A stretch of DNA of 64,000 bases, taken from NCBI RefSeq assembly GCF_021513215.1, contig NZ_CP090975.1, forward strand, positions 613,501 through 677,500, read 5' to 3'. The number at the start of each line of letters is the position of its first letter. Within the stretch, counting starts at the first letter, position 1. The translations under genes and the position numbers were made by a program. Shown piece by piece: positions 1 through 64,000 of the stretch. Origin of the DNA: Suttonella sp. R2A3. GTDB taxonomy: Bacteria; Pseudomonadota; Gammaproteobacteria; Cardiobacteriales; Cardiobacteriaceae. Under the pieces are notes generated by a model. That model ran no database searches, was not told the DNA's origin, and worked only from the letters and a program-made list of their open reading frames with translations.

Positions 1-805
1 CACCGTGCGCTGGACCCCACAATGACGCGATACCAGCAGAAATTGCCGCATAAGGGTTGGTTCCGGTACTACCGGCCAAGCGCACCGTTGACGTTGACGC
101 ATTTTGCTCATGATCAGCGTGCAAGATAAACAACAAATCGAGCGCTTTTGCCGCTAATGGATCAGGCTCGTAGTCTTGACCTGGGCGCTCAAACATCAAG
201 CGTAAGAAGCTTTCAGTGTAACCTTCATTATGCTCAGGATAAATGACGGGGTAGCCTTTGTAATGACGGTAAATTGCTGCTGCAATCATTGGCATTTTAG
301 CGATCAAACGCAACGAGGTGATCTCGCGCATTTTTTCGTCATTGATATCAATGGCATCAGGGTAGAATGCAGCCAATGAACCAACTAAACCTGTCATCAT
401 CGCCATCGGATGCGCGTCATAATAGAAGCCATCAAAGAAATGATGCACGCGCTCATTGAGCAGGCGGTAGTATTTGATTTTTTGTGTGTAGGCTTCGCTT
501 TGTTCTTTTGTCGGTACTTCACCGTGATAAAGCAAATACGCGGTATCAAGATAATTTAAGTTCTCAGAAACATCTTCAATACTGTAGCCACGATAAAGTA
601 ACTTACCTTCACCACCATCGATAAAGGTAATTTTACTTTCGCAGCTTGAGGTCACGCCAAAGCCAGGGTCATGCGTGAAATAGCCTGCCTCTTTTGGCAA
701 GCTAGCGATGTCGATAACGGGGCGCCCTAAGGTTGGTTCATAAACCGGCAGTTCAATCTCTTTACCCTGCTGTGAATCAACCAATTTTACCGAACGATCA
801 ACCAT
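1..805 (-). CDS. gltA: Citrate synthase, C-terminal part outside the window
   Basis: Condenses acetyl-CoA and oxaloacetate to citrate, the entry step of the TCA cycle, in the cytoplasm. The first 268 residues are visible; the hexameric bacterial enzyme is about 427, so roughly the last third lies off the left edge. Seen: an N-terminal beta domain, the core segments YRGYSIEDVS and HHFFDGF, and near the edge HADQNASTSTVRL and the stretch ending SLWGPAH, both characteristic of type II citrate synthases. The ATG is preceded by a near-perfect Shine-Dalgarno (GAGGAGG) about 6 nt away. It appears monocistronic with its own promoter in the gap to rpmE2. Confidence 0.95.
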   Translation of the reverse strand, partial: MVDRSVKLVDSQQGKEIELPVYEPTLGRPVIDIASLPKEAGYFTHDPGFGVTSSCESKITFIDGGEGKLLYRGYSIEDVSENLNYLDTAYLLYHGEVPTKEQSEAYTQKIKYYRLLNERVHHFFDGFYYDAHPMAMMTGLVGSLAAFYPDAIDINDEKMREITSLRLIAKMPMIAAAIYRHYKGYPVIYPEHNEGYTESFLRLMFERPGQDYEPDPLAAKALDLLFILHADHEQNASTSTVRLAGSTGTNPYAAISAGIASLWGPAHG

Positions 806-845
806 AACGCCTCCTCTATCTGCGCAACATCATAAAACACGCACC

Positions 846-874
846 AAATTAACCCAATCAATAATTAACGTCAA
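846..874 (-). promoter_or_regulatory. Putative sigma-70 promoter of gltA
   Basis: On the minus strand TTGACG (874-869) is followed after exactly 17 nt by TAATTT (851-846), placing transcription start about 35 nt before the gltA ATG. Match to consensus is 5/6 and 4/6. Confidence 0.5.
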
Positions 875-893
875 GCAAACGTTTAGTTTGGGC

Positions 894-1139
894 TTATTTT
901 TTACCGTATTTACGACGGAAGCGGTCAACACGACCCGCGCTATCAACGATGTTCTGCTTACCAGTATAGAATGGGTGTGATTTGCTGCTGATATCCACAC
1001 GTACTAATGGATACTCTTCGCCATCTTCCCATTTAATGGTTTCTTTAGTCTCAACAGTTGATTTGCTCAAGAAGGCAAAATCTGCACCAACATCCTGAAA
1101 AACAACAGGACGATATTCTGGATGAATGTCTTTTTTCAT
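894..1139 (-). CDS. rpmE2: Ribosomal protein bL31, type B (zinc-independent form)
   Basis: Large-subunit ribosomal protein bL31. The 81 residues begin [20 protein letters not shown] and include [11 protein letters not shown] and [11 protein letters not shown], the type B signature with the usual short insertion relative to type A. There is no cysteine at all, so it is the zinc-free paralogue. In many bacteria this version replaces the zinc-binding one during zinc starvation under Zur control; no clear Zur site is visible here and it may be the only bL31 copy. Shine-Dalgarno GGAGTAG precedes the ATG. Confidence 0.95.
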
Positions 1140-1222
1140 AATCTACTCCGGGTTAAACTCATTCGGCTGAAAAACTGCGAAATTTTACAGAGTCCTTGCC
1201 AACAAAGCAAGCAGTATTTAGC

Positions 1223-3004
1223 TTACTCGTCCAGAGTCATCGCCACCAACGCATCACTCGATGGCTGAGCCTCGCCCTTTTGTTGCTGATCCCCACAATG
1301 CGGATCGATATAGCGTTGTCGCTTCTTCGCTTTCATTTGCTGCATATCGACCACCACAAAACCATCTACCGAACAGCCAAAATCCGGATCAACGGCAAAA
1401 TCCGCGAACACCACCCCGCCTTCTTCACACAGCGCGCTGTAATGTTTAAACAGGGGTGGAATCACTAAATTCATATGCTTCAGTCGTTGCTTGAGGGTTT
1501 TTTCCGCTTCTTTACGTCCCATACCGGTAAAAGTTTCTTCAATCATACGCCGGCGTTTTGCGGTAATCACATACGGATTACGCGCCTTAACCCATTGCCG
1601 GTCTGACGCATAATACAACCGATAATAAGCCACCAGCCAATCAACCGCTTCGCGTGGATATTGTGGCGAAATACTTACCCCGCCAAATAAATAGCGAATC
1701 GATGGGTGCTGCGCGTAGTATGCACCGATACCTTGCCATGTGGTATCGAGCGCACGCGTATTCCAATACTCTGGACAAATAAAGCCTCGCCCAAGCTCCA
1801 TAGCCTCATTAAGCCATGCCGTATCACCACAGAATTCAAAAAACTGATGGGTATAGAGTTTATCAAGCTGCTGCGTGCGATAAATCTTTTCAGTCGGCAA
1901 CACACGATACGCCCCCATCAACGCCTGATCCTGGTTATGCCAGATCAGCAAATGGTGGTAATAACTATCGTATTTATCCAGATCACGCGCCTGACCGCTG
2001 CCCTCTCCTACCTCACGAAACGCCAATTCACGCAGCCGCCCAACTTCTTGCAGTAAAACGGCATTATGTTGTGGCTGATAATACAAAATCCGCTGATACT
2101 CACCGACATGGCCAAGCAATTTTGTCGAGCGTAGCGCATGGCGAATGACTCGCCGATCAAGCGCATCAGCAATCGGTTTTGGCGTATTAAATATGCCACT
2201 GCTTGGCCCACTGAGCTGATAGACATGCTGACGAATGAGCGTGACCACCTGCGATAAATCGAGCGGCAAACCTTGGAGCATCTTAATCGATAGCGCTTTA
2301 GCCAAATGGAGTTTTACCGCAGATTTTGGCGGCCGCCACATTTCACGCGCCAGCATGAGTGTTGAAACAAATGGGGCAACGCGGCTCACTTGATAGAACC
2401 ACTGACTGTTACGCCCATCCACATAAATCGGCAGTATTGGCGCATCAGAAGAGCGCGCAATATGATAAAAAGCTTTTGACCACTGACGATCAGCAACCTC
2501 ACCTTGCTGCATCCGCGAGACTTCGCCAGCTGGAAAAATAATCACCATCTCTTCATCATGCAGCGCTGCTTCAATCGCACGAATTTGCTTGCGTGCAAAA
2601 TCATGGCGCCAGACATCAACGGGGATAACATAAGGCGCGAGTGGCGTAATCGCGCACAACTGCTCATTCGCGACAATCTTCACATCATCGCGCACAGAAA
2701 GCATTGCGTGTAATAAAATCAATCCATCGATCCCGCCTAACGGATGATTGGCGACCACAACGCAACGGCCGTGAGCTGGAATAGCGGCATCAACGCCGAG
2801 CTCTAACGAATAATCGATCTCTAAATAGGCAAAAGCTTCTTCGATAAATGCTTTTAGCGGCAGATGGCCATGCTGCTGCAAAAAATCATTAATTTCGCGT
2901 TCGTGTAATAGATAGCGTAAAAAAGCAATCGCTGCATGGCGCACCCCGGGAAGATGCATGATTCCTCGAGCATGGGCTTTATAGGAACTGGCAATATCAA
3001 TCAT
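1223..3004 (-). CDS. Fused PlsC-type acyltransferase and GNAT N-acyltransferase (OlsF-like, putative ornithine/amino lipid synthase)
   Basis: Seen: the N-terminal half carries an acylglycerolphosphate-acyltransferase domain with NHPLGGID near residue 87 (the catalytic His/Asp block) and FPAGEVSR near residue 157. The C-terminal half (about 300-500) resembles the OlsB/COG3176 N-acyltransferase fold, with RVLPTEKIY and ELGRGFICPEYW. Known: separate OlsB and OlsA proteins acylate ornithine twice to make phosphorus-free ornithine lipid, and bifunctional OlsF proteins join the two activities. Inference: this protein makes an amino-acid lipid at the inner membrane, though a housekeeping hemolysin-like acyltransferase role is possible. 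The ATG at 3004 is preferred over the GTG two codons upstream because AAGG lies 7 nt before it. It is divergent from psd, another phospholipid gene. Confidence 0.7.
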   Translation of the reverse strand: MIDIASSYKAHARGIMHLPGVRHAAIAFLRYLLHEREINDFLQQHGHLPLKAFIEEAFAYLEIDYSLELGVDAAIPAHGRCVVVANHPLGGIDGLILLHAMLSVRDDVKIVANEQLCAITPLAPYVIPVDVWRHDFARKQIRAIEAALHDEEMVIIFPAGEVSRMQQGEVADRQWSKAFYHIARSSDAPILPIYVDGRNSQWFYQVSRVAPFVSTLMLAREMWRPPKSAVKLHLAKALSIKMLQGLPLDLSQVVTLIRQHVYQLSGPSSGIFNTPKPIADALDRRVIRHALRSTKLLGHVGEYQRILYYQPQHNAVLLQEVGRLRELAFREVGEGSGQARDLDKYDSYYHHLLIWHNQDQALMGAYRVLPTEKIYRTQQLDKLYTHQFFEFCGDTAWLNEAMELGRGFICPEYWNTRALDTTWQGIGAYYAQHPSIRYLFGGVSISPQYPREAVDWLVAYYRLYYASDRQWVKARNPYVITAKRRRMIEETFTGMGRKEAEKTLKQRLKHMNLVIPPLFKHYSALCEEGGVVFADFAVDPDFGCSVDGFVVVDMQQMKAKKRQRYIDPHCGDQQQKGEAQPSSDALVAMTLDE

Positions 3005-3028
3005 AAACACACCTTAAGGTTTTGACGC

Positions 3029-3062
3029 ATTATAAAAATGGCGTGTTACTGAAAGATGTCAA
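3029..3062 (-). promoter_or_regulatory. Possible PhoB box with -10 element upstream of the OlsF-like gene
   Basis: On the minus strand the 7+4+7 sequence TTGACAT-CTTT-CAGTAAC (3062-3045) matches the PhoB direct repeat CTGTCAT-N4-CTGTCAT at 5 of 7 positions in each half (counting the final C as a permitted Y). A perfect TATAAT follows after 10 nt (3034-3029), the spacing expected for PhoB-activated promoters. No good -35 hexamer is present. The half-sites are degenerate, so this is tentative. Confidence 0.35.
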
Positions 3063-3078
3063 AAGCTGGCAGGTGGAT

Positions 3079-3930
3079 ATGCTAAAATCCTCGACCATGA
3101 ATAAAGCCCTCTATACCCTGATTCCGCGGCGTTTGATGAGCCAACTGATGTTTCGTTTGGCGCGCATCGAACAGCCACAAATAAAAAACGCCATCATTAA
3201 AAGCTATATGCGCATTACCGGTGCACGCACCGATTTTGCCGCCGAAAAAGACCCTTTATCCTACCATAGCCTTAATGACTTCTTTACCCGCGCCCTCGCC
3301 GATGGTGCGCGCCCGATTGACGATAACCCAGGCCATATTATCAGCCCGGTTGACGGCAGATGCGCGATCCACGAACAACTCAGCGCCGAAACCCTCTTGC
3401 AAGCCAAAGGCATGCCCTATTCACTCGCTGCACTGCTTGGCAGCGAAGATTGGGCGCAACCATTTATTGGCGGCAGCGCAGCAACACTTTATCTCGCACC
3501 CGACGATTATCATCGCATCCACATGCCTTATCCCGGCACCCTGCAAGCGATGCGTTTTTGCCCCGGCGACAAACACAGCGTTGCCTTATCGCTGCTCGAT
3601 AAAATTCCCAACATTTTTGCCGGCAATGAACGCGCAGTGTGTCTATTTAATACGGATTTAGGCAAAATGGCGGTGGTAATGGTTGGCGCATTAAACGTCA
3701 GCAGTATCAGCACCGTCTGGCATGGTGATGTATTAAACGCCGCCGATAATACGTATGACTACCGCGAACAAACGCTATCCTTTAATAAAGGTGAGGAAAT
3801 CGGACGCTTTAATCTTGGCTCAACGGTCATTTTATTATTCGAACCACAAGCCATTGATTGGGCGAATGACAAACTTGAGTGTGGAGAAAAAATCTATATG
3901 GGTGAGGCAATCGCAAGCAGCCATGAGTAA
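3079..3930 (+). CDS. psd: Phosphatidylserine decarboxylase proenzyme
   Basis: Decarboxylates phosphatidylserine to phosphatidylethanolamine at the inner membrane. The 283-residue protein has the FNEFFTR-like segment [24 protein letters not shown], and near the end the LGST self-cleavage motif. Cleavage between Gly and Ser248 would give a pyruvoyl-bearing alpha subunit of about 36 residues and a large beta subunit. An upstream in-frame TTG at 3022 exists, but the ATG at 3079 aligns with the E. coli N-terminus (LPxLxxxRL-like IPRRLMSQL) and has AGG 5 nt upstream. Its last 8 nt overlap rnhA, so the two are likely cotranscribed. Confidence 0.93.
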
Positions 3931-4378
3931 CGACTTTTTAGACATCTATACCGATGGTGCATGCAAAGGTAATCCAGGCGTTGGCGGCTGGGGCGTACTC
4001 ATGCGCTATGGCAGCCATGAAAAAACGCTTAAAGGCGCTGAATCACACACCACCAATAACCGCATGGAGCTACAAGCAACGATTGAAGCGTTATCAGCGA
4101 TCAAGCGCCCATGTAAAATCCGCATCACCACCGATTCAGTCTATGTTAAAAACGGCATTACCCAATGGATTCACAGCTGGAAAAAGAATGGCTGGCGCAC
4201 CGCACAAAAAAAACCGGTACAAAACGCAGAACTCTGGCAACAACTCGATAACCTCGTGCAGCAATACGATATTGAGTGGGCCTGGGTTAAAGGCCACAGC
4301 GGCCACCCTGGCAACGAAGTCGCGGATACGCTCGCCAACGAAGCCATTGAACAATGGCGAGAACAACATCAAGGTTAG
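3923..4378 (+). CDS. rnhA: Ribonuclease HI
   Basis: Cleaves RNA in RNA-DNA hybrids, removing primers and R-loops in the cytoplasm. The 151 residues match the E. coli length (155). The DEDD catalytic set is complete: Asp11 in [12 protein letters not shown], Glu49 in NNRMEL, Asp71 in TTDSVYV and Asp135 in [18 protein letters not shown], which carries the active-site-loop histidine, is also intact. The start overlaps the psd stop by 8 nt. A much longer in-frame extension upstream lies inside psd and is not part of the protein. Confidence 0.96.
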
Positions 4379-4438
4379 GCTGTTAATTTAAACTGGTGGC
4401 TTTCAACGCCGACACGACTTATATAGCAGGTATTTACA

Positions 4439-5155
4439 ATGGCTAACAGAGTACTTAAAGACATCCGGCTCTATGAAAGTGAGATTGAAAATATTTCAGG
4501 ACATAGTTTGCCGTCATATTTAGGCATTATTTTAAAGCCAACTAAAAACTTAGTGCATATTACCCAAAGAATCGCAAGAAAACTCAATGAATTAAACTAT
4601 TCTTTTGGCGAGCAAGACCATATTTATATCAATTTAACCTCCCTTCTTAAGGAAAACAAACTCCATGTTTCTAATCGTAATATTGATAGAAGAATACAAT
4701 ATGTGGACTTTGGGATTGTCCCAGAAAAATTCAATGCCTTACAAGATAATCAAAAAGATGCGTTTATTGAGACTAAAATTTTAGAGATTCTGGAATCGAT
4801 AAGTAACAAAAATTCCCAAAAACTTATAGAACAAACCAAATTCGAACTAGCCAAGTATGGTCGTGAACTCAAAATCCATTTCAAAACCAAAGAAACAAAA
4901 ACCTATCGAATAGATATTTATTACCAAGTGGCTCCGGTTAACAAGCTGGATAATGCAATTATTGAATATAAAGATAAGAAAAATGCTTCAACAACCACTC
5001 ATAACTTTACACTGGAAGATTACGAAGATATCTATTCATTGGTTGACACTATTGGGGTTAAAAATAACAAAATCATATTGAACCCTAAAAAATCCTTTAG
5101 GGCTGAGTTAACCACCAAGCGTTACAAAACCCCTATTACATTTGAGTTGATGTAA
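4439..5155 (+). CDS. Hypothetical protein, AT-rich orphan
   Basis: I do not recognise this 238-residue protein. It is hydrophilic, rich in Lys, Asn, Ile and Glu, has no signal peptide or membrane segment, and ends in a probable beta-rich region. Base composition is clearly lower in GC (roughly one third) than rnhA before it and aroK after it, with A/T-ending codons throughout, which points to horizontal acquisition. AGGT lies about 7 nt before the ATG. It stands alone, convergent with aroK, at the place where aroB would normally follow aroK. It could be an orphan immunity or defence-type protein, but nothing in the sequence decides this. Confidence 0.6.
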   Translation: MANRVLKDIRLYESEIENISGHSLPSYLGIILKPTKNLVHITQRIARKLNELNYSFGEQDHIYINLTSLLKENKLHVSNRNIDRRIQYVDFGIVPEKFNALQDNQKDAFIETKILEILESISNKNSQKLIEQTKFELAKYGRELKIHFKTKETKTYRIDIYYQVAPVNKLDNAIIEYKDKKNASTTTHNFTLEDYEDIYSLVDTIGVKNNKIILNPKKSFRAELTTKRYKTPITFELM

Positions 5156-5267
5156 AAACCAATTGCCATCTATGGTTATAGGTATACGATTTAAGTGATC
5201 GACTATGTCTTTTTATAGTGGCCTACTTCTCATAGAGAAATAAAAAACTGCTAGCTTAGGTTTTGAA

Positions 5268-5807
5268 TTAAACGCCTTCCATTTCCAAGCGGCGTTGGAC
5301 TTCTTCCCATAACCATTTAAACGACAGGGAAAAGTAATTCGCGTCGGTATCCAGGCGGTAATCCGCCAAGCCTTCATATAGCCCTAAGCGCTCATCGCGC
5401 AACACCTGCAATCGTACCGCAACATCGGGGACTTGCGTCAGTGGCCGGCGCTTATCATTGCCCACGCGTTGCAGTTGACGTTCTACAGACACATCAAGAA
5501 ACACAACCAGGCGCTGTTGTGCAATGAGGCGTCGATTATGCTCGCTAAGCACAATCCCACCACCACAAGCCACCACGCAATCATGCGGTTCCGCTAACAC
5601 ATCAGCTAAGGTTTGTTCTTCGCGACGGCGAAATCCTTCTTCACCTTCAGTATCAAAAATCGTCGGAATATCCACACCAGTTCGTGCGCAAATCGCTTGA
5701 TCGGTATCAACAAACCGCCAGCGCAGGCGGTTTGCCAAGCGTTTTCCGAGCGAGGTTTTCCCTGCACCCATCGGCCCTATTAAAACGATTTTGCGGTCTT
5801 GCGCCAT
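5268..5807 (-). CDS. aroK: Shikimate kinase
   Basis: Phosphorylates shikimate with ATP in the fifth step of the chorismate pathway. The 179 residues carry the P-loop GPMGAGKTSLG, the shikimate-binding Asp in RFVDTDQAI, and the family blocks GEEGFRRRE and VVACGGGIVL, with a lid region RRPLTQ. Length and motifs fit the AroK family. The usual downstream partner aroB is absent; an AT-rich gene on the other strand lies there instead. Confidence 0.95.
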   Translation of the reverse strand: MAQDRKIVLIGPMGAGKTSLGKRLANRLRWRFVDTDQAICARTGVDIPTIFDTEGEEGFRRREEQTLADVLAEPHDCVVACGGGIVLSEHNRRLIAQQRLVVFLDVSVERQLQRVGNDKRRPLTQVPDVAVRLQVLRDERLGLYEGLADYRLDTDANYFSLSFKWLWEEVQRRLEMEGV

Positions 5808-5904
5808 AATCCCGTCTCTAAACTAGCTGTAACGTAAGCCAATTATAACGGCAACTGTCCATCTTGTCCGTTGCTTGGTGAAAATTCCCCTACTCACTGA
5901 GCGA

Positions 5905-6597
5905 TTAGCGTGCGCCAAATATAGCGCTGCCAACCCGCACCAAGGTTGAGCCTTCAGCAATTGCCAACGCCATATCCCCGCTCATCCCCATCGATAATTC
6001 ATCGAATTGCGCGCGATCAGCAAAGCGATCTCGAGCTTGAGCTTGAATCTCACGCAAGCTACGAAAACACGCGCGAATACGCGATTCATCAGTGGTATTG
6101 GCACCAATTGTCATCAAACCACGAATGCGAATCCGCTCACAATGCAGCGTTTCTTCAATCAGCGCAAGCGTGTCTTCTGGCGCTACGCCAAATTTTGACG
6201 CCTCCCCAGAGGTATTGACCTGAACCAGCACATCTATGGTACGGTCTTCAAATTCCAGACGCTGCTCAAGTTTATGCGCCAGCTTCACCCGATCGAGCGA
6301 CTGAATACAGCTCACTTGCGCGATCACATCTTTAATTTTATTGGTTTGTAAATGACCGATCAGGTGCGTGTCATGTGCCACATCAGCGAGCGCATCATAT
6401 TTGGCGTTAATTTCCTGCACCTTATTCTCGCCAATCAGCGTTTGCCCACTAGCCAAGGCTTCACGAATACGCGCGGCTTCAACCGTTTTTGTGACCATCA
6501 TTAATCGTACATCTTCAGGCGAGCGCTCAGCTTGTTCACAAGCGCCAGAGATCTGTTCGAGCACACGCGCGATACTGTTGTGAATGGGGTTTGTCAT
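5905..6597 (-). CDS. yggS: Pyridoxal 5'-phosphate homeostasis protein (YggS/PLPBP family)
   Basis: PLP-binding alanine-racemase-fold protein that buffers cellular PLP; no catalytic reaction is established. The 230 residues include MMVTKTVEA with the PLP lysine, IGENKVQEI, HLIGHLQTNK, VQVNTSGEASKFG, RGLMTIG and LSMGMSGDM, all diagnostic of the family. An in-frame TTG upstream would add 9 residues, but the ATG at 6597 has an AGGAG about 10 nt upstream and matches the family start. Confidence 0.94.
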   Translation of the reverse strand: MTNPIHNSIARVLEQISGACEQAERSPEDVRLMMVTKTVEAARIREALASGQTLIGENKVQEINAKYDALADVAHDTHLIGHLQTNKIKDVIAQVSCIQSLDRVKLAHKLEQRLEFEDRTIDVLVQVNTSGEASKFGVAPEDTLALIEETLHCERIRIRGLMTIGANTTDESRIRACFRSLREIQAQARDRFADRAQFDELSMGMSGDMALAIAEGSTLVRVGSAIFGAR

Positions 6598-6732
6598 TAA
6601 TCTATCTCTCCTATCGACGTGCAAAATAATGCGTTGATCAGCACGCGCAGTTTTTACGAAAAAGCGCAGCCCTATCGCTGTGTTTTATGGACTCTATCTC
6701 ATCAATTTTATCATGAATGATCTTAGTGACGA

Positions 6733-6766
6733 TGGTCATAAAACCGTAACATCGCGCTGTTAACTT
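6733..6766 (+). promoter_or_regulatory. PhoB box and -10 region of the plcP-agt operon
   Basis: TGGTCAT-AAAA-CCGTAAC (6733-6750) has the 7+4+7 architecture of a PhoB box; 14 of 18 positions agree with CTGTCATAAAACTGTCAC. TAACTT (6761-6766) lies 10 nt downstream as a weak -10, and no -35 is visible, as expected for PhoB-dependent promoters. The predicted start is about 22 nt before the plcP ATG. Confidence 0.65.
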
Positions 6767-6794
6767 GCCGGTAAGCCAACAAACCGGAGTACTC

Positions 6795-7583
6795 ATGAGC
6801 AAACACTACCGCACTATCTGGATTTCCGATTGCCACCTTGGTACCCGCAGCTCACAAGCCCATATGTTGCTCGATTTCTTACGCCATACGGAAAGTGATA
6901 CGCTGTTTCTAGTGGGCGATATCGTCGATGGTTGGCAAATGAAAAAGCATTGGCATTGGCCTCAAGAGCATAATGATGTGGTGCAGAAATTGCTACGTAA
7001 AGCACGCAAAGGCACACGAGTGATTTATATTCCGGGCAACCACGATGAGGCGGCACGGCAATACGTTGATCTTGATTTTGGTGGGGTAGAAATTAGACAG
7101 CAAAGCGAACACACCACGGCCGATGGTAAACGCTTGCTCATCATGCATGGTGATGAATTCGATGGCGTTATGCAATACGCCAAGTGGTTAGCCCACCTTG
7201 GCGATACACTTTACCAGCTCGCCCTTTCGCTGAATACACTGCTCAATAAAATCCGGCGCTACTTAGGCAAGCCCTATTGGTCGCTCTCGCAATACTTAAA
7301 ATATAAAGTGAAAAATGCGGTGAATTTTATTAGTGAGTTTGAGCGCTTACTGGCTGGCGAGGCAAAAAAACGTGACTTTGATGGTGTGGTTTGCGGACAC
7401 ATCCATCACGCAGAAATGCGTACTATCGAAGGCATCGAATACTACAACTGCGGTGACTGGGTAGAAAGTGTGACCGCGTTAGTTGAACACAGCGACGGAC
7501 GAATGGAGATTATTTACTGGGCGGATGTAGTCGCTAAGCGTATGGAAAAAACCAGCGTCCAAGAAACTGCGGATGCCGCATGA
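6795..7583 (+). CDS. plcP: PlcP-type metallophosphoesterase (phosphate-starvation phospholipase C)
   Basis: Calcineurin-like phosphoesterase of 262 residues related to LpxH. Metal-binding motifs in order: ISDCHLG (D-x-H), VGDIVDG (GDxxD), PGNHDE (GNHD), MHGDEFD and CGHIHHAE (GHxH). Known: PlcP enzymes remove phosphate head groups from phospholipids during phosphorus starvation, leaving diacylglycerol for glycolipid synthesis. Supporting context: the next gene is an Agt-like glycosyltransferase overlapping the stop by 4 nt, and a PhoB box lies upstream. The ATG at 6795 follows GGAG by 5 nt. The alternative, an LpxH-like UDP-diacylglucosamine hydrolase, is less likely given the partner gene. 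Confidence 0.8.
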   Translation: MSKHYRTIWISDCHLGTRSSQAHMLLDFLRHTESDTLFLVGDIVDGWQMKKHWHWPQEHNDVVQKLLRKARKGTRVIYIPGNHDEAARQYVDLDFGGVEIRQQSEHTTADGKRLLIMHGDEFDGVMQYAKWLAHLGDTLYQLALSLNTLLNKIRRYLGKPYWSLSQYLKYKVKNAVNFISEFERLLAGEAKKRDFDGVVCGHIHHAEMRTIEGIEYYNCGDWVESVTALVEHSDGRMEIIYWADVVAKRMEKTSVQETADAA

Positions 7584-8626
7584 ATATCGCGATTGTCAGT
7601 GACGCCTGGCATCCTCAAGTTAATGGCGTTGTACGCACGCTTACACAAACACGCCGTGCCTTGCTTGATCAAGGCGACAATGTATTGATGATCACCCCCG
7701 ACCAATTTCGCACCTGGCCTTGTCCAACCTATCCGGAAATCCGTTTGGCTCGCGGTGCAAAACGCCGCGTTGCTACTCTACTCGATGAATTTTCTGCTGA
7801 TGCCATTCACATCGCCACCGAAGGACCACTCGGTTGGGCGGCACGCCGGTATTGCTTGCGTCACAAACTCTCGTTTACGACCGCTTATCACACCCGTTTC
7901 CCTGAATACATCCATACCCGTTTTCGCCTACCACTAAGCATCGGTTATGCGATCATGCGCCTGTTCCATAAGCCATCGGTGCGGGTGATGGTTCCTACCG
8001 AAGGTATTGGCAAAGCACTCAATGCACGTGGCATTGAGCACACGGTAATTTGGGGCCGCGGTGTGGATACTGCGCGGTTTTATCCCGGTGAGCGCAATGC
8101 ATTAGAGCCCATGATGCGTGACGAAGAACGCGCACGTCCTACCTTTGTCTATATTGGTCGCGTGGCGCCGGAAAAGAGCATCGAAGCGTTTCTTAAACTG
8201 GATTTACCCGGCAGCAAATGGGTGATAGGTGATGGCCCTGCAAAAGCCACACTTGAAGCAGCCTATCCTGAGGTGCATTTTCTCGGCGCGTATCCGCAAA
8301 AAGAACTGCCGCCATTTTACCGCGCAGCCGATGTGTTCGTGTTTCCCAGTAAAACCGATACCTTTGGCTTGGTGCTGCTCGAAGCAATGGCGTGTGGCAC
8401 ACCGGTGGCGGCGTATCCGGTTGAAGGGCCTATAGATGTAATTAGCGACCCTAAAACCGGTGCGTTAAATAAGGATTTAGCGCAGGCCTGCTTAGACGCA
8501 CTCGCGCTAAATCGCGACGACTGCGCAGAATTCGCCGCTGCGCACAGCTGGCTGGAAACGACGTTGCGTTTTCGTGTGTTACTCGAACCATTTATTGCCC
8601 AGGCACCACTTGCGGAAACACATTGA
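7580..8626 (+). CDS. agt: Family 4 glycosyltransferase (Agt-like diacylglycerol glycosyltransferase)
   Basis: GT-B fold retaining glycosyltransferase of 348 residues. It begins IVSDAWHPQVNGVVRT, typical of SqdX/Agt-type enzymes, has HTRFPEYIH in the acceptor domain, and GRVAPEKSIEAF plus the donor-site block FPSKTDTFGLVLLEAMACG with the EX7E motif. Known: Agt proteins transfer glucose or glucuronate to diacylglycerol, making phosphorus-free glycolipids. Inferred substrate: the diacylglycerol released by PlcP. Translation is coupled to plcP through ATGA. There is no membrane span, so it should be a peripheral inner-membrane enzyme. Confidence 0.8.
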   Translation: MNIAIVSDAWHPQVNGVVRTLTQTRRALLDQGDNVLMITPDQFRTWPCPTYPEIRLARGAKRRVATLLDEFSADAIHIATEGPLGWAARRYCLRHKLSFTTAYHTRFPEYIHTRFRLPLSIGYAIMRLFHKPSVRVMVPTEGIGKALNARGIEHTVIWGRGVDTARFYPGERNALEPMMRDEERARPTFVYIGRVAPEKSIEAFLKLDLPGSKWVIGDGPAKATLEAAYPEVHFLGAYPQKELPPFYRAADVFVFPSKTDTFGLVLLEAMACGTPVAAYPVEGPIDVISDPKTGALNKDLAQACLDALALNRDDCAEFAAAHSWLETTLRFRVLLEPFIAQAPLAETH

Positions 8627-8652
8627 TTAGGCTTTAAATCCCTAATTTTTTT
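8626..8652 (+). terminator. Rho-independent terminator after agt
   Basis: A short stem ATTAGG (8626-8631) pairs with CCTAAT (8641-8646), followed by a run of T. It overlaps the agt stop codon and the 3' end of the convergent MetE-like gene. Confidence 0.5.
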
Positions 8653-9722
8653 GCCGCTAACTGCGCACCAGCTACACGGGCGCGTATTTTTTCAAACGCC
8701 CATTCACGTGTGGTGGTTAAATCATTGCAAAATGGCGAATAACCACAGCATTCTGACACCCCTGGCACCTGCCCAAGAATATCGCTCGCCAACACAATTC
8801 GTTCGGCAATCCGTGTCGGTAATTCAATCTCTTTATTCAGATGCGACACAAAACCTAAATACACGAATTTATTGCCGATATACTCTTTAATACAATGCAG
8901 GATCGATTCGAACTCTCGCTCACCTAAGCTGGCAAATGGAAAATGGAAATTCTGAATCTTCGATTGCAATAACACAGGATAAATTTCAGCGTAATTACTG
9001 TAATTATGGTTGGTGAAATTATCCGCACCAAAGCAAGTATGTAGCGTTACTGCTTGTAATTCTTGCGGCGTGAGTTTATCGCATACCTGGTTCACTAAAC
9101 CGACCATTTGTTTGAGTAACGCCCCGCTACTATCCACTTTCTGAGCATAAGTAGCCTCGGTCATATCCAAACCCACTTCAGAAGCACCAGCAGCAATGGC
9201 TTTTTTAATATCTTTAGCACATTCATTCACCAAATCTTCGGTAAATTGCGCTTTGCTATAGCCTTCAATTTCATCAACATAAATCAATGATACAGCTGAG
9301 GGAGAAATGACTGTGGCTTTAAACGGTTTGTTGCTGTATTTTTTTAGCACTGGCAGCCATTCATCGCTGTAATGAGCAAATTTAAACGGCGTTTGTTCTT
9401 TCTGTAAAACTGCCATTTCTCGCGAATGGTGCCCTTCAAAATCGATCACAAACCCTTTTTTGTCTTTAGGATTGGGTTCACCAAGTTTAATAAATCCTTG
9501 CTCAAGGAAATACGTGAGAAAATTGGGCTTTTCCACCTCACCAGAAGTAATGATCGGATTGCCATCAATCTGTTCGTAAGTCTGAACAACGTCTTTAATT
9601 TCTTTCTCGATTAAACGATCGAGCTCAGACTTAGCCAACTGCCCATCCGCATAAGCGGCATAGGCGGCTTGTAATTCCGCAGAACGTGGCAAACTACCAA
9701 CTGGGGTTTGTTTAATAGACAT
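8634..9722 (-). CDS. MetE C-terminal-like cobalamin-independent methionine synthase family protein
   Basis: A 362-residue protein similar to the catalytic C-terminal barrel of MetE, without the N-terminal half found in the 750-residue enzyme. Seen: TPVGSLPRS at the start, GEVEKPNF, the zinc-ligand type motif LHTCFGADNF (His and Cys), and PGVSECCGYSPFC near the end, providing a further Cys ligand. Known: such short homologues include archaeal-type methionine synthases and several poorly characterised methyltransferases, so the methyl donor cannot be read from sequence. The start at 9722 is chosen because GGAG lies 6 nt upstream; an ATG four codons earlier overlaps that site. Single gene with its own likely promoter. 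Confidence 0.8.
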   Translation of the reverse strand: MSIKQTPVGSLPRSAELQAAYAAYADGQLAKSELDRLIEKEIKDVVQTYEQIDGNPIITSGEVEKPNFLTYFLEQGFIKLGEPNPKDKKGFVIDFEGHHSREMAVLQKEQTPFKFAHYSDEWLPVLKKYSNKPFKATVISPSAVSLIYVDEIEGYSKAQFTEDLVNECAKDIKKAIAAGASEVGLDMTEATYAQKVDSSGALLKQMVGLVNQVCDKLTPQELQAVTLHTCFGADNFTNHNYSNYAEIYPVLLQSKIQNFHFPFASLGEREFESILHCIKEYIGNKFVYLGFVSHLNKEIELPTRIAERIVLASDILGQVPGVSECCGYSPFCNDLTTTREWAFEKIRARVAGAQLAAKKLGI

Positions 9723-9765
9723 AATTTGCTCCATTAACGATGATTAAAAATGGTTAACCAAAATG

Positions 9766-9771
9766 ATTATA
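9766..9771 (-). promoter_or_regulatory. Likely -10 element of the MetE-like gene
   Basis: TATAAT on the minus strand, preceded by GGC, about 45 nt upstream of the start. No convincing -35 is seen. Confidence 0.35.
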
Positions 9772-9902
9772 GCCAATTTTTCCTACAAAATCATAGTGCA
9801 AAAGAGAATACTTTTATGTCAATCCGCTTTTAGTTTCAGGCAATCATGTTACCTATCAAGCTGAGTCGTTAATGGCCCATGAACTGTACAGCGTCAAAAC
9901 GG

Positions 9903-10751
9903 TTAATTCGTGAACTGTATATTATCGATCAAACGTGTACGGCCAAGCTTTGCCGCAACAAGCAGCACAACCGGTTCACAGATATCCGTTGCGGGCATCA
10001 AATCGCTTTGCTGGCGCAGTTCAAGGTAATCCACCACAAACCCTTTTTGGGTTAAGCGCTCTTTGGCCTGTCTTAGCGTACGCTCAATATCCTCACCAGC
10101 ACTAATCGCGAGCTGACTTTGCTGCAACGTACTGTGTAAAACTGGCGCGATTGCGCGCTCAGTCGTGCTTAGATATTGGTTACGCGAGCTCATCGCCAAA
10201 CCGTCTTCAGCGCGCACTGTTTCCGCACCAACAATCTCCACTGGTATATGCAGGTCTGCGACCAAACGACGAATAATCCACTGCTGCTGGAAATCTTTTA
10301 AACCAAAAACGGCGTATTTTGGCTCAACTAAGTGAAACAAGCGTGAGACGACTGCAGCCACGCCTTGGAAATGCGTCGGACGATTCACACCACACAAGAT
10401 CTTGGTGAACACATCAGGTAAGGTAAAGCCAATCGCGTTGTCTTTACCAAATGGGTAGATTAGCCCGTCATCAGGCATAAACACCGCAGCAATACCAGCC
10501 GCCTCAAGCTTTTCGATATCTTCTTTTGGCGTGCGTGGGTAGCTGTCTAAATCTTCGTTTACACCAAACTGCGTAGGATTCACATACACGGAAGCCATCA
10601 CACAATCCGTAACCGTTAACGCCTCATCAACCAGCGATAAATGCCCATCATGCAAATTTCCCATCGTCGGCACTAACGTCCACGACGCACCAGCATCACG
10701 CTGATTGAGCTTCCATTCGTTTAAGCTTTTGAGGTCTTTAATCACGCGCAT
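9903..10751 (-). CDS. panC: Pantothenate synthetase (pantoate-beta-alanine ligase)
   Basis: Joins pantoate and beta-alanine with ATP to give pantothenate. The 282 residues equal the E. coli length (283). The nucleotide-binding HIGH-like block TMGNLHDGHLSL, the segments YVNPTQFG and FGLKDFQQ, and SSRNQYLS (KMSKS-like) are present. The ATG at 10751 has GGAG 6 nt upstream and overlaps panB by 14 nt; a longer in-frame reading inside panB is not used. Last visible gene of the pcnB-folK-panB-panC operon; panD is not seen downstream. Confidence 0.96.
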   Translation of the reverse strand: MRVIKDLKSLNEWKLNQRDAGASWTLVPTMGNLHDGHLSLVDEALTVTDCVMASVYVNPTQFGVNEDLDSYPRTPKEDIEKLEAAGIAAVFMPDDGLIYPFGKDNAIGFTLPDVFTKILCGVNRPTHFQGVAAVVSRLFHLVEPKYAVFGLKDFQQQWIIRRLVADLHIPVEIVGAETVRAEDGLAMSSRNQYLSTTERAIAPVLHSTLQQSQLAISAGEDIERTLRQAKERLTQKGFVVDYLELRQQSDLMPATDICEPVVLLVAAKLGRTRLIDNIQFTN

Positions 10752-11532
10752 GTTCGTCTCCAGGGAATGCGCCACTGATTACCGCCTCACGATAGGCTGC
10801 AAATGCGTCGAGCAAACTCGCTTGACCTTCGAGAAAATTGTGCGAAAAATACGGGATATGCGGTGAGATACCGATGGCATCGTAGCTGACCAGAACCTGC
10901 CCATCGGTTGCTGGCCCACAACCAATACCGATTACAGGGATATCGAGCGCAGCGGTGATTTCTGCTGCCAAACCACGTGGAATACATTCAAGCACCAGCA
11001 TCTCAGCACCTGCCGCCTGCACCGCTAACGCTTGTTCGCGCAGTTGTTCTGCTTCACCGTCGCGTTTACCAACTGTACGGTAGCCACCAAGCTTATCGAC
11101 CGTTTGTGGGGTTAACCCCAAATGCGCACACACAGCAATATTTTGTTCACTCAGTGCACGAATGACGTCAAGCTGCGACGAATGTCCACCTTCGAGTTTG
11201 ACCATATTCGCCTGCCCTTCCTGCATCAAGCGTTGCGCGCTTGCTAAAGCTTGCTTGACTGTGGCGTAGCTCATAAACGGCATATCGACGATCCGCCAAC
11301 ATCCTGGCGCGCCACGTGCAACTGCAGCAGCATGGTAGGCCATATCATCGACACTCACTGGTGTGGTATTGACGTGTCCTGCGACCACCATACCCAACGA
11401 ATCGCCAACCAATAGACAATCGATATCAGCTTGCTGCATCAGCCCTGCAAAGCTTGCGTCATAAGCGGTAAGCATGGTAATGCGCGTGCCTTCGGCTTTC
11501 TTTTTTTGTAAGGTGGTTAAGGTGATACCCAT
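10738..11532 (-). CDS. panB: 3-methyl-2-oxobutanoate hydroxymethyltransferase
   Basis: Transfers a hydroxymethyl group from methylene-tetrahydrofolate to alpha-ketoisovalerate, first step to pantoate. The 264 residues include MLTAYDASFA, LVGDSLGMVV with the metal-binding Asp, VKLEGG, AHLGLTPQ and IGIGCGPATDGQVLV, the full family signature. GAGGA precedes the ATG by 6-7 nt. Overlaps folK upstream by 16 nt and panC downstream by 14 nt. Confidence 0.97.
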   Translation of the reverse strand: MGITLTTLQKKKAEGTRITMLTAYDASFAGLMQQADIDCLLVGDSLGMVVAGHVNTTPVSVDDMAYHAAAVARGAPGCWRIVDMPFMSYATVKQALASAQRLMQEGQANMVKLEGGHSSQLDVIRALSEQNIAVCAHLGLTPQTVDKLGGYRTVGKRDGEAEQLREQALAVQAAGAEMLVLECIPRGLAAEITAALDIPVIGIGCGPATDGQVLVSYDAIGISPHIPYFSHNFLEGQASLLDAFAAYREAVISGAFPGDEHARD

Positions 11533-12014
11533 CGCTTGTCCTCAATGATTGGTAATGGCTTGCTAGCTAATGTGCTTAATACGTCAGCGACTCGTCCATG
11601 ACCGGGAATCTCACATTCAGCATCAATAGCTGCGAGCGGTTGTAAGACAAAATCGCGCGAGGTTAGGCCTGGGTGCGGCACGATTAAATCCGCGCTCTCG
11701 ACTACAGCATCGTCATAAAGCAGCACATCGAGATCTAACGTTCTCGGGCCATTTTTAATACTGCGCACGCGACCTTGCGCGTGTTCGGTGCGCATCAACA
11801 GCGCTAAAACCGCATGCGGGGAAAGATCAGTACGGTAGCGAACCACCGCATTGACAAAATCCGGCTGCTCGGTGAAGCCAAATGGTGGGGTTTGATACAG
11901 CGGTGAGGCAGCTTCTTCAACCATCGTTTGCGCCAAGCTCGCACGCGCACGCACAAGCTGGGCAACCGGGTCTTCTATATTGCTGCCAAAAGCCACCCAC
12001 ACGCGATGCTTCAT
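11517..12014 (-). CDS. folK: 2-amino-4-hydroxy-6-hydroxymethyldihydropteridine pyrophosphokinase
   Basis: Pyrophosphorylates hydroxymethyldihydropterin in folate synthesis. The 165 residues show VAFGSNIEDP at the N-terminus, LYQTPPFGF, FVNAVVRY, and GPRTLDLDVLLYDD with the two magnesium-binding Asp, followed by VPHPGLTSRDFVL. It starts inside the pcnB stop (ATGA overlap), giving a tightly coupled operon that supplies folate carriers for the panB reaction next door. Confidence 0.96.
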   Translation of the reverse strand: MKHRVWVAFGSNIEDPVAQLVRARASLAQTMVEEAASPLYQTPPFGFTEQPDFVNAVVRYRTDLSPHAVLALLMRTEHAQGRVRSIKNGPRTLDLDVLLYDDAVVESADLIVPHPGLTSRDFVLQPLAAIDAECEIPGHGRVADVLSTLASKPLPIIEDKRWVSP

Positions 12015-13321
12015 CGATCACCCCGACGCTTTCGCCCACCACGACTACGCCGTTTTTTCGGGCGAGGCTTTTCATCATGACTAGGCATCAAATCGTTATC
12101 TTGTTGCAGCGCAGTCCACCAATCAACCAGCGCATCTAACGGCTCACCAGCACCATGGCGAATAAGCAAGAAATCATAAGCCGCGCGAAAACGCGGATGA
12201 CTGAGCAAGCTTTGCATTTTCCGCGTTGAGCGACCGGCTAAGTCAAAGCGCGCTTGTAACGTCCAAATCTCACGGATCATCCCGCGCAAACGTACTGGAA
12301 TCGACAAGCGTTCTGCTGCCGCTAAATGCACCACATCCACTGCCTCATGCATCGCTGCATGCCAGTTATCACGTTCTTCAAATAACCCTTGGTAGGCAAG
12401 TTGATAGACCGGCCAAAGAATCGCTGCCAGTAAAAAGGCAATCGTGACCGGACGCCCTTCAGCAATGCGCTGATCGGTGTTGGCCAGCGCAATACGCACC
12501 AGTTCTTGGGCATAACGCGCATAATCTTCTTGTTGATGTTCAAATACACTCGCTGTATCGGGAAAAAGCGCGGTAAATAAATCGTGTTCTTGAAGGCTGG
12601 CAAAGCAACGCTCACCATAGCCACCCATAAATAATTTTTGTGCCTCATCAAATAAACGCGCTGCAGGAACTGCTTTAATACCGTCACGACACTGCGCGAT
12701 CGCGGCTTGTGTTTTGGGCTCAATGGTCATGTTCAGCTTGGCGGCAAAGCGCGCAGCACGTAGCATACGCACTGGATCTTCGGTATAACGCGCCTCCGGA
12801 TCACCAATCATCGCAATGCGTTTGGCCTCGATATCGTCCATCACGTTCAGATAATCTAGGATTTCACCACTACGCACGTCGTAATACAACGCATTGACCG
12901 TAAAATCACGACGCACGACATCGTCTTCGATATGGCCGTAATGATTGTCTTCGAGCACATGACCATGTGCGTCAGTACGCTGTTCTTGATCAGGTGAGGC
13001 GCGGAAGGTAGCGACTTCGATAATATCGCGCCCAAAATGAATATGCGCGAGGCGAAAACGCCGACCGATTAAGCGGCAATTGCGAAATAATCCCGCCACT
13101 TCTTCCGGACGCGCATTGGTGGCGATATCAAAATCTTTTGGGGGAAGTCCGAGCAGTAGATCGCGTATACAGCCACCAACCAAATAGGCATCAAAGCCGG
13201 CTTGATTGATTTGTTTGACGATATTAACCGCTCGGCGGTCGAATTGGTTGTTGGTTATGCCATAATCTTTACCATCAAGACGACGACAGGTTAAGTTAGG
13301 TGAGTTTGCGGCTTGGCTCAT
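12011..13321 (-). CDS. pcnB: Poly(A) polymerase I
   Basis: Adds poly(A) tails to RNA 3' ends, promoting decay. The 436 residues carry the class II nucleotidyltransferase head LVGGCIRDLLLG...DFDIAT (GG and DxD), RRDFTVNALYYD, and EDPVRMLRAARFAAKL, which distinguishes this family. The C-terminus is strongly basic (RPKKRRSRGGRKRRGDR), an RNA-binding tail typical of gammaproteobacterial PcnB rather than CCA-adding enzymes. GAGGA lies 4-5 nt before the ATG. First gene of the pcnB-folK-panBC operon. Confidence 0.93.
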   Translation of the reverse strand: MSQAANSPNLTCRRLDGKDYGITNNQFDRRAVNIVKQINQAGFDAYLVGGCIRDLLLGLPPKDFDIATNARPEEVAGLFRNCRLIGRRFRLAHIHFGRDIIEVATFRASPDQEQRTDAHGHVLEDNHYGHIEDDVVRRDFTVNALYYDVRSGEILDYLNVMDDIEAKRIAMIGDPEARYTEDPVRMLRAARFAAKLNMTIEPKTQAAIAQCRDGIKAVPAARLFDEAQKLFMGGYGERCFASLQEHDLFTALFPDTASVFEHQQEDYARYAQELVRIALANTDQRIAEGRPVTIAFLLAAILWPVYQLAYQGLFEERDNWHAAMHEAVDVVHLAAAERLSIPVRLRGMIREIWTLQARFDLAGRSTRKMQSLLSHPRFRAAYDFLLIRHGAGEPLDALVDWWTALQQDNDLMPSHDEKPRPKKRRSRGGRKRRGDR

Positions 13322-13564
13322 GCCATCCTCTCATTGTTGTTGGCACGCTGTTCGCTAACACACCACCGCAGCAATAGTGACTGCGATAATTTGTTATTAA
13401 AAATACTGTGATAGATAAACAACATGCACTTAATTGGGTTGATCTTCAATGCTGATTGCTGCCGAGCTCGCCTCGGCGGCTTCATCATCGCTGGTTACAG
13501 GCGGCTGTGTGTCATGCCACTGCTCGCATTGCAAAAGCTTAAGCAACGCGCTTTATAGCGGCTT
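13322..13564. other. Intergenic region between cysJ and pcnB
   Basis: This gap lies downstream of cysJ and upstream of pcnB, both on the minus strand. The only structure I see is a 41-codon open stretch described separately. No clear terminator follows cysJ; the pcnB promoter should lie in its AT-rich left half. Confidence 0.5.
13430..13552 (-). pseudogene. Possible 3' remnant of a gene (41 codons)
   Basis: On the minus strand a frame reads SALLKLLQCEQWHDTQPP and continues acidic and alanine-rich to a TAA, bounded upstream by a stop. It has no start codon with a ribosome site. The LxxLLxxxxWxxxxP pattern recalls the start of YqcC-like small proteins, but the match is too short to name. It may equally be chance. 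Confidence 0.2.
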
Positions 13565-15325
13565 TTAATAAACATCTCGAACATACCGCTTCGCCTGTTT
13601 CAACGCCGCAACATAATCTGCGGCATCATCGGCGCTCATCTTACCATGTTCTGCGATAATGTCATGTAGTGCGTGATCAACATCTTTCGCCATACGCAGC
13701 GCATCACCACAAACAAAAAAGTATCCACCACGCTCTAACCAGGCAAAGAGTTCTGCGCCTTCTTTACGCATTAAATCCTGCACATACACCTTCTCAGCCT
13801 GATCGCGAGAAAATGCCAGATCCAGTCGAGTGAGCAAACCATTTTGCTGCCAGGATTCCAGTGTATCCGCGTAAATATAGTCATGCTCTCGCGTGCGATC
13901 GCCGAAAAATAACCAATTGTCACCCTCAGCTTCACGAACCCCGCGTTCTTCTAAAAAAGCACGAAACGGCGCAATTCCTGTACCCGGCCCAACCATAATC
14001 ATCGGTGCGCTGTCATCAGCGGGCACAGAAAAATGCTTATTCGCCGCAAAATAACAACGTAGCGTATCACCTGCGCTGACCTCATCAGCCAGCCAGGTGG
14101 AAGCCACACCATGATGCATGCGCGCATTGTGTTCATAACGCACCGAACCGATGGTTAAATGCACCTCACCCGGATGTTGGTTATGGCTCGATGAGATGGA
14201 ATAGGCGCGTGGGGCAATCGGTTTAAGCACATCAACTAAGCTTTGCGCATCAAATCCTGCATCAGGGTAGGCATGTAAGAAATCGACGATATCTTTACCG
14301 TAGAGAAAATCATCCAGCTCTGTACCTTTTTCCTGGGCAAAGCGTTGGTGCAGGTCGTCGTCATCAGCGGCAATCAGTAACGCTTGCAAAAACGTACTCG
14401 ACGGCATACGAATATCGAGTTGATCACGCAGTAAGCTCGCCAGTTCGTGATTATCGCCTTGCCAGCTCACGCTTTCATTGCCGTTTGCACCAATCGCGGC
14501 CAATAATTCATCGACTAACCCCTGACGGTTACGCGGTATTAAATGCAAAATATCGCCCGCTTCGTACGTTTCGCCACTGTCAGCGAGATCAATTTCATAA
14601 TGAACAATTTCTTTACTCGAACCCGCTCCGCTAAGCACGCGCTTGCTTTTCAACGACGCTTCTAGTGGGTTGCTTCGGTTGTAGCCTTGTGGTTTTTGCG
14701 CAGCGCTCGCCGCACTCACCGTTTCTTGCGAACCTTTCTCGCTAATCGCCGGTAATACGGCTTCGATCCATGCCTCAGCTGCTTGATCAAAATCGACATC
14801 GCAATCGACGCGATCGCTCACCCGTTCACCACCAAGCGCAGCCAAACGCGCATCCCATTGCTTACCGGCTAAGCAAAAATGTTCGTACGCCGTATCGCCA
14901 AGCGCGAGTACGCTGAAAAAAGTTTGCTCAAGTGCGGGCGCGTCATCGCTTTGTATTGCCTGCCACAGCGTTTCACCGTTATCGGGCATTTCGCCTTCGC
15001 CGTAGGTAGAGGTGATCACCAACAACCGCTCAATACTCGGTAAGTCTGCGAGGTCAAAATCATCCATATCGACCACGCTGGCTGCCAAATCATGCGCTTT
15101 TGCGGCTTCAGCACACTGCCAGGCAAGCCCTTCAGCGTTGCCAGTTTGTGAACCGTAAAGAATGGTTAAGGGTTTACCGCTAGCGCTTGTGCCATCGAAG
15201 CCATTGGCACGCAATGCCGCATAAGCGGCATCAAGTCCGGCAAGATAACCTTCCAGCCATTGCCGTTGCCCTTGATCCAAGGGCAGGTCTTGGGGAAAAA
15301 GAGGCGTTTTTTTGTTTTGATTCAT
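13565..15325 (-). CDS. cysJ: CysJ-type diflavin reductase (sulfite reductase flavoprotein alpha subunit or electron donor to the adjacent GltB)
   Basis: NADPH:FMN/FAD reductase of 586 residues (E. coli CysJ 599). Domains: flavodoxin-like FMN domain (about 60-195; LYGSQTGNAEG, TSTYGEGEMPDNGE, LGDTAYEHFC), FAD domain with connecting insert (about 220-440; RAYSISSS, GVASTWL), and NADPH domain (PMIMVGPGTGIAPFRAFL, FFGDRTREHDYIY, CGDALRMAKDV) ending YVRDVY as in CysJ. It starts 9 nt after the gltB stop, so the two are surely cotranscribed. No cysI, cysH or other sulfate-assimilation gene is in the window. Family membership is clear; the partner is not. It could reduce sulfite reductase encoded elsewhere, or feed GltB. 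Confidence 0.85.
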   Translation of the reverse strand: MNQNKKTPLFPQDLPLDQGQRQWLEGYLAGLDAAYAALRANGFDGTSASGKPLTILYGSQTGNAEGLAWQCAEAAKAHDLAASVVDMDDFDLADLPSIERLLVITSTYGEGEMPDNGETLWQAIQSDDAPALEQTFFSVLALGDTAYEHFCLAGKQWDARLAALGGERVSDRVDCDVDFDQAAEAWIEAVLPAISEKGSQETVSAASAAQKPQGYNRSNPLEASLKSKRVLSGAGSSKEIVHYEIDLADSGETYEAGDILHLIPRNRQGLVDELLAAIGANGNESVSWQGDNHELASLLRDQLDIRMPSSTFLQALLIAADDDDLHQRFAQEKGTELDDFLYGKDIVDFLHAYPDAGFDAQSLVDVLKPIAPRAYSISSSHNQHPGEVHLTIGSVRYEHNARMHHGVASTWLADEVSAGDTLRCYFAANKHFSVPADDSAPMIMVGPGTGIAPFRAFLEERGVREAEGDNWLFFGDRTREHDYIYADTLESWQQNGLLTRLDLAFSRDQAEKVYVQDLMRKEGAELFAWLERGGYFFVCGDALRMAKDVDHALHDIIAEHGKMSADDAADYVAALKQAKRYVRDVY

Positions 15326-15334
15326 ACTATTCCT

Positions 15335-18300
15335 TTACGCCGCGTTCTGCTCTCGTTGCTGATACATCGCCTCAGCGATAACACCAGACAAACGTTGCGC
15401 GAGTGGTTCTTTAATAGGGGTAATATTGAGTAATGCAGCTGTATTAGCGCGCCGACGATGCAAAATCCATGCATACGTACCCAGCGCATGTGAATCAAAA
15501 TTGGCACGCATACTTAGTGCGCGGCAATAATCATCAACCCGCTGCGCTGCGAGCAGGTGCGCCAGTTCACCATCTTCATAATCTGCTAATGCGCCAATCA
15601 CATCGCGCTGCAAGGTATCATGTAAGCTGCGATCATCGTTGAGCAAGAGTTTTTTCGCCGCTTCGGCGATATCATCTACCCCACGTTCACGAACCTGCTC
15701 CTGTGCACGGAAGAAAATCCCCGCGGCAACCATGTAATCAGAGGCACTGGTCAGCGCTTCACCAGGCAATCGACCAGCAAATAACGGGGTTTTGGCGGCG
15801 TAGTGCGCGCCAACCTCATCGAGCAATGCTTGGGTTATCCCTGCCGCTAATTCGCTCACCATCGTCGCACGATCCGTATCAGAGGCAATCTCGCGACCAT
15901 CATGTGCGGCAATCCACGCGTTCGGCAACAGACAATAAAAATCGTGGCGAACGTTCTCCCAGTCATTTAACAACTGCTCCGCTAAAGCAGACTCTGCAAA
16001 TGCCGCATGTCGCGAGAGATACCACAGCAGTGCATCTTCTTGTCCGCTGAGTGCTTCGTGTTCGCTATCAAGGGCGATCGCGCTGACGCTATCTTTAGCG
16101 CAGTGTTCGGCAATCTTGCCACTCGGATCGTATTGATAGGCAACACCACCGCTCATGCCGTTACCAAATCCGCGTCCAAAGCTACCGATGTTCACCACCG
16201 CACCATTGGTCATGTATTCACAACCAAAATCGCCAACGCCTTCAATCACAGACACCGCCCCAGAATTACGCACTCCGAAGCGATCCCCTGCCTCACCGGC
16301 GGCATAAAGCTCGCCACCGGTTGCGCCAAATAAGGCGAAATTACCGAGCAACACATTACCACCGGATTCATGACTGCCGCCGCCCGGATCTTGTACAATA
16401 ATCCGCCCGCCACTCATACTTTTACCGACGCCATCGTTACACGTGCCGCGATGGATTAAGGTAATGCCGCTATTATTAAACGCGCCAAAGCTTTGTCCTG
16501 CTGCATTACTGCTGCTGATCTCTACTGCGCCATCGCTAAGTACTCGACGACCATCAGTCAGCGTGTAGACTTTCGGATGCATATCCGTGAACTGATAATT
16601 GAGATAACGCTCGACATCAATCCCAAAGCGTCCTGCCACTGTTTTATGCGTATTACTAATGCTATCCACATCAATCGCTAAATAATCATCTTCAGCCATG
16701 GTGCTAAACGCATCATTGAATTCATGCCAAAGCGCTTCATCGAGGGTGTAATCGGCTTCAAGCGCCACCGCTTCTTTACCGAGATCAAAAGAAACATGCT
16801 GCAACATGCCCTCCATATGGTAGCGACCGACTAAATTCGGATGATCAATCAAATGCAACAAATCAGCGCGTCCACGGATAGCTTGCAGCGAGCTAAAACC
16901 CAATTCAGCAAGCAAACGGCGCACGTCATGAGCGACATTTAAGAAATACTGCGCGAGCGCACGTGGATCGCCATCGAACACTTCATGCGGTGTGGTCAAA
17001 CCCACCGGACATTTAATATTGCAGTTTTTCGCCATCACACATTTGAGCATCATCAAACACGTGGTGCCGAATTCAAACGAATCCCCACCGAGCATTGCGG
17101 ATTTAATAATGTCGCTGCCGGTTTGATGCGCGCCAGAGCAACGCAGCTCCACTTTCTCACGTAAGCCATTGAGGGTCAGCGCTTGATGGACTTCAACCAA
17201 ACCGAGCTCAGCAATTCGCCCACTGTGTTTCAAGCTGGTGACTTGCGCAGCGCCTGTGCCACCGGTATTACCGGCAATATTGATGATATCCGCGCCGGCT
17301 TTCGCCACGCCAACGGCAATCGTCCCCACTCCTTCAGAAGACACCAGTTTCACAATCACCTTCACCCGTGCGGCTTTGCAATCGTGAATCAACTGTCCTA
17401 AATCTTCAATCGAATAGGTATCGTGGTGTGGTGGTGGTGAAACCAGCTCCACACCTGGTGTCCCACCACGCATTGAGGCGATTTCCACCGTGACTTTCTG
17501 CGCAGGCAACTGCCCACCTTCGCCCGGTTTTGCCCCCTGACCGATTTTAATCTCCAACTCTTCAAGCATCGGATCAGCTAAATAACCGGCCCACACCCCA
17601 AAACGCCCTGAAGCAATCTGTTTGATCTTACTCGCGCGGATAGAGTTATAACGCGAAGGATGCTCACCACCTTCACCGCTATTGCTTTTCGCGCCGACCA
17701 TATTCGCACCTATCGCTACCGCCTGATGTGCCTTAAACAAGAGCGAGCCATGACTCATTGCGCCGCCGGTAAAGTTGGCAGTAATCTCATGCGCTGGCTG
17801 GATGTCGTCCAACGCTATCGGTTTTGGTGCTGCGATCAAGCTATCGAAAAACGCTTGTGCTTCATCATCAGCCTTCACCTGCAGCGCCTCATCATCGCAG
17901 CGCACGATATCGAGTGAAGCGAAACGTTCTTGTAAGGCGCCAGCTAACGCCTGATGTCTCGCTTTGCTGGGGTTATCCAGTTTGATAATACACTCACTAC
18001 CATCATGGGTTACAGTCATCCCGCGCACCGCACTATGCACTGCGGTATCGGTTTTGAAGGTCGCTAATGCCGCAGTGAAGGCTGCTTGCGAATCAGCGCT
18101 CGTCACATCTGCTGGAAAGCCGAGTAAGTCACGCAAAGCTGAAGGACGTGCGACGCGTTCAGCATTCATCGCTTCGATAAAGGCTTCATACGCAGGCGTG
18201 ATACGGTGGGCATCAATTTGCTCTGGCGTGCGTGGTTGATGGCTTTGGAAGAGATAGCTATCGTCTTGCGGCAAAATATCCAAGCGTTCTCCTTCGCGAG

Positions 18301-20746
18301 AAGTCACTTCAGCAAAACTAATCGCCTCTTCGGTCATCTCTCCAAAGGTACGCACCGCAACATTGCCGTAACTATGGCCTGCACCATCACCACGCTCTTT
18401 AAACAAGCCCAATAATGGCACATCTTCACCCTCATGATGCTGCACAGCGCTTTGATGCCACTGCCACGCGCTGTAGCACAGCTCACTGAAGCCCACGCCA
18501 CCAAGTGGCGAATAACTGTTCGGGAAATAGGGCGCCAGTTTCGGGTCTTCCGTATCTAAAAATGCCGGTTCAAAGAACGCACCACCGCTATAGCTTTCCA
18601 CCGTGCACAGACCGAATTTACCCATCGTTTTTAACAGCGATTTATGCAGCGCTTTTTTAAATTTCGCCATCGCTTTTGCTGTACCTTCTGCACCATAAAG
18701 CTCACGTGCACGGTTATACACCGTTGCCGGACACACTGCTGAAGCACCAAAACCAAGAATTAGCGCCACATCATGGGTGCTTGCGATCTGGCCACTGTGA
18801 TAAACAATACTGGTGTGAAAACGGAAGCCGTTATCAATAAGGTAACGATTGACCATCGCGCTTAATAGTACTGCCGGCAGCGCCGCACGCTCTTTACTCA
18901 CCCCACTATCATCGAGGATGATGATATCGGTGACCGCTTTACACAGCGTCCACACCTGCTCACAAACTGCTGCTAAGCCTGCCTCTAATGAGGCCTGATT
19001 TTCTTCGGGGTTTTCACAATAGTCATAAAGTGCTTCAATCCTACCGACACGCAATATCCCTTCAGCACCTGCCCGCTCAATGGCAGCTAATTCCTGTGGC
19101 AATAATAACGGGCTTTCCAGCACCAATTGTTTGGTACTGCGTCGCACAAAATTCGGTTTTCCGCCGAGGCTTACGCGCAACGTCATGCCTTCGGTTTCGC
19201 GGATAGAATCCAGCGGTGGATTCGTCACTTGCGCAAAGCGCTGGGTAAAATAACGCGACATACCGCCTTCAACGCCGGTTACTGCGTTAATCGCCAGGCC
19301 ATAGCCCATCGCAGACACTCGTTCAGCGCCCGTATCGAGCATAGGATCGAGTAGAAAACGGAAGCTTTCCTGATTCAGGCTATAGGCAATATGGCGGCTG
19401 GTAAAATCCAGCGGCGACGTATCGGATAACTCACTGATAGAAACTTCAGGTAACGCACTTAAGCGCACGCGTTTATCGCGAAGCATCTCACCATAGGGCT
19501 GAGCAGCAGCCATTCGCGCAAGAATCTCGTATTCATCATTAAGCGTTTTTGAAGCATGATCAAAAACAAACATCCCACCGGCTTTAATCCGCCCACGGCG
19601 AGTGACGCTTTCTGGAGGAAAATCAATTTGTCCTGCTTCACTCATTGCCGCGGCATAATCGTCAGTTTCCACAGTGCGCAAAGGGCGTAGACCTAAGCGA
19701 TCTAATGCTGCACCGATTTTGATCCCATCACAAAACACCAACCCTGCCGGACCGTCATTTTTTTCTTCCGAGAGCGAGAAATACGCCAACATATCGCGCT
19801 CAGCCAGCGGATATTCATCTTGTTTATTTTCCCACGCCGGCGGCATCATTTTGACCATAATTTCATCAATCGGCTGGCGGTCATCCCATAAACGGCGCAT
19901 TAAGGTTTGATCAAGTCGCGCTGAATCAGACTGTCCTTTTGGAAACACCAATTTATAGCCTTCATGACGCGCAACCGCCAGCTCACTAATCCGGCTTTTG
20001 CGGTCGGTATTAAGCTCACCATTGTGTGCTAAGCGGCGAAATGGCTGGGCAAAGGATGGGTTAGGCGCGGTATTGGTGGAAAAACGGGTGTGAAACCACA
20101 GCATGCTCACTTCATGCTCTGGATTGCGTAAATCATCATAATAAGGGAACACTTCCCACGAGTTAAGCAAGCCTTTATACACCTGCGTGCGTGAGCTAAA
20201 AGAAAGCGGATAAAAGCCAGGAAACTGGTGTTCATTGACCGCATTTTCTTCGATTTCGAGCAACACGCCACAGAGAAAATGTTCAAAACTGTCCCAATCG
20301 GTGCAGCTATCCGGGCAGGATAAAACCCATTGAACAATTGGCATCTGCGCTTTTTGACTTGCTTCATTTAACGCGCTGTTACTCACCGGCACATCACGTC
20401 GGTGCAAAACGTCTAAACCATGTTTATCGAGCACCGACTGCAGATACTGCAACACGGAGATACGTACACTCTGATCGGTAGGTAAGAAGAAATTGCCTAC
20501 CGCAAACGAGCCTGCCTCTAGAGGCAGTCCGGTTAGATGACGATAAAAACGCGGCGACAGGTCAATCCCTACACCGCCGCCATCACCAACCCCTTCTGCG
20601 TTAAAACCACCGCGATGCGGGACTTTACATAACGCCTGGTTGGCTAATTCGAGTAATTCGTGGGTTTGTATGCTGCGTTTGTGGGTAATAAATCCAACCC
20701 CACAATTCGAACGTTCGTCTGATATGTTATACAGCAGTCCACCCAT
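15335..20746 (-). CDS. gltB: Glutamate synthase large subunit, enlarged variant
   Basis: Makes glutamate from glutamine and 2-oxoglutarate. At 1803 residues it is about 300 longer than E. coli GltB. In order: N-terminal glutaminase domain with catalytic Cys15 (NCGVGF) after a 14-residue propeptide-like lead; central domain; FMN barrel (about 985-1290) with AMSHGSL, SNSGEGGEHPSRY and AGNTGGTGAA; a three-cysteine cluster CVMAKNCNIKC near 1235; a GXGXG beta-helix domain (about 1330-1540, GGRIIVQDPGGG, GGELYAAGEAGDRFGVRNSG). Unusual: about 100 extra residues just before the FMN domain, a helical C-terminal extension of over 200 residues, and Cys spacing x5-x3 instead of the usual x5-x4. No gltD follows; a diflavin reductase does. 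GAGGT lies about 8-9 nt before the ATG. Confidence 0.88.
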   Translation of the reverse strand: MGGLLYNISDERSNCGVGFITHKRSIQTHELLELANQALCKVPHRGGFNAEGVGDGGGVGIDLSPRFYRHLTGLPLEAGSFAVGNFFLPTDQSVRISVLQYLQSVLDKHGLDVLHRRDVPVSNSALNEASQKAQMPIVQWVLSCPDSCTDWDSFEHFLCGVLLEIEENAVNEHQFPGFYPLSFSSRTQVYKGLLNSWEVFPYYDDLRNPEHEVSMLWFHTRFSTNTAPNPSFAQPFRRLAHNGELNTDRKSRISELAVARHEGYKLVFPKGQSDSARLDQTLMRRLWDDRQPIDEIMVKMMPPAWENKQDEYPLAERDMLAYFSLSEEKNDGPAGLVFCDGIKIGAALDRLGLRPLRTVETDDYAAAMSEAGQIDFPPESVTRRGRIKAGGMFVFDHASKTLNDEYEILARMAAAQPYGEMLRDKRVRLSALPEVSISELSDTSPLDFTSRHIAYSLNQESFRFLLDPMLDTGAERVSAMGYGLAINAVTGVEGGMSRYFTQRFAQVTNPPLDSIRETEGMTLRVSLGGKPNFVRRSTKQLVLESPLLLPQELAAIERAGAEGILRVGRIEALYDYCENPEENQASLEAGLAAVCEQVWTLCKAVTDIIILDDSGVSKERAALPAVLLSAMVNRYLIDNGFRFHTSIVYHSGQIASTHDVALILGFGASAVCPATVYNRARELYGAEGTAKAMAKFKKALHKSLLKTMGKFGLCTVESYSGGAFFEPAFLDTEDPKLAPYFPNSYSPLGGVGFSELCYSAWQWHQSAVQHHEGEDVPLLGLFKERGDGAGHSYGNVAVRTFGEMTEEAISFAEVTSREGERLDILPQDDSYLFQSHQPRTPEQIDAHRITPAYEAFIEAMNAERVARPSALRDLLGFPADVTSADSQAAFTAALATFKTDTAVHSAVRGMTVTHDGSECIIKLDNPSKARHQALAGALQERFASLDIVRCDDEALQVKADDEAQAFFDSLIAAPKPIALDDIQPAHEITANFTGGAMSHGSLLFKAHQAVAIGANMVGAKSNSGEGGEHPSRYNSIRASKIKQIASGRFGVWAGYLADPMLEELEIKIGQGAKPGEGGQLPAQKVTVEIASMRGGTPGVELVSPPPHHDTYSIEDLGQLIHDCKAARVKVIVKLVSSEGVGTIAVGVAKAGADIINIAGNTGGTGAAQVTSLKHSGRIAELGLVEVHQALTLNGLREKVELRCSGAHQTGSDIIKSAMLGGDSFEFGTTCLMMLKCVMAKNCNIKCPVGLTTPHEVFDGDPRALAQYFLNVAHDVRRLLAELGFSSLQAIRGRADLLHLIDHPNLVGRYHMEGMLQHVSFDLGKEAVALEADYTLDEALWHEFNDAFSTMAEDDYLAIDVDSISNTHKTVAGRFGIDVERYLNYQFTDMHPKVYTLTDGRRVLSDGAVEISSSNAAGQSFGAFNNSGITLIHRGTCNDGVGKSMSGGRIIVQDPGGGSHESGGNVLLGNFALFGATGGELYAAGEAGDRFGVRNSGAVSVIEGVGDFGCEYMTNGAVVNIGSFGRGFGNGMSGGVAYQYDPSGKIAEHCAKDSVSAIALDSEHEALSGQEDALLWYLSRHAAFAESALAEQLLNDWENVRHDFYCLLPNAWIAAHDGREIASDTDRATMVSELAAGITQALLDEVGAHYAAKTPLFAGRLPGEALTSASDYMVAAGIFFRAQEQVRERGVDDIAEAAKKLLLNDDRSLHDTLQRDVIGALADYEDGELAHLLAAQRVDDYCRALSMRANFDSHALGTYAWILHRRRANTAALLNITPIKEPLAQRLSGVIAEAMYQQREQNAA

Positions 20747-21374
20747 AAACCCTTACCTCATTTAAAATATTTTTTGCACCTCGACTACCACCTCGCAACG
20801 CATGAACTGCGTAATGAAAGCTCTCGCCAATCGTAAAACGTTTACCAACTACCACCAGCCCTACCGTTTGCTGAACTCAGGATATTGCCATGCAATACGC
20901 GATGATAGATCCTTCATTTTTATAACTTGCCTACTTATAAGGGTGTTTAGAACCCTAAACCGCAAAAACTAAGCGAACCGTTATTTATACCGTTATTGTT
21001 CTTTATTGACAAGTGTTAATTTTTACTTAGCTAAGTTTATTGCTACGCCGATTAGTTGCCTTACTAGCATTTATATCTCGCTCAACGACAACGATATTTT
21101 TAATTCGATGCTATAAAAATAGACATTTTTTCAATATTGGTAAATGAATTTATCAGCATTTTTTAACAGAAAACCATTCAAGAGTAATTTTATTACTTTA
21201 TATTTTAGGTAGATAAATTATCGGATGTAGATACTACCACAGTTTTTTACTCTTTATATTGATAACGATTATTATTTACATTAGTATATTTGATACTTTA
21301 CCTCTTCTAAGCAAAAAAAATGACTACATAGTATTGACCGGCATATCCACCTGTTTTCCTATTTAAAGCCCACC
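20747..21374. other. 628-nt AT-rich divergent intergenic region
   Basis: Lies between gltB (minus) and the first half-ABC transporter (plus). I see no coding potential. The right half is very AT-rich and contains the Fur-box-like site listed separately. A small inverted repeat GTTTAG/CTAAAC occurs near 20947. The gltB promoter presumably lies within the first 250 nt. The length is unusual for this compact window. Confidence 0.6.
21261..21279 (+). promoter_or_regulatory. Fur-box-like site upstream of the half-ABC transporter operon
   Basis: GATAACGATTATTATTTAC agrees with the 19-bp Fur consensus at 14 positions. It sits about 95 nt before the first ABC gene, immediately after TTGATA that could act as -35 with TAGTAT 17 nt downstream. 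Known Fur repressors block such promoters when iron is replete; fur is encoded in this window. Confidence 0.6.
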
Positions 21375-23126
21375 ATGAACAAACAACCATCTAAATCTTT
21401 CTCACATTGGCATATTATCGCCCCTGTCAAAAAAACAATTTATTTTGCCATGGCAGTTGCCGTGCTTGCAGCGGCATGCGCTTTATTCACAATGTTGTTG
21501 CTGGCGGGGTTAATCCGCCAGTTAATCGCCCAACCCGATACAGTGGCATGGACGTGGTTTTTGACGGCATTGCTTTTTGCTATTTTTGCTTATATTTTTC
21601 GTAGCCTGTCCTTCAAGTATTCACACTTAGCAGCCTTTGCTTTGGAACCAATTTTGCGTCGGCAGATTAGCGATCATTTAGTACAAGTTCCTTTAGGGAC
21701 ACTCAGCGAACAAGGTAGTGCTGCGCTAACCAAGGTTATTCAGGATGATGTGCGTGATTTACACGCTTTTGTCGCCGATGCCACACCTTTGTACGCCCGC
21801 GCTTATGCTGCACCAATTTTCACTATATTATTGCTGTTTGTCTTGGATTGGCGCTTGGCGCTGGTGGCTCTGGCAGTGTTGATTATCGGTATGTTGATTT
21901 TAAGTCTGGCGATGAAAAATGCCAATGAAACACACCACCGCTACAATAAAGCGCGTGAAACCGTCAACCAAGCAGTTATTGAATTTGTCCAGGCCATGCC
22001 CGTGGTGCGTACTTTTGACGGTGGCCGCGCCTCGTTTGGTCGCTACGAACAAGCCTTGGATCGCTATCTTGAAGTGCTGACTGGCTGGTACAAACAAAGC
22101 GGCCCACCAGCGAAATTGTCCATGATAATACTCAATCCTATGCCGACCTTGATTGTTTTGTTGTGGGCGGGCTGTTACTGGCTGTGGCAAGATAGTCTGT
22201 CATTTAGCACATGGTTGGCAGTGCTGCTTCTTGGCACGGGCATGGCGGAAGCATTGATGCCTTATATGGCGCTCTATCATCTGATTGACAAGGCAAAAAT
22301 CAGCATTCACCGCATTACGGACGTACTGCATTTACCGCTGCTACCGATTACTGACACACCACAAGAGCCTCAAGATGCCTCAGTTGTCTTTGAAGCCGTC
22401 GATTTCCGTTATGGTAATCGCACTGAAAACGCCTTGAGCGATGTCAGCTTCAGTGTACCATCGGGCAGTTTTACCGCCTTAGTGGGGGCATCAGGTGCAG
22501 GTAAAAGCACCGTAGCACGCTTACTGCCGCGTTTTTGGGATGTCACAAGTGGCAGCATTAAAATCGGCGGCGTTGATGTGCGCGATATATTGCCTGAGGT
22601 ATTGATGCAACAAGTGGCGTTTGTCTTTCAAGATACGTTTTTATTTTCGGGCAGCATTGCCGAGAATATTCGTTTAGGATTACCCGACGCCAGCGATACA
22701 GCGGTAATCGCAGCAGCACAATCGGCACAGGCGCATGAATTCATCAGCCAATTGCCGCAAGGCTACAAAACGCAAGTGGGTGAACGTGGTGCCAGTTTGT
22801 CGGGAGGGCAGCGTCAACGCATCGCCATCGCCCGTGCTATCTTGCAAAACCGGCCAATTTTGCTGCTCGACGAGGCAACTGCCTTTGCCGATGCCGAGAA
22901 CGAAGCATTGTTAATGAAAGCCTTGCACACATTGATGCAAGGCAAAACGGTTCTGATGATTGCCCACCGCCTGGCAACCATCCAACATGCCGAACAAATT
23001 TTGATGTTCGCCGACGGACACCTGGTGGAAGCAGGTAAACCGGAGACTTTGCTTAAACAAGGCGGGGCATATGCCGAACTCTGGCAAGCCTACCAAAGTG
23101 CACAAAACTGGACAATTAGGAATTAA
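21375..23126 (+). CDS. Half-ABC transporter, exporter fold (IrtA/YbtP type), first of a pair
   Basis: 583 residues: an N-terminal six-helix membrane domain (about 20-310) and an ABC ATPase domain. Walker A GASGAGKST is near 371, signature LSGGQ near 475 and Walker B ILLLDEATAFAD after it; the D-loop reads AFAD rather than ALD. Known: paired exporter-fold transporters such as YbtP/YbtQ and IrtA/IrtB import ferric siderophores. The Fur-like site, the interposed hydrolase and the matching second half-transporter support a metallophore role. Export of a small molecule cannot be excluded. There is no good ribosome site before the ATG. Stop and next ATG are adjacent. Confidence 0.8.
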   Translation: MNKQPSKSFSHWHIIAPVKKTIYFAMAVAVLAAACALFTMLLLAGLIRQLIAQPDTVAWTWFLTALLFAIFAYIFRSLSFKYSHLAAFALEPILRRQISDHLVQVPLGTLSEQGSAALTKVIQDDVRDLHAFVADATPLYARAYAAPIFTILLLFVLDWRLALVALAVLIIGMLILSLAMKNANETHHRYNKARETVNQAVIEFVQAMPVVRTFDGGRASFGRYEQALDRYLEVLTGWYKQSGPPAKLSMIILNPMPTLIVLLWAGCYWLWQDSLSFSTWLAVLLLGTGMAEALMPYMALYHLIDKAKISIHRITDVLHLPLLPITDTPQEPQDASVVFEAVDFRYGNRTENALSDVSFSVPSGSFTALVGASGAGKSTVARLLPRFWDVTSGSIKIGGVDVRDILPEVLMQQVAFVFQDTFLFSGSIAENIRLGLPDASDTAVIAAAQSAQAHEFISQLPQGYKTQVGERGASLSGGQRQRIAIARAILQNRPILLLDEATAFADAENEALLMKALHTLMQGKTVLMIAHRLATIQHAEQILMFADGHLVEAGKPETLLKQGGAYAELWQAYQSAQNWTIRN

Positions 23127-23933
23127 ATGAATCAATCATCGGTTTCACTTTCTTACTGCGAATATGGTTGCAAAAACGGCTTTCCCGTGTTGCTGCATCA
23201 TGGGCTTGTCGGTAGTGATTATCTACCTCCACATTGGCATAATCTGGCCAAGACAGTCGGCATAAAGCTTATCGCCGTAGCACGCCCGGGCTATGCACGC
23301 TCTCCTGTGCAAAATATGTCAGCGATAATTGATTGGGGAGACATCATCGCCCCACTATTGGATGATTTAGGGGTAACAAATCAATTTGCCACTATCGGGA
23401 TTTCTGCCGGCGCACCTTATGCCTACGCCCTGGCAAATCATTTCGCAGAACAATGTCATGGAGTCTGGGTGTTAAGTGGTATGCCTTTTGTCGCTGATCC
23501 ACACATTTTCGCCTTATACCCAGCAGCGGCAAGAGCCATTTATCAACAATTTGCCGAATTGACCGATGATGAATTGGCCATGCAGATGCGTGGATACCTT
23601 GAGAACACTCTTAGCGAAGCAACAGCAGATGCCGAATTAACACACTTGATTGACGACACTTTATGCCATGATGGGCAGGGAATAGTACGCGAAATACGCT
23701 TACAAACCGCACCCTGGGGATTTTCCCCTTATGATATCACCTGCCCAATCGAACTTTGGCACAGCCGAGAAGACGACGAGGTTCCTTTTGCCGCCGTTCA
23801 AGCAATGGTTGGACAAATGCGCAATGCCATACTGCACATCCAAAAAAGCGCGTCACACTTTCCTGATAACCACAGTGAACAAGAATTATTCAATTCAATG
23901 TCAATACGTTGCCATAGTCGAGGAAATCAATAA
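23127..23933 (+). CDS. Alpha/beta hydrolase between the two half-ABC genes
   Basis: Cytoplasmic alpha/beta-hydrolase of 268 residues without signal peptide. Seen: oxyanion-hole segment HHGLVGSDY, nucleophile elbow GISAG with Ser93, an acidic residue in HSREDDEVPF (about 216) and His244 in SASHFPD, giving a plausible catalytic triad. It begins directly after the upstream stop and shares one base with the next ATG (TAATG), so it belongs to the transporter operon. Inference: hydrolysis of an ester or lactone in the imported siderophore to release iron. Substrate unknown. Confidence 0.75.
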   Translation: MNQSSVSLSYCEYGCKNGFPVLLHHGLVGSDYLPPHWHNLAKTVGIKLIAVARPGYARSPVQNMSAIIDWGDIIAPLLDDLGVTNQFATIGISAGAPYAYALANHFAEQCHGVWVLSGMPFVADPHIFALYPAAARAIYQQFAELTDDELAMQMRGYLENTLSEATADAELTHLIDDTLCHDGQGIVREIRLQTAPWGFSPYDITCPIELWHSREDDEVPFAAVQAMVGQMRNAILHIQKSASHFPDNHSEQELFNSMSIRCHSRGNQ

Positions 23934-25696
23934 TGGATAACAGTACCCTACAGAGGCGCACCACTTCTTTTCGTGAGCTTTATCGAATGGTATGTGCCGC
24001 CGCCGGCGCACAAGCACCACTCATACGTCGCAGCTTATTGTTAGGTATCATCACCGCCGTATTGCGTGGTGTGGCGTTCGTCGGTTTTACCCCTTTATTC
24101 TTCGCACTGCAACAACAACTGTGGAGACAGGTATTGCTATGGTTATTGGCCATGACCGCTTTGCTGTTGCTGTCGAGCATAAGCGATTGGTTTAGTCGTA
24201 ATTACGATCATAACGGCCATGCCGCCAGAGCTGGTGATGCCCTGCGCCGAGCATTGGGGCAACATTTACGGCGCATGCCGTTACAGGCCTTATACCGCAA
24301 ACGCTCAGGCGAGCTTAATGCAGCAATTGCCGGAGATGTCGATGACGTACTCAATTACAGCATGACCGTAGGATTGATGTTGATTAACGCTGTGGTCACA
24401 CCCATCGCTACTGGAATCGGGACGCTTTTTTTTGACTGGCGTCTGGCTGTGGCACTGCTCTTGGTATTCCCTGCGGTGTTGCCCATTTTCTTATGGGTAC
24501 GACCACTACTGTCGCGTCATAAGCAAGTGTTAGCCGATGCCAACGCCAATTTAAACGCCGAAACAGTAGAATACACTCAGGGATTACCCGTACTCAAAGC
24601 AGCGGGCTGCATTGGTGACAAGGCAGCGCGTTTCCAGCAAGCAGTGCGCGCGGTAGAAACGGCACAAATCACCGCCATGCGCGAAGAAGCACCGGCCAAT
24701 ATTCTGCTGGCATCAGTGGTGGAAATCGGCATCTTACTGATTGTTGCTCTGGGATTATGGCTGGTGAGTAACGGTGATATCGGTTTAATGGTTCTTGCCG
24801 GTTTGATGGTCGCTGTAGTACGTTTTGCCGAACCGCTGAGCATGTTTATCGGCATGAGTAATATTTTCATCATGGTGGAAAATGGCTACCACCGTCTGCA
24901 GGTATTGCTTGATATTGCCCCATTAAGCCTGCAGCAACCGCAACAAATACCGACCCGCTATGATATTACCTTTGATGCACTGACATTCTGCTATGCCGAG
25001 CATGACGAACCCGCGCTAAAAGATATTTGCCTGAATATTCCCGAGCACGCCCTCACTGCGCTGGTTGGTTCATCAGGCTGCGGCAAAACCACACTCATTC
25101 GCATGCTGATGCGTTACGCCGACCCACAGTTCGGCAGTGTACACATCGGTGGTATTGATATTCGTCGGATTGAACCAGAAATACTGAATCGTCTGATCGC
25201 CGTAGTGTTTCAAGACGTGTATTTATTCGACGACAGCATTCTCGCCAATATCCGTATGGGACGCGGCGACGCAACGGATGAAGAAATTTATGCCGCAGCT
25301 AAAGCCGCCCATTGTCATGACTTTATCAAGCGCCTGCCACAAGGTTATGATACCCGCGTCGGTGATATTGGTGGCAACTTATCAGGTGGTGAAAAACAGC
25401 GTATTTCCATCGCCCGGGCGTTACTCAAAGACGCACCGATTATCATCCTTGATGAACCCACCGCCGCGCTGGATACACAAAGCGAGTTGGCGGTACAACA
25501 AGCTATCGACGCACTGGTTCGCAATAAAACCGTCATAGTGATCGCCCATCGTCTTTCCACCATCGTCGCTGCACAGCAAATAGTTGTCCTTGATGAAGGA
25601 ACAGTACTCGAAACCGGTACCCATCAGAACCTGCTCGATAAAAATGGCCGCTACGCCAAATTGTGGCGGATGCAGCAGTATGTTCACGCAGCCTGA
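23933..25696 (+). CDS. Half-ABC transporter, exporter fold (IrtB/YbtQ type), second of a pair
   Basis: 587 residues with the same plan as the first: membrane domain (about 25-320) and ATPase with Walker A GSSGCGKTT near 378, signature LSGGEKQR near 483, Walker B IIILDEPTAALD and H-loop IAHRLST. The canonical ALD here against AFAD in the partner suggests a heterodimer with one modified nucleotide site. Translationally coupled to the hydrolase. A siderophore-import heterodimer is the best reading from context. Confidence 0.8.
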   Translation: MDNSTLQRRTTSFRELYRMVCAAAGAQAPLIRRSLLLGIITAVLRGVAFVGFTPLFFALQQQLWRQVLLWLLAMTALLLLSSISDWFSRNYDHNGHAARAGDALRRALGQHLRRMPLQALYRKRSGELNAAIAGDVDDVLNYSMTVGLMLINAVVTPIATGIGTLFFDWRLAVALLLVFPAVLPIFLWVRPLLSRHKQVLADANANLNAETVEYTQGLPVLKAAGCIGDKAARFQQAVRAVETAQITAMREEAPANILLASVVEIGILLIVALGLWLVSNGDIGLMVLAGLMVAVVRFAEPLSMFIGMSNIFIMVENGYHRLQVLLDIAPLSLQQPQQIPTRYDITFDALTFCYAEHDEPALKDICLNIPEHALTALVGSSGCGKTTLIRMLMRYADPQFGSVHIGGIDIRRIEPEILNRLIAVVFQDVYLFDDSILANIRMGRGDATDEEIYAAAKAAHCHDFIKRLPQGYDTRVGDIGGNLSGGEKQRISIARALLKDAPIIILDEPTAALDTQSELAVQQAIDALVRNKTVIVIAHRLSTIVAAQQIVVLDEGTVLETGTHQNLLDKNGRYAKLWRMQQYVHAA

Positions 25697-25903
25697 AGAA
25701 TTGGCCATTTCAATCATGCGTTCCCGAATCATTTCTTTACATTTATTAAGAGCAGCAACCGAGCAAATTATTTCACTAATTCCTGTGGCATATCAAATCA
25801 ATAAACAGGTGAAATACCCCTTAAATAAAAAACTGCTAACCCACATTGGAAATCGCACATGAAAAACAATTTCTTAATTTATTTACCGCAAAAGAAACAT
25901 ATT

Positions 25904-26402
25904 ATGTCAGCTTGGTCAGATGGTTATGTTAGCGATATCGATTATACTTAAGGCTATTACACCGATCTTACCCCCACTAGGTTACCTTGCCTTTTTGATG
26001 ATTAGTCTGGCGCCACCAAAAACAGGCACCGCCTGCGAACTCAGCTTTGGTCAAGGCGTATCGGTCAACACACATGCCACAGCCGGTAATGCAAGCTGGT
26101 AGGGAACAGATTTTAATCCCGCACATGTTGGGTTTGCCCAAGAGCTAGCCGAACAAAACCTACTCTATTTAGCGCACGAATACTTTAACCGCGATTGGCA
26201 TCCGGTGTATTTCGCCGAAATGCAAAATTGGCTTGATGAAGTTAAGGTAAGTTACGCCTGTTCATCAAATTATCTCGATGATTTTGTGCCATGTTTATTT
26301 GATGACAAACAACAGGCATTTTTAAATCAAATAGGTGACCCATCATTTACGCAAACCGCCAAAGCTTACCTGCTTAATAAACAATTTCGCCGCGATTATT
26401 GA
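25904..26402 (+). pseudogene. Decayed SAM methyltransferase with regulatory domain
   Basis: Reading the strand across frames gives MSAWSDGYVSDIDYT, a stop, then GYYTDLTP, a frame change near 25995, TGTACELSFGQGVSVNTHA, a TAG where an aromatic residue is expected before GTDFNP, and then LAHEYFNRDW and YACSSNYLDD, ending at a stop after NKQFRRDY. These blocks occur in this order in intact class I methyltransferases with a methyltransferase regulatory domain, but the catalytic middle is deleted between AEQN and LAHEYF and the C-terminus is cut. At least two stops, one frameshift and one large deletion make this a dead gene. Confidence 0.8.
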
Positions 26403-26462
26403 ATCAAAGCCCTATAAAACCAACCCAATTGTCTTAATTTTTAAAACTTGACCCAAGTCAAT

Positions 26463-26489
26463 TTGAATGATTCTCATTTAGAGTATAAT
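26463..26489 (+). promoter_or_regulatory. Fur-box-like site and -10 upstream of the receptor operon
   Basis: TTGAATGATTCTCATTTAG (26463-26481) matches the Fur consensus at about 11 of 19 positions with a strong core (AATGAT, TCATT). TATAAT (26484-26489) follows at once, so a bound repressor would cover the promoter. A second related sequence (GAACGATTCTTAT) begins at 26492. Confidence 0.55.
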
Positions 26490-26527
26490 GCGAACGATTC
26501 TTATATTGAAATATATTGGAGTGTCCT

Positions 26528-28402
26528 GTGTCGCGTTATCCTTTGCCTTTAGCAATTTCCCTTGCTTGCACTTCTGTACTTGCTGAACCGTTATTTGATA
26601 TTGACCCGCAAGCCTACGGCATGCATAAATCTTTTGGTCCACCACCGCCAATCACCCCGGCAAATGTTCTTGATGCTAACGTAGAAAATCAATTCAAGCA
26701 GAGCAGTGTTATTCATACAGGAACAACACGCAGCATTGATGATCGTATCGATAAACCAGCACACCTTACCCTTAGCCAACAAGGTAAAAATAGCTATCTT
26801 GGCGCATTGTGGCGACAACGCGAGGCCAATTATTATGTGATCGGTAGTTTTGCCTACGCAAAGGCCAATGACTACCGCGATGGTAATGGTGATAAGGTGG
26901 ATTTCGGCTACACCCGTGACGGCGAAGCATTGATCCTGGGTTGGTTACCTAATACGCAATCCGAACACCGCATAACCTTGCTGCGTGACCATATTGCTGA
27001 TGACAAACAGCCACAACATGTTATGGATCCTGTGAGTACGCGACGCTTGATCGGCAAATATAACGCACGCTTCGGTGCTCAGGATGAAAGCAATACCTTA
27101 CATACCGAATTAAGCGTGGTGGATTTATCACGAACAGCCAATAATTTTGATCTGCGTACGCACACAGCAGGTACGCCTAAAGTGATGATGGATGTCTCAC
27201 GGCGACAATATCTCGCCGATGTGTACTACCGTTTTCGTTTTAACGATAACCAGCAGAGCAGTATCGGCGTCAGCTATCTACATGATGTCCATGATGCCCA
27301 GCGCTCAGTGCTCACACCGATGGGAAAGAAAGTTAATGGCTACCGCTTTCCCGATATTCAAAGTGAACGCTGGCGAGTTTATGCCGCCCACCAATGGCAG
27401 CCCAGCGACGCACAAACCTTAAGCGCCGCCATCAATTACGATTGGCAAAAAGCACACACTAAAGCGATCAATACTGCGATGGATGTGCCAGGTGTTCCTA
27501 CGGCTGGCAAGCTCTGGCAAACTTATTACAACAAACCTTTTTCTGGGACTATCCGCCAACAAGGTTTAAGCGGCAAACTACGCTATAGCTACGAATTTGC
27601 CCCACAGCAAAAAATCTATGCGCAAGTAGAGAGCCTTTATCGTATGCCGGAAAACCCTGAGCGTTTTGCTGTACTCGCCGGTCCACCAGGAAAAGGTTGG
27701 GGTGGTAATCCATGGCTAAAACCAGAGCGAGAAAACCGCCTTACCTTAGGCGCATCACTCAGTGGCGCAGGCTGGGGAGATTATCAACTCGCTAAAGAAG
27801 ATAATTTTGCCGCCTCCTGGCAAGTTGATGGCGCGCTATTTATCGCCGATGTCGATGATTTTATTACCTTGGATCGCTACCGTGGCCCTAAACCCCCATT
27901 ACAAGGCAACCTCATCAGCCGCAATGTTGATGCACGTTTAGCAGGTGCCGATTTGCGATATCGTCAGAATTGGAGTCATCGTCTATCCACCGATGTCGGC
28001 ATCCATTATCGCTATGGTGACAACCGCAGCGACCAGCGTCCGCTCTACCAAATCGCACCGTTTAGTGCCAATTTCAGCGTTGATTGGCGTGATTATTTCT
28101 CCGGTGGCAGTTATTCACTGGGTTCACGCCTGCGCTACGTACACAAACAAAATCGTTTGGACGACAATCCAACAACCGGTTTGGGTATCGATTTAAGCGA
28201 CGCCGCGCAAAGTTTCACCACTGTTGATGTCTATGGCGGGGTTGAATGGAAAAACCGTTTTGGCATCAGCTTAGGTGTGGATAACATTTTTGATAAAAAC
28301 TACGCTGAACTCATCAGTGGCAATCATGTCGAGGCGGTTAGTCCGCGCTTGGTGAACGCGCCGGGACGAAATTACTGGCTTCGATTTAATGCCAATTTTT
28401 AA
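26528..28402 (+). CDS. TonB-dependent receptor-like outer-membrane barrel apparently lacking the plug domain
   Basis: 624 residues with a signal peptide cleaved after about Ala19 (SVLA/EP). The barrel resembles OprC/NosA-type copper receptors; the C-terminus has GVEWKNRFG, LGVDNIFDKNYAE and a terminal Phe for Bam insertion. Unusual: amphipathic barrel strands begin near residue 78, so only about 60 mature residues precede the barrel where a plug of about 130-150 is normal, and no TonB box is evident. The GTG at 26528 has GGAG 6 nt upstream. A Fur-like site precedes it and two genes follow closely, 11 nt and 12 nt apart. The ligand is unknown; a metal or metallophore is likely. Confidence 0.75.
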   Translation: MSRYPLPLAISLACTSVLAEPLFDIDPQAYGMHKSFGPPPPITPANVLDANVENQFKQSSVIHTGTTRSIDDRIDKPAHLTLSQQGKNSYLGALWRQREANYYVIGSFAYAKANDYRDGNGDKVDFGYTRDGEALILGWLPNTQSEHRITLLRDHIADDKQPQHVMDPVSTRRLIGKYNARFGAQDESNTLHTELSVVDLSRTANNFDLRTHTAGTPKVMMDVSRRQYLADVYYRFRFNDNQQSSIGVSYLHDVHDAQRSVLTPMGKKVNGYRFPDIQSERWRVYAAHQWQPSDAQTLSAAINYDWQKAHTKAINTAMDVPGVPTAGKLWQTYYNKPFSGTIRQQGLSGKLRYSYEFAPQQKIYAQVESLYRMPENPERFAVLAGPPGKGWGGNPWLKPERENRLTLGASLSGAGWGDYQLAKEDNFAASWQVDGALFIADVDDFITLDRYRGPKPPLQGNLISRNVDARLAGADLRYRQNWSHRLSTDVGIHYRYGDNRSDQRPLYQIAPFSANFSVDWRDYFSGGSYSLGSRLRYVHKQNRLDDNPTTGLGIDLSDAAQSFTTVDVYGGVEWKNRFGISLGVDNIFDKNYAELISGNHVEAVSPRLVNAPGRNYWLRFNANF

Positions 28403-28413
28403 AGGAGTAACTC

Positions 28414-29388
28414 ATGCATAGAAGACAGTTCATTCAACGCAGCGGTTTGGGATTGCTTGCTAGCCAGCTGCCCCATTGGAGTTTTGCCGCCGATTCGCCA
28501 CTGCAAACTGTTTGGGGCGCACCGGTAGCGCCGAGTGTCTTACTCGGCGTGGCAGCCAGACAAGGTGCTTTACATCGCAAGCATCCCTATTCGGTCAAGA
28601 TTTGGAAAACACCGGATCAATTACGCGCCGGGCTGGCTAATGGGTCAATGCCGGTAACCATGGTGCCGAGTTATGTCGGTGCTAATGTTGCCAATCGCGG
28701 GCAGGATGTTGTGTTGTTGAACATCATGACCTTTGGTTTACTACAAATGGTTGCGCGCGATATGCCAATGAATAATCTTGGTGAGCTGGAAGGTAAATCG
28801 CTGGTGATGCCGTTTAAAAACGACATGCCTGATTTGGTGTTACAAATTCTCTGCAAACGTGCCGGGGTTGATTTCGACAAAATTACCGTTCAATACGTCG
28901 CCACCCCACCGGAAGCACTCACATTATTCCTTAAAAATCGCGCCGACTATGCGTTCTTACCTGAGCCACTCACCAGCGTAGCGATTATGAAAGGTAAACA
29001 GAGTGGGCAAAATGTTGTGCGTGTGCTCGATTTCCAGCAAGAATGGGGACGCATCATGAATGGCCCGTCACGCATCCCACAAGCAGGAATGCTCATTGAT
29101 CGTGCGTTTTATGCCGAACACCAGACCATTATCGACCAATTACACGAAGATATTGCCAGTGCTGTGGTGTGGACACAAGAAAATCCACAAAGCGCTGCGG
29201 AAATTGCCTCGGCCTATTTACCCGTACCCAAGCCAATTCTTAGCACAGCCCTGCCTCACGCCAACTTAACGGCGACTCGCAGCCAGGATATCAGCGAAGA
29301 AATCATGCTGTTTTTCGAAGAAATGTATGCCCTAAACCCGAAAATTCTTGGCGGGAAAATGCCAAGTGACACCCTCTTTCATTTATAA
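28414..29388 (+). CDS. Tat-type periplasmic ABC substrate-binding protein (NMT1/SsuA-like)
   Basis: 324 residues. The N-terminus MHRRQFIQRSGLGLLASQ is a twin-arginine signal (RRQFIQ) with cleavage near Ala25. The rest fits the NitT/TauT-type binding-protein fold: VVLLNIMTFGLLQ, ELEGKSLVMPFKND, PEALTLFLKNRADYAFLPEP. Such proteins normally have a permease and ATPase beside them; none is here, the only transporters nearby being the exporter-fold pair upstream. Export by Tat suggests folding or cofactor binding before secretion. It probably binds the ligand passing the outer-membrane barrel encoded upstream. Ligand not deducible. Confidence 0.75.
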   Translation: MHRRQFIQRSGLGLLASQLPHWSFAADSPLQTVWGAPVAPSVLLGVAARQGALHRKHPYSVKIWKTPDQLRAGLANGSMPVTMVPSYVGANVANRGQDVVLLNIMTFGLLQMVARDMPMNNLGELEGKSLVMPFKNDMPDLVLQILCKRAGVDFDKITVQYVATPPEALTLFLKNRADYAFLPEPLTSVAIMKGKQSGQNVVRVLDFQQEWGRIMNGPSRIPQAGMLIDRAFYAEHQTIIDQLHEDIASAVVWTQENPQSAAEIASAYLPVPKPILSTALPHANLTATRSQDISEEIMLFFEEMYALNPKILGGKMPSDTLFHL

Positions 29389-29400
29389 AGGTAAATTGAT

Positions 29401-30219
29401 ATGACTCATAAAAATACGCTTAGCATTTTAGCTGCTGCCCTACTTTACGCTCAAAGCGCCACCGCTGCTGATTTAGCAGCAGGTGAAAGTTATCCAAGTT
29501 ATTACCCAGATGCCGGACGTATTGTGGTTAAAGATGTCATGACACGATTTTTTAATGTTAGTGATAAAGGCATCCTGAGCTACGGCATGGAAGATGCCGC
29601 CAAAGCCGCCGGACACGTTTGCCCAGCTGTCACTGGCGCATTCCTCATAACACAAGCCGGTGTTGACGCACTGGCACAATCGTATCGTGAACAACCCAGC
29701 ACTGCGGAAGTCTCTTCTTATGATCCTGCAGACGATATGCTCTATCGTGGTGGTATTAAAATCACCATGAGCGGCCAAGCCGATACCGGGAGTGCGGCAA
29801 ATGCGATGGCAAATGTAATGAGCTACATCACCGGAGCAAAAGACGCTTCCGGCTTTAAAGGCGGGCCAGATTTCCCTTTCGCCAACCGGCAAAATTTACT
29901 ACAACACGACCCGAATCTATCATTTGACGGAAAAACAGGTATTGAGGCTATTTTTACCTCAATGACAGCAACCTACAGCAAAGAAGATGGCAGCCCAGCA
30001 ACCTTAGCTGAGTGTCAAGGAACCTGGCATCAATGTATAGAGCGCACTAGCTGTGACCGTTCGGTAAAAGTTACTTACCATTTCAAATCGCCAGAGATTA
30101 TCGGCAACAACCCCGATGCACGCTGGGATGAAAAAATCCACCATATCATCAACCAACGTGATGTAGCCATCAACGTAGAACCTGTAGACAATCCAGCAGC
30201 GCTATGTAAGAGCCTATAA
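29401..30219 (+). CDS. Periplasmic FmdE-like protein
   Basis: 272 residues with a Sec signal peptide (cleavage after about Ala22, SATA/AD). The mature protein contains AAGHVCPAVTGAFLI (His72, Cys74), the hallmark of the FmdE family (formylmethanofuran dehydrogenase subunit E-like), followed by RGGIKITMSGQADTGS and TGAKDASGFKGG. Cys205, Cys212, Cys218 and Cys269 add four more cysteines. Known: FmdE-like proteins bind metal, but most bacterial members have no assigned function. Third gene of the receptor operon, 12 nt after the binding protein. Inference: a metal or metallophore handling protein. No zinc-finger tail as in archaeal FmdE is evident. Confidence 0.65.
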   Translation: MTHKNTLSILAAALLYAQSATAADLAAGESYPSYYPDAGRIVVKDVMTRFFNVSDKGILSYGMEDAAKAAGHVCPAVTGAFLITQAGVDALAQSYREQPSTAEVSSYDPADDMLYRGGIKITMSGQADTGSAANAMANVMSYITGAKDASGFKGGPDFPFANRQNLLQHDPNLSFDGKTGIEAIFTSMTATYSKEDGSPATLAECQGTWHQCIERTSCDRSVKVTYHFKSPEIIGNNPDARWDEKIHHIINQRDVAINVEPVDNPAALCKSL

Positions 30220-30313
30220 AGCCTTTGCAAACTTTTTAGCAAACCTTATAGACAATGTATCGTTAAGCGTTTAACTGTTATACTGTTCGTTTGATTTTTA
30301 TTCCTAGGCGAAC

Positions 30314-31315
30314 ATGGCATTTAATTGGCTTAAAAAGAAAAAGAGCGATCCTGAAATAAGCGAAAACCCACCGGCTGAAACCCCTCAGCCGGTCGAGGTC
30401 AACGAAAAGATCGGTTATTTTCAGCGTTTAAAACAAGGATTAAGTAAAACCCGTCAAGGGTTTGGCGATGTTTTCCTCGGCAAAAAGAAAATTGACGGCG
30501 ATACGCTCGAAGATTTAGAAATGCTTTTATTGAGCGCTGATGTGGGCATTGAAACCACCGAAACGTTGATCGATGCCATCAACCGCAAAATTAAACGTAA
30601 CGAAGTCAACGACAGCGATGCTTTGCACCAAGCCTTGCATACGCATATGTGCGAGATTCTCACCCCTTTCGCTGAGCCGCTTGATGTCAGCACACAGCAG
30701 CCGTTTATTATCTTGATGACCGGGATTAATGGTGCGGGTAAAACCACCACTATTGGCAAACTCACCCAGCAATTTAAAAATGATGGTAAAAAAGTCATGC
30801 TCGCCGCTGGCGATACGTTTCGCGCGGCAGCCGTTGAGCAATTAAAGGCCTGGGGGGAGCGTAATGATGTTCCGGTGATTGCGCAAAACACAGGCGCTGA
30901 TTCAGCATCTGTCGCCTACGACGCCGTACAATCAGCGCAAGCGCGCAATATGGATGTGTTAATCATCGATACCGCCGGACGCTTACACACCCAAGACCAC
31001 TTGATGGAAGAACTGAAAAAAATCAAACGCGTCATTCAAAAAGTTGCCCCTGACGCACCGCATGAAACGATGCTGGTGATCGATGCCGGTAACGGGCAGA
31101 ACGCACTGCGCCAGGCGCGCGAGTTTGACGCCGCAATGCAGATTGATGGCATCACCTTAACTAAATTAGACGGCACCGCCAAAGGCGGGATCATCTTCGC
31201 CATTACCCATGCTTTGCAACGCCCAGTGCGTTATATCGGCGTTGGTGAACATATTGATGATTTACGGGTTTTTAACGCACAAACCTTCGTAGATGCGTTA
31301 TTATATAAAGAATAG
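30314..31315 (+). CDS. ftsY: Signal recognition particle receptor FtsY
   Basis: SRP receptor GTPase docking translating ribosomes at the inner membrane. 333 residues: a short charged N-terminal A region (about 1-35; E. coli has about 200), the NG domain with G1 GINGAGKTTTIGK, DTFRAAAVEQL, DTAGRLHT and TKLDGTAKGG. The short A domain is common outside enterics. Followed 16 nt later by rpoH without the ftsE and ftsX genes that lie between them in E. coli. Confidence 0.96.
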   Translation: MAFNWLKKKKSDPEISENPPAETPQPVEVNEKIGYFQRLKQGLSKTRQGFGDVFLGKKKIDGDTLEDLEMLLLSADVGIETTETLIDAINRKIKRNEVNDSDALHQALHTHMCEILTPFAEPLDVSTQQPFIILMTGINGAGKTTTIGKLTQQFKNDGKKVMLAAGDTFRAAAVEQLKAWGERNDVPVIAQNTGADSASVAYDAVQSAQARNMDVLIIDTAGRLHTQDHLMEELKKIKRVIQKVAPDAPHETMLVIDAGNGQNALRQAREFDAAMQIDGITLTKLDGTAKGGIIFAITHALQRPVRYIGVGEHIDDLRVFNAQTFVDALLYKE

Positions 31316-31331
31316 AATTTCAGGAAATACG

Positions 31332-32204
31332 ATGAGCAAAACCAATTTACCAGCCAATCCGGCGGGGCAGTGGTTAATCCCCAGCTCGGATATTGACCAA
31401 TACATCGCCCGTGTGCGGCAAATCCCTATTCTTGATGCGGAGGAAGAAAACCGCTTAGCGTTGGAACTTGATAGCGACAAGCGCATTGAAGCGGCGCAGA
31501 CCTTAATCATGCACCATCTAAAATTCGTGGTGCATATCGCCCGTGGGTTTAGCGGCTACGGCTTGCCTTTAGGCGATTTAATCCAAGAAGGCAATATAGG
31601 TCTGATGAAAGCGGTCAAGCGCTTTGAGCCGAAACACGGCGTACGCCTGGTGTCTTTTGCCGTGCACTGGATTAAATCAGAAATTCATGAATACGTGATT
31701 CGCAACTGGCGAATGGTGAAAATTGCTACCACCAAAGCACAACGCAAGCTCTTTTTTAACCTGCGTAGTATGAAAAAAGGCCTCACTTGGCTCACCCAGG
31801 ATGAAGCCGAAAAAATTGCTGCTGAACTTAATGTCAGCACCAAAGATGTTTTTGAGATGGAAAGCCGCCTGCAAGGCCAAGACATTACCTTTGAGCCAAG
31901 CGATGACAGCGAAGATAATACCTACTCACCTTCTGCGTGGTTAAGCAACGATTCGCTTGATCCGGCTGATGCGACTGAGCAGCGCGAACAACACACGTTG
32001 ATGACCAACCAGCTAGCCAGCGGGCTTAGCCTGCTTGACGAACGCAGCCGCGATATTGTTAGTGCACGCTGGTTAAATGAGGACAGCAAAACCACACTGC
32101 AAACCTTAGCGGATCGCTATGATGTATCTGCTGAGCGTATCCGCCAAATTGAGCAGCAGGCAATGAAACAATTGCGTGCTCATATGGTGGACGCGACCCA
32201 ATAA
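31332..32204 (+). CDS. rpoH: Heat-shock sigma factor RpoH (sigma-32)
   Basis: Directs RNA polymerase to heat-shock promoters. 290 residues. Region 2 contains HLKFVVHIARGFSGYGLPLGDLIQEGN and VRLVSFAVHWIKSEIHEY; the RpoH box QRKLFFNLR follows, which separates it from RpoD, RpoS and FliA; region 4.2 has LADRYDVSAERIRQIEQQAM. The ATG at 31332 has AGGA about 6 nt upstream; an in-frame extension into ftsY is not used. Cotranscription with ftsY is likely. Confidence 0.96.
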   Translation: MSKTNLPANPAGQWLIPSSDIDQYIARVRQIPILDAEEENRLALELDSDKRIEAAQTLIMHHLKFVVHIARGFSGYGLPLGDLIQEGNIGLMKAVKRFEPKHGVRLVSFAVHWIKSEIHEYVIRNWRMVKIATTKAQRKLFFNLRSMKKGLTWLTQDEAEKIAAELNVSTKDVFEMESRLQGQDITFEPSDDSEDNTYSPSAWLSNDSLDPADATEQREQHTLMTNQLASGLSLLDERSRDIVSARWLNEDSKTTLQTLADRYDVSAERIRQIEQQAMKQLRAHMVDATQ

Positions 32205-32236
32205 TTGTCAATCAATCTCATTGATTTTTTAGACGA

Positions 32237-32266
32237 TTGCAACTCTGTTGCTCTCGTCTATATAAT
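32237..32266 (+). promoter_or_regulatory. Putative sigma-70 promoter of fur
   Basis: TTGCAA (32237-32242), 18-nt spacer and perfect TATAAT (32261-32266), about 37 nt before the fur ATG. I do not see a strong Fur box overlapping it. Confidence 0.5.
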
Positions 32267-32302
32267 GAGGGTGCTTTAATCTTTTAATCACGAGAGAATA
32301 AA

Positions 32303-32716
32303 ATGAGCCAACAAATTAAAAAAGCCGGTTTGAAGGTCACTGGACCACGCATGAAGATCCTCGAAATCATGGAACGTGAGACCACAGAAAATGATGTGCA
32401 TCTCAGCGCTGAGGAAGTGTATAAAATTCTCTTAAAGGCCGATGAAGATATTGGTTTGGCCACCGTGTATCGCGTACTGACCCAATTCGAACAAGCAGGT
32501 ATCCTAAAACGCCACAATTTCGAAGGCAACCATAGTGTGTTCGAGATGGATAGTGGCAACCATCATAACCATTTAATTTGTGTTAAAACCGGTAAGGTGG
32601 TCGAATTCCATGACGAAGTCATTGCCAAGCGACAAAAAGAAATTGCCGAACAATACGGCTTCACCCTTGAAGATCATTCGCTGGTGCTTTACGGCATTTA
32701 TCAGGGCGATGAATAA
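32303..32716 (+). CDS. fur: Ferric uptake regulator Fur
   Basis: Iron-responsive repressor, 137 residues. The N-terminal winged helix (GLKVTGPRMKILEIM, GLATVYRVLTQF) and dimerisation domain with the His-rich GNHHNHLIC are intact. The CxxC zinc knuckle is reduced to one cysteine: Cys93 is present but position 96 is Thr (CVKTG), and there is no C-terminal cysteine pair. Pseudomonas-type Fur proteins also lack these, so function is not in doubt. Probable regulator of the two iron-uptake loci in this window, whose promoters carry Fur-like sites. Confidence 0.96.
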   Translation: MSQQIKKAGLKVTGPRMKILEIMERETTENDVHLSAEEVYKILLKADEDIGLATVYRVLTQFEQAGILKRHNFEGNHSVFEMDSGNHHNHLICVKTGKVVEFHDEVIAKRQKEIAEQYGFTLEDHSLVLYGIYQGDE

Positions 32717-32732
32717 ACAACTCATCTAAATA

Positions 32733-32761
32733 AAAAAATCCGGCATTAGCCGGATTTTTTT
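32733..32761. terminator. Bidirectional terminator between fur and rpe
   Basis: AAATCCGGC, loop ATTA, GCCGGATTT, flanked by an A run on the left and a T run on the right. It can terminate both fur (plus) and rpe (minus). Confidence 0.85.
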
Positions 32762-32819
32762 ATGCTTAAGATTAAGCCAAGAGCTGATCTTTTGATCGAT
32801 ACATCTAATCCGCCATCAT

Positions 32820-33500
32820 TCAAGATTGTTTCGCCAGCTCTTCGCGCATCGTATCAATCACCTGCTGGTAATCGCTTTGCCCAAAGATCGCTGATCCTGC
32901 GACAAACATATCCGCTCCAGCGGCCGCAATCTCAGCAATATTATCCGGCTTCACCCCACCATCAACTTCCAGGCGAATTGAGCGACCACTCTGATCAATG
33001 ATCTTTCTCGCCGCACGCAATTTATCGAGCACTGCAGGAATAAACGCCTGCCCTCCAAAGCCGGGGTTCACCGACATAATCAAAATCAAATCGACTTTAT
33101 CGAGCACATAATCCAAATAACTCAACGGCGTTGCTGGATTAAACACCAGTCCTGCTTTACACCCGCGACTGCGAATCAACTGTAGCGAACGGTCAATATG
33201 CGCGCTCGCCTCAGGGTGAAAAGAAATGTAATCCGCGCCTGCATCAGCGAACTGCTCGATTAAACTATCAACCGGAGAAACCATTAAATGCACATCAATT
33301 GGCGCTTTTATCCCATAATTCTTTAACGCCTGACAAACCATCGGTCCAATCGTGAGGTTAGGCACATAATGGTTGTCCATCACATCAAAATGCACCACAT
33401 CGGCGCCAGCAGCGAGGACGTTTTCCACTTCCTCACCCAAACGGGCAAAATCAGCAGAAAGAATAGAGGGGGCGATCCAATAAGGTTGTGCGTGTGACAT
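32820..33500 (-). CDS. rpe: Ribulose-phosphate 3-epimerase
   Basis: Interconverts ribulose 5-phosphate and xylulose 5-phosphate in the pentose phosphate pathway. 226 residues of a TIM barrel: [33 protein letters not shown] (metal-binding His and Asp), [14 protein letters not shown] and [11 protein letters not shown], phosphate loop AGSAIF. Single gene, convergent with fur. Confidence 0.97.
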
Positions 33501-33567
33501 AGCTTGGTTTCACTCTGTAGTTGCCGTAAAATGCGCATCATAGCAAAATATCGAGGCATATTAACGG

Positions 33568-34266
33568 GTGATTGACTGGCGACACTATTTTTCTGGTGGC
33601 TACTATCTTTTTGCTAGCATAGATTCCACACAGAACTTTATCCACCAACAAGCCGCTTCCGCTGCACCGGTATTTTGTCGTGCCCACCAACAAAGTGGCG
33701 GCTACGGACAACGCCAGGCACACTGGCAATCACCCGCCGGCCAGCTCTATTGTTCATTTCGTGTCGCGTTCGATCTTCCAAGCTCAGCGTTCGCAGGACT
33801 CACCCAGTATGTTGCGCTCACGCTCGCCCAATCGCTAGATCCTGAGCAGACCTTTTTACGCCTCAAATGGCCAAATGATATCTTTACCGATCAAGGCAAG
33901 TGTGGTGGTATTTTGCTGGAAAGCCAAAGCTGGCGAAAACACACCTTACTGACGATTGGTATCGGCCTAAACCTCACCCAAGACGCAGCCTTTGCCAATC
34001 TAAGTGACTCATTAGGACACATAAATGCTGAGGACGCCTTAGATCGCTTCATGCCTGAACTAATCGCTGCGTTAGCACGTTGGCAACAAACCCCTTATTT
34101 GCCGATTAACCACGCATGGAATGATTATGATCGCTACCACCAACAAGCCATCAGCCTAGATAATGGCGAAACTGGCACCGCACTCGGCATCGATCAACGT
34201 GGTGCCTTGATCATGCGTCAAGGCTCAGATATCGCCTTTCATACACAGGTACGAATTCGCTCATGA
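33568..34266 (+). CDS. birA: Biotin-[acetyl-CoA-carboxylase] ligase, monofunctional
   Basis: Attaches biotin to the biotin carboxyl carrier protein. 232 residues holding only the catalytic and C-terminal domains: ASIDSTQNF, the biotinyl-AMP loop GGYGQRQAHW, LKWPNDIF and CGGILLES. The N-terminal helix-turn-helix of E. coli BirA is missing, so this protein should not repress biotin genes. GTG start with GAGG upstream. Its stop overlaps coaX by 4 nt. Confidence 0.92.
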   Translation: MIDWRHYFSGGYYLFASIDSTQNFIHQQAASAAPVFCRAHQQSGGYGQRQAHWQSPAGQLYCSFRVAFDLPSSAFAGLTQYVALTLAQSLDPEQTFLRLKWPNDIFTDQGKCGGILLESQSWRKHTLLTIGIGLNLTQDAAFANLSDSLGHINAEDALDRFMPELIAALARWQQTPYLPINHAWNDYDRYHQQAISLDNGETGTALGIDQRGALIMRQGSDIAFHTQVRIRS

Positions 34267-34994
34267 AACTCCTCATCGACATCGGTAACTCACGCATTAA
34301 ATGGCTTTATGGGCATGATGTACCCGGCATTGTTGAAGCGGTTTCTTATAAAACGAATTGGCAGGAGCGTTTATTTCGCGCATTCCATCTCATGCCAGCG
34401 CCCTCTTTGATTGGTCTGTCCAGCGTCAATAATCAAGCGATAGAAACCCAAGTCATTGATCTGGTTGATCAGCTTTGGCAAAAGCCGGTAAAAATCTTTC
34501 ATTCACAAAAGCACACCAATGCCAGCTTGACCGTCGGTTATGAAGATCCATCACAACTCGGCACTGACCGCTATCTTGCAATGCTCGGTGCGCGCAGTCT
34601 CTGTCAGGACCCACTTTGCGTGGTGGGTTGTGGCACAGCGATCACTTTAGATGTGGTCGATGGGCAAGGCCGTCATCTAGGCGGGTTTATTTTGCCCGGT
34701 ATTCGTTTAATGGAGAATGCTCTGCTTAATAACACACAAAAACTTTCACCGATGCGTTGGACACCACAACTGATGGGTACAGACACCGCCACCTGCATCG
34801 GCGCCGGTATTCACCACGCGGTCCCCGCCGGGATTGATGCGATTATGGATGAAATGGAAGGCCGTCATGGTGTGTATTTTCACCGCTACGCTTTTGGTGG
34901 TGATGCGCAGATTCTATTCGGTAGTCGTCCAACCTACCGCATCGAACCCGATTTAATGTTCCGTGGCATGTTCGCGCATTTAGAAGAAGCTTAA
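34263..34994 (+). CDS. coaX: Type III pantothenate kinase
   Basis: Phosphorylates pantothenate, the first step of coenzyme A synthesis, and complements the panBC genes in this window. 243 residues of the ASKHA fold: phosphate loop LLIDIGNSRIKW, the segment QLGTDRYLAMLGAR, VVGCGTAITLDVVD with catalytic Asp, and GGFILPGIRLM. Translationally coupled to birA, a pairing seen in several proteobacteria. Confidence 0.95.
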   Translation: MKLLIDIGNSRIKWLYGHDVPGIVEAVSYKTNWQERLFRAFHLMPAPSLIGLSSVNNQAIETQVIDLVDQLWQKPVKIFHSQKHTNASLTVGYEDPSQLGTDRYLAMLGARSLCQDPLCVVGCGTAITLDVVDGQGRHLGGFILPGIRLMENALLNNTQKLSPMRWTPQLMGTDTATCIGAGIHHAVPAGIDAIMDEMEGRHGVYFHRYAFGGDAQILFGSRPTYRIEPDLMFRGMFAHLEEA

Positions 34995-35052
34995 TCTATC
35001 TTTAACCTATAAATCGCTACAACGACTTTCTCTACTTTGCTAAAACGCTTGT

Positions 35053-35919
35053 TTATTTCGTAGTCGATGATTGCCCATGTATCAGTGCTGAAGGTGTCAC
35101 CCCAAAATGGCGGCGAAAAGCCTGAATAAAGTTTGAAGGATGGCGATAACCACAGCGATAAGCGGTTTCCCCAATACTCAGACGATCCTCGCCAAGTGCA
35201 CTTAGCGCCCGTTGCATACGCGCATTTTGCAGCCACTGCTGCGCCGAACACTGAAAATATTCTCGCACCTTACGCTGCAAGGTGCGCGATGAGATATGCA
35301 AGTGTTCCGCCACCATGTGCACTTCCACATTGCCTTGGGATAACACTTCATCGAGTGCCCGGCATAATAGCTCCCGCTGCGGCTGATAGTCCGTTGATTT
35401 AGTCGCGCTTTGTCCTGCTAAATCACAAGCATAACGCTGCCAGCAATCATGAAGCAAAGCAATCGCCTGCATGTCTTGCTCGAGTGCGTGCGGTTCATTG
35501 TGTTCGAGCAACTGATCGGCGCGTTGTTGCAACCGTTCATCGAGTGGCCATTGACGGACGGTTTGCTGATGCAGTGTACGATCATACGGATCAAACCAAC
35601 GCTCTAAGCCGCTTAGTGTCAACTTACGTACCGCTTCACCGCAACACAGATGACGGCTAAATAATTGCGTTTGACCCACGCTGATCATTATAGCTGTGCC
35701 CTGCTTACCGGCTTCGACATGATAGGCTTCTTGTCCGAGATTAAATCGCACGCTGCCACGCAGTAGCAACACAAAGGCAATATAAGGACTAACCAATTGA
35801 TGAAAGCTACAATCCTGCTGCGCGCAGAACTCACCACCATGGATACGGATGCCACTGTGGAGCTGGTTAAACTGATAATCTTTGTTCAAAATAGGGGCTA
35901 TTGGTGTTGTGTCGTTCAT
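35053..35919 (-). CDS. AraC-family transcriptional regulator (PchR/YbtA-like)
   Basis: 288 residues. A C-terminal pair of helix-turn-helix motifs occupies about 190-285 (VEVHMVAEHLHISSRTLQRK, then GETAYRCGYRHPSNFIQAFR, FGVTPSA). The N-terminal region (GSVRFNLGQEAYHVEAGKQG) resembles the cupin-like part of siderophore-responsive regulators. It is divergent from a TonB receptor gene with a Fur-like site between them, the arrangement of PchR, YbtA and related activators that sense ferric siderophore. Likely function: activation of the receptor and esterase genes. Effector unknown. Confidence 0.85.
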   Translation of the reverse strand: MNDTTPIAPILNKDYQFNQLHSGIRIHGGEFCAQQDCSFHQLVSPYIAFVLLLRGSVRFNLGQEAYHVEAGKQGTAIMISVGQTQLFSRHLCCGEAVRKLTLSGLERWFDPYDRTLHQQTVRQWPLDERLQQRADQLLEHNEPHALEQDMQAIALLHDCWQRYACDLAGQSATKSTDYQPQRELLCRALDEVLSQGNVEVHMVAEHLHISSRTLQRKVREYFQCSAQQWLQNARMQRALSALGEDRLSIGETAYRCGYRHPSNFIQAFRRHFGVTPSALIHGQSSTTK

Positions 35920-35982
35920 GCAATATGCTTTGTCGTGGTTGCAATGTTATTTGCCGCATGAAAGATGAGTGCTTCTGTAAAA

Positions 35983-36001
35983 TGTAATCGTTATCATTTA
36001 A
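35983..36001 (+). promoter_or_regulatory. Fur-box-like site upstream of the second TonB receptor
   Basis: TGTAATCGTTATCATTTAA agrees with the Fur consensus at 11 of 19 positions with the right half TTATCATT well conserved. It ends about 13 nt before the GTG start, in the divergent gap with the AraC gene. Confidence 0.5.
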
Positions 36002-36014
36002 TCCGGAGCACGCA

Positions 36015-38128
36015 GTGTATCACAAACTTAGCCTTATCACCTTAACTGCTGTTATCAGCGCCAATATCTACGCACAAGCCCAACAAAACAATAGTAAATC
36101 CTCTCGTTTAGATGCGATTACTGTTGAAGGAAACAGCTTATATGGCGTCTTGCCCAGCGAAGGTAGCAATTCTTATACGTTAGAAGCAGCCACCGTGGGC
36201 ACAAAAATCCCCGCATCGGTTCGTGATATCCCACAATCTGTAAGTATTATCACCCAAAAAGCGATTCGCGACCACAATGCCAACACTTTTGATCGCTTAG
36301 CCGCGAAAACGCCAGGGTTGCGCGTTTTGGAAAACGATGAAGGTCGTTCATCTGTGTACGCCCGAGGCTACGAATACGATGAATATAACGTCGATGGCTT
36401 ACCGGCTCAAATGCAAAGTATCAACGGAACGCTCCCCTCATTAGCAGCATTTGACCGTGTGGAAGTTATGCGCGGACCATCAGGATTATTTAACAGCGCT
36501 GGTGAAATGGGGGGATTGTTAATTTTGTCCGCAAACGCCCTACCCACGATTTCTCCGGCAATGTAGAAGCCATGGGCGGTAATTTTGGCCAATATCGTTT
36601 AGGCGCAGACGTGGGGGGCGCACTCAATAGCAGTGGTAGTGTTCGCGGACGCGCATTAGTCAATGCCAATGGCGTTACGCCAGAAGCCTCCGATGGACGT
36701 AACCATACAGAAGTCTTCTATGGTGCGCTAGATATTGATCTCGCTGAGCGTACCACGCTTGGTTTGGGTTATCTCTATCAAATGCGTAACCTAAGAGCTG
36801 ATAACGGCCTACCAACGGCTGATAAAAATGGCAGGTTATTACCACTACCTAATAATGATTTTTATGGCACTGATTGGAATGATTTTTCGATGCACAGTCA
36901 TGATGTGTTCGCCGATCTTAAGCATGAATTCGACAACGGTGGCTATGGTAAAGTTGGCCTGCGTTATTCCGATCGTAGCAGCGAGATGAATTATGCATTT
37001 AGCGGAACGAATCTTAAGCCCAATGGCAGTTTTACCGGTTCCGGTTTTGGGGGCGATGTGCAACAACAAGCCTTTGCTTTTGATACCAGCTACAGTCAGC
37101 CGTTTGCTGCCTGGGGTAATGTCAGCGAATATGTGATTGGTGCGGATATTAACCGTATGACCACCCAAACCCAACGAGGACGAGCAAAATTCCCTAATAT
37201 GACCCTTGATAGCCTGCACAATCTACCACAGCGCGACATCTTAGATATTGCACGTACCAGTGGCAAAGGCTATAGCAACATGGAAGAAACGCTTACCGAT
37301 TACGGTGTGTACGGCAAGCTCACCTTACGCCCCATCCAACCGCTTGCTATCATAGTTGGTGGACGCTTAAGTCATTGGAATATTGAGGCTCAAGATCACG
37401 TCAAAAAGAGCGAACAGAGCCGCAGCGAGAGTGCACGCTTTACCGGCTATGGTGGTGCTGTCCTCGATATCAACGATAACCACAGTCTCTATGCCAGTTA
37501 CTCATCGCTTTATAGCCCACAAACGTCGTTGGATAAAAATGGCAATATCATGAAGGCTCGCCAAGGCCAACAATATGAAGTAGGTATTAAAGGCAGTTAC
37601 GCCGGTGATCGCCTGCAAACACGCCTGTCCTTATTCCAACTCACCGACCGTCATGCTGAAGCACCAGTACCCAATGAGAATTATAGTGCGGCAATCGGCA
37701 AACGAACGGTTAAAGGGATTGAAGCGGAAATCAATGGTGAAATCACCCCGCAATGGACCATCAGCGCTGGGTATACCCACCTGAAAACCGAAGTTGATTT
37801 AGAAGGTGATCGTCAAGACGGCTTTTTCCTACTCATGCCGCGACATAGTGGCAACCTTTGGACAACCTATAAAGTCAACGATCAATGGACTGTTGGTGGC
37901 GGTATTACGGCGATGAGTGGCTTCGAATCTTCGCAAAAAGTAAGCACTTCAGGTTATGCAACCGTTGACGCCATGCTTGCCTATAACGTTAATGATAACC
38001 TACACGTCCAGTTAAACATCAACAATCTACTTGATCGCAACTACTACAAGCGTGTGGGTTCAAAAGGCACCTTTAATATGCCAGGTGAAGGACGCAGCGT
38101 TACTACCAGCCTGCGCTACGACTTTTAA
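36015..38128 (+). pseudogene. TonB-dependent siderophore receptor interrupted by a frameshift at a G6 run (possibly phase-variable)
   Basis: Two frames together encode a full receptor of about 704 residues. The first part (36015-36566) has a signal peptide (cleavage after about Ala20), TonB box DAITVEG, and plug blocks VRDIPQSVSIIT and FDRVEVMRGPSGLFNSAGEMGG. The second (from about 36514) resumes as IVNFVRKRPTHDFSGNVEAM and the whole barrel, ending NNLLDRNYYKRVG and a terminal Phe. The frame changes within ATGGGGGGATT (G run 36509-36514): seven or four Gs would restore reading. This is a FhuA/FpvA-type siderophore receptor gene, either off, mutated or misread. GTG start with GGAG 6 nt upstream. 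Confidence 0.85.
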
Positions 38129-39009
38129 TGTTGTTACGACTATTCGCTATTTTGGCTATGTTGTGGCTAACCACCCAAACGATCGCAGCCGCCTCTTGGC
38201 GGCCAGCGACTTTATCTGGTGTGGATGAAACCATACTGCACTCCAGCCACACCGAGCGCGATTACCGTATTCAAATCGCCGCCATTGGCAAACAACCGGC
38301 ACAAGGTTATCCCGTTTTGGTCTTACTTGATGGCGATTTAATGCTGCCGCTTGCCGCACTAATGATGCAATCACTGTCTTTTCAGCCGTATTATCAACAA
38401 GGCATTTTACTGGTTGGCGTAGGCTATCCCGGTGGTAATCTCTATGACCTTGAAGCACGAGCAAAAGATTACACCCCGCCCATTCAAGACCACAGCACAG
38501 ACGGAAAATATGGTGGTGGTGCTGATTTTCAGCAATTTATCACCCAGGAATTATTCACAGAAATCAGTCGGAACTATCCAATCAACCGCAATAAAACCGC
38601 GCTCATGGGCCATTCTTTCGGTGGCTTATTTGCCTTATATAACCTTTTTAACGACGACAAGACGTTTCAAAGTTATCTGATTGCCAGTCCATCAATTTGG
38701 TGGGCTGAGCAGCGCATTTTGGCCGATGAAGGCAAACGACAAAACGCGCCAGCGTTTATCCGCTTGAGCGTTGGCGAATACGAACAGGCATCAAATCCAC
38801 AACATCCTGACAGTCGCGAACAAGCGGCGAAAAAGCAGGCGCGACAAATGGTTGATCAGGTAACCGTACTCACTGAGCGCTTACAAAACCGCTTTCCTGA
38901 AGCAGTAATTAGCAACAAAATTTATGCCGAAAAAACACACGGATCCGTCATCCCAAGCAGTCTTCAAGATAGCGTCATTGCGCTATACGATTATTGGTAT
39001 CGTGACTAG
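38128..39009 (+). CDS. Periplasmic alpha/beta hydrolase, IroE/Fes-type siderophore esterase
   Basis: 293 residues with an N-terminal signal sequence (LFAILAMLWLTTQTIAAA). Esterase-D-like fold: LVLLDGDLM, VGVGYPGGNLYDLEARAKDYTP is the substrate-side region seen in IroE and related enzymes, nucleophile elbow GHSFGG with Ser163, and a His in KTHGSV near the end. Its ATG shares one base with the receptor stop, so the two are coupled. Inference: it cleaves the ester backbone of a tricatecholate-type siderophore in the periplasm after uptake by the upstream receptor. Confidence 0.82.
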   Translation: MLLRLFAILAMLWLTTQTIAAASWRPATLSGVDETILHSSHTERDYRIQIAAIGKQPAQGYPVLVLLDGDLMLPLAALMMQSLSFQPYYQQGILLVGVGYPGGNLYDLEARAKDYTPPIQDHSTDGKYGGGADFQQFITQELFTEISRNYPINRNKTALMGHSFGGLFALYNLFNDDKTFQSYLIASPSIWWAEQRILADEGKRQNAPAFIRLSVGEYEQASNPQHPDSREQAAKKQARQMVDQVTVLTERLQNRFPEAVISNKIYAEKTHGSVIPSSLQDSVIALYDYWYRD

Positions 39010-39168
39010 CTCACAAAATAATACAGAAAGCGAGATGACATGCGCCGTGCGTGTATCAGATGCCATAAAAAAACAGCTACATTTAGCGTTCTCTCATAAC
39101 TATGACGCCTATATCCTGCATCCATGCAGACGGCATTCTCTATTATTTTAAAAATAACCCTAGCAAAA

Positions 39169-39831
39169 TCAGAGGGATGATCCAGAAAAGAGCGCAACAC
39201 AACCAATGACTTGTATATGAACATTGTTCAAACGCTGCGATAAAGAATTCTGTAATCCTTGCAGATCATCATTTTCGTTCGTGAAAATGCCCTTCTTATT
39301 GTAGATTTTCATTAATCGACGTGCCGCCCAATTACGCGTGACCCCGCCTTGTAGAATGGTCGAACCAAACACCTTACATCCTGGCTTCATCAATTTTTGC
39401 AGGTGGTCAAGGATAACCATTTTATTTGTAATCGCACCTGGAACACAGTGAAACAAATAGTTTATCCCAATAGAATCGAAAGGTTCTATATCATAATCAA
39501 TAGACTCAAGAACATTTTGCACGTAGGTTTCTGGTTCATATCTGACAAGACGATTAGAAGCAAAATCCAGAGTATTTGGATTTAAATCCATCAGCGCAAT
39601 ACGTGGTTTATCTGATGGAAATGTACAACGATCCGGGAAATACCCCGTACCGACGCCAACCTCCAAATGATTATTGGAAATATTGGCATCATAAAGGGCT
39701 TCTATTCTTGGTGAAGGGCATTTCCAAATATAATTATTTGAAATACCCAGCACAACTATATCATAAATTGACAATACTCTAGGTGTATAAACAGCTTGAC
39801 CAGCTTTTACGGCATCATCAGATGGCTTCAT
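39169..39831 (-). CDS. Class I SAM-dependent methyltransferase
   Basis: 220 residues. SAM-binding motif I reads HLEVGVGTGYF, followed by ALMDLNPNTLDFA (motif II acidic residue), DSIGINYLFHCVPG (motif III/IV) and a long C-terminal region with ILDHLQKLMKPGCKVFGST. Codon use is more AT-rich than the neighbouring recC. It is a single gene facing the esterase and has only a weak ribosome site. Its place beside siderophore genes hints at small-molecule methylation, but the substrate is unknown. Confidence 0.75.
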   Translation of the reverse strand: MKPSDDAVKAGQAVYTPRVLSIYDIVVLGISNNYIWKCPSPRIEALYDANISNNHLEVGVGTGYFPDRCTFPSDKPRIALMDLNPNTLDFASNRLVRYEPETYVQNVLESIDYDIEPFDSIGINYLFHCVPGAITNKMVILDHLQKLMKPGCKVFGSTILQGGVTRNWAARRLMKIYNKKGIFTNENDDLQGLQNSLSQRLNNVHIQVIGCVALFSGSSL

Positions 39832-39859
39832 TAAATGGATTACCTAATTTATATTAAGG

Positions 39860-39893
39860 ACAAAAATTAGCCTGCTGATGAATCTCAGCAGGC
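39860..39893 (-). terminator. Terminator of the mutS-recC transcript
   Basis: On the minus strand GCCTGCTGA, 6-nt loop, TCAGCAGGC (39893-39870), a perfect 9-bp stem, then TAATTTTTG. It is about 190 nt after the recC stop. Confidence 0.75.
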
Positions 39894-40020
39894 ATGTGTA
39901 TAACAGATTTGTTACTCACCCTATTTTACCATAGGATATTCTCAAGAAATCTTTCCTTCTAAGAAGATTTTTAAAATAAAAATGAAAGAATATTAAGAAA
40001 AAATAGGACAAATGAATATT

Positions 40021-40072
40021 CGGCAGATTCAACCAGCAAGTGCAACAGTGTGATTGTTAGTTGAATCTACCG
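40021..40072. repeat. 13-bp inverted repeat next to the recC stop
   Basis: CGGCAGATTCAAC (40021-40033) and GTTGAATCTACCG (40060-40072) are inverted copies with one mismatch, enclosing 26 nt. No T run follows on either strand, so it does not look like a terminator. It lies between recC and the terminator at 39870. Confidence 0.7.
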
Positions 40073-40082
40073 TAGAAAATAG

Positions 40083-43000
40083 TCAATCAAGAACTACGCT
40101 ATGTACCCAAATAGGTGCGTAGAGTGTCTCGGTATAGCGCTCTGCGGTTGCTTCAATGAGGCGGTCAATCGTTTCAGGCTCATGCCCTCGGGTCAGTAGC
40201 ACAAAAGCTTCTAGGTTATCGCTTAAATAGTCGTTTTTGCGCCAATTTTTGATGGTACTTTTCAGCTTAGCGTTATCACCCAGTTTTTTAGGGTCAGCGT
40301 AGCTGTAGCCGACTTCAATCGGCAATAACCACAAATCATGCTGGCTGTATTGCCAAACCTGCAACCAAGGCGTGAGTAGCGCCATAGCGTCCTCAGGAGC
40401 ACTAAAGCGTATCAATTGATCATCGTAAGCGCAAAACGTCTCACCACGCCCACCGGCAATATGCCACAATAAATGATGCAGCCAAACGCTCAATAGATGC
40501 TTATCTTTAGCTTTACCCGGAATAATTAACCCCCATTCGGCGCGATTAATCGGCTCTGGCAACACTGCACTGATATTAAGCGCCGCGACTTTTAGGGTTT
40601 GTTCAGCACAAGACGTTAAATCATTTCCCTGAGTAGCCTGTAAGAGCTTATTGCGGCGTTGCGCTAACGCAGTACGCTCATGCTCTAACGTCAGCTGCCC
40701 ACTGATGCCTGCAGGAAGCAACGGCAAATAAGACAGTCGTTTATCTTCTGGATGTTCAATGAGCTGCTGCATCAGTTGATAGCGCTGCAGGCCATCAAGC
40801 GCCAGAGGTTCTAAAATCGGTAGCGGCGCCAAGCTTTCGCTCAAATAAATATTCAACGCACGCGCTAAAGCTGCTGCAGGACGCTGTAAGTCGCTGATGA
40901 TTCTTCGTAGGGTGATATTTTGCGGCGTTAATTCGCTAAGCTCAGATAAATTCGGCGCAGCCTTTAAAGGCATAAAAGCGCTGGGGGTGTTGGCACGTGA
41001 GGGTTGGTCTTTTTTGTGCTGCAGCATCTCACATACGCTATGCCACAGTGGCGCGGGATGCGCGCGACGCTGATCAGCATGAAACGGATCAGCACCATGA
41101 TCGATACTGATTGTTTCTGCTTGTTTACCCAATACATCCTGACAGTATTGCGCTAATTCAGCAATCGGTGCGGCAAGCATTTGTTTTTCCTGACTGCGCT
41201 CAACGTAAGCATTGTAATAAATCCAACACGTTTCTTGTGCGTTCAAAACAATATCGAGTAAGGCTGCAAGGTCATCCTGCTCAGGCTTATGATCGCCAAT
41301 ACGCGCTTGATCAATAGCCATCAGGTCGTAACGATCTTCAGGAGGATTAGAAGGAAAGCGCGTGATATCCACATCCACCAAGGCAATCAGTTTATACGGC
41401 AAAGAGCGTAGCGCGGTTAAACTACCAATCGTAATCACCCCCGAGGGTTCTGAACGGCTGCGTTCATTACTCAACTGCTGCGCAAGATCATCAAGCACAA
41501 AACGCAGCGCCACATCAGGAACGGTGGCTTCTTTGCCGTCTTGAGCGTCTTCTAAAGCGAGAATATGTTGGCGCAGGTCGTGTATCGCTTGGGTGATCGT
41601 TTGCATCGCACTGGTGTGTGCGGCAAAAGCAAATTGTTCGTGTAGACAGTACTCAATATCATCTAACCAATCAAGTAGTGGCGCTTTCTCAGCAGAGCGT
41701 TGCTGCTGTGCTTGCCAATGATTGACCAGACGACACAACGCATTGATCGCCTGACGGTCAGGCATCATGATTGACGGTTGTGGCACAATTGTTTGCTGAT
41801 AAAGCGGCGCATCGGGCATCAATAACCCAGTGACCAAACGATCTAGCGCATAACAAAAACTGAATCGATAATCATCGTCTTGTTCATCGAGCGTTTGTGC
41901 GAGCTGCGCCTCATTAAATCCGCGACGAAACCCGGCCTCGACCAGCGCATCAGTCATTCGCCCCATCGCCTCAGGCGACACATCGAGCATCGCGCAGACT
42001 TCATCGTTAAGCAACCAGCCCAACACACTTTCTGCATCAAACCGACCATGAATGAGATCAAACCATCCAACCACTGCGTCCCACAAACGCGCCGCATCTG
42101 GCGGCGTCACCCCGGTAATTTGTGCGGGTAAATAATAACCATCGTAGCGTCCATTAAGCGGAAAAACCGCGCTAATCACCCCATACGCGTCTTCAACATC
42201 CGGCAGAACGACCAAGATATCGGAGAGTGTTCGTGAGTCATCTTCATGAAGCCACTCAACGATATCCCCACGCAGTGCTTCAAGCTGACGCATTAAGCCA
42301 TGACAGCCATTGATGCGCAAAGAATGATCATCTTGATCAATATCGGCGAGCAACCCCGGGGTAAGGTTACGAATTTCTTGTTGTAACACGCCAAGTAAGC
42401 TTTCTTGTGGTGGTGGATCGTCTAAATCGATAAAGCAAGTATGCGCCTGGCTGCCGTTTTGCAACGGTTCCAGCAAGCGAAATAGGTCGCGTTGTTGCTT
42501 ACCCCAGCGTGAAAATAAAGGGTGTATGCTGCTGCGGTGTTGTGAATCATCAATCGCGCCATAGAGCAGCTGTTTTTGCAGATAATGATCATCAACCATA
42601 TCGCCAAAATAGCCTAGCGATGGTGTGTGGTAGAACACATCCACCGTAATATACTGTCCTAAGCGTACTAAGGTTTCGATCAGTTCTTTGCTCACGCGTT
42701 CAAACCCAAAAACCATCACATGCTTTGGTAAGCGCGCTACTGCTTCAGCATCACTCGCAAGCTGCTGCCAGAATGTTTCATGACGTGCCTGGCGCGTTGC
42801 ATACGCCTCAGCAAAACAACGCATCCACAATTCATATTGCGCACGCGCGACCAGTTCATAATGCGTTTGTTGCCATGGCAGCAGTGGCTCATCTAATGAA
42901 ACCAAATCGCTTAAGGCAACCTCACCTTTTTGCCACTGATCCAACCAATCCGGGCGCATGGTTAAATAGCGTGTAAACACCTGTGCAAAATGCACCGCGA

Positions 43001-43409
43001 GTTGCCAAAGACGATCCGCGCGCTGTTCGTCGTTTTCAGCATCCGCACTTAGCTGGGTGAGCAACTTTCTCGTTGTGCTATCTTCAGCAAATAAGTGATC
43101 TGCGGCGCTCAATTCTGCAAACAAACGCCACTGCATCGCAGTATTCGATAGCGGTGCATATTCTTGCACAAACCGCTCACCTTGTGCGCGTTCAACCAAC
43201 GGATGGAAAAACATCCCCCAGAATTGTGCATCAATCATTGAGGCAATACCGTTGCGCTGTGCTACGCGATCAAGCAACCAATCGCGCACGCTCATTGACG
43301 GCACAATCACGCTGTGACGGGTAAAAGGATCCTTGGTTGATTGATTTAAGCGCGTGATAAAAGCATTAACTAAATGATTTAAATCGGTGGCACGCGTAAA
43401 GGTAATCAT
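40083..43409 (-). CDS. recC: Exodeoxyribonuclease V subunit gamma RecC
   Basis: Chi-recognition subunit of the RecBCD helicase-nuclease for double-strand break repair. 1108 residues (E. coli 1122). The N-terminal helicase-like part has [29 protein letters not shown] and LFGFERVS-type [15 protein letters not shown]; the middle has [19 protein letters not shown] and [12 protein letters not shown]. There is no functional Walker A, as normal for RecC. The start overlaps the mutS stop by 4 nt. recB and recD are not in this window. Confidence 0.93.
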
Positions 43410-46003
43410 GATTTTTTAAGCGCTTGCTGCCATTGGTAAAGCAATTCATGCGCCGCTTTCGGGCTCAGTTCATCAGGGTCGAGCTTATGCAGTGCATCGA
43501 GCAAAGCCGCTTCTGCCTCGTTGATTGGTGGTGCCTTAGTTTCAGGTTCTGGCTCACTGGCTAAACTGAGCATCGCTTGTGTCATACGCGTCGCGCCATG
43601 ATCGCGTTGCGCTTCTAAACGGCGCATTTTTTGCGTTGCGGTATGGATGACGGATTTTGGCACCCCAGCGAGCTTAGCCACCTGCAAACCATAGCTGCGG
43701 CTCGCCGCGCCTTCAGCAACATGGTGCATAAAGACAATCTCGTCATTATGCTCAACCGCATCCAAATGCACGTTAACGATGCTTTTATACTCATCCGCTA
43801 ATGCGGTGAGCTCAAAATAATGGGTGGCGAATAAGGTAAAAGCCGTGTTATCACGGTTGAGGTGTTCGGCTGCCGCCCAGGCAAGCGATAATCCGTCATA
43901 GGTACTGGTGCCGCGCCCTACCTCGTCCATAATCACCAAACTTTGTGCGTCAGCGTTATGTAAAATATTGGCTGTTTCGGTCATCTCAACCATAAACGTG
44001 GAACGTCCACCGGCCAAATCATCACTGGCACCAATGCGGGTAAAAATTCGGGTTAGCGACCCAATCGTTGCTTGATCAGCCGGCACATAGCAGCCAGCAT
44101 GCGCCAAAATCGCAATCAGCGCATTTTGTCGCATATAGGTCGATTTACCGCCCATATTCGGGCCGGTAATCATCAGCAGGCGACGTTTGCTGTTAAGCGT
44201 TAGATCATTAGCAATAAACGGGGTGGTTAAGCTCTGCTCGACCACCGGGTGTCGCCCACCTTGTATCGTAAATTGCGCTTTGTCGCTAAAGCGTGGGCGA
44301 CAATAGCGCCCGCTCACTGCCAATTCAGCAAATCCTGCCAGAGTGTCCAGCGCCGCTAAGGCCTCTGCCGCCCTATAAAGTGCGTCACGTTCTTGATCGA
44401 TGCGACCGAGCAGTTCTTCATAAAGCGCGTATTCTAAAGCCAGCGCATCATCACGTGCCGATAAAATACGGTCTTCGAGTTGTTTGAGCGCATCGGTGAT
44501 ATAACGCTCAGTGCTTTTTAACGTCTGACGACGAATCCAGTGAGCCGGGGCTTGTTCGGATTCACGGCGTGAGATTTCAATATAAAAGCCATGAACGCGG
44601 TTATAGCCCATCTTAAGATTGGCCAGCCCACTTTCGGCTTTTTCCTGCGCTTCCATCTCAGCAAGAATATCGCTGGCATCTTGTTCTAAGCGGTTTAGCT
44701 CATCAAGCGGCGGATGATACCCTTGCGCAAAAATCCCCCCATCTTTCGTGAGCAGCGGTGGTGCTTCAACCAAAGCGCTTGCTAAATGCGCGTGCAAGTC
44801 GGCAAAGGCATTCAATGCTGGGATAGATTGTGTGAGTAAGTCACTCGCTTGTGCTGCTTCACTGAGCAAGTCAGCACAGTGTGGGAGTTGGGCAAGCGTA
44901 TCACGCAATTGTGCCAGTTCTCGTGGACGCGCGCTCGCCATCGCCACTCGGGTAGTAATGCGTCCAATATCACAAACATGGCTCAGCAACGCGCGAATAT
45001 CTGCGCGTTGTGGCGCATCAACCAAAGCCGCCACGGCATCCAAACGTGCATTAATCTGTTGGTGATCGGTGAGTGGCTGGTTAATCCAACGTTTCAGATT
45101 TCGACTACCGGCAGCGCTTTGGCAACGGTTGATCACCCCAATCAAGCTATGCTGACTATCCCCAGATAGTGTGTATTCGAGCTCTAAATTTCGTCGCGTC
45201 GCTGCATCGAGCACAAGATATGCGTGGCGCGTTTCTTTGTGTGGCGCATTAAGCGGCGGCAGGCTTTGCCGTTGCGTATCACGCAGGTATTGCAGCAAAC
45301 ACCCTGCCACACCAAGCGCAGGATCGGTGGCACTTAGCCCAAAACCATCGAGATGTTGCACACCGTAATATTCACACAACAGCGCCAAGGCGCTGTCGGT
45401 ATCAAAATACCAATCGGGTTGACGACGAGGACGCTTTTGATCGTGATGAAGTGGCAGGCGACACGATTCTGGCATCAGAATTTCTGCGGGGCGTAAACGC
45501 TCAATCAACGCACGCAACGCCGATTCATCGAGGACTTCGCTCAACACAAATCGGGCGCTGCTGATCTCGGCATACGCTGCCACATAACCTTCAGCAGTTG
45601 GGCTAAAACACAGCAAGATATTATCGCTGTGTTCTTCGAGTAACGCGTCGTCGGTTAAGGTACCCGGGGTAATAATCCTAGTGACAGCACGTTCTACCGG
45701 CCCCTTACTCGTTGCTGGATCACCAATTTGCTCACAAATAACCGCTGACTGGCCTTGCTTAATCAGTTTAGCGACGTAGTTATCTAGTGCATGTACTGGC
45801 ACCCCAGCCATCGGAATCGGCTCACCAGCCGATTTGCCGCGCGTGGTGACGCTAATCCCAAGCAATTTTGCGCCACGGTGGGCATCTTCAAAAAACAATT
45901 CGTAGAAATCGCCCATGCGGTAAAGCACCAGCGTATCAGGGTAATCTTGTTTGATGCGTAAATATTGCTGCATCATCGGGGTATGTGCGGCAAAATTGCT
46001 CAT
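43406..46003 (-). CDS. mutS: DNA mismatch repair protein MutS
   Basis: Recognises mismatches and starts methyl-directed repair. 865 residues: mismatch-binding domain [27 protein letters not shown] (the Phe-x-Glu wedge is in DFYEL), connector, core/lever and ATPase with Walker [32 protein letters not shown] and FATHYFELT. Full length compared with E. coli (853). It overlaps recC downstream and follows suhB by 9 nt; mutS and recC together form a repair pair. Confidence 0.97.
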
Positions 46004-46012
46004 GGGGCTGGC

Positions 46013-46825
46013 TTAGGTTGTCTCAGTGATGGTGTTCGCTTTAATCGTCGCTGCCAATACTTTATGTAAATAAGGATTCGCGCAGACAACATCGCCGTGA
46101 TCTAACATCTCATGGCCTTCTTTCAAGTCAGTCACAATCACACCGGCTTCCTGGGCGATCAATATCCCTGCGGCAATATCCCATGGATTGAGCGCCATTT
46201 CATAAAATGCATCTAAGCGTCCACAGGCGACATAACAGAGATCCAATGCAGCCGAACCGAGACGACGTAAGTCAGAGAACTCTTGGAGTAACGCCCCAAC
46301 ATAGCGTACTTGCTGATCCATCAGCTCAGGGTTTTTAAACGGAAAGCCTGTACCGATGATGCTGCGTGCTGGATCGCGTTGTGCGTTGGTGCGAATACGT
46401 CGACCATTGAGCTGCGCGCCTTGTCCGCGTGCGGCGGTAAAGAGTTCATCGTTGATCGGGTCATAAACCAGACCCACTTCTAAGCGACCATTTTTCATCA
46501 GGGCAATCGAGACCGCAAATTGCGCGATACCATGTAAGAAGTTGGCAGTGCCATCGAGTGGATCGATAATCCATTGATAGTCATCGCCACCTTTATTCGG
46601 CTTACCCTGGGTTTCGCCACTTTCCTCGCCGATAATGGTGTGTGTTGGGTACTTATCGTGCAGCACCGCTTTAATCGCGCGTTCGGCTTGTTGATCAACA
46701 ATGCTGACAAAATCGCCGGGCGATTTTTCCTGCGCCTGTATTTGCTCTAATTGGCGATAACCTTGTTGGATCACGCGCCCTGCTTCTTCGGCGGCACGTT
46801 TGGCTATAGTTAGCATCGGATGCAT
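46013..46825 (-). CDS. suhB: Inositol-1-monophosphatase family protein SuhB
   Basis: Magnesium-dependent phosphatase; in E. coli SuhB also joins the rRNA antitermination complex. 270 residues: MHPMLTIAKRAAEEAGRVI start as in E. coli, GEESGE, WIIDPLDGTANFLHG (metal-binding motif) and NPWDIAAGILIAQEAGG-like WDIAAGILIAQEAGV. The ATG at 46825 is preferred over one two codons upstream because GAGA lies 6 nt before it. Located between rho and mutS. Confidence 0.94.
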   Translation of the reverse strand: MHPMLTIAKRAAEEAGRVIQQGYRQLEQIQAQEKSPGDFVSIVDQQAERAIKAVLHDKYPTHTIIGEESGETQGKPNKGGDDYQWIIDPLDGTANFLHGIAQFAVSIALMKNGRLEVGLVYDPINDELFTAARGQGAQLNGRRIRTNAQRDPARSIIGTGFPFKNPELMDQQVRYVGALLQEFSDLRRLGSAALDLCYVACGRLDAFYEMALNPWDIAAGILIAQEAGVIVTDLKEGHEMLDHGDVVCANPYLHKVLAATIKANTITETT

Positions 46826-46929
46826 GGACATTCTCTTATGTATTTTAAGCGCAATATATTAACAGACTGGTCTAGTCTGAACCAGAAACTCTAGTTGCAA
46901 GCGTCTCAAGCAGACGCCGACAAAAGCGA

Positions 46930-48198
46930 TTAACCGCCTTTGCCGTTTTTCATTGATTGGAAGAATTCTTCGTTGGTTTTGGTGTTCTTCAGTCGTTCAA
47001 GCAAGAACTCAATCGCTTGTAGCTCATCCATTGGGTGAAGAATTTTGCGCAAAATCCATGTTTTTTGCAGTACATCTGGCTCAATCATCAGCTCTTCGCG
47101 ACGTGTGCCAGACGGATTAATATCAATCGATGGGAAGATGCGTTTTTCAGCAATCCGACGACTTAAGTGCACTTCCATATTGCCGGTGCCTTTAAACTCT
47201 TCGTAGATGACTTCATCCATACGCGAACCGGTATCGACCAAAGCGGTCGCGATAATGGTCAGAGAGCCTGCTTCTTCGGTGTTACGCGCGGCGCCAAAAA
47301 AGCGCTTCGGACGTTGCAGCGCGTTGGCATCCACACCACCGGTCAGAATCTTACCTGAGGCTGGTGCAACCGTATTATACGCACGCGCCAAACGGGTAAT
47401 CGAGTCGCATAAAATCACCACATCTTTTTTATGCTCAACCAAGCGCTTGGCTTTTTCCATGACGATTTCTGCAACTTGCACATGGCGTTGCGCTGGCTCA
47501 TCAAAGGTTGAGGAAACCACTTCACCACGCACGCTACGCTGCATCTCGGTCACTTCTTCCGGACGCTCATCGATCAGCAAAACAATCAAATAGCATTCTG
47601 GATGATTGTGGGTAATCGATTGCGCGATATTTTGCAGCATCACCGTTTTACCGGCTTTTGGTGGGGAAACAATCAAACCACGCTGACCCTTACCAATCGG
47701 CGAGATCATATCAATCGTACGCGCAGTGATGTCTTCGCTGCTGCCGTTACCGATCTCTAGTTTAAGCTGTGAATCAGCATGCAGTGGGGTTAGCGTTTCA
47801 AACGGAATTTTGTGCTTCGCGGCAGAGCGCGGATCAAAATTAATGGTGTCAATTTTGGTGATCGCAAAATAGCGCTCATTATCTTTAGGCGGACGAATTT
47901 TTCCGCTAACCGTATCACCAGTGCGCAAATGACAACGGCGAATCAGGCTTGGCGAAACATAGAGATCATCAGGACCTGCTTGATAAGAATTCGCTTCTGA
48001 ACGTAAAAAGCCATAACCATCTGGCAAGAGTTCTAATACGCCATCACCGGTAATTTCTTCGCCACTTTGTGCGTGCGCTTTCAATATAGAAAAAATCAGA
48101 TCTTGTTTGCGTTTGCGGGAAATATCTTCCAGCCCCATTTCTTCAGCAAGCGCGAGAATTTTTTGGGGCGATTGTGTTTTTAAATCGCTTAGATTCAT
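46930..48198 (-). CDS. rho: Transcription termination factor Rho
   Basis: Hexameric RNA helicase terminating transcription. 422 residues (E. coli 419): N-terminal helix bundle [25 protein letters not shown]-binding cold-shock-like domain [17 protein letters not shown], Walker [13 protein letters not shown]-loop [20 protein letters not shown] and the R-loop [22 protein letters not shown] hairpin in the 5' leader may matter for its control. Follows trxA as in E. coli. Confidence 0.97.
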
Positions 48199-48221
48199 AG
48201 AGTTATTTTGTTATTAAGTGG

Positions 48222-48243
48222 GCGCCTGCACAGAGGCAGGCGC
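48222..48243 (-). promoter_or_regulatory. Hairpin in the trxA-rho gap
   Basis: GCGCCTGC, loop of 6, GCAGGCGC: a perfect 8-bp GC-rich stem ending 23 nt before the rho ATG. No T run follows, so it is not a classical terminator; it may be part of a leader controlling rho. Confidence 0.5.
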
Positions 48244-48250
48244 ATAAGAA

Positions 48251-48577
48251 TTAGCCGAGGTGTGGCTCAAGAAATTGCATGAGTTGTGATTTAGACGCCA
48301 AGCCGATAATCGTATCAACGTGTTCACCACCTTTAAAAAGCATCAATGTTGGGATAGAACGAATACCGTACTGTGCTGCAAGGTCATTGTTTTCATCAAC
48401 GTTGATTTTCGCAACACCCACTTTGCCTTCCAGCTCAGCAGCAACTTCTTCCAACATCGGTGCAATCGCACGACAAGGACCGCACCATTGCGCCCAAAAA
48501 TCAACCAATACCGGTTTATCGGCATCAAGAACATTGGCTTTAAAATCCGCCTCAGACGCGGAAAATGGTTTACTCAT
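48251..48577 (-). CDS. trxA: Thioredoxin 1
   Basis: Cytoplasmic disulfide reductant, 108 residues. Active site WAQWCGPCRAIAP intact, with the buried Asp in VLVDFWA, cis-Pro loop IRSIPTLMLFKGG and a normal end. AGGAGTATTCC precedes the ATG. Upstream of rho, the conserved gammaproteobacterial order. Confidence 0.97.
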   Translation of the reverse strand: MSKPFSASEADFKANVLDADKPVLVDFWAQWCGPCRAIAPMLEEVAAELEGKVGVAKINVDENNDLAAQYGIRSIPTLMLFKGGEHVDTIIGLASKSQLMQFLEPHLG

Positions 48578-48801
48578 GGAATACTCCTAAAAGAAGAACC
48601 CGATACGGGTTGTAAGGATAAGTTTCTATCTTTTTTAATGTTTGGCGAGTATAAGCCTGTTTATTGCGAATTTCAACAACAGGCCACCAAATAAGGTTTA
48701 CCGACAATATCACGGCGTTATTGGGGCAATTATAGCAGAAATTTTAACAAAACGAGAACACAATCAGCCTTTATTAAGCGGTTATTCTGCAAACACCTCT
48801 C

Positions 48802-49185
48802 CTACGCCTGAATTAGCATTGATAAAACCTGGCTATTGGGTTCCGGAAAACGATACTCGCTAAGTTCGCTCACAGCCACCCAACGCCAGCGCTGCCCTTC
48901 TAAACCTTGTGGTTCAAGCTTGGCTCGGCGTGGGTATAGCGTATAAAAATCGAGCTGCAAGTCATCACGATGGCCGCGGTAGTAATGGGTACACACCTCG
49001 CCTTGAAGATCGAGCGCTAATTCTTCTCTCAACTCACGCACCAACGCTTGTGCCGGTGTCTCACCCGGCTCCACTTTGCCGCCAGGAAACTCCCAATAGC
49101 CGGCATAACTTTTATCAGCCGGGCGCTCAGCAATCAATACTTCGCCATCGCGGTTAAACACGATGGCAACAACGACATGAATCAA
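48802..49185 (-). CDS. mutT: 8-oxo-dGTP diphosphatase MutT
   Basis: Sanitises oxidised dGTP. About 127 residues. Nudix box: GGKVEPGETPAQALVRELREEL (abbreviated G-x5-E-x7-REL-x-EEL), with the final Gly of the consensus replaced by Ala. N-terminal substrate strand HVVVAIVFNRDGEVLIAERP. The likely start is a TTG at 49185 overlapping the secA stop in a TTGA arrangement, since no ATG is available; upstream reading lies inside secA. secA-mutT order is as in E. coli. Confidence 0.88.
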   Translation of the reverse strand: MIHVVVAIVFNRDGEVLIAERPADKSYAGYWEFPGGKVEPGETPAQALVRELREELALDLQGEVCTHYYRGHRDDLQLDFYTLYPRRAKLEPQGLEGQRWRWVAVSELSEYRFPEPNSQVLSMLIQA

Positions 49186-51893
49186 CTCAGACGACCGCAG
49201 CAATGCTTGTATTTTTTCCCTGAACCACAAGGGCAAGGTTGATTACGACCCACACGACGCTTTTGCTGCTCACTGGCGGTTTCACCACGTGACGCTTCAT
49301 CGCCGTTATTCTCGCCATGCCCATCATCGTATTTAGCCTCAGAGAGTTCTTGCTGACGTTTGGCCTGCGCCTCTTGCTCCATCTCATCCGGATCGGTTGG
49401 CTTTTCTTGGAACTGGATGTGGGTAAGCACCCGCACAATCTCAAATTGAATCTGACCGAGCAAATCACTAAATAGCCCAAACGCTTCACGCTGGTATTCA
49501 CGTTTTGGATCTTTTTGCGCACGTGAGCGCATCCAAATCGACTGACGCAACATATCCATGGTGCTCAAATGCTGCTTCCATTGATCATCAATGGTTTGCA
49601 GGGCAATATATTTCTCTACGCGGCGCATCAATTCATCGCCAACTTGCGCCTCTTTTTGTGCGTGAATCGCGCTCAGCTGATCAATAACGCGGTGTTTGAT
49701 CTCTTCAGCGCTCATATCTGGATTGTCTTTCATCCAATCGCCATCGATATCCACTTTAAGCGCAAAGTCGCTTAATAATGCGCTCTCCAACCCACGAATA
49801 TCCCAGCTTTGACGCACTTGATCTGGCGGCAGATAACGATCGACCACCTCACTAATCACCTGCTCACGCATACCATTGAGCAAATCTTCGATACTCTCTT
49901 GCTCCATAACTTCGCTGCGCTGGGCGTAAATCACTTTACGCTGTTCGTTCGCAACATCGTCGTATTCAAGCAGGTTTTTACGCGCATCGAAGTTATGCGC
50001 TTCGACCTTACGTTGCGCTCCTTCGATTTGTCGTGAGACCATTTTTGATTCAATCGCTTCTTCTTCGTTCATCCCAAAGCGCTGCATCATATTCGCCATG
50101 CGTTCGCCAGCGAAAATACGCACCAGGTTATCATCGAGCGCGACATAGAATCGACTCGATCCAGCATCGCCCTGACGCCCGGAACGCCCGCGTAACTGGT
50201 TATCAATGCGGCGCGATTCATGCCGTTCGGCGCCAATCACATGCAAACCACCCGCTTCAATAACCTGTTCGTGACGCTCTTGCCACGCCGCTTTGACTGC
50301 TTCAATTTCCTCGCTTGAGGTATCTTCGGGCAGTTGGTCTAGTTCGGCTTTTAAGCTACCGCCTAACACAATATCTGTCCCACGACCGGCCATGTTCGTG
50401 GCAATCGTGATCATCCCCGGGCGACCCGCTTGCGCGACCACTTCCGCCTCGCGTTGGTGTTGTTTGGCGTTGAGTACATTATGGGCAATACCTTCTTTGT
50501 CTAATAATTGCGACAGCAGCTCTGAGGTCTCAATCGATGCTGTACCAAGCAGCACCGGTTGGCCTTGCTCCTGACACACTTTAATATCTTCAACAATTGC
50601 TGAGAATTTACCTTTTTGATTGAGGTAAATCAGATCGACATAATCAGTGCGCTGGATCGGTTTATTGGTCGGGATCGCCACCGTTTCCAAACCATAGATA
50701 TCTTGGAACTCAAATGCTTCCGTATCTGCTGTCCCAGTCATCCCAGCCAACTTCTCATACATACGGAAGAAATTTTGATAGGTGACTGAGGCAAGGGTCT
50801 GCGATTCTTTTTTAACCGTGACCCCTTCTTTGATCTCAATTGCCTGGTGCAGACCATCCGACCAGCGGCGACCTTCCATTGTACGCCCCGTAAACTGATC
50901 AACAATGATCACTTGATCGTTGCGAACGATATAATCGACATTATTTTGATATAAATAATGCGCGCGCAAGCAGGCATTCAAATGGTGAAACAGGCCAATA
51001 TTTTTCGGGTTATACAGGCTTTCACTTTCCGGCAATAAACCAGTAGAGCGCAATAACGCCTCAACATGATCATGCCCGGCATCAGTCAAACCCACTTGTT
51101 TGCTTTTTTCATCGACACTAAAATCGCCCGGACCGTCTTCTTCTTTCTGCCTGGTCAGCTCCGGCACGAGTTTATTGAGTTGGCGATAAAGCTCGGTATT
51201 CATCTCCGCTTCACCAGAGATAATCAGCGGCGTTCTCGCCTCGTCGATCAAGATAGAATCCACCTCATCGACGATGGCAAAATTCAGTTCGCGCTGCAGG
51301 CGATCCTGTGGCGTGAGCGCCATATTACTGCGCAGGTGGTCAAAGCCAAATTCGTTGTTCGTTCCATAGGTAATGTCAGACTGGTAAGCGGCTTGCTTTT
51401 CTTCATTGCTCATCCCAGAGACGATAATCCCGGTGGAGAGACCTAAAAAGCCATACAGTTCGCCAAGATCTTTACCATCACGACGCGCCAAATAATCATT
51501 GACCGTCACCACATGCACGCCTTTTCCAGAAAGCGCATTGAGATAAACCGCTAACGTCGCCACCAAGGTTTTCCCTTCACCGGTACGCATTTCAGCAATT
51601 TTGCCTTGATGGAGCACCATCCCACCGATAAGCTGGACATCAAAATGGCGCAAACCCAACACCCGTTGGCTCGCCTCACGCACCACAGCAAACGCCTCAG
51701 GCAGCAAATCATTGAGTGAAGCGCCATCGTCTAAACGTTGCTTAAATTCATCAGTTTTCGCTTGTAACGCCGCATCATCGAGCGCCTGTATTTCCGGCTC
51801 CAACCGGTTAATTGCCGCAACCGTCTTGCCGTATTGTTTAATAAGCCGATCATTGCGCGAACCAAAAATTTTTGCCGCTACATTTTTAAACAT
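49182..51893 (-). CDS. secA: Preprotein translocase ATPase SecA
   Basis: Motor of the Sec pathway. 903 residues (E. coli 901): MFKNVAAKIFGSRNDR start, Walker A in EMRTGEGKTLVATL, VDEVDSILIDEARTPLIISG, TNMAGRGTDIVLGG, GRSGRQGDAGSSRF, and C-terminal zinc-binding tail RNQPCPCGSGKKYKHCCG that binds SecB and phospholipid. ATG at 51893 with AGGA 6 nt upstream; an upstream in-frame extension is not supported. Divergent from dciA. Confidence 0.97.
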   Translation of the reverse strand: MFKNVAAKIFGSRNDRLIKQYGKTVAAINRLEPEIQALDDAALQAKTDEFKQRLDDGASLNDLLPEAFAVVREASQRVLGLRHFDVQLIGGMVLHQGKIAEMRTGEGKTLVATLAVYLNALSGKGVHVVTVNDYLARRDGKDLGELYGFLGLSTGIIVSGMSNEEKQAAYQSDITYGTNNEFGFDHLRSNMALTPQDRLQRELNFAIVDEVDSILIDEARTPLIISGEAEMNTELYRQLNKLVPELTRQKEEDGPGDFSVDEKSKQVGLTDAGHDHVEALLRSTGLLPESESLYNPKNIGLFHHLNACLRAHYLYQNNVDYIVRNDQVIIVDQFTGRTMEGRRWSDGLHQAIEIKEGVTVKKESQTLASVTYQNFFRMYEKLAGMTGTADTEAFEFQDIYGLETVAIPTNKPIQRTDYVDLIYLNQKGKFSAIVEDIKVCQEQGQPVLLGTASIETSELLSQLLDKEGIAHNVLNAKQHQREAEVVAQAGRPGMITIATNMAGRGTDIVLGGSLKAELDQLPEDTSSEEIEAVKAAWQERHEQVIEAGGLHVIGAERHESRRIDNQLRGRSGRQGDAGSSRFYVALDDNLVRIFAGERMANMMQRFGMNEEEAIESKMVSRQIEGAQRKVEAHNFDARKNLLEYDDVANEQRKVIYAQRSEVMEQESIEDLLNGMREQVISEVVDRYLPPDQVRQSWDIRGLESALLSDFALKVDIDGDWMKDNPDMSAEEIKHRVIDQLSAIHAQKEAQVGDELMRRVEKYIALQTIDDQWKQHLSTMDMLRQSIWMRSRAQKDPKREYQREAFGLFSDLLGQIQFEIVRVLTHIQFQEKPTDPDEMEQEAQAKRQQELSEAKYDDGHGENNGDEASRGETASEQQKRRVGRNQPCPCGSGKKYKHCCGRLS

Positions 51894-52030
51894 AATGATT
51901 CCTAAGGTCGTTTTTTGCGAACGTGCTGCATCATACTCCAAATCGTGCGTTATCGCACCTAATCACACAGCCAGCCACATTGATAAAACAATGACAGAGA
52001 TATGCGGCGTCTCGTGGTAAAATTCAAGGC

Positions 52031-52465
52031 ATGACGCGTAAAAAATCTCCATTCACCCGCTTTGATCACGAACTCAATCGTGTATTGCGCAAGTTACCGC
52101 ATCACGATGAACTCGAAGATCGTCACCGCTTGCAGCGCTTATTAAGCAGCGTCCTGCCTGAGCAATGGCGCGCAAGAGTAGTCAGCACCAGTATTAATAA
52201 TGGCCTGTGGAGCGTATTAGTGCGTAGCAGCGCAGAAGCGTATCAACTCCGCTTCTTAGCGCCGGAAATCGAGCAGCTATTGGCTGATAAACTCCCCTTT
52301 CCGCCAAAATTAAAAATCCGCGTTGACCCACAACTCTGGGTTCGCCAGCAGCACCGCACAGCACTGCCAGCAAGCCTCTACCACCGCCGTTTAAGCGATG
52401 AAGAAGCCGAACGTGCTTTGGAAAACTTTTATGCAGCGGTCGCCAATCAGCGAACATTGAAATAA
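52031..52465 (+). CDS. dciA: DUF721 protein, DciA-type replicative helicase loader
   Basis: 144 residues. The N-terminal half matches the DUF721 fold (LQRLLSSVLPEQWRARVVSTSINNG and LWSVLVRSSAEAYQLRFLAPEIEQLL), which in DciA binds the replicative helicase DnaB. The C-terminal tail is less conserved and basic. Position next to and divergent from secA is the usual place for this gene in gammaproteobacteria lacking dnaC. It likely helps load DnaB at the origin. Confidence 0.8.
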   Translation: MTRKKSPFTRFDHELNRVLRKLPHHDELEDRHRLQRLLSSVLPEQWRARVVSTSINNGLWSVLVRSSAEAYQLRFLAPEIEQLLADKLPFPPKLKIRVDPQLWVRQQHRTALPASLYHRRLSDEEAERALENFYAAVANQRTLK

Positions 52466-52500
52466 ACAAAATCATTGATTAACTCAAGATTCATAAAATA

Positions 52501-52938
52501 ATGATTAGAAAAACCAACGAACATGACCTAGAGTCGATGCTTGATATCTGGCTGAGCGCGTCCATTAAAGCGCACGATTTTGTGCCAGCCAAGTTCTGGA
52601 CATCTCAGGTTGAAGCCATGCGAACGATTTATCTTCCTGCCTCTGAACATTATGTCTTCGAGATCGAATCCAAAGTAGTGGGTTTTTATGCATGTTACGA
52701 AAACACATTAGCCGCCATCTTTGTCACGCCAGAGCTACAAGGCAAAGGCATCGGCAAACAATTACTCAATCATGCCAAAAATCAAAGGCCATCACTCACA
52801 CTATCGGTATACAAAGAAAACGAGGCGAGTTGTCAATTCTATCGCTCTCAAGGGTTCTCAGTGATTAGCGAACAACGGGATGCACATACCGGACACTTGG
52901 AATACACCATGGTTTGGGAAAAGGCTAAGCAGCCATAA
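52501..52938 (+). CDS. GNAT family N-acetyltransferase (YiaC-like)
   Basis: 145 residues. Order of motifs: MIRKTNEHDLESMLDIWL, HDFVPAKFW, central strand VVGFYAC, acetyl-CoA loop VTPELQGKGIGKQLL (Q/RxxGxG/A), and NEASCQFYRSQGF. The pattern is close to E. coli YiaC, a protein lysine acetyltransferase, but the substrate cannot be inferred. Single gene 35 nt after dciA. Confidence 0.85.
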   Translation: MIRKTNEHDLESMLDIWLSASIKAHDFVPAKFWTSQVEAMRTIYLPASEHYVFEIESKVVGFYACYENTLAAIFVTPELQGKGIGKQLLNHAKNQRPSLTLSVYKENEASCQFYRSQGFSVISEQRDAHTGHLEYTMVWEKAKQP

Positions 52939-52967
52939 AACCCTTATCAAAACTTGTATTATTCCAG

Positions 52968-53642
52968 CTAGCCCAGTTTAAGCGCACCACCTTTTTCTAA
53001 GGCATTTTGATAGGCTTTGCGTGCGCGGACTTTATCCAGCCATGCCAAGGCATGCGGCATATCAAACTCATCAGCGCGCACCGCTAACGCCTCAATCACA
53101 AAGCTCATTTGAATATCGGCGCCTGTGAGCTTATCCCCTGCAAACCACGCATTATGACTCAGCGTTTGCTCAATGAGCACGAGGTTATTTTGGATATTTG
53201 GCTTGATAAAGCTTTGCCGCACCTGCTTGCTGATTGCCTTGGTCATAAAACGCATCAGCTTCGGTGCGCGATTATTGATTTCACTAAACACCAATTGCAT
53301 CACCAACGGTGGCATCGCACTACCTTCGGCAAAATGCAGCCAAAAAATAGTGTCTCGCCAGGCTTTTGTTCCAGGATTTGGACGCAGGGTCCCCGAGTGG
53401 TCGTAGGTTTCGATGAGGTATTCAATAATCGCCCCAGATTCAGCCAGTGAAATGTGCTCACCGTCTTGCTCATCTTCCAGTATCGGCGCCCTACCCAGTG
53501 GATGGGCTTTTTTCAGCGCCGCTGGCGCGAGTTTGTCGGCCTGTCGTTGATAACTCACCAGCTCATAATCCACGCCTAATTCTTCAAGCAACCAAATAAT
53601 GCGCGTTGAGCGAGAGTTGTTTAAATGGTGTAGTTTAAGCAT
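52968..53642 (-). CDS. Glutathione S-transferase
   Basis: 224 residues. Thioredoxin-like N-domain LHHLNNSRSTRIIWLLEELG (catalytic Ser region), APILED and LAESGAIIEYLIETY (glutathione-binding Glu-Ser), then an all-helical domain with WFAGDKLTGADIQMSFVIEA. The ATG at 53642 follows a GGAGGG by 7 nt; a longer reading is not used. Likely detoxification; substrate unknown. Confidence 0.9.
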   Translation of the reverse strand: MLKLHHLNNSRSTRIIWLLEELGVDYELVSYQRQADKLAPAALKKAHPLGRAPILEDEQDGEHISLAESGAIIEYLIETYDHSGTLRPNPGTKAWRDTIFWLHFAEGSAMPPLVMQLVFSEINNRAPKLMRFMTKAISKQVRQSFIKPNIQNNLVLIEQTLSHNAWFAGDKLTGADIQMSFVIEALAVRADEFDMPHALAWLDKVRARKAYQNALEKGGALKLG

Positions 53643-53773
53643 AGATAAACCCTCCATGCAAAGTGAGCAAGCCATTATACGCATGAACTAACGCTCCACT
53701 CTATGAGTGCGGTGTATACTGCTTATAAGAAACAACCCCTTAATATGACCATACTAATAGATCAACAAGTCCC

Positions 53774-54442
53774 ATGAAAATGGTTTTCGTCCTCACCTGC
53801 TTATGTCCATTGATAACCATGGCTGAACCTAGCACTTGCTTTGGTACGACGGCCAACGGACACTTATCTAATGGTGTTCAGCTACCCGCAAAAGGAAACA
53901 ACTACGTTGCCTACAGCGACATAGGGATATCGGCTGGGCGGACGTATGTTCATTCAGCGGTGCGAGATATTATCGTTGCCGCCTATAAAGATTTAGCAAG
54001 CGAACAGCCTGATAAAGTGTATAAATACGCAGAAACTGGATTGGCTGAAGGTGGCTCTTTCAAGCCACATAAAACCCATCAAAATGGTTTGTCGGTTGAT
54101 TTTATGACGCCAGTTACCGATCAACACGGAACATCTGTGCACCTACCAACACACCCATTAAATAAATTTGGCTATGACATTGAGTTTGATGCCAACGGTC
54201 ATTATGAAGGCATGAGTATTGATTACGAGGCGTTAGCAGCGCATCTTGTCGCGCTCGACAAACAGGCCAGAGCGCATGGTTATGGTCTTTGGCGAGTCAT
54301 TTTTGACCCAGACTTACAACCTAATTTATACCAAACCGAGTATGGGTCCTATTTAAAGGAACATATCGAGTTTTCGAAAAGAGCTTCGTGGGTAAGGCAT
54401 GATGAACACTACCATGTCGATTTTGCGATTCCCTGCGAGTAA
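53774..54442 (+). CDS. MepA-like penicillin-insensitive murein endopeptidase (LAS/M74 family)
   Basis: 222 residues with a signal peptide (cleavage after about Ala17). Zinc-site residues of the LAS fold are in place: His102 and Asp109 in HQNGLSVDF, and His209/His212/His214 in HDEHYHVDF. E. coli MepA is 274 residues, so this is a shorter relative; sequence similarity outside the motifs is modest. Probably a periplasmic hydrolase of peptidoglycan cross-links. Single gene. Confidence 0.72.
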   Translation: MKMVFVLTCLCPLITMAEPSTCFGTTANGHLSNGVQLPAKGNNYVAYSDIGISAGRTYVHSAVRDIIVAAYKDLASEQPDKVYKYAETGLAEGGSFKPHKTHQNGLSVDFMTPVTDQHGTSVHLPTHPLNKFGYDIEFDANGHYEGMSIDYEALAAHLVALDKQARAHGYGLWRVIFDPDLQPNLYQTEYGSYLKEHIEFSKRASWVRHDEHYHVDFAIPCE

Positions 54443-54447
54443 CGCTA

Positions 54448-54741
54448 TCAATCAAGCCAGAAATTGCGGTTCCCCGACAAATAACTCACGTCATCTTCAC
54501 TTGGCTGCGGGCAACGTCGTGCATTATCTAACTGTGCGGCTTGCTGGAGGTCATTGGTCAGATAAAGCTTAATATGGCAGTGCAGGTCGTGGGATTCATG
54601 TCTGAACGCGGCAAACATAGTCTCTGGTTGGCCGGATGCTTGATAACATTCGTTGAGGGTTTTCTCTAGTTCGTAGAGCATAGATTGCGCCATCAGCGCA
54701 TCCCCTAAATTGACACAAAACCACTGCACTTCGCCTGCCAT
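54448..54741 (-). CDS. Small hypothetical protein
   Basis: 97 residues, no signal peptide or membrane segment, family not recognised. A good GAGGTGG lies 4 nt before the ATG and the composition is ordinary, so it is likely real. Contains a helix-rich N-terminal half (MLYELEKTLNECYQ) and a His-rich HESHDLHCHIKLYL strand. It lies 69 nt after the DUF2750 gene on the same strand. Confidence 0.65.
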   Translation of the reverse strand: MAGEVQWFCVNLGDALMAQSMLYELEKTLNECYQASGQPETMFAAFRHESHDLHCHIKLYLTNDLQQAAQLDNARRCPQPSEDDVSYLSGNRNFWLD

Positions 54742-54810
54742 AGCGCCACCTCAGTTTAAAGACCGTTCTCGCCATACTAACATTAAGTCAGACCAACTGA
54801 GGATTAACGC

Positions 54811-55173
54811 TTACGATGACTGGCGCATCGCCTGCTCTACTGCGTTAATCACTTCAATCATCGGCAGGTCAAAGCCAACATTCTCAACCCGTGCATAATT
54901 CACCCCGATAAGGCACTTTGCCTGCCTTAAATCAGGTACCCATTCGTTAATAAACACCGACCATTCGAACCCAATCGGCCGATATCCGGCATACGCTGGC
55001 ACTTGCTTTATCTGACGTGCAACACGCCTTTTTGACGACCACCACGGAAAACATTTGGTCCCGTAACGATTATTTGATGTGACGTAAAGCCCGTTTTTTT
55101 CAATCGTCCAAATGATTTTGTCACGAGCGACTTCTTTAACAAAAGCCTTCCAGCGCGTTTCACTGGTCGTCAT
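54811..55173 (-). CDS. DUF2750 family protein
   Basis: 120 residues matching the DUF2750 pattern: FVKEVARDKIIWTIEKNGLYV near the start, an aromatic CFPWWSSKRRVARQI in the middle, EWSVFINEWVPDL and VGVN-like LIGVNYARVENVGFDLP at the end. Function of the family is unknown. ATG overlaps the upstream glutamine amidotransferase stop by 4 nt, so both are translated together. Confidence 0.75.
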   Translation of the reverse strand: MTTSETRWKAFVKEVARDKIIWTIEKNGLYVTSNNRYGTKCFPWWSSKRRVARQIKQVPAYAGYRPIGFEWSVFINEWVPDLRQAKCLIGVNYARVENVGFDLPMIEVINAVEQAMRQSS

Positions 55174-55880
55174 GAGTTCGCAGCTTTTGCGTGATTGGCG
55201 TGTAAATACTCAAGAATACGCTCCATCCATCGATTAATCCCACGGTAGCGCTCTTCGTCAGCGGCTAATAGTTCTGACGCTGATTGAATAAATCTTCCTT
55301 CAACCAACTCATCTCGACAATGCTCGACTATTGCTTTGGCGGAAAGCGGCGTGGTTTCTAAATGACATTGCAGGCCAATCACATGACGCCCTATTTGGAA
55401 CGCCTGATTCGCACACCCTGCACTACTTGCTAAACGGATCGCACGTTTAGGCAGATCAAAGGTTTCACCATGCCAATGGAACACGTTAAGTTGTTTGGGA
55501 AGTTGTACGACAGAAGGATTGTTAGCCGAGCTCGCTTCAATGGGGAACCAGCCAATTTCCTTATGCTCACCAGCGTAAACCGCAGCGCCCATCGCATCAG
55601 CAATCAACTGCGCACCCAGGCAAATGCCTAATACAGACTTACCCGCTGCTATCGCTTGCTTGATAAATGCTTTTTCTTTAATCAGCCATGGATACTCAGC
55701 TTCATCATTGACGCTCATCGGCCCACCCATAATGATCAACAGATCGATATCCTCAAGATTGGGCAATTCACCTGAGCCAAAAAATGCAGTGCTTGAAATG
55801 CTATAACCAGCATTTGTTAGCCAAGGCTCTATACTGCCTAATCCCTCAAACGGTACATGCTGAAAATAATGTGCGCGCAT
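55170..55880 (-). CDS. Class I glutamine amidotransferase (GMP synthase-like)
   Basis: 236 residues of the GATase1 fold as a stand-alone protein. Catalytic triad visible: Cys in GICLGAQ, His and Glu in GLQCHLE; also LLIIMGGPMSVND and FHWHGETFDLP. The architecture resembles YfeJ-like or glutamine-amidotransferase toxin-control proteins rather than GuaA, as no synthetase domain follows. Acceptor substrate unknown. Confidence 0.85.
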   Translation of the reverse strand: MRAHYFQHVPFEGLGSIEPWLTNAGYSISSTAFFGSGELPNLEDIDLLIIMGGPMSVNDEAEYPWLIKEKAFIKQAIAAGKSVLGICLGAQLIADAMGAAVYAGEHKEIGWFPIEASSANNPSVVQLPKQLNVFHWHGETFDLPKRAIRLASSAGCANQAFQIGRHVIGLQCHLETTPLSAKAIVEHCRDELVEGRFIQSASELLAADEERYRGINRWMERILEYLHANHAKAANS

Positions 55881-56078
55881 TTTTAAGATTCCCTGGTTTA
55901 ATGTTCATTTCCTAGCGAGTATACATCGCCTGCTGTTTTGTCACCCCAAAATCAAGACCTCAGCAAATAATGAAAATACCACGTAACTATCATGGTACAC
56001 CATAATACTGGTACAGCATCCATGCTAAATAATATAGCCTTCTCAAAAAATAGTGAGTTTATCAGCTTGCCTGACGCA

Positions 56079-56115
56079 TAAAAAAATGAGCCACCCCGTT
56101 TCAAGGGTGACTCAT
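56079..56115 (-). terminator. Rho-independent terminator of gyrA
   Basis: On the minus strand ATGAGTCACCC, 8-nt loop, GGGTGGCTCAT (one mismatch in the 11-bp stem), then TTTTTTT. Lies 25 nt after the gyrA stop. Confidence 0.9.
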
Positions 56116-56140
56116 CGGTTTCTATCCAAAAAATATCGTG

Positions 56141-58723
56141 TTATTCTTCAACGACCGGCGCTTCCGCCTCACCTTCGCTGCCGTCTTCATCATCATCTTC
56201 GTTAACAACTTTTGCTAAGGCAATGAGTTTTTCATCATCGCTGGTACGGATAAGGCGTACACCTTGTGTGTTGCGTCCAGAAAGTGAAATCCCTTCAACA
56301 GCAGTGCGAATCATCGTGCCGTGGTTAGTCACCAACATAATTTCTTCTTCCGGTGTCACCTGCATCGCATAAACCGCCTGGCCATTGCGTTCGCTACATG
56401 CGATCGAGATAACGCCTTTTGTACCGCGACCTTTGCTTGGATAATCATCACTGCGCGTCCGTTTGCCGTAGCCGTTTTCAGTCACGGTCAGAATATCGCC
56501 TTCCTCTTCGAGTACACAAAGCGCGATTACTTGCTGACCATCTTCTAATGACATCCCGCGCACACCACCGGCGGTTCGGCCCATACTGCGCACCAGCTCT
56601 TCTTTGAAGCGCACGGCTTTACCAGCATCAGAAAAGAGCATCACATCCTGGCGCCCGTCTGTGATTGCCACACCAACCAATTCATCATCGCCACGTAAAT
56701 CGATGGCGATAATGCCGTTCGCGCGTGGACGTGAATAATCAGCCAACGAGGTTTTCTTAACCGTCCCATTACGGGTGGCAAAGAGCAGGTATTGATTCTC
56801 TGGATACTCACGCACCGTACGAATCGCGTTTAAGCGTTCGCCTTCTTCAAACGGCAGCAAGTTAACCATCGGCTTGCCTTTAGCGTTACGCCCAGCCTGC
56901 GGCAATTCATAGACTTTCAGCCAATACACTTTACCTTTGTTGGAAAAACACAGCATCGTATCGTGGGTGTTCGCCACAAAGAGCTGCTCAACAAAATCTT
57001 CATCTTTAACAGCCGTCACAGAACGGCCTTTACCACCACGACGCTGCGCCTCGTAATCGCTAAGCGGCTGTGCTTTGATGTAACCTTCGTGCGATAAGGT
57101 AATCACACGGTCTTCCTCAGCGATCAAGTCTTCCAAACTAAGATTGAGATGGGTGTCGAGAATATGCGTGCGACGCACATCGTTAAACTGTGCTTTGATG
57201 TCCTGCAACTCTTCTTTAATCACTTCGATCAAACGCTCAGGGATTTGCAGAATATCGAGATACCCTTCGATATCGGTAATAATCGCTTGGAATTCATCGA
57301 TGATTTTGTCCTGTTCAAGGCCAGTTAAGCGGTGCAAGCGTAATTCTAGAATCGCTTGCGCTTGCTCTGGCGAGAGGAAATACTGCTCACCATGCAAACC
57401 GTACTGCTTAGCCAACCCTTCAGGGCGTGAGTTTTCCGCACCTGCACGCGCCAGCATATCGACCACTTGCCCTGGCGACCAACCACGCGCCAACAACGCC
57501 TGCTTCGCCTCAGCTGGCCCTGAAGATGCTTTAATCAACGCAATGACTTCATCAATATTAGCGAGCGCAATCGACAACCCTTCCAAAATATGTGCACGTT
57601 CACGCGCTTTGCGTAGTTCATAGATCGTACGGCGGGTGACCACTTCGCGGCGATGCGCGATAAAGACTTTCAGCACATCCTTGAGGTTCATCAGCTTAGG
57701 CTGACCACCGACCAACGCCACCATATTGATGCCGAATACAGTTTGTAGCTGGGTAAGCTGGAACAAGTTATTTAAAATCACTTCGCCGACTTCACCACGG
57801 CGCAGTTCAATGACCATGCGAATACCGTCTTTATCCGACTCATCACGAAGCGCAGTAATGCCGTCGATTTTCTTCTCTTTAACCAGTTCACCGATTTTCT
57901 CTAATAAACGCGCCTTATTGACTTGATACGGCAGCTCATCAACGACAATCGTTTGTTTACCGTTATTCTCATCGGTTTCAATATGGGTTTTGGCGCGCAT
58001 ATAAATACGCCCTTTGCCGGTTTCATACGCCTCACGAATCCCATTCGCACCGTTGATGATCGCGCCCGTCGGGAAATCCGGCCCTGGCAAGTAATACATC
58101 AGTGAGGCAATATCGGCGTGAGGATTGTCGATTAAATGCAGGACTGCATCTAGCGTTTCGCCAAGATGGTGTGGCGGAATATTGGTTGCCATACCAACAG
58201 CGATCCCGGTGCCGCCATTAACCAACAGGTTGGGAATACGCGTTGGGAGAATGGTTGGTTCTTCAATACTGCCATCGTAGTTAGGCATGAAGTTAACCGT
58301 TTCTTTTTCGATATCGGTGAGCAAACTATGGGCAATTTTTGCCATGCGAGACTCGGTATAACGCATCGCTGCTGGCGCATCTCCATCAACCGAACCAAAG
58401 TTACCTTGCCCATCGATGAGCATATAGCGCATCGAAAACGACTGCGCCATGCGCACCAGGGTATCGTAAATCGCGCTATCACCATGTGGGTGATATTTAC
58501 CCATCACATCACCGACAATCGCCGCCGATTTCGAATATTTCTTATTCCATGCATTGCCGTTTTTATGCATTGAGAACAACACACGACGGTGAACAGGCTT
58601 CAACCCATCACGCGCATCTGGAAGCGCTCGACCAATGATCACGCTCATCGCGTAATCCAAATACGAGCTGCGCATCTCGTCAACTAAGTTAATCGGAAGA
58701 ATTTCTTTGGCAAAATCGCTCAT
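56141..58723 (-). CDS. gyrA: DNA gyrase subunit A
   Basis: Type II topoisomerase breakage-reunion subunit introducing negative supercoils. 860 residues. The catalytic Tyr is in [10 protein letters not shown]; the quinolone region reads [18 protein letters not shown] with Ser and Asp at the positions of E. coli Ser83 and Asp87, the susceptible genotype. The GyrA-box QRRGGKGRS identifies GyrA rather than ParC. The C-terminal beta-pinwheel ends in a strongly acidic tail ([15 protein letters not shown]), which modulates supercoiling in E. coli. Single gene with strong terminator. Confidence 0.97.
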
Positions 58724-59034
58724 TATCGTTAACCTATGGCATAAATAGCGCCACCAAGCACACGCATTGGCGGCAAAAAAATCAATGTGCTATTTTATCA
58801 GATTAGACGCAGCGTGTCGCTTGTATCATTTATACAACAGATGTCCGGCTGGTTCGTTGCATTTTTAATACTTTTCCTTTGCATTTTTACGACAAAACGC
58901 TTATGATGAACAGCGGATGGGTATTCATATCCATATTTAACCATATGGTCGTGAAACTGTCACAGCGGATAGATGTGTTCTATCCACCAACTTAACAATA
59001 AACTTGCAAGTTTTGTTAATCGGAGACTTAACAT
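58724..59034. other. 311-nt divergent region with structured leader of the OmpA-like gene
   Basis: Between gyrA and the OmpA-like gene. It contains the promoter listed separately and a leader of about 120 nt with several hairpins: GGATAG/CTATCC near 58970, the palindrome AACTTGCAAGTT near 59002 and an ACCATATGGT palindrome near 58940. Long structured leaders are common in outer-membrane protein mRNAs. No coding potential seen. Confidence 0.6.
58879..58907 (+). promoter_or_regulatory. Sigma-70 promoter of the OmpA-like gene
   Basis: TTGCAT (58879-58884), exactly 17 nt, TATGAT (58902-58907). Four and five of six positions match consensus. Confidence 0.6.
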
Positions 59035-59586
59035 ATGAAACTGACTAAAATCATTGCTGCTGCCGCTCTTCTGAGCGCATCATCAGCCTTTGCATTAACT
59101 GCAGAAGATGACCTCACTTCAGGCTTTGACATCGTTGTTAAAGACAACTTTGGCAACTGTGTGAAAGTTCTGGGCAACATTCAATCACCTGAGTGTGGCG
59201 CTGAAATGGTTATGCAGAAAGAAGTTATCACTTTAGCTGCTGACACTTACTTCGCGTTTGACAAATCAGACCTGAAGCCAGAAGGCAAACAAGCCATCGA
59301 AGCTTTAGCAACCGATTTGAATGGCCGTGGTGCTAGCGTTCAGAAAATTACCGTTGTTGGTAATACTGACTCAGTAGGTACTGAAAAGTACAACCAAGGC
59401 TTATCTGAGCGTCGTGCTTCTTCTGTTGCCAACTACTTAGTTGAAAACGGTGTACCAGCACAGTTGATCGAAGCTTACGGTTTGGGTGAAACCAGCCCAG
59501 TTGCAACCAACGAAACAGCTGAAGGTCGCGCACAAAACCGTCGCGTAGACATCACTGTTGATGGTGTTGTTGAAGTTGCAAAATAA
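59035..59586 (+). CDS. OmpA-family peptidoglycan-binding protein (RmpM-like)
   Basis: 183 residues with signal peptide cleaved after about Ala20 (SAFA/LT). There is no transmembrane barrel: a short linker with Cys42 and Cys54 leads straight into an OmpA C-terminal domain (YFAFDKSDLKPEGKQAIEAL, VVGNTDSVGTEKYN, LSERRASSVANYL, GRAQNRRVDI) with the Asp and Arg that bind meso-diaminopimelate. This plan matches neisserial RmpM, which stabilises porin and receptor complexes. The codon bias (CTG, GTT, GAA, AAC) and strong signals suggest high expression. Confidence 0.88.
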   Translation: MKLTKIIAAAALLSASSAFALTAEDDLTSGFDIVVKDNFGNCVKVLGNIQSPECGAEMVMQKEVITLAADTYFAFDKSDLKPEGKQAIEALATDLNGRGASVQKITVVGNTDSVGTEKYNQGLSERRASSVANYLVENGVPAQLIEAYGLGETSPVATNETAEGRAQNRRVDITVDGVVEVAK

Positions 59587-59600
59587 TAGCAACCCAAATC

Positions 59601-59620
59601 TGGCAATATAACTATTGCCA
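59601..59620 (+). other. Small perfect hairpin in the 3' untranslated region
   Basis: TGGCAATA, loop TAAC, TATTGCCA: an 8-bp perfect stem 14 nt after the OmpA-like stop and before the terminator. Possibly an mRNA-protecting structure. Confidence 0.5.
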
Positions 59621-59633
59621 TACCGCCTAATCC

Positions 59634-59662
59634 AACCCCGCTTTACGCGGGGTTTTATTTTG
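59634..59662 (+). terminator. Rho-independent terminator of the OmpA-like gene
   Basis: AACCCCGC, loop TTTAC, GCGGGGTT followed by TTATTTT. Strong GC-rich 8-bp stem; a T run exists only in the plus direction. Confidence 0.92.
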
Positions 59663-59676
59663 TCTTGTAAAAATAA

Positions 59677-61923
59677 TTAACGTTTGAGCAAACGTAAGCC
59701 ATTAGCAATAACCAAAAGGCTGGCGCCAACATCAGCAAATACTGCCATCCACATCGTGCCCAGCCCCATCAGGGTTAAGATTAAAAACACTGCTTTAATC
59801 CCTAAGGCTAAGATGATATTTTGCCAAAGCACCGCATAGGCTTTTTGCGAAAGCTGCACAAACTCTGGAATTTTCCCTAGATTGTCATCCATCAAAGCGA
59901 CATCCGCGGTTTCGATTGCGGTATCAGTTCCCATCGCGCCCATGGCAAAACCAATATCAGCGCGTGCTAAGGCAGGTGCATCGTTAATCCCATCGCCAAC
60001 CATACCTACAGTTCCCGAAGCGGCGAGCTCTTCGATTTTGTTCAATTTATCTTGTGGCAATTGATCACCATGCGCACTATCGATCGCAACTTGTTCGGCA
60101 ATTGCAGCAACAGTATGCGGATTATCACCACTAATCATCATCGTTTTAACGCCTAATTGATGCAGATCAGCAATCGCTTCGCGGCTACTGTCTTTCACCG
60201 TATCTGCCACAGCGAGCAACAAAAGCACTTCGCTCTCATTAGCGAGCAAAACCACCGTTTTCCCTTGGCGCTCTAGCCCTTCTAACTGCGTCTCAAGCGC
60301 AGCGTCACACAAGCCACGCTCATGAATCAGACGATGATTGCCTAACATATAGCGCACACCATCAATCGTCCCTTCCACGCCACGCCCCGACAGAGCAGAA
60401 AAATCACGCACTTCTTGCGTTTCAACGCTATTTTCTTCAGCCGCACGCGCAATCGCTTGCGAGACAGGATGATCAGAACGTGAGGCAAGCGAGGCAGCAA
60501 GATTTGGTCCATCAGTGCGTTCAGATAGCGAAACACTATCGGTTTGCACCGGTTTACCATGAGTGATGGTCCCTGTTTTATCGAGCGCCAACCAACGCAA
60601 GCTGCGCCCTTGCTCTAAATAAATCCCGCCTTTAATTAAAATCCCTCTGCGCGCCGCCGCAGTCAGACCACTCACCAAGGTCACCGGTGTGGAAATGACC
60701 AATGCACATGGGCAAGCAATGACCAACAGCACCAACGCTTTGTAGACCCACTCCATCCACGCGCCATCAAATAGCGGCGGCACAAAACCAACCAATACGG
60801 CAATAACCAGCACCACTGGAGTATAAACGCGCGCAAATTGATCGACAAAGCGCTGAATCGGCGCTTTGCTACCCTGGGCGTCTTCAACCGCCTGGATAAT
60901 ACGCGCGAGCGTGGTATTCGATGCCGCAGCGGTTACGCGATATTCAAAAGAACCTTCTTCGTTAATCGTTCCCGCAAAGACTGAATCACCGACTGTTTTA
61001 TCAACTGGCAAACTCTCCCCAGTAATCGGTGCTTGATTGAGCGTAGAGCGTCCTTCGGTTATCTCACCATCTAAAGCAATCCGCTCCCCAGGGCGAATAC
61101 GCACGATACTGCCCTCTTTAACCTCTTCTGCTCTGACTTCAAGCCACGAACCATCTTGCTGACGAACGGTCGCCTCATCAGGCGTTAATGCCATCAAACC
61201 GGCAATCGCATTGCGCGCTCGATCGAGTGATTTGGCTTCAATCAACTCAGCCAAGCTAAATAAGGTCATCACCATCGCCGCTTCAGGCCACTGGCCAATA
61301 ATCATCGCTCCTGTGACCGCGATGCTCATCAAGGCATTAATATTTAAGCTACCACTGCGCAGTGAAATCCAGCCTTTTTTGTAAGTTTCTAGGCCACACA
61401 AAGCGATTGCCAGTAAAGCCAGGCCGGCCGCCAACCACGACGGCATCCCCATCCAGTGGACTGCTTCTGAGGCTGCCGCAGCCACACCCGCGAGCGCTAA
61501 AGGCCACCAAGGTTTGGCAGGCGATTCATGCGCTGATATTCCCGACCCCTCACCAAAGCACTCTGGTTCAAAACCAAGACTGCGAATGGCCGAGAGGATA
61601 TTCTGTAACGCGTTTTCATCATGCACTACTGTCAGCACACGCTGCATCAGGTTAAATTCTAAACTTTTAACCCCTACCATAGTGCCGAGCTTTTTACGAA
61701 TGAGCTGTTCCTCAGTCGGGCAATCCATCTGCTTAATGCCGATAGCGGTCTGCACGCCATCATCAAGCGTCTTTTGTTTAGGCAATTCACCCGCAGGCGT
61801 AGCAGCAGATGCCACGCCACAGCTATGATTATTACCATATTCATGGTCGTGTCCATGATCGTGTTCATGAGTATGTTCATTAACTCTTTGATCAGATATC
61901 GATTCATAATCTTGATGAGACAT
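59677..61923 (-). CDS. Heavy-metal translocating P1B-type ATPase (Zn/Cd/Pb, ZntA/CadA/PbrA-like)
   Basis: Exports divalent soft metals from the cytoplasm. 748 residues: His-rich N-terminus (HDHGHDHEYG), one HMA domain with MDCPTEE (Cys68), membrane helices, CPC metal site in IACPCALVISTP near 404, phosphorylation motif DKTGTITHG near 447, and GDGINDAPALARADIG. The CPC plus MDCPTEE pattern places it in the Zn/Cd/Pb class rather than copper. Divergent from a MerR-type regulator with an obvious dyad promoter between them, so probably metal-induced. Confidence 0.93.
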   Translation of the reverse strand: MSHQDYESISDQRVNEHTHEHDHGHDHEYGNNHSCGVASAATPAGELPKQKTLDDGVQTAIGIKQMDCPTEEQLIRKKLGTMVGVKSLEFNLMQRVLTVVHDENALQNILSAIRSLGFEPECFGEGSGISAHESPAKPWWPLALAGVAAAASEAVHWMGMPSWLAAGLALLAIALCGLETYKKGWISLRSGSLNINALMSIAVTGAMIIGQWPEAAMVMTLFSLAELIEAKSLDRARNAIAGLMALTPDEATVRQQDGSWLEVRAEEVKEGSIVRIRPGERIALDGEITEGRSTLNQAPITGESLPVDKTVGDSVFAGTINEEGSFEYRVTAAASNTTLARIIQAVEDAQGSKAPIQRFVDQFARVYTPVVLVIAVLVGFVPPLFDGAWMEWVYKALVLLVIACPCALVISTPVTLVSGLTAAARRGILIKGGIYLEQGRSLRWLALDKTGTITHGKPVQTDSVSLSERTDGPNLAASLASRSDHPVSQAIARAAEENSVETQEVRDFSALSGRGVEGTIDGVRYMLGNHRLIHERGLCDAALETQLEGLERQGKTVVLLANESEVLLLLAVADTVKDSSREAIADLHQLGVKTMMISGDNPHTVAAIAEQVAIDSAHGDQLPQDKLNKIEELAASGTVGMVGDGINDAPALARADIGFAMGAMGTDTAIETADVALMDDNLGKIPEFVQLSQKAYAVLWQNIILALGIKAVFLILTLMGLGTMWMAVFADVGASLLVIANGLRLLKR

Positions 61924-61953
61924 TGTTTTGATCCTTGTTTAACGTATACTGAG

Positions 61954-61985
61954 TATTAAACACCTTGTAGTAACTACAAGGTCAA
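61954..61985 (-). promoter_or_regulatory. MerR-type promoter with operator dyad
   Basis: On the minus strand TTGACC (61985-61980) and TTAATA (61959-61954) are separated by 20 nt, the over-long spacing that MerR-family proteins correct by twisting DNA. A perfect dyad lies in and beside the spacer: ACCTTGTAG (61962-61970), TAA, CTACAAGGT (61974-61982). It should drive the P-type ATPase. Confidence 0.85.
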
Positions 61986-62009
61986 CCCTTAACAATCACG
62001 GTGTGTTTG

Positions 62010-62453
62010 ATGAAAATTGGCGAACTCGCAAAAAAAGCCGGCTGCCCGTCTGAGACCATTCGCTACTATGAACGCGAAGGTTTATTACCGGCCGCCGATC
62101 GCGACCCGGAAAATAATTACCGTCGCTATGACCAAAACCATTTAGAGCGATTGATGTTTATTCGTCGCTGTCGAACCTTAGAAATGACTCAAGACGAGAT
62201 TCGCGAACTACTCTATGCGCGCGCTGACCCTGATGCGAGCTGCGCAACGATCAATGAGTTAATTGATGCGCATTTAGTGCATGTTCAGCAACGGATGGCA
62301 GAGCTTAGCGCACTTGAAGCAGAGCTTGCCGAGTTACGCGCGCAATGCCTGCACGCTCACAGCACTCGAGAATGTGGCATCTTGCGCGAATTAGATCATG
62401 GCAGTGAAGAAGCCTTAGCCAACGCCCCACCCCCAGGACACAAGCATCCTTAG
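62010..62453 (+). CDS. MerR-family heavy-metal regulator (PbrR/CadR-like)
   Basis: 147 residues. N-terminal winged helix MKIGELAKKAGCPSETIRYYEREGLLP, long dimerisation helix, and metal site Cys78, Cys113 and Cys122 with a His-ending tail (GHKHP). The 78/113/122 spacing equals that reported for lead-responsive PbrR691; CadR proteins are similar with the last Cys closer. Likely activates the divergent P-type ATPase on Pb, Cd or Zn. The ATG at 62010 fits the family start better than the upstream GTG. Confidence 0.9.
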   Translation: MKIGELAKKAGCPSETIRYYEREGLLPAADRDPENNYRRYDQNHLERLMFIRRCRTLEMTQDEIRELLYARADPDASCATINELIDAHLVHVQQRMAELSALEAELAELRAQCLHAHSTRECGILRELDHGSEEALANAPPPGHKHP

Positions 62454-62541
62454 GCGGTAACAAATCACCCATCTCAAGAAAAGCAATCTAAAAACCGATA
62501 AAAAAGTGTGCCAGCGATGAGAGAGCCAACTTATAAGATGG

Positions 62542-62949
62542 TTATTCCATTTTATAGACAATCGTCCATACTGCTTCACTATCAACTCCTTCACCGTCAT
62601 GAAGTGTGGGCGAAAAGCGCGCTTCTTTCGACGTTTCCAGTGCTGAACGATCAATGGTTTTATTGCCTGAAGACTCTATGATAGAAACATTAGTGACTTC
62701 CCCTAAATGATTTATTTCAAACTTCAGCTTAACCTTCCAAATGTCTCCACTATTGGCTCTACTTGCTACCCGACGTGGGAAAGTCAGTTCGGGCTTGAAC
62801 GTCATTTCAGCTGGTGTAACCACAGGTCCTTCTACTTCAACATCGTTATCCTTTGGGTAATTCACCCAAACCAACAGCAACAGGGTTACGACTAAGGCAA
62901 TTAATGCCAATGTAGCCTGTACAATTGCTTTTCTCTCTTCTTGGTTCAT
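62542..62949 (-). CDS. Short TonB-like protein
   Basis: 135 residues. N-terminal cytoplasmic stub, one membrane helix (about 10-29, ATLALIALVVTLLLLVW), a short periplasmic linker and a TonB C-terminal-like domain (VKLKFEINHLGEVTNVSIIESSG, DRSALETSKEARFSPT). The Pro-rich spacer of classical TonB is nearly absent, so it may not reach the outer membrane. No exbB or exbD is in sight. Its ATG overlaps the stop of the upstream ABC ATPase by 4 nt, a strange partner. Confidence 0.7.
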   Translation of the reverse strand: MNQEERKAIVQATLALIALVVTLLLLVWVNYPKDNDVEVEGPVVTPAEMTFKPELTFPRRVASRANSGDIWKVKLKFEINHLGEVTNVSIIESSGNKTIDRSALETSKEARFSPTLHDGEGVDSEAVWTIVYKME

Positions 62950-64000
62950 AAATCAAATGCCGCCTTAATTAATGTTTGGGTGTATGGGGTTTGTGGGTGA
63001 TGGAAAATTTGGTCTGCGCTGCCACGCTCCATCACTTGTCCGCGCTGCATGACGATCACTTCATCACTCATCGCACGCACAACTGCCAAATCATGACTAA
63101 TAAAGATATAAGAGAGTGAAAATTTTTGTTGTAAATGGCGTAATAATTCCACCACTTTGACCTGGATTGAGCGATCCAGCGCTGAAGTTGGCTCATCAAG
63201 CAAAACAAATTTAGGCTCTAAAATCACCGCGCGGGCAATAGCAATACGCTGACGTTGCCCACCAGAGAATTCATGCGGATAGCGGTTAATCATACTCGGG
63301 CTCAAAGAGACTTCCTCAAGCATCGCCGCTACCTTTTCTAAACGCGCTTTTTTGCTCAATTGCGGCTGATGAACCTGTAAACCTTCGCCAATGATCTCAC
63401 CAATAGTCATCCGCGGTGAGAGTGAGCCAAACGGATCTTGAAAGACGATTTGACGGTCAGCTTTGAGCTTTTGGCTCTGTTTGTCATGCGTGGTGTGTAG
63501 CTGCTGCCCTTCAAAAAACACTTCTCCTTGATAAGGCAACATTTGCATAATCGCTTTACCCAGGGTTGATTTACCCGAACCTGATTCACCAACCACCCCA
63601 AGGGTTTGTCCTTTTTGCAGGGTGAGTGAAATATTATCCACGGCTGTAAAGACTTTGCGTGGCTGGCCAAAAAAACTACGCTCAACCACAAAATCCACCG
63701 TGATATTATTCGCCTTTAGCAACACGTCTGCATCTTCTGCCACAGCGTCTTTCAGTCCTTTCGGTGTCGCATTGAGCAGCATCTGGGTATAAGGCTGCTG
63801 CGGACGAGCAAAGACTTCTTTAATATCGCCCTGCTCGATAATCTCGCCATCTTTCATCACACACACGGTATCGGCGTAATGCTCTGCAAGACCAAGATCA
63901 TGGGTGATGAAAATAATCGCCATCCCTAATTCTTGCTGCAACTCGTTTAATAAATCGAGAATATCTGCTTGAATCGTTACATCGAGCGCGGTGGTCGGCT
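62946..64000 (-). CDS. Peptide ABC transporter ATP-binding protein with tandem ATPase domains (YejF-like), N-terminus outside the window
   Basis: About 351 codons are visible. The first 40 or so residues are the end of a first ATPase domain (PTTALDVTIQ, ELGMAIIFITHDLGLAEHYA), then a second complete domain: Walker A GESGSGKST, QIVFQDPFGSLSPRMT, signature SGGQRQRIAIARA and LLDEPTSALD, with the oligopeptide-family ending HHPQTPYTQTLI. Two such domains in one chain is the YejF/DppDF-fusion plan; E. coli YejF has 529 residues. It energises uptake of peptides or microcin-like compounds. Confidence 0.9.
   Translation of the reverse strand, partial: PTTALDVTIQADILDLLNELQQELGMAIIFITHDLGLAEHYADTVCVMKDGEIIEQGDIKEVFARPQQPYTQMLLNATPKGLKDAVAEDADVLLKANNITVDFVVERSFFGQPRKVFTAVDNISLTLQKGQTLGVVGESGSGKSTLGKAIMQMLPYQGEVFFEGQQLHTTHDKQSQKLKADRQIVFQDPFGSLSPRMTIGEIIGEGLQVHQPQLSKKARLEKVAAMLEEVSLSPSMINRYPHEFSGGQRQRIAIARAVILEPKFVLLDEPTSALDRSIQVKVVELLRHLQQKFSLSYIFISHDLAVVRAMSDEVIVMQRGQVMERGSADQIFHHPQTPYTQTLIKAAFDL

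Follow-up and report, generated by a model that had tools for sequence, protein, structure and literature searches.

Three Suttonella genes as the possible outer-membrane and periplasmic half of an importer associated with NnrS and copper nitrite reductase

Three adjacent genes in a 64,000-nucleotide stretch of Suttonella sp. R2A3 DNA (the "window") encode an outer-membrane barrel without a detectable plug, a substrate-binding protein (SBP) with a twin-arginine signal, and a secreted FmdE-like protein. They may constitute the outer half, in outer membrane and periplasm, of a scavenging importer which feeds nitrogen-oxide respiration, its cargo most likely being chelated copper for the copper nitrite reductase NirK and for NnrS; this reading is held tentatively, at somewhat less than even confidence. 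The set belongs with recurring importer loci and is not an isolated novelty. Bacterial copper acquisition pathways have been called poorly characterised (PMC12914433), and the passage of copper across the outer membrane to periplasmic copper enzymes in particular is poorly known. A conserved set of receptor, SBP, ABC transporter and NnrS which tracks copper nitrite reductase is a concrete and testable candidate for such a route, and it also places the membrane protein NnrS in a transporter context and provides a lead to the role of exported FmdE-type proteins. The main surprise of the locus is the barrel itself, a naturally conserved plug-less TonB-receptor barrel that departs from the rule of plug-closed barrels.

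The three open frames are intact, co-directional and, as a first-pass annotation of this DNA had described, tightly spaced, with intergenic gaps of 11 and 12 nt (Table 1), and they are presumably transcribed as a single unit. A fur gene and a cluster comprising a siderophore receptor, an AraC-type gene and an esterase gene lie close to the locus; a siderophore receptor gene nearby is broken, being split at 36015-38128.

Table 1. Features of the three-gene locus, in window coordinates
Feature	Coordinates	Strand	Remarks
Tandem Fur-like putative operator	26460..26509	+	two direct 23-nt copies, 26460-26482 and 26487-26509, just 5' of the barrel gene
Outer-membrane barrel gene	26528..28402	+	GTG start, 624 aa; Sec-type signal peptide by eye
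SBP gene, NMT1/SsuA type with twin-arginine signal	28414..29388	+	324 aa; paralogue of the SBP at G000:C1:1328640
FmdE-like gene	29401..30219	+	272 aa; Sec-type signal peptide by eye; H72/C74 (HVCP) and four other Cys

The assignment of the first product as an outer-membrane barrel is borne out by a match of residues 114-587 to the TonB-dependent receptor barrel family PF00593 (1.3e-26). The Plug family (PF07715) has no match in this protein at E<=1 and none at E<=0.01 in six of its relatives, one of which (L137) is without any Pfam match, whereas Plug is present in all seven of the other receptors scanned from the same slot, and no separate plug gene was found within the locus. The best solved-structure relative of the barrel is the copper receptor OprC (E 1.2e-18), aligned only from OprC residue 230 onward. 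The copper receptor model TIGR01778 is the top NCBIfam model for all three plug-less barrels compared (those of the window, L137 and L139), in each case under its cut-off (194.8 bits against 472.45 for the window barrel). The seven plug-containing receptors of the slot have siderophore, haemin or PqqU models on top and none a copper model, again all under cut-off. The OprC copper ligands are themselves absent from the window barrel: C143 and M147 fall in the missing N-terminal part, and H323-x-M325 aligns with R202-x-A204. The Allofranklinella receptor (L043) was considered as an OprC-type copper receptor and rejected, since the haemin model scores best. A single-sequence structure model of the window barrel has a mean pLDDT of 28.

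Loss of the plug, taken with the absence of ABC genes from the locus and the broken genes nearby (the siderophore receptor), could be read as decay, in which a receptor barrel stripped of its plug and an SBP orphaned by the loss of its transporter have both become functionless. This is very improbable, because the reading frames are intact, the ABC genes are retained in trans, and plug-less barrels have been kept beside the SBP in other genomes: in four other Cardiobacteriaceae (38-41% identity to the window barrel, with many invariant columns), in one proteobacterium of more distant relationship and in a near relative of a gonococcal locus, with intact versions in G198 (37%) and G388 (25%). 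No description of natural plug-less TonB receptors was found in the literature covered, most subscription journals lying outside that coverage; the word "plugless" was met in one paper, which deals with an engineered barrel (PMC10994204).

The description of the second gene product as an NMT1-type binding protein agrees with its profile matches, which are weak and under the curated cut-offs throughout: SsuA_fam, its top NCBIfam match, at 36.5 bits (cut-off 163.5), NMT1 at 16.2 (20.5), NMT1_2 at 16.8 (24.7) and the MqnA-type VitK2_biosynth at 21.2 (26). The twin-arginine pair is present in all 14 aligned relatives, the window SBP included. The earlier statement that permease and ATPase are lacking holds for the locus and fails for the genome, which encodes both in a second locus about 0.69 Mb away (about G000:C1:1.3286-1.3323 Mb) with the order SBP2, permease, ATPase and NnrS; SBP2 is 51% identical to the window SBP. 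Given this paralogous SBP with its own permease, ATPase and NnrS, the "orphan" SBP probably feeds a transporter encoded in trans. Such an arrangement is probably paralleled elsewhere in Cardiobacteriaceae. The permease is encoded in seven of the eight genomes of that family with the SBP (the eighth, G011, is 86% complete), and in G003, G004 and G009 it lies away from every SBP of the same genome, so that trans delivery would be the norm in these genomes.

Across the 28 SBP loci inspected, ABC permease and ATPase adjoin the SBP in 19 and an outer-membrane barrel protein lies near it in 17. NnrS is present in 17 of the 19 SBP-permease-ATPase loci; of the other two, one stretch stops short of the NnrS position and one is without NnrS. 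In Paracoccus a single same-strand block runs through a TonB receptor, an Rrf2-type regulator, FmdE, a DUF1971-like gene, SBP, permease, ATPase and NnrS, and an Rrf2-type regulator is also annotated beside the set in Chelatococcus. The block is present in full in a record of Paracoccus denitrificans (L116). The survey of SBP loci opened 6 of the 66 plasmid records with SBP matches and left aside a weak match in G052 (L107, E 6e-9), and no starred clade of the SBP tree joins the window protein to the barrel-linked SBPs or to those linked with ABC genes. Rather than the self-contained set that had been proposed, the three genes look like one part, the outer half, of a broader system of receptor, SBP, ABC transporter and NnrS whose ABC genes lie elsewhere in the genome. 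The SBP family is conserved with recurring sets, and no description of the whole SBP-ABC-NnrS-receptor set was found in the literature, again with most subscription journals outside coverage.

The same architecture could serve a non-metal cargo, either a small organic anion or the precursor of a cofactor, of sulfonate-, nitrate- or pyrimidine-like type, with NnrS and NirK adjacent because this compound is used under denitrifying conditions. The SsuA_fam, MqnA and NMT1 types matched by the SBP would fit such a cargo, as would the resemblance of the second-locus SBP2, permease and ATPase to sulfonate, taurine and nitrate transporters (SaoP, TauC, SsuC and NtrB for the permease; PhnT2, SsuB-type and NtrCD for the ATPase). 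So would the SBP alignment, which contains no invariant His, Met or Cys and therefore makes the protein unlike a bare-copper binder. Receptor-type barrels are unusual for such small solutes, however, and one accompanies the SBP in more than half of the loci inspected; all curated cut-offs of these transporter families are missed by far, and the recurrent link is with NnrS, which contains both haem and copper. An organic-anion cargo is rather unlikely.

The third gene product was said to be an FmdE-family protein with one CxP-site cysteine and four more. It contains exactly five Cys, and its family is assigned through its homologues: Pfam returns no FmdE match for the window protein itself, which is one of two such sequences in an alignment of 12, the other 10 matching PF02663 at E<=0.1 (best 6e-7). 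Within the HVCP motif, H72 and C74 are shared by 80/80 aligned sequences and P75 is invariant, which preserves the HxCP site that we take to be the mark of FmdE. Of the four Cys outside this motif, three occur in the window protein only (1/80) and C218 in 4/80. A comparison with the sequences of solved structures gave no useful match, and a structure search with the predicted model (pLDDT 70) placed three FmdE entries among its top five rows, but with E of 0.077-0.68.

FmdE, SBP and receptor are found together again in Paracoccus and in three Bosea loci, where FmdE is divergent from the SBP/receptor block, so that the association is not purely random. It is also not fixed: the proposal that FmdE always accompanies the SBP was rejected, an SBP lying within 4.5 kb in 3/80 FmdE loci, all of them in Bosea and many of the contigs being short. 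FmdE neighbourhoods are diverse and mostly unrelated, no neighbour family exceeding 4 of the 146 adjacent ORFs scanned (of 155, the last nine, from L094-L098, being excluded; ORFs were called by longest frame and some are surely spurious). FmdE relatives adjoin nirK on two Azospirillum plasmids, and a Haloarcula relative adjoins a metal-domain protein and a P-type ATPase.

Evidence on the nature of the cargo includes the co-occurrence of gene families among 299 sampled genomes of the phylum, seven of which, including the Suttonella genome, contain the SBP family; the hypergeometric p-values that follow ignore shared ancestry. NirK is present in six of the seven SBP genomes against 43/299 overall (p 4e-5; 5/6 and p 2.4e-4 with the Suttonella genome left out), the exception being G178. 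NnrS is present in all seven against 160/299 (p 0.012; 6/6 and p 0.022), and the association with FmdE is weak (3/7 against 41/299, p 0.057; 2/6 and p 0.19). The Suttonella genome itself encodes NirK, which scores 459 bits over a cut-off of 296, and CcoN, with 694 bits over one of 583; the nos_propeller profile has no match there and likewise none in any of 14 controls. The co-occurrence of the SBP with copper nitrite reductase and NnrS makes a metal or metal-chelate cargo plausible, in keeping with the earlier proposal of a metal or organometallic ligand. Related sets recur in bacteria that respire nitrite, in many cases next to NnrS, a copper-haem protein, and may supply them with copper or a related cofactor. 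Several observations count against copper: the barrel lacks the OprC ligands, the SBP has no invariant His, Met or Cys, the plug-containing receptors of the slot score best with models other than the copper one, the transporter genes of the second locus are sulfonate/taurine/nitrate-like, FmdE neighbourhoods are diverse and FmdE-SBP co-occurrence is weak, and G178 is without NirK.

The promoter region bears on a further reading. The two 23-nt copies upstream of the barrel gene are 74% identical at a spacing of 27 and flank or overlap a -10-like TATAAT at 26484-26489; AATGA-N3-TCATT occurs once in the window, at position 26466. The Fur-like promoter that had been proposed is upheld as far as the tandem boxes go, but the 19-mer Fur consensus score upstream of the barrel gene (12/19) is equalled by 37% of 300 shuffles, and a sigma-70 scan lists no promoter at the boxes. 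Scoring of the upstream regions of 11 loci gave a mixed outcome: 14/19 for the gonococcal locus L113 and its near relative L137 (shuffle fraction 0.03), 13/19 for L123 and L119 (0.03 and 0.04), for L128 (0/300 shuffles as good) and for L120 (0.06), and 10-12/19 for L125, L127, L139 and L124 (0.33-0.84). Putative Fur-type operators probably control the three-gene operon. A Fur-controlled route for iron, haem or a ferrisiderophore, which would restore iron supply under nitric-oxide stress while NnrS relieves iron-NO damage, would agree with the tandem boxes, the neighbouring fur gene and siderophore receptor/AraC/esterase cluster, the siderophore or haemin models that score best for six of the seven plug-containing slot receptors, and the Rrf2-type regulators that accompany the set in Paracoccus and, by annotation, in Chelatococcus. 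Such a route is nevertheless unlikely, since neither SBP nor permease matches a haem or siderophore transporter family, the plain Fur score is not above chance, and the co-occurrence found is with copper nitrite reductase, in a test that took in no iron or haem family.

If the cargo is chelated copper, the ligand would pass through the plug-less OprC-type barrel, be captured in the periplasm by the Tat-exported SBP and be handed over to the ABC permease and ATPase encoded at the second locus, while the HxCP site of the secreted FmdE-like protein might hold the metal or its complex in the periplasm; the scarce cofactor would then serve nitrogen-oxide respiration, most likely as copper for NirK and NnrS. 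A bolder form of this scheme, in which the barrel is a TonB-independent, ligand-selective channel dedicated to one SBP and the FmdE-type protein strips or holds the periplasmic copper ahead of import, so that the whole is an undescribed copper-chelate pathway of nitrite-respiring bacteria with counterparts in Neisseria, is distinctly doubtful.

Among known systems, the closest in the barrel is OprC/NosA (TIGR01778), whose C-terminal barrel is homologous to that of the window. NosA is tied to denitrification and the OprC copper site is CxxxM-HxM (PMC8610252); the window barrel lacks this site and the plug, falls under the family cut-off, and is partnered by an SBP and an FmdE-like protein. CrtA of Bordetella is likewise an outer-membrane barrel encoded in a short operon, described as serving chelated Cu(II) and a respiratory copper enzyme, but it carries a plug and is partnered by a PepSY_TM protein (PMC12914433); the two genes downstream of the window barrel have no PepSY match, and the main text of the CrtA paper contains no occurrence of FmdE, NnrS or ABC. 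Methanobactin uptake by MbnT/MbnE, to judge from its description (PMC7558416, PMC12914433), also pairs a receptor with a periplasmic SBP for a copper complex. Importers of the SsuA/TauA/NrtA type share the superfamilies of SBP, permease and ATPase, although all their family cut-offs are missed here and receptor, NnrS and FmdE are the companions of the present set. In the NnrS regulon, nnrS is under NO-responsive control with nir/nor genes (PMC1274295, whose main text contains neither "ABC" nor "TonB"). Finally, engineered plug-less FpvAI is described as still reaching the outer membrane, with a soluble plug in trans partly restoring uptake (PMC10994204); plug loss in that receptor is a laboratory deletion, whereas in the window barrel it is a natural state conserved in several lineages.

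The three genes lie on the single 1.99-Mb contig of this Cardiobacteriaceae genome and are as tightly spaced as the first-pass annotation had described, being co-directional with intergenic gaps of 11 nt and 12 nt, and a gene that resembles ftsY by eye begins 94 nt past the third (see Table). The Fur-like promoter proposed in the same annotation stands in part: a 23-nt Fur-like operator occurs twice in direct orientation ahead of the barrel gene, with TATAAT between the copies, and the palindromic core AATGA-N3-TCATT has a single occurrence in the 64-kb window, but a simple Fur-consensus score of the operon's upstream region was no better than chance and a sigma-70 scan listed no promoter at the operator site, so that Fur control of the operon, while likely, is to be regarded as putative.

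Table. Features of the operon and its surroundings, in window positions
Feature	Position	Strand	Remark
Alpha/beta hydrolase flanked by two fused membrane-ATPase type ABC transporters	21375-25696		Layout we take to be that of IrtAB/YbtPQ siderophore importers
Methyltransferase-like remnant (by eye)	26000-26415		Immediately 5' of operon; in-frame stop inside
Barrel gene	26528-28402	+	
Binding-protein (SBP) gene	28414-29388	+	
FmdE-like gene	29401-30219	+	
fur	32303-32716		NF006999, 181 bits, above cut-off; ~2 kb downstream of operon
AraC-type regulator	35053-35919		Adjoins split receptor
FauA-like TonB siderophore receptor	36015-38128		Broken into two frames; second piece TIGR01783, 210 bits, slightly below cut-off
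Gene with weak enterochelin-esterase match	38128-39009		Adjoins split receptor
His-rich gene, by eye metal P-type ATPase	59677-62453		Divergent MerR-like regulator adjoins

The barrel matches PF00593 over residues 114-587 (1.3e-26), and no match to the Plug domain was found in it. It reaches 194.8 bits against TIGR01778, the TonB-dependent copper receptor model (cut-off 472.45), in an alignment that runs from profile position 140 through the end only, and the alignment with its best solved relative, OprC, starts at OprC residue 230. The OprC copper site is given in PMC8610252 as C143, M147, H323 and M325; the first two fall in the N-terminal part that is absent from the window barrel, and H323 and M325 correspond in the alignment to R202 and A204. 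Immediately 5' of the same SBP, plug-less relatives occur in four other Cardiobacteriaceae genomes (G003, G004, G007 and G011), in G198, where the locus is closely related to a gonococcal one and the barrel is intact (639 aa), and in a further genome of the phylum, G388, where the barrel has 653 aa; none of these six gave a Plug match. In the gonococcal record (L113, 7018-8938) the barrel gene is broken across two frames and followed by SBP, permease, ATPase and NnrS genes, and in its near relative L137 it is intact. Decay is a very improbable reading of the operon. In other loci the same slot beside the SBP holds normal receptors, with Plug detected in all seven scanned.

Transporter genes were assessed in 28 SBP loci (the window, L113-L128, L137-L142, L021, L035, L094, L103/L162 as one locus, and L105), among which L103/L162 and L105 were seen in part only, a weak SBP match in genome G052 being excluded. 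An outer-membrane barrel protein lies near the SBP in 17 of the 28, eight of the plug-less kind (seven by Plug scan, the split gonococcal gene putatively so) and nine of the plug-containing kind (seven by Plug scan, two Bosea copies by similarity). Permease and ATPase genes adjoin the SBP in 19/28 loci, with NnrS nearby in 17 of the 19, absent from L142 and beyond view in L162. The nine loci without adjoining ABC genes are all from Cardiobacteriaceae and, because of the permease positions found, are assigned a permease elsewhere in the genome. At a second locus of the window's own genome, an SBP with 51% identity to the window SBP is followed by permease, ATPase and NnrS genes and then by a D-lactate-dehydrogenase gene. 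The permease occurs in 8 of 12 Cardiobacteriaceae genomes (seven of the eight SBP carriers, and G006, which is without SBP), and in G003, G004 and G009 permease and ATPase genes stand side by side with no SBP adjoining. The earlier description of an SBP lacking permease and ATPase thus holds for the window locus but not for the genome, and the nine loci, the second locus and the permease distribution together indicate that the most probable partner of the window SBP is an ABC pair encoded in trans. In a 25-row tree the window SBP was not firmly grouped with either barrel-linked or ABC-linked copies. One Cardiobacteriaceae copy (L122, in G004) has neither receptor nor ABC genes and lies amid genes that look phage-derived by eye.

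The FmdE-like protein searched alone gives no FmdE match in Pfam, and FmdE is matched by 10 of the 12 proteins of the homologue alignment. H72 and C74 are invariant in 80/80 aligned sequences, and three of the four extra Cys are private to the window protein, while C218 is common to three others. The AlphaFold model (pLDDT 70) placed three FmdE entries in the top five rows, none of them significant. A signal peptide is visible by eye in the window protein and in those of G007, G010 and L043 (Allofranklinella), and several relatives show none. At L043 (7414-10618) a plug-containing receptor, scoring best with a haemin model, is directly followed by the FmdE-like protein, whose leader is twin-arginine-like by eye.

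The neighbourhood survey of FmdE, SBP and TonB receptor that the first-pass annotation had proposed gave a divided answer. A Paracoccus denitrificans block (L116) unites a TonB receptor, an Rrf2-type regulator, FmdE, a DUF1971-like protein, SBP, permease, ATPase and NnrS, and in three Bosea loci FmdE is divergent from the SBP block, but among the 80 loci retained from at least 566 confirmed in one scan, an SBP lies within 4.5 kb of FmdE in only 3, and no locus has one farther out. FmdE relatives come after nirK on two Azospirillum plasmids, after moaA, itself behind nap genes, in Sulfuricurvum, and after a metal-domain protein and a P-type ATPase in Haloarcula; the top immediate-neighbour families are haemerythrin, Crp/Fnr-type regulator domains and cbb3-type cytochrome c (4/146 ORFs each). 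FmdE is thus often found among denitrification or NO genes, yet is no fixed partner.

Co-occurrence was evaluated in sets of 299 genomes each, drawn evenly from the phylum under identical settings every time, with carriers of SBP (E <=1e-30; 7 genomes), copper nitrite reductase (NirK, TIGR02376, <=1e-60; 43), NnrS (<=1e-15; 160) and FmdE-like protein (<=1e-10; 41). With p values that ignore phylogeny, NirK is present in 6/7 SBP genomes (p 4e-5; 5/6 and p 2.4e-4 with the own genome excluded), NnrS in 7/7 (p 0.012; 0.022) and FmdE in 3/7 (p 0.057; 0.19). NirK (459 bits) and CcoN (694 bits) are both encoded in the own genome, which also has two genes for NnrS.

In the proposed mechanism, the barrel would be the entry route of a ligand which the Tat-exported SBP would catch once it is through, and pass to the ABC transporter whose genes sit 0.69 Mb off, and FmdE may bind the metal or complex in the periplasm. 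The cargo is tentatively suggested to be chelated copper for nitrogen-oxide respiration, a choice favoured by NirK, by NnrS and by the ancestry of the barrel. Against copper count the absence of OprC-type copper ligands from the barrel and of invariant metal ligands from the SBP, the fact that the slot's plug-containing receptors do not score as copper receptors, and the kinship of the second-locus transporter to sulfonate/nitrate systems. An organic anion is a less probable cargo but a serious alternative, and so is iron or haem, at a slightly lower probability.

A literature search found no paper on this gene set. Of the systems described so far, OprC/NosA and CrtA come closest, and no SBP, FmdE or NnrS partner was seen for them in the accessible parts of PMC8610252 and PMC12914433, respectively. 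The general plan of a receptor, an SBP and an ABC importer is already known, and the unusual part of the system is the recurrent plug-less barrel.
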